Origin: Siphonodentalium dalli
Lineage: Eukaryota; Mollusca; Scaphopoda; Gadilida; Siphonodentaliidae
DNA length: 64,000 bases
NCBI GenBank assembly: GCA_032622095.1
Contig: CP136066.1
Location: forward strand, 56,944,609-57,008,608
Direction: 5' to 3'
How positions within the stretch are numbered: position 1 is the stretch's first letter; each line of letters starts with the position of its first letter. The translations under genes and the position numbers were made by a program. Under the pieces are notes generated by a model. The model worked only from the letters and a program-made list of their open reading frames with translations, ran no database searches and was not told the DNA's origin. Shown piece by piece: positions 1-64,000 of this stretch.

Positions 1-1084
1 AAGGAAACATGCATAATGATTGTTTTATATTAACTCATGCATTTTGTTGTTATTTAATAGTTTTATGTTCTTATTCCCTGTATATAATATGTATTTGACT
101 CTGTTGCTGTCTAATGGATATCTTGATTTTTGACTGGTCTGACAGGTTGATCTGCCTTGAATCTCAATATCAGTGAAACTACGATATGATATGAAGTTGC
201 CTTGGACTGAATATGATCTATGCTAATATCAAACTAACCAAGTAATCCCATCTAATTATAATTATTTAATGATACCCCCACTCTCGATATAGAATCGTAC
301 ATCATGGGAAGCATCTTTGTCAGATTCTGTATTTGAATTATGTTGACATTGTGCCAATTTGAGATTATATTTAGACTTTTGGTTATTTGGATGCGGCTCA
401 GTTATATGACAATGCACAAGCATTTATTCCATATAATATATTTCTATAAAGCCTCCGCTCCAAATGAATACACTGCATCGGGGGACTCTGTCTGGGCGGC
501 CCTTTATCTATTTTCTGACAGCAGATATCTCAACCATAATACTGTCTGTTCCCATTTAACATCGTGGGGGTATTCTAGAACTGGTGGTCAACCTCTTGTT
601 TAATATAGAGTTAAATCATATTCATCAACATTGCTCTATTTTCAATCCAAGTATGAATATTGAGGCGATTTCTTTCCTGAAAGGATCCATCTAAACACTT
701 TTTTGTGAGACAAATAATTAACAAAGGTAATCTGCAATTAACAAACGTAATCTGGATAGTAAGTAAATAGAGAAAAGAACTAACTCGAGGTGATAGGCTT
801 GGTAGGACTTCAACATTACTATCACCGTTTCCTGCAGCATCAGTTGTGGTCTGCAAATTACACAATTGGATTATTGTGTAATGAAGTTACAATACCGCGG
901 ACTGATATCAACCCAACCAGGTAATAACCTCGAAATATGGAACAATCTTTTGAGTTTGCCTTATTAAATTGTGGTTAAGACTCGAAACTGTAATTGTCCA
1001 TACCAGTAAGCCTATACTGCATGGTTTTAATTAGTCACAGAATCGATTTGCCATAGCAGCATAACAATTATGCACACTTTGTAC
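1..1084. other. No recognised feature
   Basis: AT-rich sequence. The open frames are short and I recognise no protein motif, RNA gene or tandem repeat here. Confidence 0.4.
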
Positions 1085-1142
1085 ATTGACGATAGATAGT
1101 GTGCAGCTTAAATGTGCGTTGATAAGTCTGACCAATACAATT
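1085..1142 (+). repeat. Dispersed repeat fragment, paired with 4889-4942
   Basis: The stretch with GTGCGTTGATAAGTCTGACC recurs at 4889-4942, both copies preceded by TACATTGACGAT. The second copy is cut off where a non-LTR element begins at about 4943, so it probably marks that insertion site. Confidence 0.5.
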
Positions 1143-1196
1143 TTTCAGATTGAATGTATATGTCAATCTTATTTCAGAATCCAATATGAAACTATG

Positions 1197-1950
1197 ATGG
1201 AAATATTGGCGCGATATACGTTAATATATATATTTAATGTTTGGAGTTTGTCCTGGTCATACTCATGGCTTCTTTTAACGGACATGTCTGTAATTGGTAG
1301 GATGTATACGATAGTCTGATCAATGCACACAATATTGATATGCCGGTTTTGTTTGCCTTGACAAAAGTTTCTATGGTCACAGCTATTTTTCAGCTGTTCG
1401 GTCACAAAAGTGAAACAAACGGTCTTTATTAAAGGCACGGTTGGCCTTAATTGTCGAAAATATTCATATTTGTTCCAAACACCGTAAACAGAAAAACGCA
1501 TACAGTTTCGTTCATATATACCATGACCATCGCGTAAACAGCATGCTATCATAAAGACTTACTATATTTTACATAAGCAAGAGCTTGATTGTGTTACAGA
1601 AGACAGCACAGTGTCACTGGGTAATCACACACAAATTATATAAACGCTCTTTATTAGTTCCATATCAGGTATTCAGCAACAAAGAACGCTCTTTATGTTT
1701 ACCATCATAATATAAACAAACACCAGAAAATTAACATGTTATGCTTTTGTTTACATAACAATGGTCAAACAAATGACAATAACATACTGTTTATGCGATA
1801 TTTCTTATTTGTATACGGACAAAGTCTGTCTACATTTTGATGTTCTTTCTGTTTGTGGCGGATTTTGATGGGTGGAAATATTTTCACAGGATACCCACCG
1901 CCAAGGCCAACCGTACCTTTAATACCATATCAGAAATAGAATAACATGCA
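1197..1950 (+). repeat. Dispersed repeat R1, copy split by a MITE
   Basis: Positions 1197-1428 and 1919-1950 match the continuous blocks 8077-8350 and 13506-13779 (shared landmarks ATATTGGCG, GTTTGGAGTTTG, TATTGATATGCCGG, CCATATCAG). In this copy the match is broken by the 486-bp element at 1433-1918. R1 contains a paired AAACGCTCTTTAT / GAACGCTCTTT module. No coding capacity is seen and the family is not recognised. Confidence 0.7.
1433..1918 (+). mobile_element. TTAA-flanked MITE, family 1, copy 1
   Basis: The 486-bp non-coding element has terminal inverted repeats (AGGCACGGTTGGCCTT at the left; the right end reads AAGGCCAACCGTACCT). It is flanked by TTAA at 1429-1432 and 1919-1922. A second copy of nearly equal length is at 53230-53713. 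TTAA duplications are characteristic of the piggyBac and Kolobok superfamilies. The AGG start is unlike the CCY start usual for piggyBac, so Kolobok is somewhat favoured. No transposase is encoded, so it would need one supplied in trans. It sits inside repeat R1. Confidence 0.8.
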
Positions 1951-2540
1951 TACCTCCCAGGGTAACCCTTCAACCCCATAGTCATACAAAGGCTCATCTC
2001 CTTCAGATATATCTCACTGCAAACGGACACAGAAAGGGTCTTCCATCGTACTCAACAACTTTCATACAACAATTATGCTCCTTTCCTTTCTCATGATTTA
2101 CTAGACGACCCAATTTTGTTCTGCTTGAATCTTTAGGTTCAACAGTAGAATCAATACTGCAATAGTAATCAATGTAAAATGTGATAAAGACTTCAAATAC
2201 CGAACAAGGTGGCGTTAAAGTGCCATAACAGTAAAAGGCAATCAACCCGTTGAAGTTATCTGAAAAGCAGAATAACGATCCATCTACAGGCCATATCGGG
2301 GAGAAAAATGTTTGAGATTTAAAAATATATCAAATCAGTTCTAAAATTGCAGATTAGTCCTTCAACTTGACGGATTAAGACTCACGCCATATTTATCAGA
2401 TATCACAAATATCTTCTCACTCATCCTGGAAGAGAGTGTATCAACTACTTCGCATATTTTAATATACGAAGGACTTGATCTGTTATTTATAATTGATGAA
2501 AACATTTCATGTAGGTTTATGTTTGCTTTGCTATTTTGAT
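1951..2540. other. No recognised feature
   Basis: AT-rich sequence with only short open frames; nothing supported. Confidence 0.35.
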
Positions 2541-2757
2541 GTTCTGATTTATATTTGTTTGCACAATGGTCAGTTTCCTAACGGTTCTGACCCCAATCGA
2601 GCACTCACACTCCGATTTGGGTGTTAATCACGGTTACGTCTATACACAGTTGCTTCGCTAAATTCTGATTCAGTTTATATCAGTCGTGATGTGGCCTAAC
2701 GGCTAAAACGACGTAAAATCCAAAACAAACAAACAAATCTCGACATTCAGTATCGTT
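2541..2757 (+). repeat. SINE-like or LINE 3'-end repeat with (AAAC)n tail
   Basis: The segment ends in CCTAACGGCTAAAACGACG followed by TAAAATCC and an (AAAC)n tail of about four units. This matches the style of tails on molluscan SINEs and their partner LINEs. A tRNA-like head is not clearly visible, so it could equally be the 3' end of a truncated LINE. Confidence 0.4.
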
Positions 2758-2768
2758 TTACGAATTGT

Positions 2769-3139
2769 CAATGTATGGCTTACTTTATACCACAGGTTGA
2801 TATTCATTATCTGGAATGGTCATGTCTCCCAATGTATGGCTTACTTTATACCACAGGTTGACATTCATTATCTGGAATGGTCATGTCTCCCAATGTATGG
2901 CTTACTTTATACCACAGGTTGACATTCATTATCTGGAATGGTCAAGTCTCCCAATGTATGGCTTACTTTATACCACAGGTTGACATTCATTATCTGGAAT
3001 GGTCATGTCTCCCAATGTATGGCTTACTTTATACCACAGGTTGACATTCATTATCTGGAATGGTCATGTCTCCCAATGTATGGCTTACTTTATACCACAG
3101 GTTGACATTCATTATCTGGAATGGTCATGTCTCCCAATG
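2769..3139 (+). repeat. 61-bp minisatellite, six copies
   Basis: CAATGTATGGCTTAC recurs at 2769, 2830, 2891, 2952, 3013, 3074 and (start only) 3135, an exact 61-bp period. Copies are almost identical, with rare substitutions such as TCATGTC/TCAAGTC, so the array is young or homogenised. Confidence 0.95.
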
Positions 3140-4007
3140 TATGCACAATGAACTCCACGGAAACCTCTATTAGAGAAACTTGGCTTTGAGCAATGAGTTG
3201 AATCTAACAAAACAAAAACGATTTAAATCAAAATGTTTAATTAAAAAAAATGTAATATTATAAATATATTTTTAAATCAAAATGTATAAACGATCAGAAA
3301 GGGTCCACATAATAGATGCTCCCGAGATTAATCTGTTTCAGCTAGTTTGTTATAAAAATGGATAATCATTTTCTCCAATTTGATTTGTTTTTTAATTTTA
3401 GCAGGGGAGCTGGGCTCAGTAGTTTAAAATTTGATACTAACATGCAAGTAGACGATGTCCCTGGATAGGATACTTAGGGTGCTTCTTGTTGTTAAATGAT
3501 GCAAGCATGTGGTATCGCCAGAACGGCTCATTGTTGGTCTGTCATTGGTTCTCATAGCGCTCTCGCGGAACAGGCCTTCCCAGAAAAGACATTGAACATA
3601 TTCTTGCTTGTGATCCAGTTCTGCAATATCACTGGACTTCCTGCACTCTGGACCACAATAGAAATGTATGTCCTGTTGAATAATAATAATAAACAAGTCA
3701 ATTAGCATTAGATCAATATTGTATTTTATTTAAATAATTAAAATATTATAAATGTTCTGTGAATACAATAGTGGTTTCAGCTACATATATGGATAAATGT
3801 ACCACATTACTCTGGGTATGTAAATGTATATACAATGTACATGATACATGCTGTATTGTATGGAAATATAGGTAGCGAACATTCTTAAACTTTCTAACAT
3901 TGTGAGCGCCCTCTCTAGGAAATTAATCAATTACATGTAAGTGTGGGTATTACCTTCGCACCCAATGTGTGGTTCGTACCATTCAATTTATGTTTATCTC
4001 ACAAACA
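3140..4007. other. No recognised feature
   Basis: AT-rich; no supported gene. Open frames around 3424-3708 on both strands have no recognisable motif. Confidence 0.35.
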
Positions 4008-4225
4008 CAAACGATGTGGAATTTAATCCAATTTGAGCACGAGGTTTACGAAGCCGGTAGGAAGAACGGCAAACACGTCGCGGCCGTTTATCAACTCGCT
4101 AGGAAGAACGGCAAACACGTCGCGGCCGTTTATCAACTCGCATGTGAACACAAACGATGTGGAATTTAATCTAAATTGGACACGAGGTTTATCGAAGCCG
4201 GTAGGAAGAACGGCAAACACGTCAA
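4008..4225 (+). repeat. Nested duplications in helicase fragment
   Basis: A 42-bp unit (14 codons on the minus strand) is tandemly duplicated at about 4058-4141. A larger block starting ACAAACGATGTGGAATTTAAT occurs at about 4009 and 4150. Together they multiply the Walker A coding segment of the RecQ-like pseudogene. Confidence 0.75.
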
Positions 4226-4541
4226 CTTCAACTCGCATATTTTGTTCTTGTTTGAGAGTGACATCGATTTTGTATTTTTCTTTCACACTCTGTAGAGCGT
4301 CTAAGAAGGTTTCGCTTCCAATGTTCCTGTGAAGAATACAAAGAGATAAATGTAAAATCTTTGCAAATTTGCGGCGACAATATTTATCAGCTGCTATACT
4401 TACATCTGCGTTATGAAATAGGAATCTATTTTCAATTCGTATTCTTTGTTCGTATAATTCTGAGCAGCCGCTCGGAAGGTCGCAATTCCTATCCCGAATG
4501 TTCCAGCAGTTACGACCAAAGCGTTATTTTGATGGGGATCT
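4023..4541 (-). pseudogene. RecQ-like helicase N-terminal fragment, two exons, Walker A multiplied
   Basis: Exon 1 (4541-4404) follows an acceptor (TTTCAG) and ends at a strong donor, GTAAGTAT. The 77-bp intron ends in TATTCTTCACAG. Exon 2 runs from 4326 to a stop near 4023. Splicing joins AT and G into one Met codon and keeps the frame open, which supports a real gene. Exon 2 has a TLKQEQ segment and repeated GRDVFAVLPTGF, the motif I region of RecQ-family ATP-dependent 3'-5' DNA helicases. No copy keeps the G-K-S/T needed for ATP binding: they read LPTGFDKP, AVLPS and LPTGFVNL. Everything after motif I is missing. I infer a dead fragment of the transposon-associated RecQ-like genes common in marine invertebrates. 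It may belong with the gene group at 6-23 kb. Confidence 0.6.
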
Positions 4542-4888
4542 CTGAAATATATGGCATTATAAACATTCTTTTTATGTCAATTAGTGACGACGTATGATCG
4601 TAATGATTGAACAAATAACCTTTCTGTCAAGAATCAGGAAAATATCAATATGGAGAGAATTCAGTTCCTATTAGCATCATCTTTGTCCCGTCCATTGATT
4701 TCAATGAATTGTTGGCTTTATTTAACTGTCAGAGCAATTGTGTATTGCTTGCTCCGGTTTGTTCCACGTGTATCATCTATATGCGATTTGTACAATCGAT
4801 TTGTTCCACAAGGACAGTGAGTTGAGTAAACTCAAAAATAGTTTGCGGTGCTTGCCACATAATTCTAGTCATATTTGCCCCCACTCTT

Positions 4889-4942
4889 TCTACATTGACG
4901 ATCATGTGCAGCTTTAGTGTGCGCTGATAAGTCTGACCAATC
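4889..4942 (+). repeat. Dispersed repeat fragment, paired with 1085-1142
   Basis: Close copy of 1085-1142. Similarity ends at about 4942, where GC-richer LINE-like sequence starts. Confidence 0.5.
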
Positions 4943-6040
4943 GTTTACCCGTGTGGGCCCGGGGTAGAATATGCCTACCGCCCCACTGCGAGGGGCAAAA
5001 ATTCCCTAATGTGGCACCCTGTTTGCCGTGGGATGCATCCCGTGAGGTGTGGTGTGGGAGTCCTGGAGGTAATATGGCGGTCGTATCACGCGAGGCATCG
5101 ACCTGCGGATAAGACATGGCTCATGGTCATCTTTGGTCCTACATCACTTCGAGACGGGTGGTTGAGTTCAATCGGCTAGTCACGCCTCTCCACAGTGTTT
5201 CAGATTCTGTTTTTGTTATCTTTTGTATTGCTCTCTGATGTTTGAAGTATTGTTTTCAGTGTTTTACTGTATGATGTTTCTGTTTTGTCCTGTCTCTTTG
5301 TGTTCGTCTGATAATTGTTGAAGCCTGTATTGTTCACGCCTGTCTCACGGTGGAGAGGTAACGGGAGGCTGCTATATGCAGTGGCTAAACGGGTCACCGC
5401 TTCATCTATGTATCAGTCTTTGGCCCGGCCAGATTTGAAGGGTAGTCCACGGTGGCTGCTGGACTAGTTGTCGATATTTTGCTTTTTGTATGCCAATTCA
5501 AACAAACAAAAACAACGTATTGCTCGTAAGAATGATGCTGTGGTATTCCCACAGTACTTGGTTGTTGGCTTCGACCCAGATGTGAAACGACCTTCTATCT
5601 TTGTTATCGATAAAAACGCTACAAAGCATTCCTGGTCAATTGAAATATGTCCAACCAATCAGCAGGACTGGGCCAATAAGTGCTCTCTCTTGATTGAATG
5701 CTCAAAGAAAGTTCAATCTGATGCTCTGCTAGAATTAGCAACTATTGCACACACACACACACCAGTATTGGTTACTCCTCACAAGACATTAAATAGTAGC
5801 AGGGTAGTGTTGTGGACCCGCGATATCGCTGATTCTTCTGAATCAGAGACATTGGCGGAGTTGGCACCACAGGGAGTTAAAGAAGTCGGTCGATTTACAA
5901 AAACTGTTGATGGTATTCGAGTTCCTCTGAATAGTTATCTCCTGCTCCTGACCTTCAATCGGTGCGAACATCCACCGACATTGAAGGTTGGGTTCATGAC
6001 AGTAAATTAACATACACATGTTCCGAATCCATTACCATCA
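4943..6040 (+). mobile_element. 5' fragment of a non-LTR retrotransposon
   Basis: A GC-richer leader of about 500 bp, resembling the 5' regions of Jockey-like LINEs, precedes a gag-like reading frame at 5468-6010. Homology fades near 6040, just where the zinc knuckles of such gag proteins would start. No endonuclease or reverse transcriptase follows, so the copy is truncated at its 3' side, which is unusual for LINEs. Its left edge interrupts a dispersed repeat at 4942. Confidence 0.55.
5468..6010 (+). pseudogene. LINE ORF1 (gag-like) relic
   Basis: An approximately 180-residue frame reads like the pre-zinc-knuckle region of Jockey/RTE-group ORF1 proteins. The diagnostic stretch is LAPQGVKEVGRFTKTVDG followed by NSYLLLLTFN and P-x-x-LKVGFMTV. 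In such elements it leads into VPNPLRCFxC zinc knuckles. Here a stop codon follows MTVN, after which HVPNPL is still readable before similarity ends. A stop lies immediately upstream and there is no plausible in-frame ATG, so the frame is a relic. The intact protein would bind element RNA. Family assignment rests on motif style only. Confidence 0.6.
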
Positions 6041-6208
6041 AAGTGAGAAAAAAAGTTATATCTTGTCGAGAGCGGAATATGAAATTGTTTACTGAATTTA
6101 AGCAATATATTTATTGACGCTGGGTGAGCTCTCCGGCTAAAATACTCTTTGGAGAAGAGTGTCCATTTCATAGCTGTTCATTTCATTCATAAAATGTCAC
6201 TGTCGATT

Positions 6209-6400
6209 TCAACAATAATTGACGAACAACGTCATCGTGTAACTTTCCCCATTGACCAAGTTTGTCTTAACCTGCATTAATATATCTTCTGCTTTGTTCA
6301 TAATTATGTGTTTCCCTTCGATTCCAGAAATAGTATGGTATTTATGGATTATCGCATGCATGTATGTACTATGCAGTCTTATGATAACAATTAATTCCAT
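6209..6400 (-). other. Possible C-terminal exon, copy A
   Basis: A minus-strand frame of 63 residues is conserved in both units (see 11637-11828) with four amino-acid changes. It ends ESYTMTLFVNYC. The G-x-SY-x-MT pattern resembles G-TSYSMTIHGN in the OB-like protein at 9314-10188, so it could be a further OB-fold end. No convincing splice acceptor was found, and conservation between recent duplicates is weak evidence of coding. Confidence 0.22.
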
Positions 6401-7242
6401 ATTACGTGTATGTTATTTCGTTTCGCACACTACTATACAGTACCAACTGCTGCACATTAAAAGCCCAACTTCATACAGCAGATCGGTAAATTTGTTATGT
6501 CAATCTTATTATATTTCACAACACAAATTTCGATCTCTTTTCACTCGCCCTGCAGGGTGTAGACTGTAGTTACTATTGTGTCATTATTTTGTGTGTCTCA
6601 TTTTCTCAATAAAAGGTAAACTACCCGTCGCTACAGCTACGAATGAACTTTCAATGTAATTCAATATTCCTAATTCTCATTTGCAATACCAGTAATCGAA
6701 AGACACAGTAACAAGATTTTCCGATTACGACATTAATAATGCTTTAAGCCCACCGATCTACTGTGCGACAAAAGTGGTCGCACAAATTCAAAAAGGAAGC
6801 GTCGTATTAGTTAATAATTGGTGACATCACAAAATCAGATATAATCTATATACGACCCAAAGCGTTCGGCTTGATAAATTATTCAGTAATTTTTACACGA
6901 TTCGGCATAAAGTAGGTATAGATATTGATACTTATTTAGCATACCCCACAAGAAAGGAACTTGTTGATACAAATTTACCTTTAGTGACACTTTATATAGG
7001 CCATTATCATCGATAAATTTGTTCCATTATAATTGATAAATTTGTTGTACCAATTTCAACTGTATTTCATGACTTGTATGTAATATGAAAGCATGAAAAC
7101 TCCCCTCGTCCTTTATCCGGGCTTGGGACCGGCAGTTGTCAATATAAATCTGGTGGATATGTAATTTATCTAGAACGGTTAATCGAATATCTGGCGTATG
7201 ACTATTTTCAAGTTTGCAGTTTATTAAATTAATATATCTCAC

Positions 7243-7415
7243 CTCCATGTTGCAGATAGTTGGCTTCATAATAAAAGGCCTCAGGAAATCAAAATGTTTT
7301 GTAATCCACTGATTTCTTTTTGTCACTCTATTTGCTGCACTGCCGCTTGCATCTGCCTTCTCAAGGCGACCAAATCCCGTCCTGAGAGTTGCCATACGGC
7401 TCTTGACTTGTCTTT
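7243..7415 (-). CDS. MADF-like DNA-binding domain exon, copy A
   Basis: The 173-nt minus-strand exon is bounded by an acceptor (ATATATTTTCAG before 7415) and a donor (GAG followed by GTGAGA after 7243). It encodes the C-terminal half of a MADF/trihelix-type domain: KSRMATLRTGFGRL, then a Ser/Gly-rich turn, then QWITKHFDFLRPFI and PTICN. The order LRT..F..L, aromatic helix and closing FL-x-P matches MADF domains, which bind DNA and are common in transposon-encoded proteins. The exon for the first helices was not found. It lies 1.9 kb downstream (minus strand) of the OB-like gene and could be part of the same transcript or a separate gene. Confidence 0.55.
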
Positions 7416-8076
7416 CTGAAAATATATGAATGACCAAAAAAAAAATTCTTTTTCCTCGTAAACTTTGGAATAAAAATCCATATATATTTTGGTCTCAAAA
7501 TGAGTCAAGTCACAACTTATAAAGTGAATGGTATATTATCAGATTATTTATTATATAATGCCCAGCGTCAGAGAATCAAATGATGAATCGATTAATTGAA
7601 TAATATATGGCCTGATTGATACATTGATGCCAATAAATAATGCCAAGCAGAGAGATAGAGACATTTGGACGACAAGCTGGAAGTTTTGGGCATATCTGAG
7701 TTTGGTGTAATACGCTCATAGTGAACTTATTTCATGGGAATGAAGTAAGCCCGATATGAACCTAAACGTTAACGAAAGTTCCATAAGGACGTATTTAAAT
7801 TTTAATAGATTCATATCGGCCTTATTCGCAGCCTGTTTTCCCGACAATATGTTCACATTGAAAAGTCGTAAATGAGCGTATTCATATTACAAATACGTCC
7901 GCATCGGGCATATTTGAAGCAAACGCACATTATTCAACGGTATAACTGGTATGCGCTCATTATAAATGACGTTCATATTTGCATGAGGATATGTTGCTTT
8001 ATTTGATACACTTAAGCTACTCCCCGCGGGATTTAATGAACATAAATGAACTTACCATATGAACCTATTTGCGCGA

Positions 8077-8350
8077 GGAAATATTGGCGTGATATACGTT
8101 AATATTAATGTTTGGAGTTTGCCCGGTCATACTCATATGGCTTCTTTTAACGGTCATTTCTGCCTAATTTGGAGGATGTATACGATAGGCTTATCAATAA
8201 ACAAAATATTGATATGCCGGTTTCGTGTGCCGTGACAAATACTTTCCGTAGTCACAAGGCTTTTTCAGCTGTTTTTCAATGGTTCTCACTTAGAGTGAAA
8301 TAAACGCTCTTTATAACTACCATATCAGGGATAAGATAACATGGAACGCT
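8077..8350 (+). repeat. Dispersed repeat R1, uninterrupted copy
   Basis: Matches 1197-1428 plus 1919-1950, without the MITE. It contains AAACGCTCTTTAT at 8302 and GAACGCTCTTTT at 8344, with CCATATCAGG between them. Confidence 0.7.
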
Positions 8351-8947
8351 CTTTTCTGTGTCACTCAAACTTTGAGTTTGTCAGTTGACAATGGCTGTCA
8401 TGATTACATAGTCAACGGAGAACGCACTTAACGTGGATATATATACCCGATGCTGAACAACAAATAGTCTATGATGTTTTTCTGTTGAAGCTAATTACCA
8501 ACAGTGTGACTCTTCACGTTTAAGTGGTACTGAAAGAGACATATTACAATTTCGATGTCGCATCGTCTCAATGAAATTACCAACAGCTACGTTTCACGAC
8601 GAAATGGTACTGAACTAAACATATTACCATTTCGATGTCGCACGTGGTGTCTCGTTTCTGCCTATGAACCACGCGGAGGAGTAGCTCCAACAACATGATG
8701 CTCGTTAATGATTTTTGAGGTAGTGGGGCCGAATAATAGTTGGTGTCGGCGCTTCCACATGTCTTATCAGTGGATAAAGCACAGGATAAAATTATGTGAA
8801 ACAAATTGACCCTAACTAAATATAATTCCGTCAAGGTTTCGGCCATGTACGCGAGGAATGTTTTATCACATCCCTGCATGTTATTGTCTTTATAGGAAAT
8901 GCATAAATAGTGTTTTAGTTTTTTAGCACAACGTAACTAACGAGCTA

Positions 8948-9220
8948 TTGCCATGGGTTGGCGTCCGTCCATCCGTCAATAATTTCCTTTGGCACACTAG
9001 TCACTATACAGCCATATCCCTCATCGATTTTCAACAAACTTCATATGTAGCTTCAGGGTGGCCCATAGATTGGAGCTATCGAACTTTACCGAATTTCTAT
9101 GAAATTCATGGCCACTTGCAGCCATCTTTGATTTCAAATTTGAATTCATTTGAGAAACTGATTTCTTTTTTTAAATGTGCCATTATTTGGATGATTATTT
9201 GGTGAAGGATTTTAGACTAC
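8948..9220 (+). repeat. Interspersed repeat within the unit, copy A
   Basis: A block beginning CCATGGGTTGGCGTCCGTCC, with GGAGCTATCGAA and GCAGCCATCT motifs, is partly echoed at 10262-10445 in the same unit. The GTCCGTCC... style is that of abundant non-coding repeats in molluscs. The open frame through it (8948-9205) is not considered coding. Confidence 0.5.
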
Positions 9221-9313
9221 TTTGAAGTTTGTGTCCAATAACAGGGTTCCGTGTGACAATAATTTCGGTCATTATGAAACCATCCTCATTTTAACCAGTT
9301 TTCGGTTGAGTAT

Positions 9314-10188
9314 TCAGAGGAAACCCTTCACCAAATAATCACTTTTAATGTTATAATGCGATATTCTACCGTTATAACGAATCCAAGAGTTCAACAAATT
9401 TAAGGCAGTATATTTGCCATAAACTTGACGTCGGATGAACATGCTGACGATTTTGTTGCCGTGTATGGTCATACTGTATGATGTCCCCAATTGGAGCTGC
9501 CGCCCAATCTGGCGGTCCGCGCCAAACACTTTTCCAGACGCCGTTTTTATTCGGAGAATTGAGTATCTGGGGCATTTAGATGCTATTGTATCTATAACTT
9601 CTGTTATCTTTCCGTCCAGCGTCACTATTGTCTCCTTAGTTACTATTATATGTGGTTCATTGGGGCTATACTTCGTGAAACCCTTCTCTTGTCTCTTGGT
9701 TGGTGAGTAAGACTAGATTGGACAAATCCGTTTATATTAAAACGAATTGACAAATCTTTGATGTCGTGTGGGAAGTCTGAAATGATTCCAGGATTCAAAA
9801 AGTTGTCAATTACTTGTTCATCTACTTCGAATGGAGCAATTTCGCTGATAACGCCACCATTTCCCGAAAAGCATTGGATGTGTAACGGATTCTTCCGAAT
9901 TGCCTGTTCAAGTTCAAAATGGTCATTCACCGCGAACTCTGTTATATAAAGACTGTCAGTGGGCAGTTTGACTATGTTGTCTGTTGTAGCGTCAGCAACT
10001 AGAACATATGCCAATGCAAATGTGCTGCTTTTGATTGTCACGTCCTTCAATCGCGTGAGGAGTTTAACTTGAATCGTGAGGTCTTTCTGCTGAATTCGTT
10101 GCTCATTGGATGAAGCGTTCTGTCGCTCATCCTGAAATTGAAGGAAGCATTCCTCGCACGGCCGATGGTACCATGAAACGAATTTGTG
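9314..10188 (-). pseudogene. OB-fold-like (SSB/RPA-like) protein gene, copy A
   Basis: Two overlapping minus-strand frames form one apparent gene. The first (10188-9646) begins near a CEEC pair, C-P-x-E-C spacing, followed by a region rich in hydrophobic strands and ending NINGFVQSSLT. An alternative exon start is a TTTCAG acceptor just above 10131. The second frame (9686-9314) reads VTLDGKITEVIDTI, then YSILRIKTASGKVFGA and LQLGTSYSMTIHGNKIVSMF. Alternating strands with a closing G-x-SY-x-M-x-I suggest an OB fold, as in single-strand DNA-binding proteins. The frames differ by +2 here but +1 in copy B because of a 7-bp indel at about 9690, so at least one copy is broken. No named family is recognised. 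Confidence 0.35.
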
Positions 10189-10507
10189 CTAGATCGCATA
10201 AAGATGTTTATGCATTGTATGCATAAACTGTATTTATGGCCAGATCATTTTTTTTTTATTTTGCAAGCGCAATTGTGATCACATGTAGATGGGAGCTATC
10301 GAATTTGAACGATTTTCGATGAAACACATGGCCGCATGCAGCCATCTGGGATCTTATTCTTTGCATGACTAAATATTTGGCAAACCTTACAGACCACGTC
10401 CCTCATCGATAATCACTAAACTTCGTGAGATGTTGAAAACAGTGATGGAGAAATAAGTTAAATACGAAGAAAATAGAGGCAAAGAACGGAGAGAATTTGA
10501 GATAGAG

Positions 10508-11627
10508 GATGCATGGTCATCGTCGTTATAATATACTGAATGCATGGACAGCGTCGTTATAATATACTCATGAATGCATGGTCATCGTTATACTATACTC
10601 ATGAATGCATGGGCATCGTCGTTATAATATACTCATGAATGCATGGTCATCCTTATACTATACTCATGAATGCATGGTCAGCGTCGTTATACTATACTCA
10701 TGAATGCATGGTCATCGTTATACTATAATCATGAATGCATGGTCATCATTATACTATAATCATGAATGCATGGTCATCGTTATAATATACTCATGAATGC
10801 ATGGCCATCGTCGTTATAATATACTCATGAATGCATGGCCATCGTTATACTATACTCATGAATGCATGGTCAGCATCGTTATACTATACTCATGAATGCA
10901 TGGTCATCGTCGTTATAATATACTCATGCATGCATGGCCATCGTTATAATATACTCATGAATGCATGGTCAGCGTCGTTATAATATACTCATGCATGCAT
11001 GGCCATCGTTATACTATACTCATGAATGCATGGTCAGCGTCGTTATACTATACTCATGAATGCATGGTCAGCGTCGTTATAATATACTCATGCATGCATG
11101 GCCATCGTTATAATATACTCACGAATGCATGGTCATCGTCGTTATAATATACTCACGAATGCATGCTCGTCGTCGTTATAATATACTCATGCACGCATGG
11201 TCATCGTTATAATATACTCATGAATGCATGGTCATCGTCGTTATAATATACTCACGAATGCATGCTCGTCGTCGTTATAATATACTCATGCACGCATGGT
11301 CATCGTTATAATATACACATGAATGCATGGTCAGCGTCGTTATAATATACTCATGAATGCATGGTCATCGTTATACTATACGCATGAATGCATGGTCAGC
11401 ATCGTTATACTATACTCATGAATGCATGGTCAGCGTCGTTATAATATACTCATGAATGCATGGTCATCGTTATACTATACTCATGAATGCATGGTCTGCG
11501 TCGTTATAATATACTCATGAATGCATGGTCATCGTTATACTATACTCATGAATGCATGGTCTGCGTCGTTATAATATACTCATGAATGCATGGTCATCGT
11601 TATACTATACTCATGAATGCATGGTCA
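10508..11627 (+). repeat. Satellite array of 31/34-bp units, array A
   Basis: About 34 units of CATGAATGCATGG plus TCATCG or TCATCGTCG plus TTATAATATACT, so units are 31 or 34 bp depending on one extra TCG. Frequent variants are AGCG for ATCG, and CTATAC for ATATAC. The unit core ATGCAT is palindromic. Occasional open frames through the array are by-products of its composition. Confidence 0.95.
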
Positions 11628-11636
11628 CTGTCGATT

Positions 11637-11828
11637 TCAACAATAATTGACGAACAACGTCATCGTGTAACTTTCCCCATTGACCAAGTTTGTCTGAACC
11701 TGCATTAATGTATCTTCTGCTTTGTTCATAATTATGTGTTTCCCTTCGATTCCAGAAATAGTATGGTATTTATGGATTATCGCATGCATGTATGTACTAT
11801 GCAGTCTTGTGATAACAATTAATTCCAT
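11637..11828 (-). other. Possible C-terminal exon, copy B
   Basis: Duplicate of 6209-6400, with Ile/Thr, Ile/Thr and Lys/Gln differences. Same caveats. Confidence 0.22.
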
Positions 11829-12671
11829 ATTACGTTTATGTTATTTCGTTTCGCACACTACTATACCGTACCAAGTGCTGCACATTAAAAGCCCAACTTC
11901 ATACAGCAGATCGGTAAATTTGTTATGTCAATCTTATTATATTTCACAACACAAATTTCGATCTCTTTTTCACTCGCCCTGCAGGGTGTAGACTGTAGTT
12001 ACTATTGTGTCATTATTTTGTGTGTCTCATTTTCTCAATAAAAGGTAAACTACCCGTCGCTACAGCTACGAATGAACTTTCAATGTAATTCAATATTCCT
12101 AATTCTCATTTGCAATACCAGTAATCGAAAGACACAGTAACAAGATTTTCCGATTACGACATTAATAATGCTTTAAGCCCACCGATCTACTGTGCGACAA
12201 AAGTGGTCGCACAAATTCAAAAAGGAAGCGTCGTATTAGTTAATAATTGGTGACATCACAAAATCAGATATAATCTATATACGACCCAAAGCGTCCGGCT
12301 TGATAAATTATTCAGTAATTTTTACACGATTCGGCATAAAGTAGGTATAGATATTAATACTTATTTGGCATACCCCACAAGAAAGGAACTTGTTGATACA
12401 AATTTACCTTTAGTGACACTTTATATAGGCCATTATCATCGATAAATTTGTTCCATTATAATTGATAAATTTGTTGTACCAATTTCAACTGTATTTCATG
12501 ACTTGTATGTAATATGAAAGCATGAAAACTCCCCTCGTCCTTTATCCGGGCTTGGGACCGGCAGTTGTCAATATAAATCTGGTGGATATGTAATTTATCT
12601 AGAACGGTTAATCGAATATCTGGCGTATGACTATTTTCAAGTTTGCAGTTTATTAAATTAATATATCTCAC

Positions 12672-12844
12672 CTCCATGTTGCAGATAGTTGGCTTCATAA
12701 TAAAAGGCCTCAGGAAATCAAAATGTTTTGTAATCCACTGATTTCTTTTTGTCACTCTATTTGCTGCACTGCCGCTTGCATCTGCCTTCTCAAGGCGACC
12801 AAATCCCGTCCTGAGAGTTGCCATACGGCTCTTGACTTGTCTTT
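12672..12844 (-). CDS. MADF-like DNA-binding domain exon, copy B
   Basis: Exact duplicate of the exon at 7243-7415, offset 5429, with both splice signals preserved and no amino-acid change in the surrounding 136-residue frame. Function as for copy A: probable DNA binding through the C-terminal half of a MADF/trihelix domain. Identity may reflect a very recent duplication rather than selection. Confidence 0.55.
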
Positions 12845-13505
12845 CTGAAAATATATGAATGACCAAAAAAAAAATTCTTTTTCCTCGTAAACTTTGGAAT
12901 AAAAATCCATATATATTTTGGTCTCAAAATGAGTCAAGTCACAACTTATAAAGTGAATGGTATATTATCAGATTATTTATTATATAATGCCCAGCGTCAG
13001 AGAATCAAATGATGAATCGATTAATTGAATAATATATGGCCTGATTGATACATTGATGCCAATAAATAATGCCAAGCAGAGAGATAGAGACATTTGGACG
13101 ACAAGCTGGAAGTTTTGGGCATATCTGAGTTTGGTGTAATACGCTCATAGTGAACTTATTTCATGGGAATGAAGTAAGCCCGATATGAACCTAAACGTTA
13201 ACGAAAGTTCCATAAGGACTTATTTAAATTTTAATAGATTCATATCGGCCTTATTCGCAGCCTGTTTTCCCGACAATATGTTCACATTGAAAAGTCGCAA
13301 ATGAGCGTATTCATATTACAAATACGTCCGCATCGGGCATATTTGAAGCACATGCACATTATTCAACGGTATAACTGGTATGCGCTCATTATAAATGACG
13401 TTCATATTTGCATGAGGATATGTTGCTTTATTTGATACACTTAAGCTACTCCCCGCGGGATTTAATGAACATAAATTAACTTACCATATGAACCTATTTG
13501 CGCGA

Positions 13506-13779
13506 GGAAATATTGGCGTGATATACGTTAATATTAATGTTTGGAGTTTGCCCGGTCATACTCATATGGCTTCTTTTAACGGTCATTTCTGCCTAATTTG
13601 GAGGATGTATACGATAGGCTTATCAATAAACAAAATATTGATATGCCGGTTTCGTGTGCCGTGACAAATACTTTCCGTAGTCACAAGGCTTTTTCAGCTG
13701 TTTTTCAATGGTTCTCACTAAGAGTGAAATAAACGCTCTTTATAACTACCATATCAGGGATAAGATAACATGGAACGCT
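13506..13779 (+). repeat. Dispersed repeat R1, copy in unit B
   Basis: Duplicate of 8077-8350 carried along with the 5.4-kb unit. Confidence 0.7.
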
Positions 13780-14377
13780 CTTTTCTGTGTCACTCAAACT
13801 TTGAGTTTGTCAGTTGACAATGGCTGTCATGATTACATAGTCAACGGAGAACGCACTTAACGTGGATATATATACCCGATGCTGAACAACAAATAGTCTA
13901 TGATGTTTTTCTGTTGAAGCTAATTACCAACAGTGTGACTCTTCACGTTTAAGTGGTACTGAAAGAGACATATTACAATTTCGATGTCGCATCGTCTCAA
14001 TGAAATTACCAACAGCTACGTTTCACGACGAAATGGTACTGAACTAAACATATTACCATTTCGATGTCGCACGTGGTGTCTCGTTTCTGCCTATGAACCA
14101 CGCGGAGGAGTAGCTCCAACAACATGATGCTCGTTAATGATTTTTGAGGTAGTGGGGCCGAATAATAGTTGGTGTCGGCGCTTCCACATGTCTTATCAGT
14201 GGATAAAGCACAGGATAAAATTATGTGAAGCAAATTGACCCTAACTAAATATAATTCCGTCAAGGTTTTTGCCCATGTACGCGAGGAATGTTTTATCACA
14301 TCCCTGCATGTTATTGTCTTTATGGGAAATGCATAAATAGTGTTTTAGTTTTTTAGCACAACGTAACTAACGATGTA

Positions 14378-14650
14378 TTGCCATGGGTTGGCGTCCGTCC
14401 ATCCGTCAATAATTTCCTTTGGCACACTAGTCACTATACAGCCATATCCCTCATCGATATTCAACAAACTTCATATGTAGCGTCAGGATGGCCCATAGAT
14501 TGGAGCTATCGAACTTTACCGAATTTCTATGAAATTCACGGCCACTTGCAGCCATCTTTGATTTCAAATTTGAATTTATTTGAGAAACTGATTTCTTTTT
14601 TTAAATGTGCCATTATTTGGATGATTATTTGGTGAAGGATTTTAGACTAC
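14378..14650 (+). repeat. Interspersed repeat within the unit, copy B
   Basis: Duplicate of 8948-9220 with a few substitutions. Confidence 0.5.
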
Positions 14651-14743
14651 TTTGAAGTTTGTGTCCAATAACAGGGTTCCGTGTGACAATAATTTCGGTC
14701 ATTATGAAACCATCCTCATTTTAACCAGTTTTCGGTTGAGTAT

Positions 14744-15611
14744 TCAGAGGAAACCCTTCACCAAATAATCACTTTTAATGTTATAATGCGATATTCTACC
14801 GTTATAACGAATCCAAGAGTTCAACAAATTTAAAGCAGTATATTGGCCATAAACTTGACGTCGGATGAACATGCTGACGATTTTGTTGCCATGTATTGTC
14901 ATACTGTATGATGTCCCCAATTGGAGCTGCCGCCCAATCTGGCGGTCCGCGCCAAACACTTTTCCAGACGCCGTTTTTATTCGGAGAATTGAGTATCGGG
15001 GGCATTTAGATGCTATTGTATCTATAACTTCTGTTATCTTTCCGTCCAGCGTTACTATTGTCTCCTTAGTTACTATTATATGTGGTTCATTGGGGCTATA
15101 CTTCGTGAAACCCTTCTCTTGGTTGGTGAGTAAGACTAGATTGGACAAATCCGTTTATATTAAAACGAATTGGCAAATCTTTGATGTCGTGTGGGAAGTC
15201 TGAAATGATTCCAGGATTCAAAAAGTTGTCAATTACTTGTTCATCTACTTCGAATGGAGCAATTTCGCTGATAACGACACCATTTCCCGAAAAGCATTGG
15301 ATGTGTAACGGATTCTTCCAAATTGCCTGTTCAAGTTCAAAATGGTCATTCACCGCGAACTCTGTTATATAAAGACTGTCAGTGGGCAGTTTGTCTATGT
15401 TGTCTGTTGTAGAGTCAGCAACTAGAACATATGCCAATGCAAATGTGCTGCTTTTGATTGTCACGTCCTTCAATCGCGTGAGGAGTTTAACTTGAATCGT
15501 GAGGTCTTTCTGCCGAATTCGTTGCTCATTGGATGAAGCGTTCTGTCGCTCATCCTGAAATTGAAGGAAGCATTCCTCGCACGGCCGATGGTACCATGAA
15601 ACGAATTTGTG
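14744..15611 (-). pseudogene. OB-fold-like (SSB/RPA-like) protein gene, copy B
   Basis: Same architecture as 9314-10188: a CEEC-containing first frame (15611-15096, acceptor at 15554) and a second OB-like frame (15148-14744) with VTLDGKITEVIDT and GTSYSMTIHGN. In this copy the first frame ends GFHEV and the second is open through the overlap, so a single +1 shift within the 52-nt overlap would join them. Whether that is mutation, an unseen intron or a frameshift site cannot be told here. The long open frames retained in both copies suggest the gene was recently functional. Confidence 0.35.
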
Positions 15612-15929
15612 CTAGATCGCATAAAGATGTTTATGCATTGTATGCATAAACTGTATTTATGGCCAGATCATTTTTTTTTATTTTGCAAGCGCGATTGTGA
15701 TCACATGTAGATGGGAGCTATCGAATTTGAACGATTTTCGATGAAACACATGGCCGCCTGCAGCCATCTGGGATCTTATTCTTTGCATGACTAAATATTT
15801 GGCACACCTTACAGACCACGTCCCTCATCGATAATCACTAAACTTCGTGAGATGTTGAAAACAGTGATGGAGAAATAAGTTAAATACGAAGAAAATAGAG
15901 GCAAAGAACGGGGAGACTTTGAGATAAAG

Positions 15930-18528
15930 GATGCATGGTCATCGTCGTTATAATATACTGAATGCATGGTCAGCGTCGTTATAATATACTCATGAATGCA
16001 TGGTCATCGTTATAATCATACTCATGAATGCATGGTCATCGTCGTTATAATATACTCATGAATGCATGGTCAGCGTCGTTATAATATACTCACGATTGCA
16101 TGCTCATCGTCGTTATAATATACTCATGAATGCATGGTCATCGTTATACTATACTCGTGAATGCATGGTCATCGTCGTTATAATATCCTCATGAATGCAT
16201 GGTCAGCGTCGTTATAATATACTCATGAATGCATGGTCATCGTCGTTATAATATACTCATGAATGCATGGTCATCGTCGTTATAATATGAATGCATGGTC
16301 ATCGTCGTTATAATATCCTCATGAATGCATGGTCATCGTTATACTATACTCACGAATGCATGGTCATCGTCGTTATACTCATGAATGCATGGTCATCGTC
16401 GTTATAATATACTCACGAATGCATGGTCAGCGTCGTTATAATATACTCATGAATGCATGGTCAACGTCGTTATAATATACTCATGAATGCATGGTCAGCG
16501 TCGTTATACTATACTCATGCATGCATGATAATCGTTATACTATACACATTAATGCATGGTCATCGTCGTTATAATATACTCACGAATGCATGGTCATCGT
16601 TATACTATACTCATGAATGCATGGTCATCGTTGTTATAATATACTCATGCATGCATGGTCATCGTCGTTATAATATACTCATGATTGCATGGTCATCGTT
16701 ATACTATACTCATGAATGCATGGTCATCGTCGTTATAATATACTCATGATTGCATGCTCGTCGTTATACTATACTCGTGAATGCATGGTCATCGTCGTTA
16801 TAATATCCTCATGAATGCATGGTCATCGTCGTTATAATATACTCATGAATGCATGGTCATCGTTATACTATACTCGTGAATGCATGGTCATCGTCGTTAT
16901 AATATCCTCATGAATGCATGGTCATCGTCGTTATAATATACTCATGAATGCATGGTCATCGTCGTTATAATATGAATGCATGGTCATCGTCGTTATAATA
17001 TCCTCATGAATGCATGGTCATCGTTATACTATACTCATGAATGCATGGTCATCGTTATACTATACTCATGAATGCATGGTCATCGTTATACTATACTCAT
17101 GAATGCATGATCATCGTTATACTATACTCATGAATGCATGGTCATCGTTATACTCATGAATGCATGGTCATCATCGTTATACTCATGAATGCATGGTGAG
17201 CGTCGTTATACTATACTCATGAATGCATGGTCATCGCTATAATATACTCATGATTGCATGGTCATCGTCGTTATAATATACTCATGAATGCATGGTCAGC
17301 GTCGTTATAACATACTCATGCATGCATCGTCATCGTTATACTATACTCATGAATGCATGGTCAGCGTCGTTATAATATCCGCATGAATGCATCGTCATCG
17401 TTATACTATACTCATGAATGCATGGTCAGCGTCGTTATAATATACTCATGAATGCATCGTCATCGTTATACTATACTCATGAATGCATGGCCATCGTTGT
17501 ACTATACTCATGAATGCATGGTCAGCGTCGTTATAATATCCGCATGAATGCATGGTCATCGTTATACTATACTCGTGAATGCATGGTCATCGTTATACTA
17601 TACTCGTGAATGCATGGTCATCGTCGTTATAATATCCTCATGAATGCATGGTCATCGTCTTTATAATATACTCATGAATGCATGGTCATCGTCGTTATAA
17701 TATGAATGCATGGTCATCGTTATACTATACTCATGAATGCATGGTCATCGTTATACTATACTCACGAATGCATGGTCATCGTCGATATAATATACTCATG
17801 AATGCATGGTGAGCGTCGTTATACTATACTCATGAATGCATGGTCATCGCTATAATATACTCATGATTGCATGGTCATCGTCGTTATAATATACTCATGA
17901 ATGCATGGTCAGCGTCGTTATAATATACTCATGCATGCATGGTCATCGTTATACTATACTCACGAATACATGGTCATCGTCGTTATACTCATGAATGCAT
18001 GGTGAGCATCGTTATACAATACTCGTGAATGCATGGTCATCGTTATACTATACTCATGAATGCATGGTCATCGTCGTTATAATATGCTCATGAATGCATG
18101 GTCAGCGTCGTTATAATATACTCATGCATGCATGGCCATCGTTATACTATACTCATGAATGCATGGTCAGCGTCGTTATAATATACTCATGAATGCATGG
18201 CCATCGTTATACTATACTCATGAATGCATGGTCAGCGTCGTTATAATATCCGCACGAATGCATGGTCATCGTTATACTATACTCATGAATGCATGGTCAT
18301 CGTTGTTATAATATACTCATGCATGCATAGTCGTCGTCGTTATAATCTACTCACGAATGGATGGTCATCGTCGTTATAATATACTCATGATTGCATGCTC
18401 ATCGTCGTTATACTATACTCATGAATGCATGGTCATCGTTATACTATACTCGTGAATGCATGGTCATCGTCGTTATAATATCCTCATGAATGCATGGTCA
18501 TCGTCGTTATAATATACTCATGAATGCG
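15930..18528 (+). repeat. Satellite array of 31/34-bp units, array B
   Basis: Roughly 80 units of the same 31/34-bp family as 10508-11627. Higher-order repetition is visible: the order of 31- and 34-bp units, and markers such as ACTCGTGAATGC and TATCCTCATGAATGC, recurs at 16150, 16780, 16870, 17570 and 18440. Truncated units reading only TTATAATATGAATGC occur at about 16280, 16970 and 17700. Confidence 0.95.
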
Positions 18529-18650
18529 GATACTTATCTGTGTGAACTATACTATTTTGCTCACAGAAAATTAGAACAAAGGTGTTCATAGTGACCATTA
18601 CCCAACGTGCACGTTACTGTCTATCAATATTGTTATTCCTCTCATTGCAG

Positions 18651-20546
18651 AAAAGCCGCTCGACTCTGCTCAGTTTGCGAGTCGTATGCTGAAAAGGAAA
18701 GCAGACGCCCAATTTCCATGGAAACGGAACAGTCTAGTGCTAGTTAAACATATATCGGAACCGATTTTCGTGTTAGTGAAATTGTGAATGGCATTAAAAA
18801 TAACTTGTTTACGTGTGAAGAACTAGCAGAGATATCAACGGCATTGGGTAAATCCCAAACTTATTCCTTTTACAAGGAAACAAAAACTCCAACAACATAT
18901 GAACACCTTGCCGCATTCAGACCAAAGGATTGGTTAAATTCGCAAAACAATGTTCTGTGCTCATTTATAAAAGGTATATCTGGATACGAGGATGGAAATT
19001 CACCAAAAAAACTTAATGCGTTATGTGTTGCAATTGAGAAAGTACACTATATCAGGGATTTACTATATGTGGGCCCTTTATCTTTTTTAGAAAATGTATT
19101 GACATACTTTTTAACTTCAAGCAAGACTGTATGCAACATGAATGGGTTGCTTCACCCATTAAGCTCCTACACGTACATTCTACAATGGATAAAGAATCAA
19201 GCGTCTGAACCAATAAAGTGCCCGACAGAAGGAAATGTTATTTCATTTTTTGATAATAACCAAGTCCTCGGGAGGCGATATCGCGTGAACTATAACGCTA
19301 AAGCAATACTTTCTGTTATAACAACTGTTCTACATATCGTACCAGATTTTCATGTAAATATTCAAGTTGTGGACAACTTGTAACCAAGTGTTTGGTACAA
19401 TCAGAGTTTAAAAGAACCCCCAGATGTGATTAAGTCTGTGACAACTCACTGTGAATCTTCCTTGGCATTCTTCAATTTATATAGATTAAAGTTTATACAA
19501 AGTAGAGTTCATAAGATTATCAGTGAAAATAAATTGATCAACGGACAATTATGTGCTTCTGTGGTAGTATTGTGTGACAATCAGCCAGTTTTTAACAAAA
19601 AGAATGATGCACCAACTCAATATTCATCAATCGAACATAACCACCCGACATCGCCTCCATCTCTTGTAACATCAGACCCCATTGAAGTCAATCCGTGTTC
19701 CTTTAAAGCTGTTGAAAAAGTGTTGCGTGATCTATTTGATGACAATGTGAATAACTCGGATCGGAAATGGGCAATAGTTGGATGCGACGGATCGCCTTTT
19801 CTCAATGGATAAAAAATGATAGCTAAATTACCAGAAACGGACGATCTTAAAAATATTCTTCTTATACCGGGCTTGGGGCACATAGAATAAATTTCGTGCG
19901 TGTTTTGTTTAGACTGTTGTGGGATGTGGTCCCAAAAACCTTAGCCGACATGTTTCGATACAAATCGAGTAATGCAATAAAAAGCTGTCGCGCAGCTTAT
20001 GATCATCATAAATCGTGGCAGATATTTTCTATATTCCTGACAGCGACAGTTGATGAAATACTAGTTTTGTATTTAAGACTGTCTCGTGATCCAGTGCCTA
20101 CCGTGGTCGGATTTGCAGATTGTGCTGCATCTATGTCAGACGATGCAAATTTCTCGCTTATGTACGATGTTATATTCAACCATTGTTTGGCTTTAAACCT
20201 GTTCAGAGCAAGCATGCGGCGAAACAACAACGAAGCCATGTTATCGGCAATAGACAAACTTTACAATTTAACTTTTGCCATTAATATGCCAAATTACAGA
20301 GAAATACTAACTCGATACTTCTCCATGAGAGTTCAGTGCCCCAGACAGGTGACAGAATTCCTTAACAACACCATGACATTAACTCAATCTGGAAATCGAA
20401 GTGCAGGAGAGGGCGGTGATTTTGTGTTGGAATCTAAAAATCGGCAAATTAAAATGTGGGTTCCACCAGGCATTCCAACGAATAAACAATGGGTCACGGT
20501 CTGTCGCAACCTCGACAAGCTTGAAAAGGTCAAATGTTTTCTTTGA
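18651..20546 (+). pseudogene. DUF6589-like protein, broken
   Basis: An exon opens right after a strong acceptor (TTATTCCTCTCATTGCAG). One frame then reads about 630 residues with TAA stops at 18745, 19381 and 19810, and a single-base loss near 19887 that shifts frame. The start has a C-x2-C pair (LCSVCESY). Landmarks further on are KWAIVGCDGSPF (about 19770), ILLIPGLGHIE (about 19860), DHHKSWQIF, ASMRRNNNEAML, GEGGDFVLESKNRQIKMW (about 20410) and PPGIPTNKQW. I recognise this order from the eukaryotic DUF6589 family, seen in many invertebrate and fungal genomes and probably of mobile-element origin. The acidic residues in CDG, GHIE and GGDF-x-x-E would fit an RNase H-like nuclease, but that is speculation. 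The copy is dead. It follows satellite array B and faces the PHD gene. Confidence 0.7.
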
Positions 20547-21279
20547 ACGAACAACTCTATGAACAAAATTCATACATGATAAAGATCGAACCCGGTTCCA
20601 ACTATAATGGCCAAACAACTTATACTTGTCAATATCACCGTTAGTTTTTGGCATTTAAAGTTGTGATAAAATAATGGAACATTTTAAAGTTGTCAATGAA
20701 AAAGAATATATGCAATAACATAGAACTATGCTTAAAACCTTACTCAAACCTCAGTTTATTGTGACTCATTTGTAGAATGAGGTCCACAGAGGGTGCATTT
20801 AGTGACGCTCTCTCGCACAGCGGCATATCGTCACCAAATCCAGCATCCGAGGACCTCATTATGCATGGCCTAGACTGCTATGGGAGACATAAATGTGTAG
20901 ACTCAGATTGAAGTTCCCAAATGGTGAATAGGGTGGTGTACACCAATTGGGAACCTCGATTATTCAATTTAGACGTGCGTTGCATGTGGTTCGGAAGGGG
21001 CGAATATAATCTATGCCTCAAATTCGCACTTGTGATGGGTTTATTACTGGAATGTCATGTATTATAGCCAAATCTTGTTTCAACATAGGTAATCTGGCGA
21101 TCTAGAATCGCATGGAAAACAATGAATACATATGTTTATTTATTAACTTGTACCCATAGTAGATGCTTAGCAGATTATTTCTTAGATTTTTGGATAACTC
21201 GCTTTCCCTTCACCGGGCATTTTCCCTTTCCACAATCGGCATCAGTTTCTGTGTCCGACGTTAGCTGATTCAATGAAGC
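20547..21279. other. Convergent intergenic region with a short hairpin
   Basis: Lies between the 3' ends of the DUF6589-like and PHD-like pseudogenes. A hairpin at 20913-20954 pairs GTTCCCAAATGGTG with CACCAATTGGGAAC. Near 21270-21320 AATGAAGCTT-type 16-bp repeats overlap the end of the PHD frame. Confidence 0.45.
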
Positions 21280-21778
21280 TTACTGATTCACTGAAGCTTG
21301 ATGAATCAATGAAGCTTGCTGTTTAGCTTCCTCTAGAGCTTGTTTCTTTTTAAAAGCTTTATGCTTATCAACGACGTGCTTTTGGCAAAAGTAATTCAAT
21401 TTTGTTATGTCGGCCGCACTCAGACCAACAAGCCCGATACAATACCCATGCACCCAATAGTTGCATGAACCGGAGGGCCCACACCCTATCCACCGGCCGT
21501 TCTCGTCGTCTGGGAGATCGTATAATTTTCCGCAAACCCTGCATCTGTTTTTTCCCGGACGCTATGTCGCCATATTGGGTCGTTCTGCTCACCCTTCTCC
21601 GCAGCCGTGTCGGGGACAGTTGAGGTGTAAGTTCCTCCACAACCTCTGTAGATGTTGACGGAACTTTAGTGCTCTGGCCTGATTGGCTGGGGTGCATCAT
21701 ATCCTTAAAACATGATTGTTTTTGTGTTGGCGATAAATTAACTAAACGTTCTACAATTTTGGCCATTTTGGATGCCAT
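21280..21778 (-). pseudogene. PHD-finger-like protein with one frameshift
   Basis: The minus-strand frame starts MASKMAKIVERL at 21778 (stop TAA five codons upstream) and has a Ser/Thr/Pro-rich then basic linker (SPTRLRRRVSR). At an A6 run (plus T6 at about 21548-21553) the frame must shift to continue. The second frame gives a PHD-like finger: C-x2-C (CRVCG), C-x5-C (CGPSGSC), W-x-H-x2-C (WVHGYC) and C-x2-H (FCQKH). It is followed by a Lys/Glu/Gln-rich tail to a stop at 21280. PHD fingers bind histone tails or DNA-associated proteins. Several transposon families use them. Only one indel in a homopolymer breaks the gene, so sequencing error is possible. The MADS-like exon at 22610-22717 may be its 5' exon. 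Confidence 0.6.
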
Positions 21779-22034
21779 CTTTATAATTTCATCTTAAAAT
21801 ACCGAAATTATTGTGATCATCATACGGCGATTTCAACAAATTAGTCGGTAATTATTCCAATATTTTGTATGCAGAAATGTTTGGCCACAATTGAATACAT
21901 TTCAGCGTTTATGAGAGGTGGTGGGTGCTTATAATTTAGTGAAATTTGTGCTCCATGACTGAATTCATTGCAGTATTAACGGGAGTTGTGGCGATGCTCT
22001 GCAACGCATTGACACACGCATTGTAAAGTGTTAA

Positions 22035-22448
22035 AGGTACTCAATCCAATCAGAGGGTCCCCATAACATCAATATACAACAACAACAACATTTCTTCAAA
22101 ATTCGCTTTAGTTGTCACATTCGTTAATTACAACAGAATAATGCCAACCACTGTCAATTATGGTATAAATTTTCCCTAAATGTGTTATTTATCAACATTT
22201 GGTTCAATTAATTATGGGCCTATTATCACTTGTTTTATAGTTATCCATCTTCAGCCGCAATTTCAACCGACACCAACCATTTGACTGCGTTTGTCAGGGC
22301 CACTAATAATTGAAATAACAAACCTCAAAACTCTATATCTGATCACTCTGAGCTTTGGTGTGTCGGTTTTTGGACTTTAATCAGATATAGTTTACCCCCG
22401 AAACCAAAGAAATAATAATTTGGGACCCTTTGACCGGATTGAGCACAT
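22035..22448 (+). mobile_element. TTAA-flanked MITE, family 2
   Basis: The 414-bp element lies between TTAA at 22031-22034 and TTAA at 22449-22452. Terminal inverted repeats: the left begins AGGTACTCAATCCAATCAGA and the right, read inward, begins ATGTGCTCAATCCGGTCAAA; both then read GGGTCCC. No coding capacity. Like family 1 it fits a Kolobok or piggyBac origin, but the TIR differs. It lies between the PHD and MADS-like exons, probably in an intron. Confidence 0.75.
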
Positions 22449-22609
22449 TTAACAAAGTCGAATTTATTTGACGGCCCTAATCGAATTGGATTAACCCATT
22501 GTTAAACTTTGAAATGTGGGATATTACGTTTTACTTTAATAATTATTACTTTAGTATTTTTAAATTTGACTTATAACATGCAATCCGAACATAATAAAAA
22601 TATTTATAC

Positions 22610-22717
22610 CTGGTATTTAAGCATGAAGCGCTCGCTTGCCCAGTATTGACTCTGCCTCCCGTCATACTCAATGTGCAGATACACATCGGCGCCGCACATC
22701 TGGTTCACCTCGTACGC
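22610..22717 (-). CDS. MADS-box-like exon
   Basis: A GC-richer 108-nt block on the minus strand is bounded by ATCCAG before 22717 and CAG followed by GTATAAAT after 22610, giving exactly 36 in-phase codons. It reads AYEVNQMCGADVYLHIEYDG and then RQSQYWASERF. This resembles the second half of SRF/MEF2-type MADS domains (KKAYELSVLC, a hydrophobic beta strand, G-R, then Y-AS). MADS domains bind DNA as dimers. Animals normally have only SRF and MEF2, and this sequence is neither, so it is more likely part of a mobile-element protein. No exon for the N-terminal basic helix was found. The phase would allow joining to the PHD frame at 21778. Confidence 0.5.
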
Positions 22718-22749
22718 CTGGATGAATTTTATTAAATTTCAGTTGTAAG

Positions 22750-24256
22750 TTATTTGTAATTCATTATTAACACAAGCGCATGTATCTTATACCGCCCCTT
22801 AATCATATTATATAAACCCATTTCTCATAAATATTTATCTAATTCTTCTAATGTAAAACAATCGGGTAGAAAGCCATCATAGTTTTCGTTAGGCCAAGAC
22901 GGAACGTTTTTTTAGTAAGGCGTGGAATTTAGCCAGGGTGTTAGAAAAGGGTTAGAAAAACATCAAATTTAAGGTCTTAGGTGTACTCACCTAACTTCAT
23001 CCTTGAAATTTTGTTTGATCCTGATCACAGCAACCAATTTACATCCATGTGTCATAAACTATACTTTGGAGATACAGATCCTTCCCGGACTTCACGTTGT
23101 ATTTTTTTTTTTTCGAAATGGATGTCGGCAATTCATGGAACCATAAAATCTGTGTATTACTTTATTACATCATAGCTTCGCTTCGTACTAGATCAATGGC
23201 CGATGCTTGCATTTTCAGGTTTTCTTTGGGATCAGTAAGACATTCCCAGAGCGGTATCTTAGGAGGGCTCAGTCAACTGAACACTGAGGGATAAATTATC
23301 AGCGCTTATATTTTAAAATGTTGACCTGCTTTTCAAAAATCATTTGACGATATTGTCAAGTTGGCCAAGTTGTCAACGGCTTGTCAAAGGCTCGTCACTA
23401 AGGTAGTTATTATATATCATGACCAGCGTACCAAAACAAACTATAAACTTTATCGCACTGCACTGGTTTGACTGGATATTTTCCTCGGAACCATGCAGCA
23501 TTGGATGATCTCGTCAGCATGCCAAGTACGACTGTTCGACTAACAAATAATGCCTGTTTTCGTGCATCGTCATAGATGAAATAATAACTGATGCAATAGT
23601 ACACATGGGTGTACACAGGGATGTGAATCAGGCATGGGCGCACATCGTTCTGTTACACTTGCCTGCAAACAGAAGTACACTCAGCTACTAAAGTAGTACA
23701 GACAGGATAGCTACTAGTAGACCAATTCAGTTGCAATTTTTACTAAGTTCCTGTCGTCAACCCCAACCAAGCTTTAAAAACAACAGAGGGGATACATGGC
23801 GTTGTACTGAGAAGTCATTTGTTGCTGAATATAGTTAAGGTACTTCAAGTATGATTATATTTTATCGCCTATACGGAACGAAAAAGTTTAACAAAATCTG
23901 ATAAATATGTCGTTTATTTGTATACATTTGCATTCGAAATGGTCGTTTTGGTCTCAATAACAAATTTAGACCATTGGCTAGTCACGTGGTTAAGTTGACG
24001 TATTCATTTGTCGACATTTAACCCTTTTATTAACAGATTTTGTACACATGTGATCAGCATTATTGGACAAAAGTGATGCAAATCCGAAGAAAGTAGTAGC
24101 ATTTCTCTGAAGAAAGCTTACTAACTCGAATCGAGTCCAATATGACTTTTATAAAAACTATGGGGACTCCGGGGGACTTCATTTTGGATAAACACACAGA
24201 TGGATAATAAAATGTCAGTTTACAATGTTCTCGTGCGATATAACTTTTCACCACAA
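22750..24256. other. No recognised feature
   Basis: AT-rich. A strong donor-like GTGAGTAC occurs on the minus strand near 22990, but I could not recognise a coding exon beside it. The minus frame at 23410-23643 has even composition but no known motif. Confidence 0.3.
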
Positions 24257-24660
24257 CCTGGACTCGTACAAGAAAACAGATACTGTACACAACATTGTAT
24301 AATAACTTACTAATATTTACTGTCAAAAAGAAATAATTGGGGTGTGACCTAACACAAAGCGTGCCTTTAATGTCCAAATTTGTTCGGTGCACTAAATCAA
24401 GTAAAATCAGGTCTGCCGGCAGTTCCCCATTATACACGTGCAAACTGTAAACAAATAATCGATTCAAATCATCATTTTACATCGTGTAGAACAATACACT
24501 GATGGTTATTGTTGTGTGACCTCCAATTGGACAAGACCGCACTAACTCTTCTGTATAAATGCACCATAATGAACCATCGCTGACAATGCATGTATCTTTA
24601 ACAAAGATGCACTCTATATTTGAGACTAAAGAGGTTTCGCGGGATATAGTTCTACTGTAT
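24257..24660. repeat. Dispersed repeat B with empty TTAA site
   Basis: Collinear with 53112-54011 after removal of the MITE at 53230-53713. The single TTAA at 24367-24370 (GTGCCTTTAATGTCC) corresponds to the duplicated TTAA in the other copy, so this is the pre-insertion form. The family is unrecognised and no protein is supported. Confidence 0.8.
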
Positions 24661-25611
24661 AAAAGCTGGCTACAAATGTAATCGCATGTGAAAACCTGGT
24701 TACGAACTATCATACAATGCTGATTGTCAGCAAGACACTGGGTATATTTGTAGTACAGCTACGGGGATGTGGTGAAGGACATATTGTTTCTAGGTGGGGT
24801 GTTCAACCAATGATCCGAGTGCTGACAGCAGGTTGGTTAATAACACACAGAAAATTTGGTTCTTCAAATATCTCCGCTAGTTCGTCAATAGTCCCAACCT
24901 CATTCCTAACCTCGCGTGGTACGTGTTACTGCGATTGAATATAAATCGCTATCTAATCGTGAACCCCGATTAAGTATCTTTCGATATCGAATCGTGTGTG
25001 TATATATTGGCTGATATATGTCGATATATCGCTTCATTGATACAACCATATTGGTGAAATCGGTGACATTTTGTTACAACTTTTGGAGCCCATTACATCG
25101 GTTTTCATACCTGACTCGGACATTGACAGCAATAAACAACACCATTAGATGGATAGTGCATACTTATAGAGCTAGTCAGATTTGTGTTGCCCCTCGCCAA
25201 GCTTCACCCCGGACTCCCATTGTGTCACTTTGTGCCCAGCACTTGTTAAAACACAGACTCAACAATTATATCGCATTACTGAGTCCCAATGTCACACAAT
25301 AACAACATATATCAGGAAAGTGATGTGTCCTACCAGGCGATTGTTGGAATGCCTTTACAGTGGTAGGTTCGTCACAATCGTACCTAAACTAGAGTTATAA
25401 AAATTGTTCTGTCACAGTGCCATACTGCATGCATTCAATGCAGAAATCTTTTTGGCGACACATAGCTAACGTCTGCTGGTGGTAATAGATACCGCCAAAT
25501 ACTCCAGAGTCAGTACTGCATAGCTGTCGAGTCTGTTTTAACCATAACTTTTTTGAGCCATGCAGACCATTATATTGCTCGTAAAAAATTTGGTACAAAA
25601 TCGACGATAAC
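24661..25611. other. No recognised feature
   Basis: Mixed composition with short open frames on both strands; no motif recognised. Confidence 0.3.
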
Positions 25612-25895
25612 AATTTCTATGAATGGTGATGCCTTATACTCCCTATATCCCATCCCTTATTCTATTAATGGTGATGCCTTATACTCCCTATATCCCATCC
25701 CTGATTCTATGAATGGTGATGCCTTATATTCCCTATACCCCATCCATGATTCTGTGAATGGTGATGCCTTATACTCCCTATACCCCATCCATGATTCCAT
25801 GATTCTGTGAATGGTGATGCCTTATACTCCCTATACCCCATCCATGAATCTATGAATGGTGATGCCTTATACTCCCTATACCCCATCCCTGATTA
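25612..25895 (+). repeat. 45-bp minisatellite, six copies
   Basis: ATGGTGATGCCTTATA recurs at 25623, 25668, 25713, 25758, 25811 and 25856: a 45-bp period with one 8-bp insertion. The period is divisible by three, which explains a repetitive open frame that I do not regard as a gene. Confidence 0.93.
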
Positions 25896-27083
25896 TGAAG
25901 GCTTGGCTTCGGAAAATATAATCCGCCCCATTCGACTCTTCAAAGCATTGTGATGTTTGAAGAAAATCGGTGATTATAGATGTCTTTGTCGATTTTGGTG
26001 ACCCTCCCTCCAACTCCCATTCCTAGAAACAACAATGCAACTTTGGCAAATTTGAAAACATGGGAGCAAACTTAACAGAACACCTTGGGTTTGTTGTTTA
26101 ATCCCCTTTCCAATAATTTCATTTATGTATATTATTATATTGCTTTTTGTTTAAGTTTATGTTAGGATTGGAAATAAATGTTTACAATAACCACACCATT
26201 GAATTGTTCATACAACGGAAATCCTAATATATAGGTTTAGTGAAACTCAGTGGCACTTTTTGTCAGCAATTGACTCTCCAAACCCAACCCTGACACGAAA
26301 GATGTTTAGTTTTATTCGGACAACTCTACTCTGGCATCTTTAAACCGCACCAGTCTACGTTCGAAATAAAATATAATTCAGAATGAGTGGATGCAGAGGC
26401 TCAGTTTATGTTCATTGCGTCATAATTATTTACATGGATAAATTATCATTAGTGTCGATAAGATAGACAGAAGGTACAGCAATGTAACTTCAACTATTGA
26501 TATACAATGTTATCAATATCATTCGTATGTTTTTCTGACAAGAATGGACGAATCCGATTGCTATCTCGCAGCGATGTCACACTCATATTTTAGAAAACTT
26601 GTCTCATATCACGTGGCTAACATAATAAGGTACATTTGGCCCTGACATTTCAGCTGATAGCCATACATTAATGTAAACTTCTTGCGTGACAATAGACTTC
26701 TTACGGTCAATATGATAAAACAGTGGCGCACTTTCGTAAGATACCTAATACAATGCATCGCAGCTACTGAAGTTGAATAATAAAAGCGTTCTTTGATTGT
26801 AATCGTTTGTACAACTTGTGTCTATTTTTCAAACTGTTAAAAGCCTTAGCAGTATTAACAAACTGTTAAAAGCATTAGCAGTATATATACTGCGGTATTC
26901 TGTCTTAATATACTGAGATTGCCATTACCTACTTTCACATATAGTGCTGCTGCGAGTCTATCAATTGGAAAATTGTCGATTTTTCCTCTTTGTTGTGTAC
27001 ATTAACAACATTACGGGGTATTGAGCGGACTCTATCTCAAATTTTAAAACCCATAGACTGGAAAATGACGATGTGGCCAGCTA
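25896..27083. other. No recognised feature
   Basis: AT-rich. It includes a short direct repeat (AAACTGTTAAAAGC with CTTAGCAGTAT/ATTAGCAGTAT) at about 26835-26886. Confidence 0.3.
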
Positions 27084-27329
27084 TTGCGTCCATCGTGCAA
27101 ATCTATAGAGAGTAATATCACAGTAAGCACGGCCTTGTCTATTAGTCTATTTCACCCAAATGCCCAGATAAGAAAGCCACCCTGCATGGCGATTTTTCTT
27201 TCGGGTATCAAGAAGGCAAAGGAACTTGATAGGGTAGAAGACAGCTGGGCCATAGGAGGGAAAATATATGTATCATATGTGGACAAAACAAAGAAGAAGA
27301 AGCAGATCAGCTCTTTGTCTGATATATAA
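27084..27329 (+). pseudogene. LINE ORF1 C-terminal fragment
   Basis: The frame ends VEDSWAIGGKIYVSYVDKTK, KKKQ and ISSLSDI before a stop. The pattern of a Lys-rich helix, W-x-x-x-GKIYV and a final I-x-S-L-x-D-[IL] is that of the C-terminal domain of ORF1 proteins of Tx1/L1-type LINEs, where it binds nucleic acid. The upstream part (SLFHPNAQIRKPP) fits the preceding helices. No endonuclease or reverse transcriptase follows. The call rests on a short motif. Confidence 0.4.
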
Positions 27330-27729
27330 ATTCATACATGTATTATAATCTGCATATACATATGTTATGATGTTTGATGTCTCCATAACACAATAAGTTT
27401 GCAACTTAATCTTCCAAGTCAATCTATTTCTCTGGCATTCATGTAGCATGCATAAAACAAAACCGAATACTCATGAGAATTTAGTACCCTTTATTGTTGG
27501 AATTGTTAATTGTTAGACTTTAATTACTTATTCAAGGAAACAGTTGCCAAATAGCCCAAATTTCAGTAACCATTGGCACTGAACAAATTGCATTTATCTA
27601 TTTTTAGTGAAATCACTATCATATTTAATGGAACAACTTGTCTATATCTGATGAGTTTACTTGAATAGAGCATACATAAAGGCTTGAATTAAGATATTCC
27701 ATTAACATATGTAGCAACTAACATGAATT

Positions 27730-29030
27730 TGAACCAATTTGTATATGCTATTATGCATATCAAATACTTTATTGAAAAACCCTATACCTCTTTAAATTGT
27801 CCTAATGTAATAAGTCTATATTTATAGGCATTTAATACCTTGAATAATTTATTCACCAAAATTTGTAGTCAACAATCTCAATTACTCAAAGTGTATACAT
27901 GTATATACAATACAATGTTTTACTTATATTTATAGGCATGTGTTACTCTATCCAGTGACAGTTGAAGGTAAAATCTTAGGAACCAACTTGTATGTGCTCC
28001 TATTCATGTCAAGTAACTGATTGAATGAACATCTAACATCTCTTTAAATTGTCATAATTGTCTATACTTAAAGGCATTTAATACCTTCAGTGATTTATTC
28101 ACCAATATTTGTAGTAACAATCTCAATACTCAAGGTGTCTATATGTATAGACAATATTGTTATGTCTATATTTAAAGTATTTAAAGCATTTATTACTTTG
28201 TCTATTGACATTGAATGTAAAATCTTGGGAACCAACTTTATGTGCTCCCATTTATGCAATTAACTGATTGGAAATGTCAAGTATCCCTTTAAATTGTCAT
28301 AATGCAATTACTATGCTATAATTAAAGGCATATAATACCTAGAATAAATCACTCACAAATATTTGTAGTCAATAATGTCAGTTTACTCCAAGTGTCTATA
28401 ATGTAAAGACAATACCGTGTTATGCCTATAGTTGAAGGCATCTAGTACTGTCTTGGTTCATTGACATTTGAATGTAAACATCTTGGGAAACAACATCCAT
28501 TTAAAGTAACTAATTGAAAAATGTCTATTTCTTTACATTGTCATAATGCAACAATAAGTCTATATTTAAAGGCATTTAATATCTTGAGTAACTTATTCAC
28601 CAATATATGTAGTAACAATCTCATTTACTCAAGGTGTCTATATGTATAGACCGTAGTTTTATGCCTATATTTAAAGGCATTTATTATTTTGTCCATTGAC
28701 ATTGAAGGTAAAATCTTGGGAACCAACATTCATGTCAAGTTACTGATTAAAAAATGTGAATTTCCTTAAATTGTCATAATGCAATTATAGATCAATATTT
28801 AAAAGGCATTTAATACCTTGCATAATTTACTCAAAAAAATTCACCTTAATTTGTAGTCAGCAATCTCATTTACTCAAAGTGTCAACATGTATAGACAATA
28901 CAGTGCTATACCTATACTTAGAAACATTTATTACTGTATCCATTGACATTTGAAGATCAAATCTTAGGAACCAACTTTCATGTGCTCCCATCATGTTAAG
29001 TAACTGATTGAATGAATGTAATACCAAGTG
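27730..29030 (+). repeat. Decayed tandem repeat, about 250 bp per unit
   Basis: The phrase GGAACCAACTT (or a close variant) followed by a CATGTGCTCCCAT-like stretch recurs near 27735, 27974, 28219, 28487, 28715 and 28968. Between occurrences the order of landmarks repeats: AAATTGTCATAATGCAA, AGTCTATATTTAAAGGCAT, TTATTCACCAATATTTGTAG, and a GTATAGACAATA motif. Unit spacing is 228-268 bp. The divergence suggests an old satellite no longer being homogenised. Confidence 0.8.
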
Positions 29031-29927
29031 AATAGAGGGAAATTTTCTAGCAGCATATTTGATATGACATGCACAGACCTTTATTTAAAGACACACCAAG
29101 AGAATTATAGCTAAATATTAAATTTATTTATAATTCACTTTATACGTATTTGGACACTCATATATATACCGAAACATCATAATATTCATAACATGCCACT
29201 TCATTACTTCATAGAGAAGATCTGATATATGCTGAAGCAAGCTACGGGTGATATACTCACGTACTGACGATAAAATCCCACTGTGGAAATAATCCTTTTG
29301 GGGCAACTATTCACAAACTTATAAACGGAAACGCTCTCCATTAGAAACGACAACATGAAATGCTAAATCCCATTTGATAACAGAATATAACCACATTGCT
29401 CAGCATTGCTCACTAAACAACAGAGCAACTTCGGTGTCCAAATTGTTCCCGAACTGACACAGTTATTCCACCTTCGTGATTTTCATGCAAACTGTGACTT
29501 ATGAATGACCCCTTCGCTCAAGTGGCCTGATCACCGGACAACAAAAGATATAACTATATTCGCGTCAACTCATTCTATATAAACTCAGTACAGCTGAGCT
29601 CAAAGTAAATTGGTTACACTGTCGAGAAACCACCGACAACTAAATTTCGCCGAATTGCAAAAATGCTTCGATTACAACACATGAACAACCAGTCTGGAAA
29701 TGCTAAAACATATAGCTCATCTTATTTTCTCACCTCATTCCATTCATAAACGGAACTACTTACATATTGCCAAATCATAATGTTATTGTATTTCTTTGAT
29801 ATCCGCAGACTTGAATCTATGAAAAGCATCACAAACAATGATTTGATACTCTCATTATTAGTAATGTTACAGGAACGGTATATTGTCATGGGCAGGAAAG
29901 ATAACTCTAATGATTTCAAGCTAATCT
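29031..29927. other. No recognised feature; may include LINE 5' region
   Basis: AT-rich. The last 300 bp could be the 5' part of the LINE that follows, but I saw no ORF1 motif. Confidence 0.3.
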
Positions 29928-30656
29928 ATGACGGGTAGAATTAGACTGGGTGAACTTCAGAGAGATGAGTCGTATGATTTTGCTCGATTGTTTACAGGGT
30001 CGCAACACGATGATGACAATATGCCGGCCCCCTCCCCATACAATTTGATTGATCATCGGTGCGATTACGTTACTCCATCGCAATTGAAAGAAAATATTAC
30101 TTCTCGCGAAAATACCGTATCATTTTTAGGACTTAATTGTCGAAGTTTAACGGCGAATTGGGATACATTTGTAGATCTTTTATCCGACATTCAGCAATCG
30201 GGAAAATATACCACTGCGATAGCCTTAAGTGAAATATTCAAAATTAAAACTAAGTTCACTCTTCCTGGATATCACGAATTAATTTACAATACACGACCAG
30301 TTGATGATGACGGTAGGGGTGGGGTGGGCATATTCTTAAAAGATGATTTATCGTATAGAATACGTACAGACCTGTCAATCTTCATCCCCCACGTGATCGA
30401 ATCACTATTTGTAGAAATCGACACTGGTAAAAATGCTTCCTATATTATGGGATCAGTGTATAGGCCAAACACAGCCCCGTTAGCGGATCTTGATATATTT
30501 ATAACTAAAATGACTGAAATTGTTGGACAAATAAGTGAATCGGGGAAGAAGGCTTACATTTTAGGTGACTTTAATCTTGATTTACTCAACATATCGAGTC
30601 ATAAAAAACTAGCAATTTTATCGACACTATGTTCGACAAGGGATTTATGCCGGTAA
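29928..30656 (+). pseudogene. LINE ORF2 endonuclease part (upstream of frameshift)
   Basis: The 242-residue frame holds the apurinic-endonuclease-like domain that nicks target DNA for target-primed reverse transcription. Motifs in order: LGLNCRSL (Asn, about residue 66), LSEIF (catalytic Glu, about 99), RGGVGIF, SVYRPN and LGDFNLDLL (about 216). The frame then runs into CSTRDLCR and stops. The remaining endonuclease motif SDHF lies in the next frame, so a one-base change near 30630-30650 separates the two halves. The ATG at 29928 gives a short N-terminal extension and is a plausible start. Confidence 0.85.
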
Positions 30657-33055
30657 TAACAAAACCCACACGAGTTACCGAATACTCAGCTACTCTAATT
30701 GACCACATCTACACCAACAATCTTGTATCAGAAGCTCATTCAGAAATTATTTTAACTGATGTTTCAGATCATTTTGCAACTTTTTATGCTGAAAAAAGAA
30801 ATTCGATACCTACGAATACGAGACCACAGAAAACTTGGGAAAGAATAATGAATAGAAGTAACCTCATGAAATTTAAACAAATTCTGGCTGATCATGACTT
30901 CACTAGTATATATAATTCACAGTCGACAAATGAAGCGTATGACAACTTTATAAACATATATACAACTGCATTCAATGCAGCTTTTCCACTCAAACTATCC
31001 ACTACACCGAAAAAATATGTAAAAAAAGAACCGTGGATGACCAACGGTATGATCTGCTCTTCTATCAAAAAGAATAAATTATATGCAAAAAAACTCAAAA
31101 ATCCAACTGAATATAATATAACTGAATACAAAGAATATTGTAAACAATTCAACAAATTGAAGAGAAAAAGCAAAGCAGAGTACTATGCCAAAACTTTATC
31201 CGAACACCGATGTAATATGAAGCGAACTTGGGTTATTTTGAAAAAATCACTTAAACTATCAACGAGCTTTTCACAGATTCCACAGAAACTTATGCATAAC
31301 AACAAAGAATTCACAACACCAGAGTCAATCGCGAAAGAGTTAAATAACTATTTTGCCAACATTGGTCAAACAACGAGTGATAGCGTTCCAATCGGCAATG
31401 GAAAAACGTTTTCGTCATACCTATGCAAAGAAAACCCTAAAAATATGTTCATATTCCCAACCGATCTTGAAGAAATTATAAAAGTAAGCGAAAGCATCGC
31501 CCGCAAAGGTAGCACCGACATCGATGATCTCTCAACAAAACTAATGAAAAATACTATTCACGAAACGGCAACAGTCCTCACACATATATTCAATCTTTCA
31601 TTTAAAGACGGCACATTCCCCGAAAAAATGAAAACCGCAAAAATTGTCCCTATACATAAAGGCGACAGTAAAGAAAATATTGCAAATTATAGACCTATTA
31701 GCATATTACCAGTCTTCTCAAAATTAATCGAGAAAATTATTCAGAATAGATTATTCTCTTTCTTGTCCAAACATAACATTCTACATACTAACCAGTTTGG
31801 TTTTCGAAAAAAACACTCTACCATCCATCCACTAATGCAACTTTTACATTACGTGGCAGAGAAAAATGATCAGCCAACTAGAGATTCAACTGTGGGACTA
31901 TTTATCGATTTGTCTAAAGCCTTTGACACAATAAGTCATGAAATACTTTTAGCCAAACTCAATCACTATGGAATTCGTGGGATAGCGAACGAATGGTTTT
32001 CAAGCTATCTCCGGGACAGACGACAATATGTTGAATTTCTTGGTTCAAAATCGCACTTTAACCCCATCACTTGTGGAGTGCCCCAGGGGTCCATCCTCGC
32101 ACCGACAATTTTCCTCTTGTACGTTAACGATATGCCCCGCAGTACATCATTAAAATTACTTTCATTCGCCGATGATACCACTATATATACATCAGACCAT
32201 AAATACGATCGCCTTAAAAAAAAAATCAACGAAGAACTAAGAAATGTTTTTATATGGTGCTGCTGCAACAGACTTGCAATAAATGTATCCAAAAGTAAAT
32301 TTATATTGATGCATCCTAAAAACAATGAATCAAAGTGGAGAAAATTCAAAGTTATGCTAAATGGGAAAGCATTAACTCGAGTTGGAAATAATATGCAGGA
32401 AACTTCACTGAAATTTCTTGGCATCTCAATTGATGAAAACCTTACATTTAAATACCATATTGATATGGTCCATAAGAAACTATGTCACACGCTCTACCTC
32501 CTGAACATGGTTAAACGAATTCTTCCGAAAAATGCACAAAAAACTCTTTACTATGCCCTAGTACATAGTCGCTTAACATACGGCATACATATTTGGGGGC
32601 ACGCATCCTTCGATTCACTTTTAAAACAGCAGAAAAGGGCAATACGTATTTTTTGCAATGCCAGTTATAGAGCTCACACCGAACCTCTGTTCAAACAAGA
32701 AGGAATCCTGAACCTCAATGACATATTTAGAGTTAATGCAGCTTGCTTTATGTATGATTGGACTAGAAATAACTTACCGAAATCATTTAAAACGTGCTAC
32801 TCTTATTCTCTCGCGAAAAATACGAGAAATGCGAATAATATACGTCTGATAACACCGAAATCATCATTTTCAGCATCCCTCCCAAAACACTCCTTCCCAG
32901 ACATTTGGAATTCAATCGATAAAACATCAAGAGGATGTAAATTTAGAGCTACGTTCAAGAAAACTCTATCACATCAAATAATATCCAAATACATTGTCGA
33001 TTGCAAAAATAAAAACTGTTACAGTTGCTCATTACAAAATAACCCCGGGAACTAA
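30629..33055 (+). CDS. LINE ORF2: end of endonuclease plus reverse transcriptase
   Basis: 808 residues. The start carries the last endonuclease motifs (LIDHIYTN, SDHFATF). The reverse transcriptase has NYRPISILPVFSK, QFGFRKKHST, FIDLSKAFDTIS (block A, catalytic Asp), GVPQGSILAPTIFLLYVND (block B), FADDT (block C, catalytic Asp pair), INVSKSKF (D) and LKFLGISIDE (E). All catalytic residues are present. The tail has a Cys-rich end (CKNKNCYSC) before the stop at 33055. The enzyme copies element RNA into a nicked chromosomal site. L2/CR1/Daphne-type relatives are the best guess. Apart from the frameshift at its 5' end this copy looks intact and young. Confidence 0.9.
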   Translation: MFDKGFMPVITKPTRVTEYSATLIDHIYTNNLVSEAHSEIILTDVSDHFATFYAEKRNSIPTNTRPQKTWERIMNRSNLMKFKQILADHDFTSIYNSQSTNEAYDNFINIYTTAFNAAFPLKLSTTPKKYVKKEPWMTNGMICSSIKKNKLYAKKLKNPTEYNITEYKEYCKQFNKLKRKSKAEYYAKTLSEHRCNMKRTWVILKKSLKLSTSFSQIPQKLMHNNKEFTTPESIAKELNNYFANIGQTTSDSVPIGNGKTFSSYLCKENPKNMFIFPTDLEEIIKVSESIARKGSTDIDDLSTKLMKNTIHETATVLTHIFNLSFKDGTFPEKMKTAKIVPIHKGDSKENIANYRPISILPVFSKLIEKIIQNRLFSFLSKHNILHTNQFGFRKKHSTIHPLMQLLHYVAEKNDQPTRDSTVGLFIDLSKAFDTISHEILLAKLNHYGIRGIANEWFSSYLRDRRQYVEFLGSKSHFNPITCGVPQGSILAPTIFLLYVNDMPRSTSLKLLSFADDTTIYTSDHKYDRLKKKINEELRNVFIWCCCNRLAINVSKSKFILMHPKNNESKWRKFKVMLNGKALTRVGNNMQETSLKFLGISIDENLTFKYHIDMVHKKLCHTLYLLNMVKRILPKNAQKTLYYALVHSRLTYGIHIWGHASFDSLLKQQKRAIRIFCNASYRAHTEPLFKQEGILNLNDIFRVNAACFMYDWTRNNLPKSFKTCYSYSLAKNTRNANNIRLITPKSSFSASLPKHSFPDIWNSIDKTSRGCKFRATFKKTLSHQIISKYIVDCKNKNCYSCSLQNNPGN

Positions 33056-33604
33056 ATGTTATAACTAAATATTATAACTATATCCTATAACTAAATATTA
33101 TAATTATACTTATTGATATTGATGTCATTCTTTCTGGATATTTCACCCGTCTGGTCATAACAAGTTCAATCAATTTGCACACGTATCACTTAAAAATATC
33201 GTAATGAACTCGATGTGACCAGCTACTTTAATGACACCCATTGAACATAGCCCATGACGATAATATGACTAGTATTAACGTTCACTGACTTTCTGTCCTT
33301 ATTTATTTATTTACATTCAATCTATATATTCAACATTCGATGCCTACATGTACAATTGAATCTGGTCTGCGGATATTATTCTATACTATATCATATTATA
33401 TTATATATATTATATATACATACTTATTATTTGACAATTACCGCCAGGTGGTGGATAATTTGTTATTTATTTAAGGGACTGCATGAAGACGGTCAGTATT
33501 GGCCATGCAGTCCCTGTACAATATCATTAATTTTGTATCTTTAGTTTAACTGTAATATGCTATGTTTATTGTACAAATAAAATCTATCTATCTATCTATC
33601 TACT

Positions 33605-34515
33605 ATCGATTTGTATGATTAACCAAATTTCATGTATATACAGGTTTATATTATATATCTGATTATTTATTTGCTTGTATAATTTGTAACGTGATATTAT
33701 GGTCGTGACATGTATATGTAGATGAGGATTCGATAGCATCGATCACATTCGTAGCCAGATTTTCAAATTGATCACAAATGTAGCCAGCTGTTCAATGGAT
33801 ATCATATTCGTGGCCAGCTTTTCATATTCACGTGGGTCTAATGACCTAGGCTAATTGTTGAATAATCACATTCTTTAGTAGATGAATGAAAAACAACTTA
33901 TATTTATAAGGGAGTAAATTAATTAAATATTAGTATATCATTTCTATACCTAATGTCTAGAATTACTCGTGTTCTATTCTTATAACTCAATAAAAGAACC
34001 CAGTGTTTGGAGCATGATGCCGCCATTTTGGTCATATATTCATTTATTATGTCAGCTCTTGTGATTAGCCAATCAGCGTCGATAAAGAGTGACGGTATAT
34101 GAACCCATATTAGGTCAGTGACCCCACATGAAATCAATATTAGGTGCTTATCCACCATCTTGTTTTTCAGAAAACTCTGTCGCCTCGGGGATATTTATGG
34201 TGTATTTTGGCGCCAAGAAAAGTGATATCTGTCGGAAATCATTTTCTGTGAATTTAAAGACATAGTACCATATTCCAAAACATGCATGCGATATAATTGA
34301 GGAATTCTAAAGATTCATAAGTTAACTATCAAACTCACCTAGTTGTCCCACTTCTGGCGATTAGCCATTGACTCGATGCGTTGACTTTCAACGCCCATGG
34401 CGCGTCACTGTGGCCATAGACGAAGCATTTAACTTACCAAATTTAAATAAATTACAGCGACGATTAATTAAATGGATATGTTGGATTTTGTCGACTGACA
34501 TAATAAATACATTAA
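33605..34515. other. No recognised feature
   Basis: AT-rich; nothing supported beyond a short repeated phrase (GTAGCCAG/GTGGCCAGCTTTTCA) near 33750-33820. Confidence 0.3.
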
Positions 34516-34646
34516 GGGACACTTAGTGTTCGGATATGGTGTCATGTGAGTCTCAGCGAGATCAATATTAGGCTCGGCCAACGGCCTCGCCTAATATTGA
34601 TCTCACTTCGCCTCACATGACACCATATCCGACCACTAAGCGTCCC
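34516..34646. repeat. Foldback element with ~58-bp arms
   Basis: The left arm contains CGGATATGGTGTCATGTGAG and GAGATCAATATTAGGC. The right arm is their reverse complement, with outer GGGACACTTAGTG / CACTAAGCGTCCC. A loop of about 15 bp (TCGGCCAACGGCCTC) separates the arms. Non-coding; probably a foldback-type MITE. Confidence 0.88.
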
Positions 34647-36389
34647 GCAACTTATATTATTGACCCATAAACTATTTACTTATGCACGTATATGGAACGA
34701 AGTGCTTTATCTTCCGAACAGAGAGAACTGTGGATGGACTTTATAACAGAACACATTTGAGATAGGCCAACGCCATCAACCACCACACCATCAAAGTATT
34801 ATTGTTCATGGAAACAACATATCATGACTATGGCTTATCAAGAAGAGTTTATAAACGGAAAGAGTGCACACGTTATCAACACTGGAGTAGTCTCTCTATC
34901 GACGTCCATACAGCAGGTGTCACTACGTAGAAATAATTGAAGTTTCTTGAAGTATTGTCAAGTATAAACAGATCGAGGTGTGTGACTGACACCAGCAACA
35001 TAACAACTATCAAAGGCGAGGTCTGAACAATGCAATGCGAGATTCTAAAACGGAAAACAGTTTGTCCTTGTTTCAGAAATAGCTTTAACGTTGCTACCGT
35101 TGTGCTTTGAAATGTTTTTGAGCCGCGCTCGGCGTTATACACCCATCGATTTCTTGCAAGCACCTCTAGAATTCCGATCCGAGACAGAGTACCGCTCCTT
35201 CACCCGGACAACAAAAGCGTCAAGAGCTCGAGTTCTCATTGTCATGTTTCGCGATACCTTATCGGACCCACACACTATTAGTTAAGTATCAACAATAAAT
35301 TTACCTCACAATGTATGTTTGAATCGTTTCTTCTAATTATTCTCATTGCAGATTGACTCAATTGCATGACATCGACATAATATATATATCTACAAACGAC
35401 CTTGCCCATATTTAAAGGTAAGACGCCCTTTTTGCCAAAATGTCCTGGTATTTCAAGTTGGATTTTCTCAAAATCGGTCAGGAATTTCTTTGTGAAATTT
35501 GGTACAAGCTATTATTGTGACACAATATTTAAGAACCATCGGCCCATTCAATATTATATCCTCATTTACTTTACCTTTATTGCATGAAAAGTATTTTTTT
35601 AAATAAATTATTTCAGGTATCAAGAACTTTTGTAAAATAATTGTTTTTCACCGAAAAGTGTAGTAGATATATCCATGATAGAATATTTCAAGATCATGAG
35701 AAACGACTTAATTATTCTTGATTCTTGAAATGTAATGATTATTTTCATTTAGAATGGCAACTATCCATACATAATGTTCTATATTTCAGAATTGTCACGT
35801 CATGCCTGTTGATCGATGGAAAATTGGGCTGAGCTGAATTGTGGATCATGAGTTCATAACCAACTTAAAGCTGACCACCATATCTCTTAACACTATTACC
35901 TAATTCCAGTTGACTACTCCTTGCTTGAGTCGACCACACTGCATGTCAACATTATTCTAGCAGTTCTTGTTAACGAAAGGGACAACAAATAAAATAATAT
36001 TTTCAACCTCTCAAATGTATTAAAATCCATTGTTTTTTTTTTGTCTCTTAATAATTGCTAAAATTCTATATACAATGAAGATGATGATATGAGAAACTCA
36101 AGATTTCTCCAAATAGAACCAGAGAAATTCTTTGTTTAAAATATCTTGCCATTTATGGCTGGATTTATGTAAAACGTCCGTCCTCCCTTTGAACCGGGCT
36201 TATATTGCAGATAAATATTCGGGCTTTTGTTTTTCGCCATGCTAGTTGCGACGGTTTTTCAGGGAACCATGTCAGCTGGATTCGTGATTTCAATCAGAGT
36301 GTAATAAGAACGTTAATAAGAACGACAAATGTCATGAAGTTTAATATCCTAGTTGTATCCTAATGAGAACTTATCTTATTTTAGACGGA
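34647..36389. other. No recognised feature
   Basis: AT-rich, with a GC-richer patch at about 35090-35280 that is open on the plus strand but has no known motif. Confidence 0.3.
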
Positions 36390-37110
36390 ATTACCGTACT
36401 AGAATCATGGGTATTTGGAAATGACGTCCATCTGTTGATATAGTACATCTAATAAATATTTTTGGGACTTCTGTTTGTCTGTTTGTCTGTCTGATTATTA
36501 GCAATGGCCGGTAAAACTGCCCGACGGATTTCGACGACATTTGATACCTAGGGGTACTTTTGTCCGGGGAGTGTTTTGGACTGGTCAAATCGTGACCCCG
36601 ACCTGACCTTGACCTTCAAAATGGTCAATTCAAGGTCAAATCGCGCCTTTCGACGGGTACTTTTGTCCGGGAGTGTTTTGGACTGGTCAAATCGTGACCC
36701 CGACCTGACCTTGACCTTCAAAATGGTCAATTCAAGGTCAAATCGCGCCTTTCGACGGGTAGCGCCTATCGACGGGTACTTTTGTCCGGGAGTGTTTTGG
36801 ACGGGTCAAATCGTGATCGCGACCTGACCTTGACCTTCTAAATGGTCAATTCAATGTCAAAACGCGCCTTTCGACGGGTAGCGCCTTTCGACCGGTACTT
36901 TTGTCCGGGGAATGTTTTGGACGGGTCAAATCGTGACCCCGACCTTACCTTGACCTTCAAAATGATCAATTCAAGGTAAAATCGTGCCTTTCGACGGATT
37001 TCGATGTTAGATCCATGGAGATTTTCAAAACCTGAAGTCCGGATGAAAGCAGAGGGGAAACAGTCCGGACGAAGTCGGGCCCACCGGCTAATAACATATA
37101 TTGGTTTCAG
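36390..37110 (+). repeat. Interspersed repeat with 103/119-bp tandem core
   Basis: A head with TCTGTTTGTCTGTCTG and GCCGGTAAAACTGC leads into four tandem units. TTTTGTCCGGG occurs at 36558, 36661, 36780 and 36899, giving periods of 103, 119 and 119 bp; the longer units have an extra 16-bp AGCGCCTNTCGACGGG-like insertion. TGACCTTGACCTTCAAAATG recurs in each. The style matches abundant molluscan repeats; open frames through it are not genes. Confidence 0.85.
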
Positions 37111-38062
37111 AATGGACACTTTTATTTTTTAATGATGTTCTGACTGTCGCGACATACCCGTACCATATCGAATTAAGATATATAAAAAATGGATAGCGAT
37201 TATCATATATAGGAATTTGAAATGTTTGGTTAAAGTCACGGAAGTCTTGGATTTAGACAATGAAAGTCACCTGAATTGGGTAGATATCTATAGTTTTGTT
37301 TGGTTGGCGCCGCAAAATCATGTGATCTTTCCCGTGAACGTCATATCCCTAGCAATGCCATAGTAACACACGTTACAAGTTACACATAGTATTATTACGA
37401 ACCATGTGGTTAAACATGGCTATTATAATATTTAGTGGTTAAATACAGCGGTTATTGCTCAGCCAGGCTCTTAAGCACTTTTCCTTATCCATTTAGTTGA
37501 GACAGGGGAGGTAACCGAGGAGGAATGGGCATGGGCGTTACCGTTGTGCCTCTTTAACATGAATCAGTTTTGTTTGGGTATTTTGGTTTCTAGAAATGTA
37601 GGTGTGAGCTAGACTGCATGATATATGGAAACAGTTAGCAGCCTTACGAATATCTAGAGTAACCGTTGCTAGCACGTGATGATCTTGCCAAAACACATGT
37701 TGCACACTTGGAATTAAGAGTTTGAGATTGAGCTGCACTAGTACGTGCACGCATGTCGGAGGCGGACCAGTTGGGACTGATTCAAGAAGTCCCGCGACAT
37801 GAAAATGGAAGGTTTCGCTCTAACAGTTTTCGATTCATCAGAGGGGTTTCGCAACATTTCAGTTTAAGATACTATTTCACTAGACTGAATAATAGCTATA
37901 GTTCCGTGAATATGTTGTCTTCTTATAGTTTAGAATCCAGTTCATCAAGTCTTCGTAAAGGAAACTTTATTTTTGTTTAAGCTGGTGTAAGACTGATCCA
38001 TTATCAATTTAATTTCCTTTCGATCTCACATTAGTCGAATATGTTTTTCAGCATTCGATTGG
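37111..38062. other. No recognised feature
   Basis: No supported gene or repeat. Confidence 0.3.
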
Positions 38063-38170
38063 GTGCCCTCCCCCACAAGAGAATAGTGCCCATTGTAGTG
38101 GAGTTTTGGCCGTCAGTTCAGGCGATACATTATAAATACAACTCAAAGGGTCAGAGAGAAGGGGTATTAT
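38063..38170 (+). repeat. 108-bp direct repeat, left copy
   Basis: Begins GTGCCCTCCCCCACAAG and ends GGGGTATTAT. It is repeated at 39193-39300 in the same orientation with about seven mismatches. The pair brackets a minisatellite and a LINE fragment. Confidence 0.85.
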
Positions 38171-38365
38171 AACTTATAATATTATAAATATCTTTTTTTA
38201 TAATCTTTAATGCCTCCGCATGGGAGAGTTATATTAACATACACATTTATACAAATACACATATGATGATAGCGTGGGCGTTGGCGTGGAGAAGAATGGA
38301 TGAAGAGAGGTGGAGAGATACCGTGTAGTAATAAGAATGTAATGATGACAGCAGGGGACTATAGA

Positions 38366-38565
38366 AGAGTATAGTATATGGATACAGAGTATAGTATGTG
38401 GATACAGAGTATAGTATATGGATACAGAGTATAGTATATGGATACAGAGTATAGTATATGGATACAGAGTATAGTATATGGATACAGAGTATAGTATATG
38501 GATACAGAGTATAGTATATGGATATACAGAGTATAGTATATGGATATACAGAGTATAGTATATGG
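38366..38565 (+). repeat. 20-bp minisatellite (GATACAGAGTATAGTATATG)n
   Basis: About ten units; the last two are 22 bp because of an extra AT. The matching open frame on the minus strand (repeating YTILCIHIL) is an artefact. Confidence 0.93.
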
Positions 38566-38660
38566 ATATAGTCAAGTGGGTGAAGTAGAAAATGATAAGA
38601 GAGAACAGTAGGTTCTATAACACTTTCATGACAGATGTCAGTTGCAGACTATGTGAGTCG

Positions 38661-39160
38661 TCATATTGTCGTGTTGTTCCCCATATTCTTACTCGCATGT
38701 AGCAGAAATATTGCTGAGTCAAGAATTACATATTCGAGATTCTCAGCAGATCCCGCGAATGGCACTGACGGAGGTCCTCCGAGAATTAAAGCCATCAGTT
38801 CTGGTATGAGTAGTGATGCGAGATACAGATATATATCGATGCCATATTTGTTGATGATCCTATAGTCCAGTAGACATCCCGCATATGGATCATAACGTCA
38901 GCTCTGCATGTCGAAAGTGCGTGTTCAAATTCGTGATCATAATAGTGCGAACAATATTTACACAATAGATTGTTTGGGTAAGTTGACTTGTTCAACAATC
39001 TTCCTAGATTTTTGAGTGCACCAGTATATGGGCGATTGGTCCTACACAACTCCCACAAGTTCCAAAGTCTATTAGGTTGAATATGGCAATCGCGCAGTAA
39101 TGAAAGTTCAGCTCTATCTGCTGTAGATTGTCTCAATTCTGCACAGTAGTCAGTCTCCAT
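38661..39160 (-). pseudogene. LINE C-terminal domain fragment
   Basis: The minus-strand frame from 39160 has WNLWELCRTNRPYTG, LGRLLN and then a CCHC-type cluster (CKYCSHYYDHEFEHALSTC) followed by TRADV-like and W-x-I segments. This arrangement is typical of the region after the reverse transcriptase in several LINE lineages. After about 38830 the reading continues in another frame (LMALILGGPPSVPFAG to a stop at 38661), so there is at least one frameshift. No reverse transcriptase remains upstream. The exact lineage is not assignable. Confidence 0.5.
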
Positions 39161-39192
39161 TTACTCCATTGACATTTAGAAGGAAAGATGAT

Positions 39193-39300
39193 GTGCCCTC
39201 CCCCACAAGCGAATAGTGCCCATTGTAGTGGAGTTTTGGCCGTCCCTTCAGGCGATGCATTATAAATACAACTCAAAGGTTCAGAGCGAAGGGGTATTAT
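39193..39300 (+). repeat. 108-bp direct repeat, right copy
   Basis: Partner of 38063-38170. Confidence 0.85.
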
Positions 39301-40994
39301 ATATAACTCCCACTTTAGGAATATCCACCGATACGTCTTGTACCCCACATGTATACGTTAATGTGTGTGACACGGAGTTGTCGCGTGGGGTGTAACGAAA
39401 TATACATGCACACAGATGAGTGCAATCACATATAATGTTTGAACAGGGTGTTCGTTTTCTGGATGCTACACTGTAAATTGCGCGAATGAAGCGGACATTC
39501 TGTGTCACTGTCATATCATACAGATGAGTGATTATTTATGAATGATATGTGGTTCAAATTTAATTATGGTTCGTCGTCATGTCAGCCAATACGCCGTATC
39601 ACGTCTTGTAACTTTTAATAGTAACGGAAATTAATTGACTATGAAACAAGATACCCCCGATAAGCAGCAAACTCACTTGATAATGTATACAACTAATGTT
39701 GCCCTTGATTTGCATGGATCAAAAGCTGATTACCGCGGCCTTACCAGCTTCTCCATCGCTGGATGGTTCATCGCGTGATAATCCACTATGCGCCTTACCG
39801 ACGAGACGACCGATGCCCATATGTTTGCTGAAAACGTTTATAATCGTGGTCATGTGTAGCAATTGTCAATGTGTTATAGTTTATACATATCAGTAAGCAA
39901 TCTACGTCATATTGACATTTTTTTTAAATGGAAGCCACAGTGACTGGATATCACGTTTGATTTTAAAGAAGATATACTCCGTCGTTAGTAAATTTGCGCG
40001 CTGATAGGTTGGAGTCATTAACGTACAACTATTGTAATTGGCTAATGTTTGGCGATACTAGCATCGATAACTCGCAATCACAGCTGTTACAGCGTATCTG
40101 AGCCGGACGTAAAAATGGACACTTTTCCATTTGACACTTTTCAGTGTCAATTTCGGTAGCCATCTTCAAATATCGACACGGGTTCCGCCGCTTATATTCC
40201 AAAACACATGGGTTACAATCAGTGATGTATATCATTGCCGATCTCGCGTTTGTCTATAGACTAGTGTGAATTTATGAATAACTATCATACTTTTTATTTC
40301 CATTATTGGATGCCATTCTAAATTCTGAAATTTTCCCCAATGCTGATTTTAGCGGATTTTTGATATTTTATACTACATTCTCTAGCGTCAAATGACACAA
40401 AAATCTTTTCTTCGACAATAATATTGCTTCTGGGACTGTTCCTGTGACGACCATATTAAATAAAATGCTAGTAAAATCCTATGAATTTGATTTCACACGA
40501 AACCAAAAATTGGTTTTGAACATGTCACATAATTATGTGGAACCCATTTTGGTTCTGATCTCCACAATTAGTTCTGATCAAAACCAGATCTTCAAAACCA
40601 AGTTTGGTTTTGATTACTTATTCCAGTGATTTCTAGTGCGCACTTTCGTATGAATTGTTCATTCCAGTATTTTCGTCTATCGAAATGTATATGAAAATAA
40701 AAATTAGATGTAAATTTCACGAAAATTTTAAATTTAAATGTGTTATTTCCAATATAAATGGTGCTTAAATTGCACATATATTTGAAATTTAATATAATGT
40801 AATTCACGTATATTCCACTAAATGTCTATAGATTTATCGCATATACGGAATAAGTAAATTTCCATAAATTTGACAGACACGTGAGATTTACGGACACGTG
40901 ATTAGTTCCGACTCTATTTTGATTGAGACCTGACTCAACTCCGATTTATTTTCTCAAATTTTTTATGCGGAACGGCCAGGAACGGTGACTTTAT
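39301..40994. other. No recognised feature
   Basis: No supported gene. Near 40500-40620 a short motif of alternating CCAAAA and TTGGTT gives local self-complementarity. Confidence 0.3.
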
Positions 40995-41290
40995 TCTCGT
41001 GACCACGACTTCATATTCTCGTGGCCACGACTTTCTACTCGTGGCCACGACTTCATATTCTTGTGGCCACGACTTCATATTCTTGTGGCCACGACTTCAT
41101 ATTCTTGTGGCCACGACTTTCTTCTCGTGACCACGACTTTCTTCTCGTGGCCACGACTTTCTTCTTGTGGACACGACTTCATATTCTCGTGGCCACTACT
41201 TCATATTCTCGTGGCCACTACTTCATATTCTCGTGGACCCGACCTTCTTCTTGTGGCCACGACTTCATATTCTCGTGACCACGACTTCAC
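40995..41290 (+). repeat. 20-22-bp minisatellite centred on GTGGCCAC
   Basis: About 13 units of GTGGCCACGACTT plus CATATTCTC or TCTTCTC-type spacers. The palindrome GTGGCCAC recurs in most units. Open frames through the array are artefacts. Confidence 0.92.
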
Positions 41291-42326
41291 ATTCTCAACT
41301 CCGTCGCTCGATAGTTTGAAATGTTTCCAAATGTCAGATTTGTACATACCAATTTATTACGGCATGCACAACATATTGGGGCAAATTTCTGCACGAACCC
41401 AAGTCCTGAATAAACTCACAGGAACTTTTTGTACATAAAATAATTGCAATTAGTTATATTTATATAAGAATCGAGAATAAGGAGCCTAAATCGCCTCTGA
41501 ACGCAACACAATTTTATTACATATCTATCAACGTAATTAGCATGATCGCACGACGTTCCAGGCGTGTGATAATTCTCAGAATCGCACTAGTGCAATCTGT
41601 CGACGGAACTATTTCATTCAATGTTGTTAGACTGGCTTTCGCCGTTACTATTTTAACTTTTTCAACTTTTCAACGCAAGGGCGACAACCCACTTGCCGAA
41701 ATCGCAGCGCGCTGATTGGGTTATATTTTTGGAAAACCCAATTAACACCTTTGCGCGGGTCAAGATGGGTCAAGTTCACTTGCGGATAGAAGGGCTCCCT
41801 CAGGGATGTGGCTAGAGGGGGGTGTGGGGGTGTCTCACCCCCCCCCCCCCCAGCAGAGAGCTATATTTTCAATAGTTGGAAATTTCATACCTGCCACAAC
41901 GAAATTTCACACAAACAATAGGTTGAAAATGTTCTTGTAGTTTGATTATAAAACAATTTATTGGGGGAATTTATTGTTTTTCGACCAATATTTGCATATG
42001 TTCCTATTTTTGGTCAAAATTTTTGACAGAAATGGTCATCAGTTGGAAATTTTCCAACCTTAGGGGGGTGACAGGTTGGAAATTTCCAACACTTGGAAAG
42101 CTTGTGTCCTGGTCTCTCCCCCGTGGCCAGTCAAAAACTTCTAGTTAATTTAAGAAAACAATATTGTCATACAATTGGTCAACATTGTCATTGGAATTGT
42201 CATCCGTTGGAAAATTTCCAACCTAAGTGGGGGTGTAGGGTTTGAAATTTCGAACAGTAAGAAGGCTTGAGGCTAGTCTAGATGTTAGGATTTTGCGATT
42301 TTCTTGTTCAGATTTCTAAATTTTCG

Positions 42327-42359
42327 CACACCGGGCCGAACGATGGTCGGCCCGGTGTG
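42327..42359. repeat. GC-rich hairpin in hAT-like element
   Basis: A perfect 13-bp stem, CACACCGGGCCGA / TCGGCCCGGTGTG, with a 7-nt loop. Confidence 0.9.
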
Positions 42360-42586
42360 TCATTGCCCCATTCACATGGCCAATACAAAACTGCTAATTA
42401 GTTTAGCAAAACAATATTTTACTACATTTGGTAAAACTTATAGACATAAATGGTCATCAGTTGAAGAATTTTCCAACCTGAGGGGGAGTATGAGGTTTGA
42501 AATTTCCAACACTAGGAAAGCTTCAGTTGAGGCCAATCTTGATGCTAGGATTTGCGATTTTCTTGTATAGTTTTCAAAATTTTCTC

Positions 42587-42620
42587 ACACCGGGCCGAAC
42601 AACCATGGTCGGCCCGGTGT
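42587..42620. repeat. Second GC-rich hairpin in hAT-like element
   Basis: A 12-bp stem, ACACCGGGCCGA / TCGGCCCGGTGT, with a 10-nt loop. The flanks of the two hairpins (GATTTTCTTGT, AAATTTT) also match, so the block of about 260 bp is duplicated inside the element. Confidence 0.9.
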
Positions 42621-43103
42621 TTCCTGGTCTGTTGTCGGTAGCTGTGTGCATTTGTCTGGAATTAGATCACTAGTTGTTTTTTTGGGGGCAATTTTCAGGT
42701 TAAAATATCTTAATGTTCTCATACTGGGAAAATAGAAGCATGGCTTATGAATATATAGGAAATATAGGCCTGAGCATGAGGTACAAGGGGGGGTGCAAAT
42801 GGAATTATGCAAAAAGTTGTGTCGGTGTAATTCCGACTCAAGGGGGGGGGGGGGTGCAAATGGAATTATGCAAAAAGTTGTGTTGGTGTTATTGCGACTC
42901 AAGGGGGGGTGCAGTTGGAAATTCCCAAGGTGGACACCCCACCCCCCCCCATCGGAGACCCTCTAGCCACATCCCTGGGCTCCCTGTCTGATTGTTGCGT
43001 TAACCCTAAAATGCCGTTAAAACTCTATTAAATTCACAATTTCTGTACCGGAGATTGCGACTGTGAGTCAACTTACTATATAATACGTAGATATGTAATA
43101 AAA

Positions 43104-43268
43104 ATAGAACCGCATGAGTGTCTGAATTTTGACGAAATTATCGCACTCGATTTGTTGGTGGAACGCGATACCTCTCGTGCGGGACTGCGTCCCGCACTCG
43201 AGGTATCGCTCCGCCAACAAATCTCGTGCGATAATTTCGTCAAAATTCAGACACTCATGCGGTTCTAT
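43104..43268. repeat. Foldback element with ~78-bp arms
   Basis: The outer arms are ATAGAACCGCATGAGTGTCT and its reverse complement. They continue through GAATTTTGACGAAATTATCG and a GC-rich inner part (CGTGCGGGA / TCCCGCAC) with almost no loop. Only a few mismatches; likely a young foldback MITE or palindromic insertion. Confidence 0.92.
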
Positions 43269-43751
43269 CTATTTATTGTGATTCAGGTGATCGTGATGGC
43301 CTTCCATACATATACTGCAAATAGCCAATCAGAAAACGAAAATATACTAAAATGTTCGAAACAAATCTGTGTTTGTAAGGTCGTCATACATGGTTTTTTC
43401 GAATTGATATTATAGATTCCAGTTTAGTATACTGCTGGAATTGCTAGTAACTTAGAACACGGCACCATGTACGGCTAGCATTTCCACGCGAATCACCAGA
43501 AATTACCCCGAAAATGACCCCCGTATATTGCCCGAATTTTAAGCTCATACCTCATCTCCAGGATCTACGATTATAAATTTAGTGTCACCTTGAATTAAAA
43601 GACATGATAATTTAAAATGAACGTCTCGCTTACGGTATAGTGATGGCATAAAATTTATAGAGTTCAAAATGTATTAAAGTTTATTAATCTATACATGTGT
43701 CGTCATCGCCATATTCCATACACATGTACATATATAGAGGATATGAAATGA

Positions 43752-43870
43752 GTGTTTCTCTCATATGATATTTATGAAACTCGTCACGAATTTTCAGTTT
43801 TCTCGAGCCTCCGGCGAGAGAAAACTGAAAATTCGTGACGAGTTTCATAAATATCACATGAGAGAAACAC
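43752..43870. repeat. Foldback element with ~55-bp arms
   Basis: The arms run GTGTTTCTCTCATATGATAT to GTTTTCTCG and back, with a 10-14 nt GC-rich centre. One mismatch (ATATGAT/ATGTGAT) was noted. Pieces of the right flank (CGAATTACATATTCTAT) recur at about 44108. Confidence 0.92.
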
Positions 43871-45616
43871 GAATTACATATTCTATTTATCATATGACAC
43901 CTATAAATTGATTATGATGTCCAAAACGCACACAAATCACTAAATAGCTATATGACATCGGCAGCAAAAGGTTAATGTGACGTCACTTCATTGCACCGGA
44001 AGCCCAATTACACCTGGTGAACTAGCAGAAATAATATGCACGCGAAGATATAGTGCGCTATTCTGTTCTCAGTTTGTGACATTATATCGTATTTTTATTA
44101 GATAAATACGAATTACATATTCTATCTATCGTATAACAATGTCCAAAACTATATATTTCAAGATTATAATTGCGAGTATTTCGGCATCGCGTTGATTGAC
44201 GCGCACGAATTTGACCTGCATTTAGTTAGAGATACGGCTCGGCACCGGCTGCCATTCAGCCAATCAGAACACACTTTTTGTCAACAAACCAATCAAATTA
44301 TCGGAAGGTGATATGAACTAGTAGTTCATATGAAATTGATTTATGACATACTTTCCAACGTAAATAATGATTGAGTCATATGATAAAATATATATATACA
44401 CACTCATCGATAAACATATCATAGTTTCCGACAATAAACCACTCAATTCACGCACTTGCACAGACAGTCAAAGCATTGAGCCAAAGATTTTGTGTTGCTA
44501 ATGACCTAACCGGACCAGCCTGGGGAGATAGATAATAGTTCTGTAGCATACATTGGTTATAAGGGATAATAATATTCCTTTCAAATTGATAGTTTGAAGT
44601 TGAGATTTTTAGTCTGGAAACTCCGCATGCAAAATCGATGTTATCATGACCAATAGAGTTATCGCTCTTCTATCGAGTCACCTTTAGCAGATATGCAAAT
44701 ATAAATAAAAGAATTTCGAGTCAATTGCATTAGTGGAGGTGCGTTACATAAATGCAAACCATTGAGACGTATTTCACAGTCGTTATTATCCGATGATAAT
44801 ACACTACATGCATTACAGGGTTACCCAATCAAGAGCCATTTCAAATGGGAAACCACATAGGTACCCAACACAAGCGGCCCAAATACAAGCGATATACAAC
44901 CAACGAGACAGTATTTCCCAACTGATAGAGAACCCACATCATTTAGTAGGGACGATCCAGGGGGTGAGAAGCATACACATCCATATATGTATTATACTCT
45001 GGTGATAGATAATAATCCTTGTTCACAAAACTAATGAGTACACCGATAGGAGTGCTACTCCACCATATCGCAGTACACAAATAATATGGGAAATTATATC
45101 TCCATTATGCACGGTGGGGAATCACGTGGTTTCGAAGTTGGTGAGTACCACGCATTCGAAATGTACAAACGCACAAACATAAAATATATGAGGAACTGAC
45201 ACAAAACATAGCATTTTGACCGTTACGAGCATATGCTAGTTTATGTTTAAGACAAGTTGATCAGGGTGCGCTCTGCCATTTTGCCAATTGCAAAAATAAA
45301 TCACATTTGGCAATAAATATTTTCATTTGGCAAACAATTTGGCAACTAACTTTTGATTCCACAAGAAAGTTTAATAATAGTTGTCACTCCATACCACTCA
45401 TTTCAGGAAACTCTCATTATTAATTATCTAAGGTCGCTCAAGCAGCGATTGTCGAAATACTCAAAATAAAAGAAACAATGTTGTAGAAACTCATACCATT
45501 TGACAACTTCTAACAGAATTTGGCAAAAGTTACTTTCATTTGGCAAAATATTTGGGAAAAGTAAATTTCGGGTCAGCGCGGGTCCGGAAGTTGTTTATTA
45601 TTTATTCGGAAATACT
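43871..45616. other. No recognised feature
   Basis: AT-rich. Apart from the duplicated CGAATTACATATTCTAT phrase and a short ATGAACTAGTAGTTCAT palindrome near 44313, nothing is supported. Confidence 0.3.
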
Positions 45617-45740
45617 CAGTTGTTTTCTATAATATTCTGACCAAAGTTTCCAGTCGGAGGTTCGTGGAATACACAAGTCCATTCATCTAGGAGAATCCTT
45701 CGACCGACAACTTTGGTCAGAATGTTAAAGCAAACAACTG
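45617..45740. repeat. Inverted-repeat element with ~45-bp arms
   Basis: Left CAGTTGTTT...ATTCTGACCAAAGTTT and right AAACAACTG preceded by CAACTTTGGTCAGAATG are reverse complements, with moderate divergence. Non-coding. Confidence 0.75.
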
Positions 45741-46160
45741 TGAGTTTGGACACAAATGAGGCATCAGCTTGTTTGAAAAATAGTATACCATATGCTCGAA
45801 ACCACACAAAAGGGAAGATTGTAGAACAAAATAAGCCCTATATGTGTTCTGTATTGTGTGTGCAGTGTACATACATGCATAAGAAATATGTCGGATCCTT
45901 ACATTTGCATCGCTTATTTAGTAACTGGGAAATAAACCACATGTGCAAAATACACGACCGAGGGCTCATGGGGGCCTATAAGTGCATACTTATGGCATTA
46001 TGAAATGTCTGCTCAAATTGTGTTAATTACAAACGCTCTTTATTAAGATTAATCGTTTCTGAGTTTTCATCAAAATATTTAGTACACAATTATCGTTCAA
46101 CGTAACCATGCTTGTAGTTTTGAAGTTCATATGCAGTTTATTAATTAACGCAGACGAAAT

Positions 46161-48040
46161 ATGGAAACCATGGACAATATCGTAAACGTAGGGGAACAGC
46201 CAGACAGCACCCCTGACAAGCAAAGTACAGAACCATACATTAGCATTGATCTGCGAAGTAGACAAGGCCGAACAATCTATAGATGGAATCTTTCGATAAA
46301 GACGCCGAGTTAGACTAATGACGCATGGTCAACGAAATAGCATAGCAGGCCTACCCCGAACTGTCCACCTGTTAACACCTGGTACATAATCTACAGATGG
46401 AATCAAGATGATTGTCCGGACTGACTGAACTTCGGACACTTCGCGAGTAGCTGTAAAGAACCCAGCCTGAGGCACACCGAGCTAGCGACTGATATAAATA
46501 AGGCGGCGAAATTTCAAGCCACAGCATACGACGACAACTTCAAAACGACCGTTGAAAACCATATCAAAGACAATTCAGACCTCTTCCAACCACTAAACAA
46601 CACCGACAGCGACCTGGATGAAGTCTTTCCCATTGCATCACCCATCACACACGAAGAGATAATATCCAATCTAAAGAAGGGACAAAACAATTCAGCTCCA
46701 GGCAACGACAGCATCACATACTCAATACTTCGACAAGCTCTACCAGCCTTCTTCGCCAGACTACTGTTACTCTTCAACGCATGCCTAACCATTGGATACT
46801 TCCCAACATCATGGAAAACAGCAGTAGGAGTAATGATCACAAAGCCAGACAAAGACCGATCCATCCCTAACAACTACCGACCCATCAGCCTCCTTCAATG
46901 TACGGGAAAACTCTTCGAGAGAATAATCAGCAGCAGACTCCGAGACCACCTAGATTCCTCCAACTTTTTCAACCCATGGCAGCGCGGATACCGACAAGGA
47001 AAAGAGGGCATAGAACACATCATCAGAATAGCAGAAGACGTCCGACTATCCCTAGGAAAAAACTGGACAACAGCCGCAGTCTTCCTAGATGTAGAAAAAT
47101 CATTTGACTCAGTATGGTATGGCACGACGGCCTCCGATACAAGATCAGCCACCTCAACCTTGCAAGAAAATACACACGCCTCATCTCTTCATTCATAAAA
47201 GACCGTCAACTCAGCGTCCGCATCAACAACGAAACATCAAACCCAGTCCACATACGCGCCGGAACACCACAAGGATCAGTACTAAGCCCACTCCTCTTCT
47301 TAATCTACGCCAACGACCTACCCATAGACAAGAGAAACAACGTTGAAATATCACAGTTCGCCGACGACCTAGGATTCTGGACGACTCATACAAACCCCCG
47401 AATCCTACAGAAAAGACTACAAAAGACACTCGACGACCTATCAACATGGTGCTCAAAATGGAGAATTAAACTCAACGCCAAAAAGACCCAACTCATCATA
47501 TTCCATAGAAGAAAAACAACACAATCCATCAATATCAAGATAGACAACGAGACAATCCAACCATCCAACCAAGCGATCCTACTAGGAACAACACTAGACC
47601 AGCAAATGACCTTCATCCCTCACATCAACAAGATAGCCGATAAAGCCCGAAAAAGAACAAATCTACTACGATGCCTCCTGGGAACAGACTGGGGAACCAA
47701 CAGCCAAACCCTCATCAACCTCTACCAAATCTACTTCCGGCCCGTCATGGAGTACGTTGCTGCCATCCTCACAGCAGCCCCAAAGACATACATTGAAAAA
47801 CTATAGAAAGTCCAAAACCTAGCCATCCGCATCGCGCTCCGCCAACCACCGACCAACGCCCTCCACGACGCAGCGAACATACCTACAATCAAGCAAAGAC
47901 TGATGGAACTCAGAAACATGACACTATCCCGACTAGACAACAGCCCACTCCTGCTAGAACTACAAGTTAGAAACCAACTACTCGCCACGAAAAAGACAAA
48001 GTCCATCCTACAACTAGACGCAACAGACAGACCCATATAA
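46161..48040 (+). pseudogene. Fused gag/zinc-knuckle and reverse transcriptase relic
   Basis: In frame from 46161: METMDNIVNVGEQPD and YISIDLRSRQGRTIYRWN, a stop, then a CCHC knuckle at 46413-46454 reading C-P-D-stop-L-N-F-G-H-F-A-S-S-C. The stop TGA at 46422 occupies the second Cys position. Without an endonuclease the same frame enters the RT: NNYRPISLLQCTGKLFERI, GYRQGKEGIEHIIR and FLDVEKSFDSVW (block A). A frameshift at about 47115 moves it to HDGLRYKISHL, GTPQGSVLSPLLFLIYANDL, QFADDLGFWT (Asp pair) and LLGTTLDQQMTF. A TAG at 47804 interrupts the C-terminal part, which ends at 48040. Jockey-type by motif style. The catalytic residues survive but the gene cannot work. Confidence 0.85.
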
Positions 48041-48630
48041 CGTCGACAGCACCTGACGACTCCACCACGCTCCCGCCGCTTTGCCTCCAACCACAGTAAC
48101 TACGACTGCCACAAGATCGATCCCCATCGAATAATCAAGAAAGGGTGAAGGGACATGCAAACTGCAGTCCGACCATCCTACCCTGCCTTCGGTCGGAAAC
48201 GACCCAACAACAACAACAAGTCATTACTCAGTCCAACGCTTTCTACTGAGAACGACTGAAGACAACTACGACCGCAGACATACCAAGGAGAAAAGAAGCT
48301 AGCAGCGATATGGCCATGTACACAAGGTAAACAAAATTCTTGTGTTCTGAGCAACGCAGCCCCGATGTATCGATGACAAAGCACACCCCACGACAGCAGA
48401 CGACAGGCTGAGGCGCTCAACTAGAGATCAGCGAATTCAACCCATGACGAAGCGAGGAACCCCCGAGACGTGCAGACGACATGAATGCGAACTCAACCTA
48501 AGAAGATAATAGAGGCCCACGATTCACGCAGACGACAGGAAGACGAACCCAACGAAGATAGCCCATCCCGACGACCCGAAGATATTCCATTGAACTGTTT
48601 GTAATAAATGATCAAATCGTTTTGATTGTC
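46161..48630 (+). mobile_element. Internally deleted Jockey-like LINE
   Basis: Starts with an ORF1-like ATG at 46161 and ends near an AATAAA at 48603. ORF1 and ORF2 remnants share one frame, joined by a deletion that removed the endonuclease. The element is markedly C/A-rich on its coding strand, with C-ending codons, and stands out from the AT-rich flanks. Confidence 0.8.
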
Positions 48631-49252
48631 TGAACGTTAAATGTCCCCCGTCTTGGCACACTGATATTTGTTAACATAAAAAGAGCAAATGACATTAACA
48701 GCATAAATATTTAAGCCTTCTATACCTGGGATTGAAAACAACATATATCTGGAGCATGGTGTAAAGTACCTTTTATATTAGAGTAATATATAAAGAGCGT
48801 TTCGTGTTAGTTTTCCCATGACTGATTGACATTTAAAATGAGCGGTTATTGCGGTTCTTGTGTCGTTATGACATTTTATTGCGAGAACTTAACTTTCCAA
48901 TTAAGATGGACTTTTGTTTTATTAAATGCGTTCTTGAAACGGAAAAGAAATGTCATAAGACCCACATTACGTCTTCGATTAAGTCTATCTTAAGATCATC
49001 TTAAGTCATTATTTCATGAAACTGGGCCCTGGATTTCAACGGTTTTATACGCTGAAGAGAAAAATGTACTATCACTTATAATGAACACAGTCACAGTGAA
49101 TAAAACAGTTTATTATCCACCCCTTAACTAACACTCTTTCTGATTGGTCAAAAAGCCGATCCATGATAATCCGGGGAAAAGTCATATTGGATCCAGAAAG
49201 TCATATCGTCTCATGACCATACAATTTCGTCCAAATATAGGCACGGTGATGG
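48631..49252. other. No recognised feature; contains ATAAAGAGCGTTT motif
   Basis: AT-rich. ATAAAGAGCGTTTCGTGTTA at about 48790 recurs with one change at about 54321. Confidence 0.4.
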
Positions 49253-50215
49253 GGGTAGGTGACGTGTGGACGTTGAATGGCTTGGTGGGTGTCTCACGCC
49301 AACTTTGGTCAAAATATTTTAACAGTTGGAAGTTTCATACCGATAGGTTGATACAAACATTTTACACCACATACAGTTTCACATTGTTCTTATTGTTTAA
49401 TTTCAGAACCAACAATTAGTGAGAAATTTGTTTGGAGACCACTTAGTTTGAATCTATAGATATGTTTAATCTTCCAACCAAGATATATGGTACGAAGAAC
49501 AAAAATAAACAAAAAAGGAATAACAATAAACAATACCTATCCTTAGCCATGCGCGGAGAGTGGAGTCTCGATTCTTATTGCTCGGTTGCGCTTTTTGGGG
49601 GATATTGGAGTAGACCAAATTATTGGCCATGGCTAAATTTGACAATTTGATTAGTCGCTTTCCGCTTATATAGGGACCCACTTGTCGGCGCATGCCATCG
49701 GATTTAACCATCTCGTATATTTAAATGTATGATATGGCAGATTGACAGGTTGCCAGCCTGGTCCGTCATTTGTCTAACCAGGAGAGGTTCCAACGGTCTG
49801 TTGAATGTATTTCAGGAAACGACAAGTTCTTTTCATGACTGATGGTCGATCATTTTGTAAAAAAATTCTCAGTTTCAATAACTAATAGCGTGATTTATTA
49901 AACATTGGAAATAGAGCCTAGCGTTCTGTGTCAAAGATATTACATGAGGTAGTGCAGTTCATCGCACATCTTTCCTTTTCACTAGCATATTTTCGACTGT
50001 TGGTAAAAATGTTGGTCAAATTTACCATCAAATGCATGGAAATTCTCCAAACCATTGGCGATATCAGGTTATTATTTTCTAACAGATGGAAAACTTGAGG
50101 TAACTGCTGGAACTTTCAATCGAAGATGGTGTGGGTGCACTTTTTGTAAACTGGGAGTGTGGTCTTGTGCAAGGGGTGCAGTAACACTGCAGTTGGAAAA
50201 GTAAAGGTGGACAGC
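49253..50215 (+). repeat. Diverged relative of the hAT-like element, split
   Basis: The stretch GGTGTCTCACGCCAACTTTG with ACAGTTGGAAGTTTCATAC near 49289-49340 matches the left interior of 41801-42977. GGGTGCAGTAACACTGCAGTTGG and AGGTGGACA near 50175-50212 match its right interior. The middle is not alignable by eye, and the 5S-bearing element begins right after the right part. Confidence 0.5.
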
Positions 50216-50279
50216 CAATAGACACTTCTCTGATCGAGAGGTCTTGATCCCTTGGTCACGGTCGTTAGACGCTTTGTGT

Positions 50280-50352
50280 GATCACTGAAGTTAAGCAACG
50301 TCGAGCCCGGTTAGCACTTGGATGTGTGACCGGCTTTGGATTCCGGGTGCTG
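50280..50352 (+). promoter_or_regulatory. 5S rRNA-like internal promoter region, left LTR
   Basis: Corresponds to about nucleotides 42-114 of 5S rRNA, including box A (GAAGTTAAGCAACGTCG) and box C (ACTTGGATG...ACCGGC). Compared with the right copy it has changes in box C (GTGTGACC for GGGCGACC, GCTTTGGATT for GCTTGGGATT), so it may be weaker. The first 40 bases of 5S rRNA are absent, so it is not a 5S gene. Confidence 0.75.
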
Positions 50353-50414
50353 CCAACTTTCGATGCGACTCCCGCACCTCTCTCTCTCTCTCTCTCTCTC
50401 TCGTTCTGTTACAC

Positions 50415-50428
50415 TGGGGGCTCGCCCG
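50415..50428 (+). promoter_or_regulatory. Primer binding site candidate, tRNA-Pro type
   Basis: TGGGGGCTCGCCCG begins one base after the LTR end. It is complementary to the 3' end of animal tRNA-Pro (ending CGAGCCCCCA) with one mismatch in 14; the match stops after that. The position is right for a reverse-transcription primer site. Confidence 0.6.
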
Positions 50429-50593
50429 TTCCACGGAGTCTGTGTCATGATGCGACCGCTCTTGGGTTGGACTCGGGTGAGATTCAAAAAGAACGGGGGA
50501 GTAGTGTAGCGGTCGCGCTGTAAATTAAAGAAGGTCGATGACTTCTCCGATCGAGAGGTCTAGATCTCTTGGTCACGGTCGTTAGACGCTTTT

Positions 50594-50666
50594 GATCACC
50601 GAAGTTAAGCAACGTCGAGCCCGGTTAGCACTTGGATGGGCGACCGGCTTGGGATTCCGGGTGATG
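50594..50666 (+). promoter_or_regulatory. 5S rRNA-like internal promoter region, right LTR
   Basis: GATCACCGAAGTTAAGCAAC, then CGGTTAGCACTTGGATGGGC and GACCGGCTTGGGATTCCGGG. Box A, the intermediate element and box C are all recognisable and closer to genuine 5S rRNA than in the left copy. It could recruit TFIIIA/TFIIIC and RNA polymerase III. Confidence 0.8.
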
Positions 50667-51107
50667 TCAATTAACTTTCGGTGCTACTCCAGCACTTCTC
50701 TCTCTCTCTATTATCTCTCTCCTCTCTCCTCTCTCTCTCGCTCGTCTCTCTCAGTTCTCTCTCTATCTCTCTCTCTCTCTCCTATCTCCTCTCTCTCTCT
50801 CTCGCTCGTCTCTCTCAGTTCTCTCTCTCTCTCTCCCTCCCCCTCTCTCTCTCTCTCTCTCTCTCGTTCTGTTACATATGAAACGATGATCTAACAAAAA
50901 CTGACAAACTTCACAAAGATCAACGATTGATTATTGTAGATATATTACAGGAAAAAGGTCGCCTGTGAACGATATACAATAATTGTATCACGGCATTTCT
51001 CGCTCACACAAATATTAGCCAATCGTAAGTTGAGAGGTTAATCACTTATTAGAGCTATCCAATTGCTATCCAAATCGCTAACATGATATGCACGTGCCTG
51101 TGCAAAG

Positions 51108-51529
51108 TTAGAGTACGTTCATACGCTGGCAAATTTGCACAGTATGGTTTGCAGGCATTTTGTCGTAGAAAACGATATGGTGCCATAATATAAACGGAAG
51201 CAAGCATATAAGATGCATATGTACCACAGCTAACTACCTGCGAAGTAAAATATATGTAGTTCCACTTGTAGCGATGCTACCGGAATTTGCCTGTAAAAAG
51301 CATGCAATTATCTCGCAAGAATAAATCATACAGGTGTTTGAAGGCAAATTACAGTATATCACCGTTACAAGTGGAACTACATAAATTTTACTTCTCATGT
51401 CGTTTGCTTTGGTAAAGATGCATGTTATGTGCATGTTTCCGTTCATATTCTGGCACCATGTGATTTCCTATGACGAAATGCCCACAAAAACATACTGTGC
51501 AAACTTTCCAGCGTATGAACGTACCCTAA
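51108..51529. mobile_element. Foldback/MITE with ~190-bp terminal inverted repeats
   Basis: The ends read TTAGAGTACGTTCATACGCT and, inverted, TTAGGGTACGTTCATACGCT. Matching continues through GG-AAA/GTTTGCACAGTATG, ATGGTGCCA-AATAT-AACGG and GAAGTAAAAT-TATGTAGTTC, to AGTTCCACTTGTA near the middle. The arms differ by roughly 20 percent. Flanking bases TTA (left) and TAA (right) do not settle the superfamily. Non-coding. Confidence 0.82.
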
Positions 51530-51657
51530 AACCATAAACTGTGTGTGCTTATTTGATTACAAATCATCGTCACGATGAGTACTACAATTTATTTTGTATC
51601 TTTGTTTTCACAAATTACAATCATTCAATGTATGAAAACAAATTATTAAGTTGATGG

Positions 51658-51659
<2 letters not shown>

Positions 51660-51709
<50 letters not shown>
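51660..51709. repeat. (TA)n microsatellite
   Basis: About 25 perfect TA units. Confidence 0.97.
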
Positions 51710-51710
<1 letters not shown>

Positions 51711-51711
<1 letters not shown>

Positions 51712-52130
51712 CGTCCACCCTGTGATTTCCAACCGATACTCCCCTTATCATAACATATCGAGGCAGGGACGTGGTTATAGGTATGGTGTCCGTTTTGTGA
51801 GCGGTGTCCACCATAATATGGAAGCAGGAACGTGGTTAGGTACTATAAGTTATTGGAGTAGAGTTATATAGAGGGTGATCGTCCTATAATTTCAAACTGA
51901 TCCGACCTATTATCATAACATATCGAGGCAGGGACTTGGCTATAAGGGTTCTGATTGGTGAGGTGTCCACCATAATATCGAAGCAGGGACGTGCTTTATA
52001 TGCTTTCAGCGGAGGGGATTGTCATCCTATAATTTCAAACTGATCCGCCCTCGCATAACATATCGAGGCAATGACTCGGCTATATGGGCTCCGTTTGGTG
52101 ATGGGGTATCCATCCTATAATTTCCAAAGT
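51711..52130 (+). repeat. Degenerate tandem repeat, 165/140-bp units
   Basis: CATAACATATCGAGGCA occurs at 51749, 51914 and 52054. Each is followed by a GGTGTCC-like phrase and preceded by CCTATAATTTC or a variant. Three diverged units. Confidence 0.8.
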
Positions 52131-52429
52131 GTACCTCTTGAACCCAAACCCAAAGGAATCGTATAACAAGAGGCGAGTAGTTACTACACCGAAGACAAAC
52201 AGGTTAACTGCAGTATATATACCCGGCAAATCTCACAAACTTCACTCCCCGTTTACATTTTTCGAGATATCGTCGATTATGCTAAGTAAAGGTGACATGC
52301 TAATGTTGACTATATAATCCCGCAAGTAACACTGACTATGGACATTCCATGTCATGATATAAATCACCAACGTTTATCATAGACATAGTGAAATATAGGG
52401 TTTGGTGGCGACTGATTTCATTTGCACCC
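52131..52429. other. No recognised feature
   Basis: Short unannotated stretch. Confidence 0.3.
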
Positions 52430-52920
52430 CCATTTGGGCTTTGATCTTCCCAACTGGTACCTCACATCTAACCTGAGGTTGGACAATTTCTAAATGATGG
52501 ACATTTCAATCCAAACTTTTGACAAAGGGAGCAAAATATACGAATATTGGTCTAAAACAAACACATTTCCCACTTTTAAATTGTTGGAAAATCAAACTAC
52601 GAGAATAATTTCAACCTGTTGTGAAATTTTCAACTAATGTGTCAGGTATGAAATTTCCAACTATTGAACATGTTGACAAAATGTTTTTTAAGGGGGTGAG
52701 ACACCAACCCCCTTGTCGCGATGTCCCTGTGGGCTGCATATGAGATTTCCAGCTGATAAAACATTTTCACAAGGGGTGAAACGAATCGACCCCTTGTCGA
52801 CACGTCCATGCGTAACATAGATGGGTACATGTATATGATCCGGTTTAAGGGGGAGAAAAACTGAAAAATGATTTTGGACACCCCATACGAAGACCTTCTA
52901 GTCAAGTTCTTTGACGTTAT
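52430..52920 (+). repeat. Diverged relative of the hAT-like element
   Basis: Shares TTGGAAAATC, TTTCAACT, GGGGGTGAGACACC and, at the right, GGACACCCCATACGAAGACC followed by TTCTAGTCAAG, which parallels the GACACCCC...AGACCCTCTAGCCAC right end of 41801-42977. Ends are eroded. Confidence 0.5.
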
Positions 52921-53111
52921 AACTTTTCAATTAACTTTCATAGTACTCGAAAATTATTTGTGATTGGGAGATGTTAGCAGCTACAAAGAACACATACTAT
53001 TTGTGACTTATGTTTGTAATCGTAGGTTCATACTTCATAGTATAAGAGGAATGATAAATTGTTATTTCTTACCAAAATTGTAGAATCTTACAAAGTAAAC
53101 GCTTCATAGTA

Positions 53112-54011
53112 TTGACCCTGGACTCGTACAAGAAAAACACACTGTACACAACATTGTATAATAACTTTATAATATTTACGGTCAAAAAGAAATAACTGGG
53201 GGATAGACTAACTCAAAGCGTGCCTTTAAAGGCACGTGAGGCCTTAGTTGTCGAAAATATTCATATTTGTTCCAATCACCGTAAACAGGAAAACATACAG
53301 TTTCGTTCATATATACCATGACTATCGCGTAAACAGCATGTTATCACAAAGACCTACTATATTTTACCTAAGCAAGAGCCTGATTGTGTTACAGAAGACA
53401 GCACAATGCTACTGGCTAAGCACACAAAAATGGCATAAACGCTCTTTATTTGTTCCATATCAGGAATTCACCAACAAAGAACGCTTAATATGTTTACCAT
53501 CATAATATAAACAAACACAAGAAAAGTAACTTTTTATGCTTTTGTTTACATAACAATGGTAAAACAAATGACAATAACATACTGTTTATGCGATATTTCT
53601 TATTTGTATACGGACCAAGTCTGTCTACATTTTTGTGTTCTTTCTGTTTGTGGCGGTTTTTGACGAGTGGAAATATTTTTACAGGATACCCACCGCCAAG
53701 GCCAACCGTACCTTTAATGTCCAAATTTGTCCGGTGAAATAAATTAAGTAAAATCATGTCCACCGGCAGTTCCACATTATACAAGTGCAAACTGTAACAA
53801 AAAGAATCGATTCAAATCATCACTTTACATCGTGTAGAACAATACGCTTATGGTTGTTATTATTGTGTGACCTCCAATCGACAAGACCGCGCGAAGTCTT
53901 CTGTATAAATGTACCATAATGAACCATCGCTGACAATGCATGTATCTTTAACAAAGACGCACTATATATTTGAGAATAAAGAGGATTCGCGGGATGTAGT
54001 TCCACTGTATT
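53112..54011. repeat. Dispersed repeat B, copy containing MITE family 1
   Basis: Collinear with 24257-24660 on both sides of the inserted element at 53230-53713. Shared phrases include CCTGGACTCGTACAAGAAAA, TACATCGTGTAGAACAATAC and GAACCATCGCTGACAATGCA. Confidence 0.85.
53230..53713 (+). mobile_element. TTAA-flanked MITE, family 1, copy 2
   Basis: A 484-bp copy of 1433-1918, flanked by TTAA at 53226-53229 and 53714-53717. The left TIR has AGGCACGTGAGGCCTT (diverged), the right AAGGCCAACCGTACCT. Comparison with 24367-24370 shows one TTAA became two, which defines the ends of the element. It carries the AAACGCTCTTTAT module at 53437. Confidence 0.9.
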
Positions 54012-54765
54012 TGGTTGACATTTCGGAATCTTTTAATTTCAAGGTTTCGCAGAACTCTGTTTTATCAGTTCAATTCGCGGTGCCAAACAAAGACATTGTG
54101 CGCCATTGTTAAGCTCAATGTTTGGAATTGGAACTGGATAAATTGTGAATTTGCCCGTGTTTTGTGCAGATTTATTCCACATTGATTTGCGCAGATGAAT
54201 GCTGGTAGCTTCCAATGCATGCTTACAAATCATAATTTAAATGATGCTTCAAATGACAGTACAGGCGCACGGTTTATAATAAACGTGAAGTAAAGTCCTG
54301 TTCATATTAGATTAATATTAATAAAGAGTGTTTCGTGTTATGATTCCATGACTATTGATAAAGAGCGTTTATCTCGGTGTTCGGGTTGTTGAGTATTGCA
54401 TGATTGAATTTTTTAAAGTCGGTTTCCTCGAATTATATGTATCAATTGCACGTATACATACTGCTCCAATATAAACGCCGACGCTAGATAGACCCGGCTC
54501 AGTTGAAATGATAGTTATGTTATCATTATGGTAGAATTGGAAATACTCAAAAGTAATCAAATCACGAAGACTAGTTGGCGGAGCTTGCCATAATAACATG
54601 ATAGCTATAGTCAGAGGCGATGTATAGCCACAGGGGTAGGCATAGTGGACATGCCCCACACTTTTTTCGCCAATTACGTGTACCTAATAGCTGTATATAA
54701 CATAACACAAAACATTTACTGATATAATACTACGGGATGGGGAGGGGTGGGGTCACTGGCACTCC

Positions 54766-54773
<8 letters not shown>
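54012..54773. other. No recognised feature; two ATAAAGAG(C/T)G motifs
   Basis: AT-rich. ATAAAGAGTGTTTCGTGTTA at about 54321 and ATAAAGAGCGTTTAT at 54358 belong to the recurrent motif set. Confidence 0.4.
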
Positions 54774-54812
<39 letters not shown>

Positions 54813-54840
54813 TCTCTCTCCTATCTCTCTCTCTCTCTCT

Positions 54841-54905
<65 letters not shown>
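54774..54905. repeat. (CT)n microsatellite at LINE 3' end
   Basis: About 130 bp of CT dinucleotides with rare interruptions, immediately next to the 3' end of the minus-strand LINE. Confidence 0.95.
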
Positions 54906-54908
<3 letters not shown>

Positions 54909-57885
54909 TAAATGAAAATATTTATATTCTAATTGTTCGGTGCTAGTGATTTTATATTAATTTGTAAATCTATTAGTTTAATAAAGATAAAGTTGAAAAG
55001 ATTCAATATTCATAAGATATTAAAACTGTCCCGGGAGACTCTTCGTTTTGATTGTATGAATGTTTCTGTTCTTAGCAAGCAGTTATTAAAGGTTTAATGT
55101 GTTCCCATTCATTTTGGAATGTTTGCATTTTATCGCGCTGAAGTGCTATATATCTGCCTGCGTGGTATCTTCTCTCGATATCCAGGGAAAGCGATTTAAT
55201 GGTCAATTTATCGGGGTTAAATTTGGTTTTGTACAGGTAGTACTTAATAATTGTAAGTAAAAGGTATTCAGTTTCGTTATTCGCCTGTGTCTGCGAATGT
55301 GTTCCAAGAATTATGTTTTTCTTTGTCAGCTCGAGGTTTAAATTATGTTTAGACAGCCATTGGTGTGTGTCTATCAGGAAGGAGCGTACAGTGGAGCAAT
55401 TGTAGAAAATATGTGATATCGTTTCTTCATAGCTATGGCATCTTTGACATAGTCCGTCAGATCTTAGTTTCATATTTTTTTAAAGTTTGTTTGTTCCTAG
55501 TATTCTAGTCAAAATTCTGTACTGAAACCAACGGTATTTTGTATCCATTAAATGGAAGAATGGCGCGGAGAAGGTCTGTCTCCATGGAATATCTATATTT
55601 AATTCGTTTTCCCATTTATTCTTTGCAGATGATGTTTGAGTTTTAACCATTGATAATAAAGTGTCATAAAAAAATTTGCCCCCACTTTTATTCCGCAACA
55701 AGATTGATATATTCTCTGGAATTATTGGACGTTCTACTATTTTTACTTCCTGGTCACTGTTATAGTCAAGTTTAATTATTTGTCTATGTAATCCATGCAA
55801 TGTGAGAAAATTTGTGGCTATACCTAATTTGTTTTCCAAATATTCGACTGTCATCAAATTACCTCTCTCGTCATACAGGTCATTGATAAAAACAATTCCT
55901 TTCTTTCTCCACTCATTGATGTTCAAGCACCTCTCGTTGATTATGATATTGTCATTGTTCCATAGTGTTTGTGTTTTTATATTATGTTGCCGATATGCTT
56001 TAGCGGAAATAAAGTTGCGCCACGCTTTTACCACGTTCCTCCAAAATAAATTTCGAATTGTATGTTCGACCGATTTAAGATATTTTTGTCCATATGTTGA
56101 AAATAAAGGATCAGATAATATATTGGTAGGTGCTAATCCAGTCCAGTTGCTGTCTGACGTTAACATTCTTCGGATCCAACTTATTTTCATTGAGTCAATA
56201 AAAAGAGTTACATTGACCATTCGCAACCCGCCATTCTCATATGGTTGGTAAATTTGACTACGCTTTATTCTGTCACGTTTTCCATTCCAAATGAATTTGA
56301 ACATGAGGCTGTTTAAGTCAGTAATAAATTTTTCCCCTGGATTAGGAAGAGAAGTAAAGAGATGAACAAGTTTTGGGATAATCGATGATTTGATTACTAC
56401 TATTTTCCCCAGAGGAGTTAATAATCTGTGATTCCATTTGCCCAGTGTTTCCTTAATTTCATCCATTTTTTTAGCGTAGTTAATATCTAAAATGTTTGAC
56501 AAATTTGTGCTAAAGTTTATGCCTAAGAGGATATTCACTGGATATGGGGATGCGACAATCAGGTATTGGTAATGACGAACAGGCTTTCTTCGGCCCTAAC
56601 CAGACTATTTGACATTTGTCTATGTTTATCTTGAGACCAGAAATTATTTCGACTGAGTCCAGTATATTTAGAGCCTCCCGAAGACTAGTTTCGCTACCAT
56701 CAAGGATCAGTGTGGTATCGTCCGCGTATTGGTTTATTTTATATTCTGTCATGCCGAGAGTTATCCCCCTTATGTTTTTGTTTTCCCTGATCATTGTGGC
56801 AAACACTTCCGCGCAGAGCAAAACAATATAAGGGGAGACTGGGTCGCCCTGCCTACATCCTCTAGAAGGTTGGAAAAACGTGAGATATGTCCGTTCACTA
56901 AAACAGCTGAGTGTATATTTGTATAGAAGATTCTAATCCATTTTCTAATCGACTCTCCAAAACCGAATTTTGAAAAGCAATTTTCGATGAAGGACCAGGA
57001 CACTGAGTCGAAAGCTTTTTCGAAATCTATAAGAAGTAGCATGCCTGGTTTATTTTGAAAGTTGGTTTCGTGAATTAAATCGTATATTAGTCTGGTGTTA
57101 TCGCCAATAAATCTTTCTGGCAAGAAACCCGATTGGCCCCGGCTGATGATGCCTGGAAGAACTTTCTTGAGTCTATTTGCAATACACGCAGACGCCAATT
57201 TGTACGAAATATTCAACAATGTGATTGGGCGCCAATTTTTAAGATATTGCCTCGCTTTGTTTTTCTTCGGAATCAGCGTAATAATGCCTTGTTTTTGTGT
57301 GATGGATAGTTCCTGTCGATCAAATGAGTTGTTCAGTGCGTTTAAAACAAAATGGCCTAAGTCTTTCCAGAAGAATTTGAAAAACTCTGTGCTATAACCG
57401 TCCGGTCCAGGCGACTTCCCATTTTTGGATTTACTGAGCTATTGTGTCAACTCATCGTAACTGAGGGGACCTTCTATTGAGGAGCTTTGTTCCTCGGATA
57501 GTTTTGGGAAAGTAAGATTGTTTGGGATATTATTACAGTTAGTGCTATTGGCAGAAGCTTTTGCTGAATATAGTTCTTGGTAAAAAGTTTTTGTGGTTTC
57601 GACAAGGTCGTCAGATTTTGTTACTCGTTGTCCAGAGTTATCTATCACCTCATTAAGTGTTTTGGATAAGAAATGTCTTTTTTCCATATTCAACAAATAT
57701 TTGGTAGGTTTTTCACCGTCCTCAATAAACTTTGATCTTGTACGAACTATCATACCCTGAATTTGTTCTTTCCTTTTAGTTTCTAATTTATTGTCAATGT
57801 CAGAACATTCGCTCATCAAATCATTAACATTGGAGTCAGAGTCTGCAATAGTGCTCTCAATCTCACGTTTTCTGTCTACAGGTAC
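54906..57885 (-). mobile_element. 5'-truncated Tx1/L1-type LINE
   Basis: Only the region from the pre-RT linker to the C-terminal zinc cluster and a 3' UTR of about 165 bp remains; the endonuclease and ORF1 are gone. Its 3' end abuts a CT array (GA on the coding strand). The left limit is set at 57885, where the coding sequence stops matching LINE style. Confidence 0.85.
55072..57885 (-). pseudogene. Tx1/L1-type LINE ORF2 (RT and C-terminal domain), broken
   Basis: In order on the minus strand: linker with MIVRTRSKFIEDGEKPTKYL; a TAG near 57441; KSPGPDGYSTEFFK; LIPKKNK; NWRPITLLNISYKL; GQSGFLPERFIGDNTRLI; LLIDFEKAFDSVSW (block A). A frameshift in block B (CRQGDPVSPY) follows, then INQYADDTTL (Asp pair), INIDKCQI, another frameshift, LGINFSTNLSN, GKWNHRLLTPLGK and FIWNGKRDRIKRSQ. 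A last frameshift in an A-rich run precedes the zinc cluster (LCQRCHSYEETISHIFYNC). KWNHR-x-LTPLGK and the FIW segment are diagnostic of the L1/Tx1 group. One nonsense codon and three frameshifts make it dead. Confidence 0.88.
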
Positions 57886-57887
57886 AC

Positions 57888-58376
57888 CAGGTGTGAGGTA
57901 ATGGACACATAGATATATATAGGTACAAGTCTTTATTACGTCGTGAATAAGATACAAGCAGTGTATACAAATATGACAATCGATGATCCTAGTGTTAGAA
58001 TAGTCGAGCCTCTACGTATTAGAGGCTCGGAAGTGGAATAGGAAAAGCATGAGGTGATGGGATGTGGTTGTCTCTTATATACTATTTGGGACGCATATTA
58101 GATGAGGCGTTTGGCAATACACATCGGGATTGGTTCCTTCGTTATGGGAATTTCCCTTGCCCATATTTGGGAGCCATCTTCATTGTGTGTATATCTTCGC
58201 TGAGAATAAGTCGTGTGAGGTTTCGAGAACCGAACACGAATATCTGAGTTTGGGGTTTTATATATTGCGACATTCGTATAGTTTGAATCAAGTTGTGAGA
58301 TTATAATGGGTAGTTATCTCACATATGTCCCCTACCCGTGTAAGATTTTTAGCGCAGCGAAAAATCTTATGTAACA
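57888..58376 (-). repeat. Possible solo LTR or promoter/poly(A)-bearing repeat
   Basis: Read on the minus strand: TGTTACATAAG start, a TATA-like GTATATAAGAG, then about 180 bp further an AATAAAG signal, and an end near CACCTGGTGTACC. TG start, TATA box and poly(A) signal in this order suggest an LTR. No matching second LTR, polypurine tract or target duplication was confirmed. A stem TAAGATTTTT / AAAAATCTTA with a 9-nt loop lies near its 5' end (58347-58375). Confidence 0.35.
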
Positions 58377-59743
58377 TCAAAATTATGGACCTAACTGGGG
58401 TAATGGTGATCATGTAATGTGGATGAGGCTGAAATTGTAGCACATTGGTAATAGACGTACATATAATAACAATGCATTCAATAATAAAATGGTGAAATAA
58501 ATTATGATGAGAGACAATTCGTTTTTACCATTGCTGTAAATGTTTGCACATATTTATAATTTTAGATATGAATGTGTTGGGGTCAAGTTGACCTTTTGGC
58601 TGGAGTGTAGCGTATTGGTTTGGTGATTCATCTTGTTAAGAACACGTGTGTTTATGAGATGGTGCTCGTGGCATGTTAATTGATCTGTTTGTTGATGCTT
58701 ATATTTCACAGCCTATCGTGTCATAATATAGCGTTGCTTTGTTGCAGCTGTTCAGACATTTTCGCAGTAACGATATTTGGGGTAGAAATATGCCCCTTAT
58801 GGAAAATGATGTGGTGAAGTATATAAGTATATATATAATTAAATATATTTGGAGCGCGCGTGTTTGACATATATCATATCGACGATAGCCGAACTGATTG
58901 GCATTTGCTAGTAGCTTTCAATTTTATTGATATTAGATACGAATGTCGCGTCCTTTAGTCTTATCGAACCCATGTGTGGTGAGTCATATAAGTCTGGCTG
59001 TATATGTGAAGTTGCGTGTGTTTATATGTACAGGGGGATATGCCTTTATATAAATAAAAAATATTATCATTGCATGGTGATCTATATCGGTAGCATTGTA
59101 TATGAATGGTAAGTGTATGTTCCTATTTAATTGTATTGATATATTTGAACAAAATGTGTTCGTGACGTGATATTTTGTTCCTGGACAATTTATATCGGAA
59201 ATTTGTATTCCGTTGTCCTATTGGAACAACTCGATGATTGTACGTGTGTGGGATTTGGATGAAGAAACTTGATGCTTCTATATACGTGGGTTCTATACAT
59301 CGTTTGGCCTTAATGAATAGTAATGGTAGTATGAACTGATGTTGGACATGTGTTAATTTTAGTTATAAGATCCGATATAGGGCGTATATGAATATGTTAT
59401 TAATGACAGTTAATCATTGGCAAGTATATTTGACAATAATATATGGGGTAGGGAAGAATATGATAAATATTGCTTAAGGACTGACAATATTTGTGTCGTT
59501 TGGGATAAAGTGCACATGGTGAGCCTATTTTGGCACTGTATATGCACATTTTGGTAAGCGGCGGTATTGGGTGAAGTTTGTACGTGAATTTCGTGTTCAC
59601 GTGTATTGGATTTTTGTTTTATGCACGATATAGATGCATGTGGGGTCCGTGTATTGCGCGTTACATGTATGTAAGAGTGAGCTTCAGTTAGCTCTGTACA
59701 TGTATTTGGGATTTTTATGCACGATTGTGCACTGTGTGTTATA
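58377..59743. other. G/T-rich region without recognised genes
   Basis: The plus strand is rich in G and T and poor in C; minus-strand frames are therefore A/C-rich and look non-coding. CGTTATGGGAATTTCCCTTG-CCCATATT at about 58139 recurs at about 60598, bracketing this region and the 162-bp array. Confidence 0.4.
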
Positions 59744-60603
59744 TACATGTTAAGTTAACTGGGCCTTGATTGGCCGTTAACATGTACGTTGTATTTGGAG
59801 ATTTTCTTGTGGAAGGGCGTTCGGGTATCATGGGAATTGGATGGGGAATGGTATATGAGGATTTGATGGGTAACTGTGTACACACGTTTGTCGTGTGTTA
59901 TAGATTACATGTTAAGTTAATTAGGCCTTGATTGGCCGTTAACATGTACGTTGTATTTGGAGATTTTCTTGTGGAAGGGCGTTCGGGTGTCATGGGAATT
60001 GGATGGGGAATGGCATATGAGGATTTGATGGGTAACTGTGTACACACGTTTGTCGTGTGTTATAGATTACATGTTAAGTTAATTAGGCCTTGATTGGCCG
60101 TTAACATGTACGTTGTATTTGGAGATTTTCTTGTGGAAGGGCGTTCGGGTGTCATGGGAATTGGATGGGGAATGGCATGTGAGGATTTGATGGGTAACTG
60201 TGTATACACGTTTGTCGTGTGTTATAGGTTACATGTTAAGTTAATTAGGCCTTGACTGGCCGTTAACATGTACGTTGTATTTGGAGATTTTCTTGTGGAA
60301 GGGCGTTCGGGTGTCATGGGAATTGGATGGGGAATGGCATATGATGATTTGATGGGTAACTGTGTACACACGTTTGTCGTGTGTTATAGATTACATGTTA
60401 AGTTAATTAGGCCTTGATTGGCCGTTAACATGTACGTTGTATTTGGAGATTTTCTTGTGGAAGGCCGTTCGGGTGTCATGGGAATTGGATGGGGAATGGC
60501 ATGTGAGGATTTGATAGGTAACTGTGTACACACGTTTGTCGTGTGTTATATATTACATGTTAAGTTAATTAGGCCTTGATTGGCCGTTAACATGTACGTT
60601 ATG
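59744..60603 (+). repeat. 162-bp satellite array, about 5.3 copies
   Basis: GGCCTTGATTGG occurs at 59762, 59924, 60086 (and, with variants, 60248), 60410 and 60572: an exact 162-bp period. Units differ by a few bases. Each contains the inverted pair ACATGTTAA / TTAACATGT with GGCC pairs inside. Confidence 0.96.
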
Positions 60604-61020
60604 GGCATTTCCCTTGCCCATATTTTATGGATAGTTTTGGTTATGTTATGAGGCAGATAAATTGGCTGGGTAATGTTTGTTTATGTTATTAGTTTATGTT
60701 GAAATATTCCTATTTATTGATATGATATTTAATAACATATTTTTATTGTATTTATTTTTTGTTGTTTGAGGAAAGCAAGTTTAGCCCTGTGTGCACTGTG
60801 CACCGATGCACACTGGACTTGCTAGTATTGAGTTATAATCTGATTATTAGATGATGTTTAGTGTGTTAATTTATCATTGGACATTATGTGTAGACGCCTC
60901 GAAGAGATATTGCTTGAGAGCGGGTGAAATAAAATTTTGTGGGGGAAGGGGGGTGTGGGGGCGGGGGGGGACTTTCGTTTGGACTTTCATATTAGGATTG
61001 GGAAATAGTGAATATCTGGG
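60604..61020. other. No gene recognised; G-rich patch
   Basis: Contains the G-quadruplex candidate described separately; otherwise A/T-rich with no supported gene. Confidence 0.4.
60941..60970 (+). other. G-quadruplex candidate
   Basis: Four G runs of 5, 6, 5 and 8 with loops AA, TGT and C, well within the usual quadruplex rule. Confidence 0.75.
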
Positions 61021-61625
61021 TGATGCATGCCGCGGTTAATATTCCACACGCCATATAATAAAAGGCGTTTAGTGGCAGTTTTAGGGTGTCATGACCTCAA
61101 ATAAGGTCGGACGAATGTCCGTAAAATGAGGTAGGGATTGGGGAAAGTGTTGTTGATGTGAGATATGCCGTGGTTTATGTACCAATCGCTCTATAATAAA
61201 GAGCGTTTGTGGCGGTATTTATGGTTTCATGGCCTCAAATAAGGTCGGACAACTGTCCGTAAAATGAGGTAGGGATTGGGAAATGGGTTGTTGATGGGAG
61301 AAATGCCGTGGTTTATGTACCAATCGCTCTATAATAAAGAGCGTTTGTGGCGGTATTTATGGTTTCATGGCCTCAAATAAGGTCTGACAACTGTCCGTAA
61401 AATGAGGTAGGGAATGGGGAATGGGTTGTTGACGGGAGAAATGCCGTGGCTTATGTACCAATCGCTCTATAATAAAGAGCGTTTGTGGCGGTAGTTATGG
61501 TTTCATGGCCTCAAATAAGGTCGGACAACTGTCCGTAAAATGAGGTAGGGGTTGGGGAATGGGTTGTTGACGGGAGAAATGCCGTGGCTTATGTACCAAT
61601 CGCTCTATAATAAAGAGCGTTTTTG
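61021..61625 (+). repeat. 138-bp satellite array with hairpins, about 4.3 copies
   Basis: AAAATGAGGTAGGG occurs at 61123, 61261, 61399 and 61537: exact 138-bp period. Each unit has the stem CGCTCT-ATAATAA-AGAGCG (the first unit has the diverged pair CGCC/GGCG) and a second small stem, CGGAC-AACT-GTCCG. Confidence 0.96.
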
Positions 61626-64000
61626 TTGCGGGTTTTTAGGGGTCTTTTTTGTTTTGTTATATTAAAGTTGTGTTTTATTATTGGTGATAGAGATGATATA
61701 TGTATATGATGCACTTCGCGTATAATTGTGTTTAATATATATAGCACGTGACTGCGCCCAATATATAAAGAGCGCTATTGTAGCAGTAGGTTCGTGGGAT
61801 ATTTGACATGTTTGCATGGGGGGGGTGGGGGGCTGCGCGTTATGAGATATGTGACTAATGATTATGTTGTGGCAAAAATAAGGTGAGTATGTGATTATTA
61901 GCACGTTAAGTGCATAGAAAGTGTTTTCATGAATGGTTGATAGTGTTCAATGTATGAAGTTAACTGGTGCGCATTGTATGATTGTGTACTTGTGTCTGAC
62001 ATTTTTTTCAGTCTCGTTTTGGGCATAATTAGTCGCTTATGAATTGATTTCTAATGAAATCATAATTTCGCGATTATCGGCGTAAGGGAGGGGGTGCGGT
62101 AATGCTTTAGCGAATGGTTGGTGAGATGCAGTGATTTGAGGTAGGTGTATAATCCTACCGTTATTGTTATGCTATTATTCGAACATTGCGAGTAAAGGTA
62201 TCGTGTGTCGTGCCTTAGCACAATCAGTATATATATATATATTTACACGATCAATTTGTCAGACATCTGACTGGCGTAAAGTATATGCGCTCGTATTGCA
62301 TTGACCTAATAATCATGAGAACGAGTTTTGTTATCATGAAGATGAGTACTCTATACTCTATAATTATTAAATATGTCAATGTGATATGTGAGTAGACACT
62401 ATGACTTAGTGTATACATATATTATAATCGTTTTAGCAGCGTCGTATATTTGCGTCATGGTTTGATTACGGGGTTGATCAGTTATGAATATGTCATTAAT
62501 GCCAATAAATTGTTGGCGTGTATATATTAAAATGATATGTGGAGTATACACTCTTAACTTCGTGTATACATGTATCCAACCGTTTGATTCACGGGTTGGT
62601 CAGTTATGAAGATATTTATGAATAATATAAATGAATTATTGGATTGTTGATCTGTCTATAATGACCTTGATTTGCTTTTAAGAGCAAATGGCGTCTCAAT
62701 GCACACTGATGAATGTCCTATAATCGTAGGTACACTGTATAGAAGATATGCTGAGGACTAACAGTATCTGGTTAGTTCGTTTAAATATAAGTTAGCTAAT
62801 GTTTGTTTAAAAGTTTTATTTGTTTTCCTGTATATTGGTCGGAGGTAATATTTGTGATTTTTTAAAAATGCTAGTGTTAAAGGGTTAATTAATTAATATA
62901 AAATCGGGTAAGCCATTTTGGGAATCAATATTAATTTCCATGTGATTTTACAATGATTCCTCGGGTATGAAGACGGTAACGTTTGGGTTAATGTATCTAC
63001 TCTTGAATTATAATGGGTAATTTCCGGCATTGATCACGTGATCTGCCATTATGGGTTTGTATCGTACAGTGTGTCTGTGGGTAACTTCCTTAACATTCGA
63101 AGCGAATCGCTGACATAAACGGAGCCTGGTGGTGAATTGATGGGTAACACGTGATTGCATTGGCATCAAATGGAGCCGAGTTTCGAACGTATTCTCTGCA
63201 TGATTGTGTGAGACCCATTTAGCACTTGTAACTAATTGCTATGAATGTAATGAGAAATATGATACTTGAAAGCATCGGCATGTTAAATTGGCCGGGTCCC
63301 TGTATATGACGAGGGAGAAAAGCTTACGGAACGAATGATAGATAATTAGTGTGTCCGGCTTTATATATTTAAACATTTATGCGAGCAGTGAAATAAATTT
63401 TTGTTTTTGGTGATTTCTCGTAGGCAGAATTTGATGGGTTAGCTTGACTTGGGTTTCTCCTATTCTATTATGTTTGAGATGGTCTGGTTTTATTGGGGGG
63501 GGGGGGGGCTCTCCCAATTGAATGCAATTGCGCGTGATAGGCCCCGTGCGATATACTAATAACTTAGTTAATGAATATCAAGTAATTTTGAGTTTAAATG
63601 TACGTATTATGGACTTTTTCGAGAGCGTGAAACTGATAAGTTAGTACTCAGGTGCTATGCCAGCCTGGGTAATGTCGCCTTCTACTAAGTTTGGGGGAAA
63701 TTTCGATAAAATGGACGATTTAACCCCATAACAAATATCATTTAACTATGATCAATTGTAAATATTTACATTACGATTGGGGACGCAACTTTATATGTCA
63801 GCGAGAAACTAGCACAAATGATTTCGCCATCGAGGGTCATTTTAATTGATTAATTTATAAAAATGGTGATGTTTGTGCTGGCCGAGCGAAGGGAGGGGGG
63901 TAATTTTGGGGTCGGGATATGTATAGATGAGGCATCTAGATGGATACGGGACTGTGCTTGATATATATGCGTGTGCTTTGCGGCCGTGCGTATGTTATGT
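61626..64000. other. G/T-rich region without recognised genes
   Basis: Continues the skew seen from 58.4 kb. A G run of 14 lies at 63495-63508 and a G-rich patch at about 61818. A loose repeat of about 150 bp is visible at 62380/62529 (TGATATGTG-AGTA-ACACT and GTGTATACAT). No protein motif was recognised on either strand. Confidence 0.4.

Follow-up and report, generated by a model that had tools for sequence, protein, structure and literature searches.

Structure of the element

The DNA that we analysed (the window) is a stretch of 64,000 nucleotides of contig CP136066.1 from the scaphopod Siphonodentalium dalli. At 50221-50876, it contains a decayed copy of a TRIM (terminal-repeat retrotransposon in miniature) that belongs to a multi-copy family (Table 1). 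Two direct repeats (families D2 and D3, 92-94% identical, at spacings of 314 and 317) each contain a 5S-like block with box A and box C and each end in GTTACA. The initial annotation had described these features, and blastn against a host 5S gene confirms the blocks. It had also placed a tRNA-Pro primer site one base past the first repeat, with 13 of 14 positions matching, and we find the same when comparing the site to the mature host tRNA-Pro; across the full 18-nt host site, the window copy matches at 13 positions. On the other hand, the interior had been given as 125 bp. As judged by the genome copies, the second LTR begins with TGTAGCG at 50505, so the interior is 91 bp, and the left edge of the second repeat had been placed about 36 bp too late.

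Table 1. Features of the TRIM copy in the window
Feature	Position	Strand	Description
LTR1	50224..50413	+	5'-truncated by ~35 bp; homologous to genome-copy LTRs from position ~36 on; GTTACA end at 50408-50413
5S rRNA-derived block, LTR1	50280..50352	+	host 5S nt 41-113 (box A, IE, box C); blastn to host 5S gene L029, 89%, E 1.4e-25
CT tract, LTR1	50378..50402	+	TRF, 12.5 copies of CT
tRNA-Pro primer-binding site	50415..50428	+	one base (C, 50414) past LTR1; 13/14 to reverse complement of the 3' end of host mature tRNA-Pro
Non-coding interior, 91 bp	50414..50504	+	lies between GTTACA and TGTAGCG, like the interiors of genome copies
Polypurine tract AAAAAGAACGGGGGAG	50486..50501	+	from the sequence; ends three bases (TAG) upstream of LTR2
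LTR2, 5' end complete, 372 bp	50505..50876	+	TGTAGCG...GTTACA; final GTTACA at 50871-50876
5S rRNA-derived block, LTR2	50594..50667	+	host 5S nt 41-114; blastn 90.5%, E 6.4e-27; Rfam 5S 30.4 bits (gathering score 38)
Expanded CT tract, LTR2	50696..50866	+	TRF

Relative to the genome copies, LTR1 lacks its first ~35 bp, which agrees with the eroded start that had been noticed before. Because this end is gone, no target duplication can be read at the window copy. The CT tracts of the two LTRs do differ in length, as was also noticed, and LTR2 is longer than the usual ~210-214 bp because its CT tract has expanded. Long CT tracts are present in three other copies as well (L002, L026, and L028). 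The polypurine tract of the window copy is also found in the genome copies listed and in part of the further loci. When positions 1-196 of LTR2 were folded, the z score was -1.86, and 11 of 200 shuffles did equally well, which is not informative.

We also note an inverted repeat at 51148-51488 of the window, with 132-nt arms that are 81% complementary and 77 nt between them. It looks like a MITE or a foldback element.

Copies in the genome

We searched the 2.23-Gb genome (nine contigs). With the window copy as the query, there were at least 56 matches (40 of 2,696 first-look candidates were scored). The first 55 bp of the LTR have 50 exact matches genome-wide, and the junction of LTR end and primer site occurs 298 times with up to two mismatches, a count that includes tandem-array units as well as one gypsy-like locus. 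The reversed control gave 0 matches in both cases. We examined 60 further stretches. Of these, 20 came from the window-copy search, and the other 40 contain the 43 remaining exact matches to the 55 bp.

Among the copies listed, the LTR is ~212 bp (about 210-214) and runs from TGTAGCGGTCGCG to GTTACA (TGTAGC...GTTACA); the interior is ~100 bp and the element is ~525 bp. These are the features of a TRIM: a short pair of LTRs encloses a short non-coding interior, a primer-binding site and a polypurine tract lie at the ends of that interior, the target duplication is of constant length, and there are solo LTRs. Two loci (L014 and L019) contain tandem arrays of the form LTR-interior-LTR-interior-LTR. 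Over the first ~190 bp, the LTRs of a pair diverge by a median of 5.1% at 30 window-family loci, and by 1.0-6.2% at four loci of the sister families that are described below.

Target duplications and solo LTRs

To score target duplications, we used 80 loci: 68 from the window family and 12 that were found with primer-site and box-A patterns (three of these, L036, L041, and L042, turned out to be window-type). We dropped 4 loci without a 5S anchor (L048, L052, L062, and L075), 18 without usable outer ends, and 9 same-flank duplicates, which left 49 usable insertions with different flanks. An identical 4-bp duplication was present at 34 of the 49, and a 5-bp duplication at none. When left and right flanks of unrelated loci were paired as a control, 4-bp agreement was seen in 66 of 2,352 pairings (2.8%). 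In the window family, the duplication was found for 12 of 15 solo LTRs and for 18 of 27 insertions with two or more LTRs. In the sister family, it was found for 4 of 7, and the single sister solo LTR lacks it. The 15 insertions without an exact duplication include some with doubtful outer ends (L008 and L013, which we scored as misses). The right flanks of L016 and L024 were set by hand.

The genome search that was proposed in the initial annotation therefore found multiple copies, solo LTRs, precise ends, and target duplications, but these are 4 bp instead of the anticipated 5 bp. Similarly, the remark that a 5-bp duplication is absent holds at the window copy, where none is readable, while the duplication of the family is 4 bp.

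Two loci share their flanks: to the left, 396 of 400 bases agree, as do 58 of the first 60 to the right. One of them is a solo LTR (L081) while the other has two LTRs (L082), so the loss of the interior by recombination between LTRs is seen directly.

A tRNA-Pro primer

The host tRNA-Pro genes, identified as such by ARAGORN, were found as part of a tandem array. In 67 distinct contexts across the fetched loci, the 18 nt that come one base after the LTR end match the host tRNA-Pro (with CCA) at 10 or more positions, a threshold that was our choice. In 61 of the 67, the match is at 13-18 of the 18 positions. L035 and L039, which are other loci, account for two of the 67.

One array preserves what appears to be a copied primer. 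In L042 (G000:C3 near 234362617-234362996), a piece of 38 nt separates an LTR end from a second LTR end with its primer-binding site. All but one of these nucleotides (37/38) agree with the reverse complement of the mature host tRNA-Pro, starting at the complement of CCA, and the second unit of the array contains a decayed piece of tRNA-Pro (31/38). The three host tRNA-Pro genes listed do not encode the CCA. Since the match begins at the CCA complement and the genes lack it, the piece was most likely copied from the tRNA itself, which gives evidence of primer use without an experiment. Other non-gene pieces of tRNA-Pro with CCA do exist in the genome (L039/L093 and L094), so this evidence is strong rather than absolute, and the piece might have had a genomic source.

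At L039 (G000:C2:216065126), the 3' half of tRNA-Pro forms a palindrome, antisense and then sense, with CCA in both; this may be another retro-copied primer. The 3' half of tRNA-Pro has 265 exact matches genome-wide. At least G000:C3:244762459-245637861 (L095-L097) is a large tandem array of tRNA-Pro with tRNA-Gly, with a period of ~1,413 bp.

The 5S-derived block

Our reference for the host 5S is a gene that was found with the Rfam 5S model at 118 bits (L029). In five LTRs tested, the block is 87-94.5% identical to it. The block lacks nt 1-40 of 5S, so it cannot give a whole 5S RNA. For nine LTRs, the Rfam 5S scores reported were 21.5-34 bits, below the cut-off of 38, as compared to 104-118 bits for the 47 host matches listed; L040 and LTR1 of the window had no Rfam 5S match at the thresholds used. 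Given the missing nucleotides and these scores, we rejected the idea that the block is a functional 5S gene. The 3' end of box C is also altered (GACCGGCTTGGG in the element and GACCGCCTGGGA in the host).

The host has two types of 5S sequence, which were seen across L033 and L034 (G000:C2 near 200.2 Mb and 177.9 Mb) and L029-L032 (C6 and C9). The first type forms tandem units of ~194 bp and mostly reads TACCTGG...GAATCTCGGG. Units of the second type are single within 3-kb loci and read TACTTGG...GAATACCGGG. Among 99 LTR rows of the window family, there are subfamilies of 29 and 20 that look like the host types TACTTGG and TACCTGG.

Sister families with tRNA-like boxes

We found related LTRs by using patterns, first the full primer site (14 matches) and then a motif that precedes the 5S block (111 exact matches, of which 10 were fetched as loci). 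These sister loci (L037, L038, L040, L083, L085, L087, L089, L090, and L092) share with the window family the head and the tail of the LTR, the style of the interior, and the positions of the primer-binding site and the polypurine tract; the stretch before the 5S block is different. In the sister LTRs, this stretch includes TTTGGTCCAGTGGTTAAGACGCC, which matches tRNA box A at 11 of 11 positions, and downstream of the 5S block is GGTGCGATTCC or GGTGCGACTCC, which matches tRNA box B at 10 of 11 positions. (For scoring, we used what we take to be the box A and box B motifs.) Single boxes of this quality arise in 4-8% of dinucleotide shuffles, and the joint score is reached by 0.47% (L040) or 0.33% (L090) of 3,000 shuffles. 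In L005, from the window family, the best box A does no better than chance (52% of shuffles) and box B matches at 10 of 11 positions (4.4% of shuffles).

The stretches before the 5S block in L005 and L040 are nevertheless homologous, as their alignment score is above that of all 2,000 shuffles (one LTR was used per family). We had considered a reversed 5' end of 5S as the origin of this stretch in the window family, and dropped it because the alignment is with the sister family's tRNA-like part. In a tree of 111 LTRs, which is unrooted and whose bootstrap had not settled, a 100/100 branch separates the window LTRs from the sister LTRs. Neither cmscan, run on four sister loci up to E = 10, nor ARAGORN, run on eight, reported a tRNA, so a tRNA origin of the stretch before the 5S block is likely but not proven.

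The boxes of the sister LTRs, and the window family's lack of box A, suggest a switch in the type of Pol III promoter within one lineage. It is close to an even bet that the ancestor of the window family was a Helenus-type (tRNA-headed) TRIM which acquired 5S sequence within its tRNA stretch, with the sister families (L040, L085, L090, and others) as intermediates that have both types of promoter. Besides the joint box scores of two sister LTRs, the shared parts of the LTR and interior, the homology of L005 and L040, and the split in the tree, this origin would fit with animal Helenus, which is described as having 4-bp duplications and, in some families from bivalves, using tRNA-Pro (Kojima 2024, PMC10886601). 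Against it stand the absence of a tRNA match and the chance-level box A in L005. Also, two patterns for a 5S-free tRNA-type relative had 0 matches each genome-wide, and a tree without a root does not set the direction of change.

Going further into the steps, we tentatively propose, at somewhat longer odds, that the 5S promoter entered an LTR with a tRNA-type promoter and came to lie between the two boxes of that LTR; the probable route would be a template switch while the element was reverse-transcribed. The sisters would have kept the double promoter, while the window family would have dropped box A and amplified on 5S alone. This would be an independent capture whose intermediate is still present. 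The initial annotation had raised a separate capture of 5S in an invertebrate, which is plausible, and candidate sister forms are now at hand. These families provide a natural series for studying the gain of a promoter and the loss of an older one.

Transcription and mobilization

We propose that the family is a non-autonomous TRIM of ~525 bp with the internal promoter portion of a host 5S gene in its LTRs, and that it is transcribed by Pol III and mobilized by gypsy-type proteins (a probability of roughly 85%). The captured piece of 5S is probably the promoter of the element. We infer Pol III transcription from the retained boxes and from two features of a set of 30 elements. First, runs of four or more T's are rare: there are 9, as compared to 72 expected from mononucleotide shuffles, and 23 of the 30 elements have none. 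These loci include a same-flank duplicate (L009) and three with doubtful ends (L013, L016, and L067), and the T-poor copies are related, so they are not 30 independent tests. Second, neither AATAAA nor ATTAAA occurs in these elements. The window copy itself contains one TTTT (at 50590) and one ATTAAA, which fits a decayed copy, and we count it as no support for Pol III.

Alternatively, the piece of 5S might have been acquired by chance, in a TRIM that is transcribed by Pol II or is no longer transcribed at all. There is a TATA-like TAAATATAG at LTR positions 17-25, and the low Rfam scores, or lack of a reported match, could be expected of a passenger. Also, conservation of the 5S boxes within the window family does not clearly exceed that of the head or the tail of the LTR, although sampling copies by a 55-mer also favors conservation of the head. 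But across the two diverged families, box A, IE, and the nucleotides up to 79 are identical: in a comparison of 111 LTRs (after removing 9 from duplicate loci), the majority letters agree in all 30 columns for 5S nt 50-79, whereas 25 of 56 columns just upstream of the 5S differ. The head and the part past the 5S are nearly as constant, however, with differences at only 1 of 36 and 0 of 24 columns, respectively. The lack of AATAAA and ATTAAA in the 30 elements, if not in the window copy, also argues against Pol II, and Cassandra and Ajax retain the same part of 5S (for Ajax, PMC10886601). Overall, we consider a passenger 5S to be unlikely.

If the element is transcribed by Pol III from its 5S promoter, then TFIIIA/TFIIIC-type factors most likely bind box A, IE, and box C in the 5' LTR. 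Pol III would start ~50 nt upstream of box A, within the 5' LTR, and would read through the element to give an RNA of the form R-U5-PBS-interior-PPT-U3-R. With no T4 terminator, the transcript would pass the 3' LTR and stop in the flanking DNA, and the R repeat for strand transfer would be kept. The layout (the primer-binding site, the polypurine tract, and the LTRs) calls for reverse transcription with tRNA-Pro, a plus-strand start at the polypurine tract, and a borrowed integrase. The RNA would be packaged by the proteins of an autonomous Ty3/gypsy-type element, the cDNA would be primed by tRNA-Pro with its plus strand starting from the polypurine tract, and integration would produce the 4-bp duplication. 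Recombination between LTRs would then yield solo LTRs and short tandem arrays.

The 4-bp duplication fits an animal partner of gypsy type, as animal Helenus elements are described as having 4-bp duplications and gypsy-like primer regions (Kojima, PMC10886601). L035 (G000:C1:24851024) is a candidate for the autonomous partner, but not a proven one. It is a gypsy-like locus with the full tRNA-Pro primer site in common, an LTR end of CCTGTTACA, and an ORF of 210 amino acids that looks gag-like by eye. It is at low copy: its LTR-end region has 10 matches genome-wide.

Relation to known elements

The initial annotation held that 5S-bearing TRIMs were known only from plants, which is outdated: this is not the first one from an animal, as Ajax was reported in 2024 from two nemerteans (Kojima 2024, PMC10886601). 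As described there, Ajax is a TRIM with 5S box A, IE, and box C in its LTRs, a primer-binding site, a polypurine tract, and no working 5S RNA, as in our family. It is 421-434 bp, has 5-bp duplications, and uses a tRNA-Leu primer, whereas our family is ~525 bp, has 4-bp duplications, uses tRNA-Pro, and has a tRNA-like box A in its sister. That our family simply is Ajax would account for the shared part of 5S (box A, IE, and box C only) and the similar class of length, and Ajax LTRs outnumber its interiors, which would match our solo LTRs (PMC10886601). Given the differences in duplication and primer, which we compared by description, we think that this is quite improbable. In our sample, 5S box A, IE, and box C are present, the 5-bp duplication is found at 0 of 49 insertions, and the primer site is for tRNA-Pro instead of tRNA-Leu.

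SINE3 elements are mobilized by LINE-type machinery and have no LTRs, no primer-binding site, and variable duplications. A tandem 5S-derived SINE of this kind, which the initial annotation named as the contrary outcome, would explain the 5S block and the arrays at L014 and L019, but we dismiss it because of the fixed TGTAGC...GTTACA ends, the solo units with 4-bp duplications, the consistently placed primer site and polypurine tract, the copied tRNA-Pro in L042, and the solo and two-LTR forms at identical flanks.

Cassandra, from plants, was reportedly described in 2008. Its primer site is TGGTATCAGAGC and its duplications are 5 bp. Our family shares with it a 5S promoter block in the LTR of a non-autonomous LTR element, and has a tRNA-Pro site instead of TGGTATCAGAGC, a duplication of 4 bp, and an animal host (there are 41 Wnt exon matches in the genome). 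Thus, of the initial label of Cassandra-like TRIM, the miniature LTR element with a 5S block in an animal stands, and membership in Cassandra does not. The Wnt matches point to an animal but to no phylum; a mollusc haemocyanin domain had 0 matches, and its controls had none either. Cassandra is also described as having its 5S promoter in the middle of the LTR within a TRIM layout (PMC10853983, PMC7215508) and as forming short tandem arrays (PMC7215508), as seen here; TGGTATCAGAGC was the string used to find it (PMC7215508).

Our literature search, which did not reach Repbase or most subscription papers, found no publication that describes this family. If its origin is separate, then the same part of 5S was captured by LTR elements at least three times (in plants, in nemerteans, and here), which would argue that short LTR elements benefit, in a repeatable way, from having a 5S promoter.

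Helenus, as described by Kojima (2024, PMC10886601), resembles our family in that its LTR promoter derives from a small RNA gene, its animal members have 4-bp duplications (as we found), some bivalve families use tRNA-Pro, and there are tandem arrays in LTR-11_DR. It differs in that the captured sequence is from a tRNA, while here it is from 5S, either without box A (the window family) or flanked by box-A-like and box-B-like motifs (the sister). biv-TRIM (PMC6934838) is another animal TRIM of comparable size, with repeats of 202-218 bp, an interior of 77-80 bp, and solo and tandem forms. Its polypurine tract is GGGGAGA, it has no unambiguous primer-binding site, and the part of its description available to us does not mention a 5S block. 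By their descriptions, the length of the duplication and the primer set our family apart from Cassandra and Ajax, so membership in either fails on the features tested. Maiwald et al. propose that every non-autonomous LTR element with a 5S block be placed in a Cassandra lineage; this is a definition by likeness, and our family would satisfy it.
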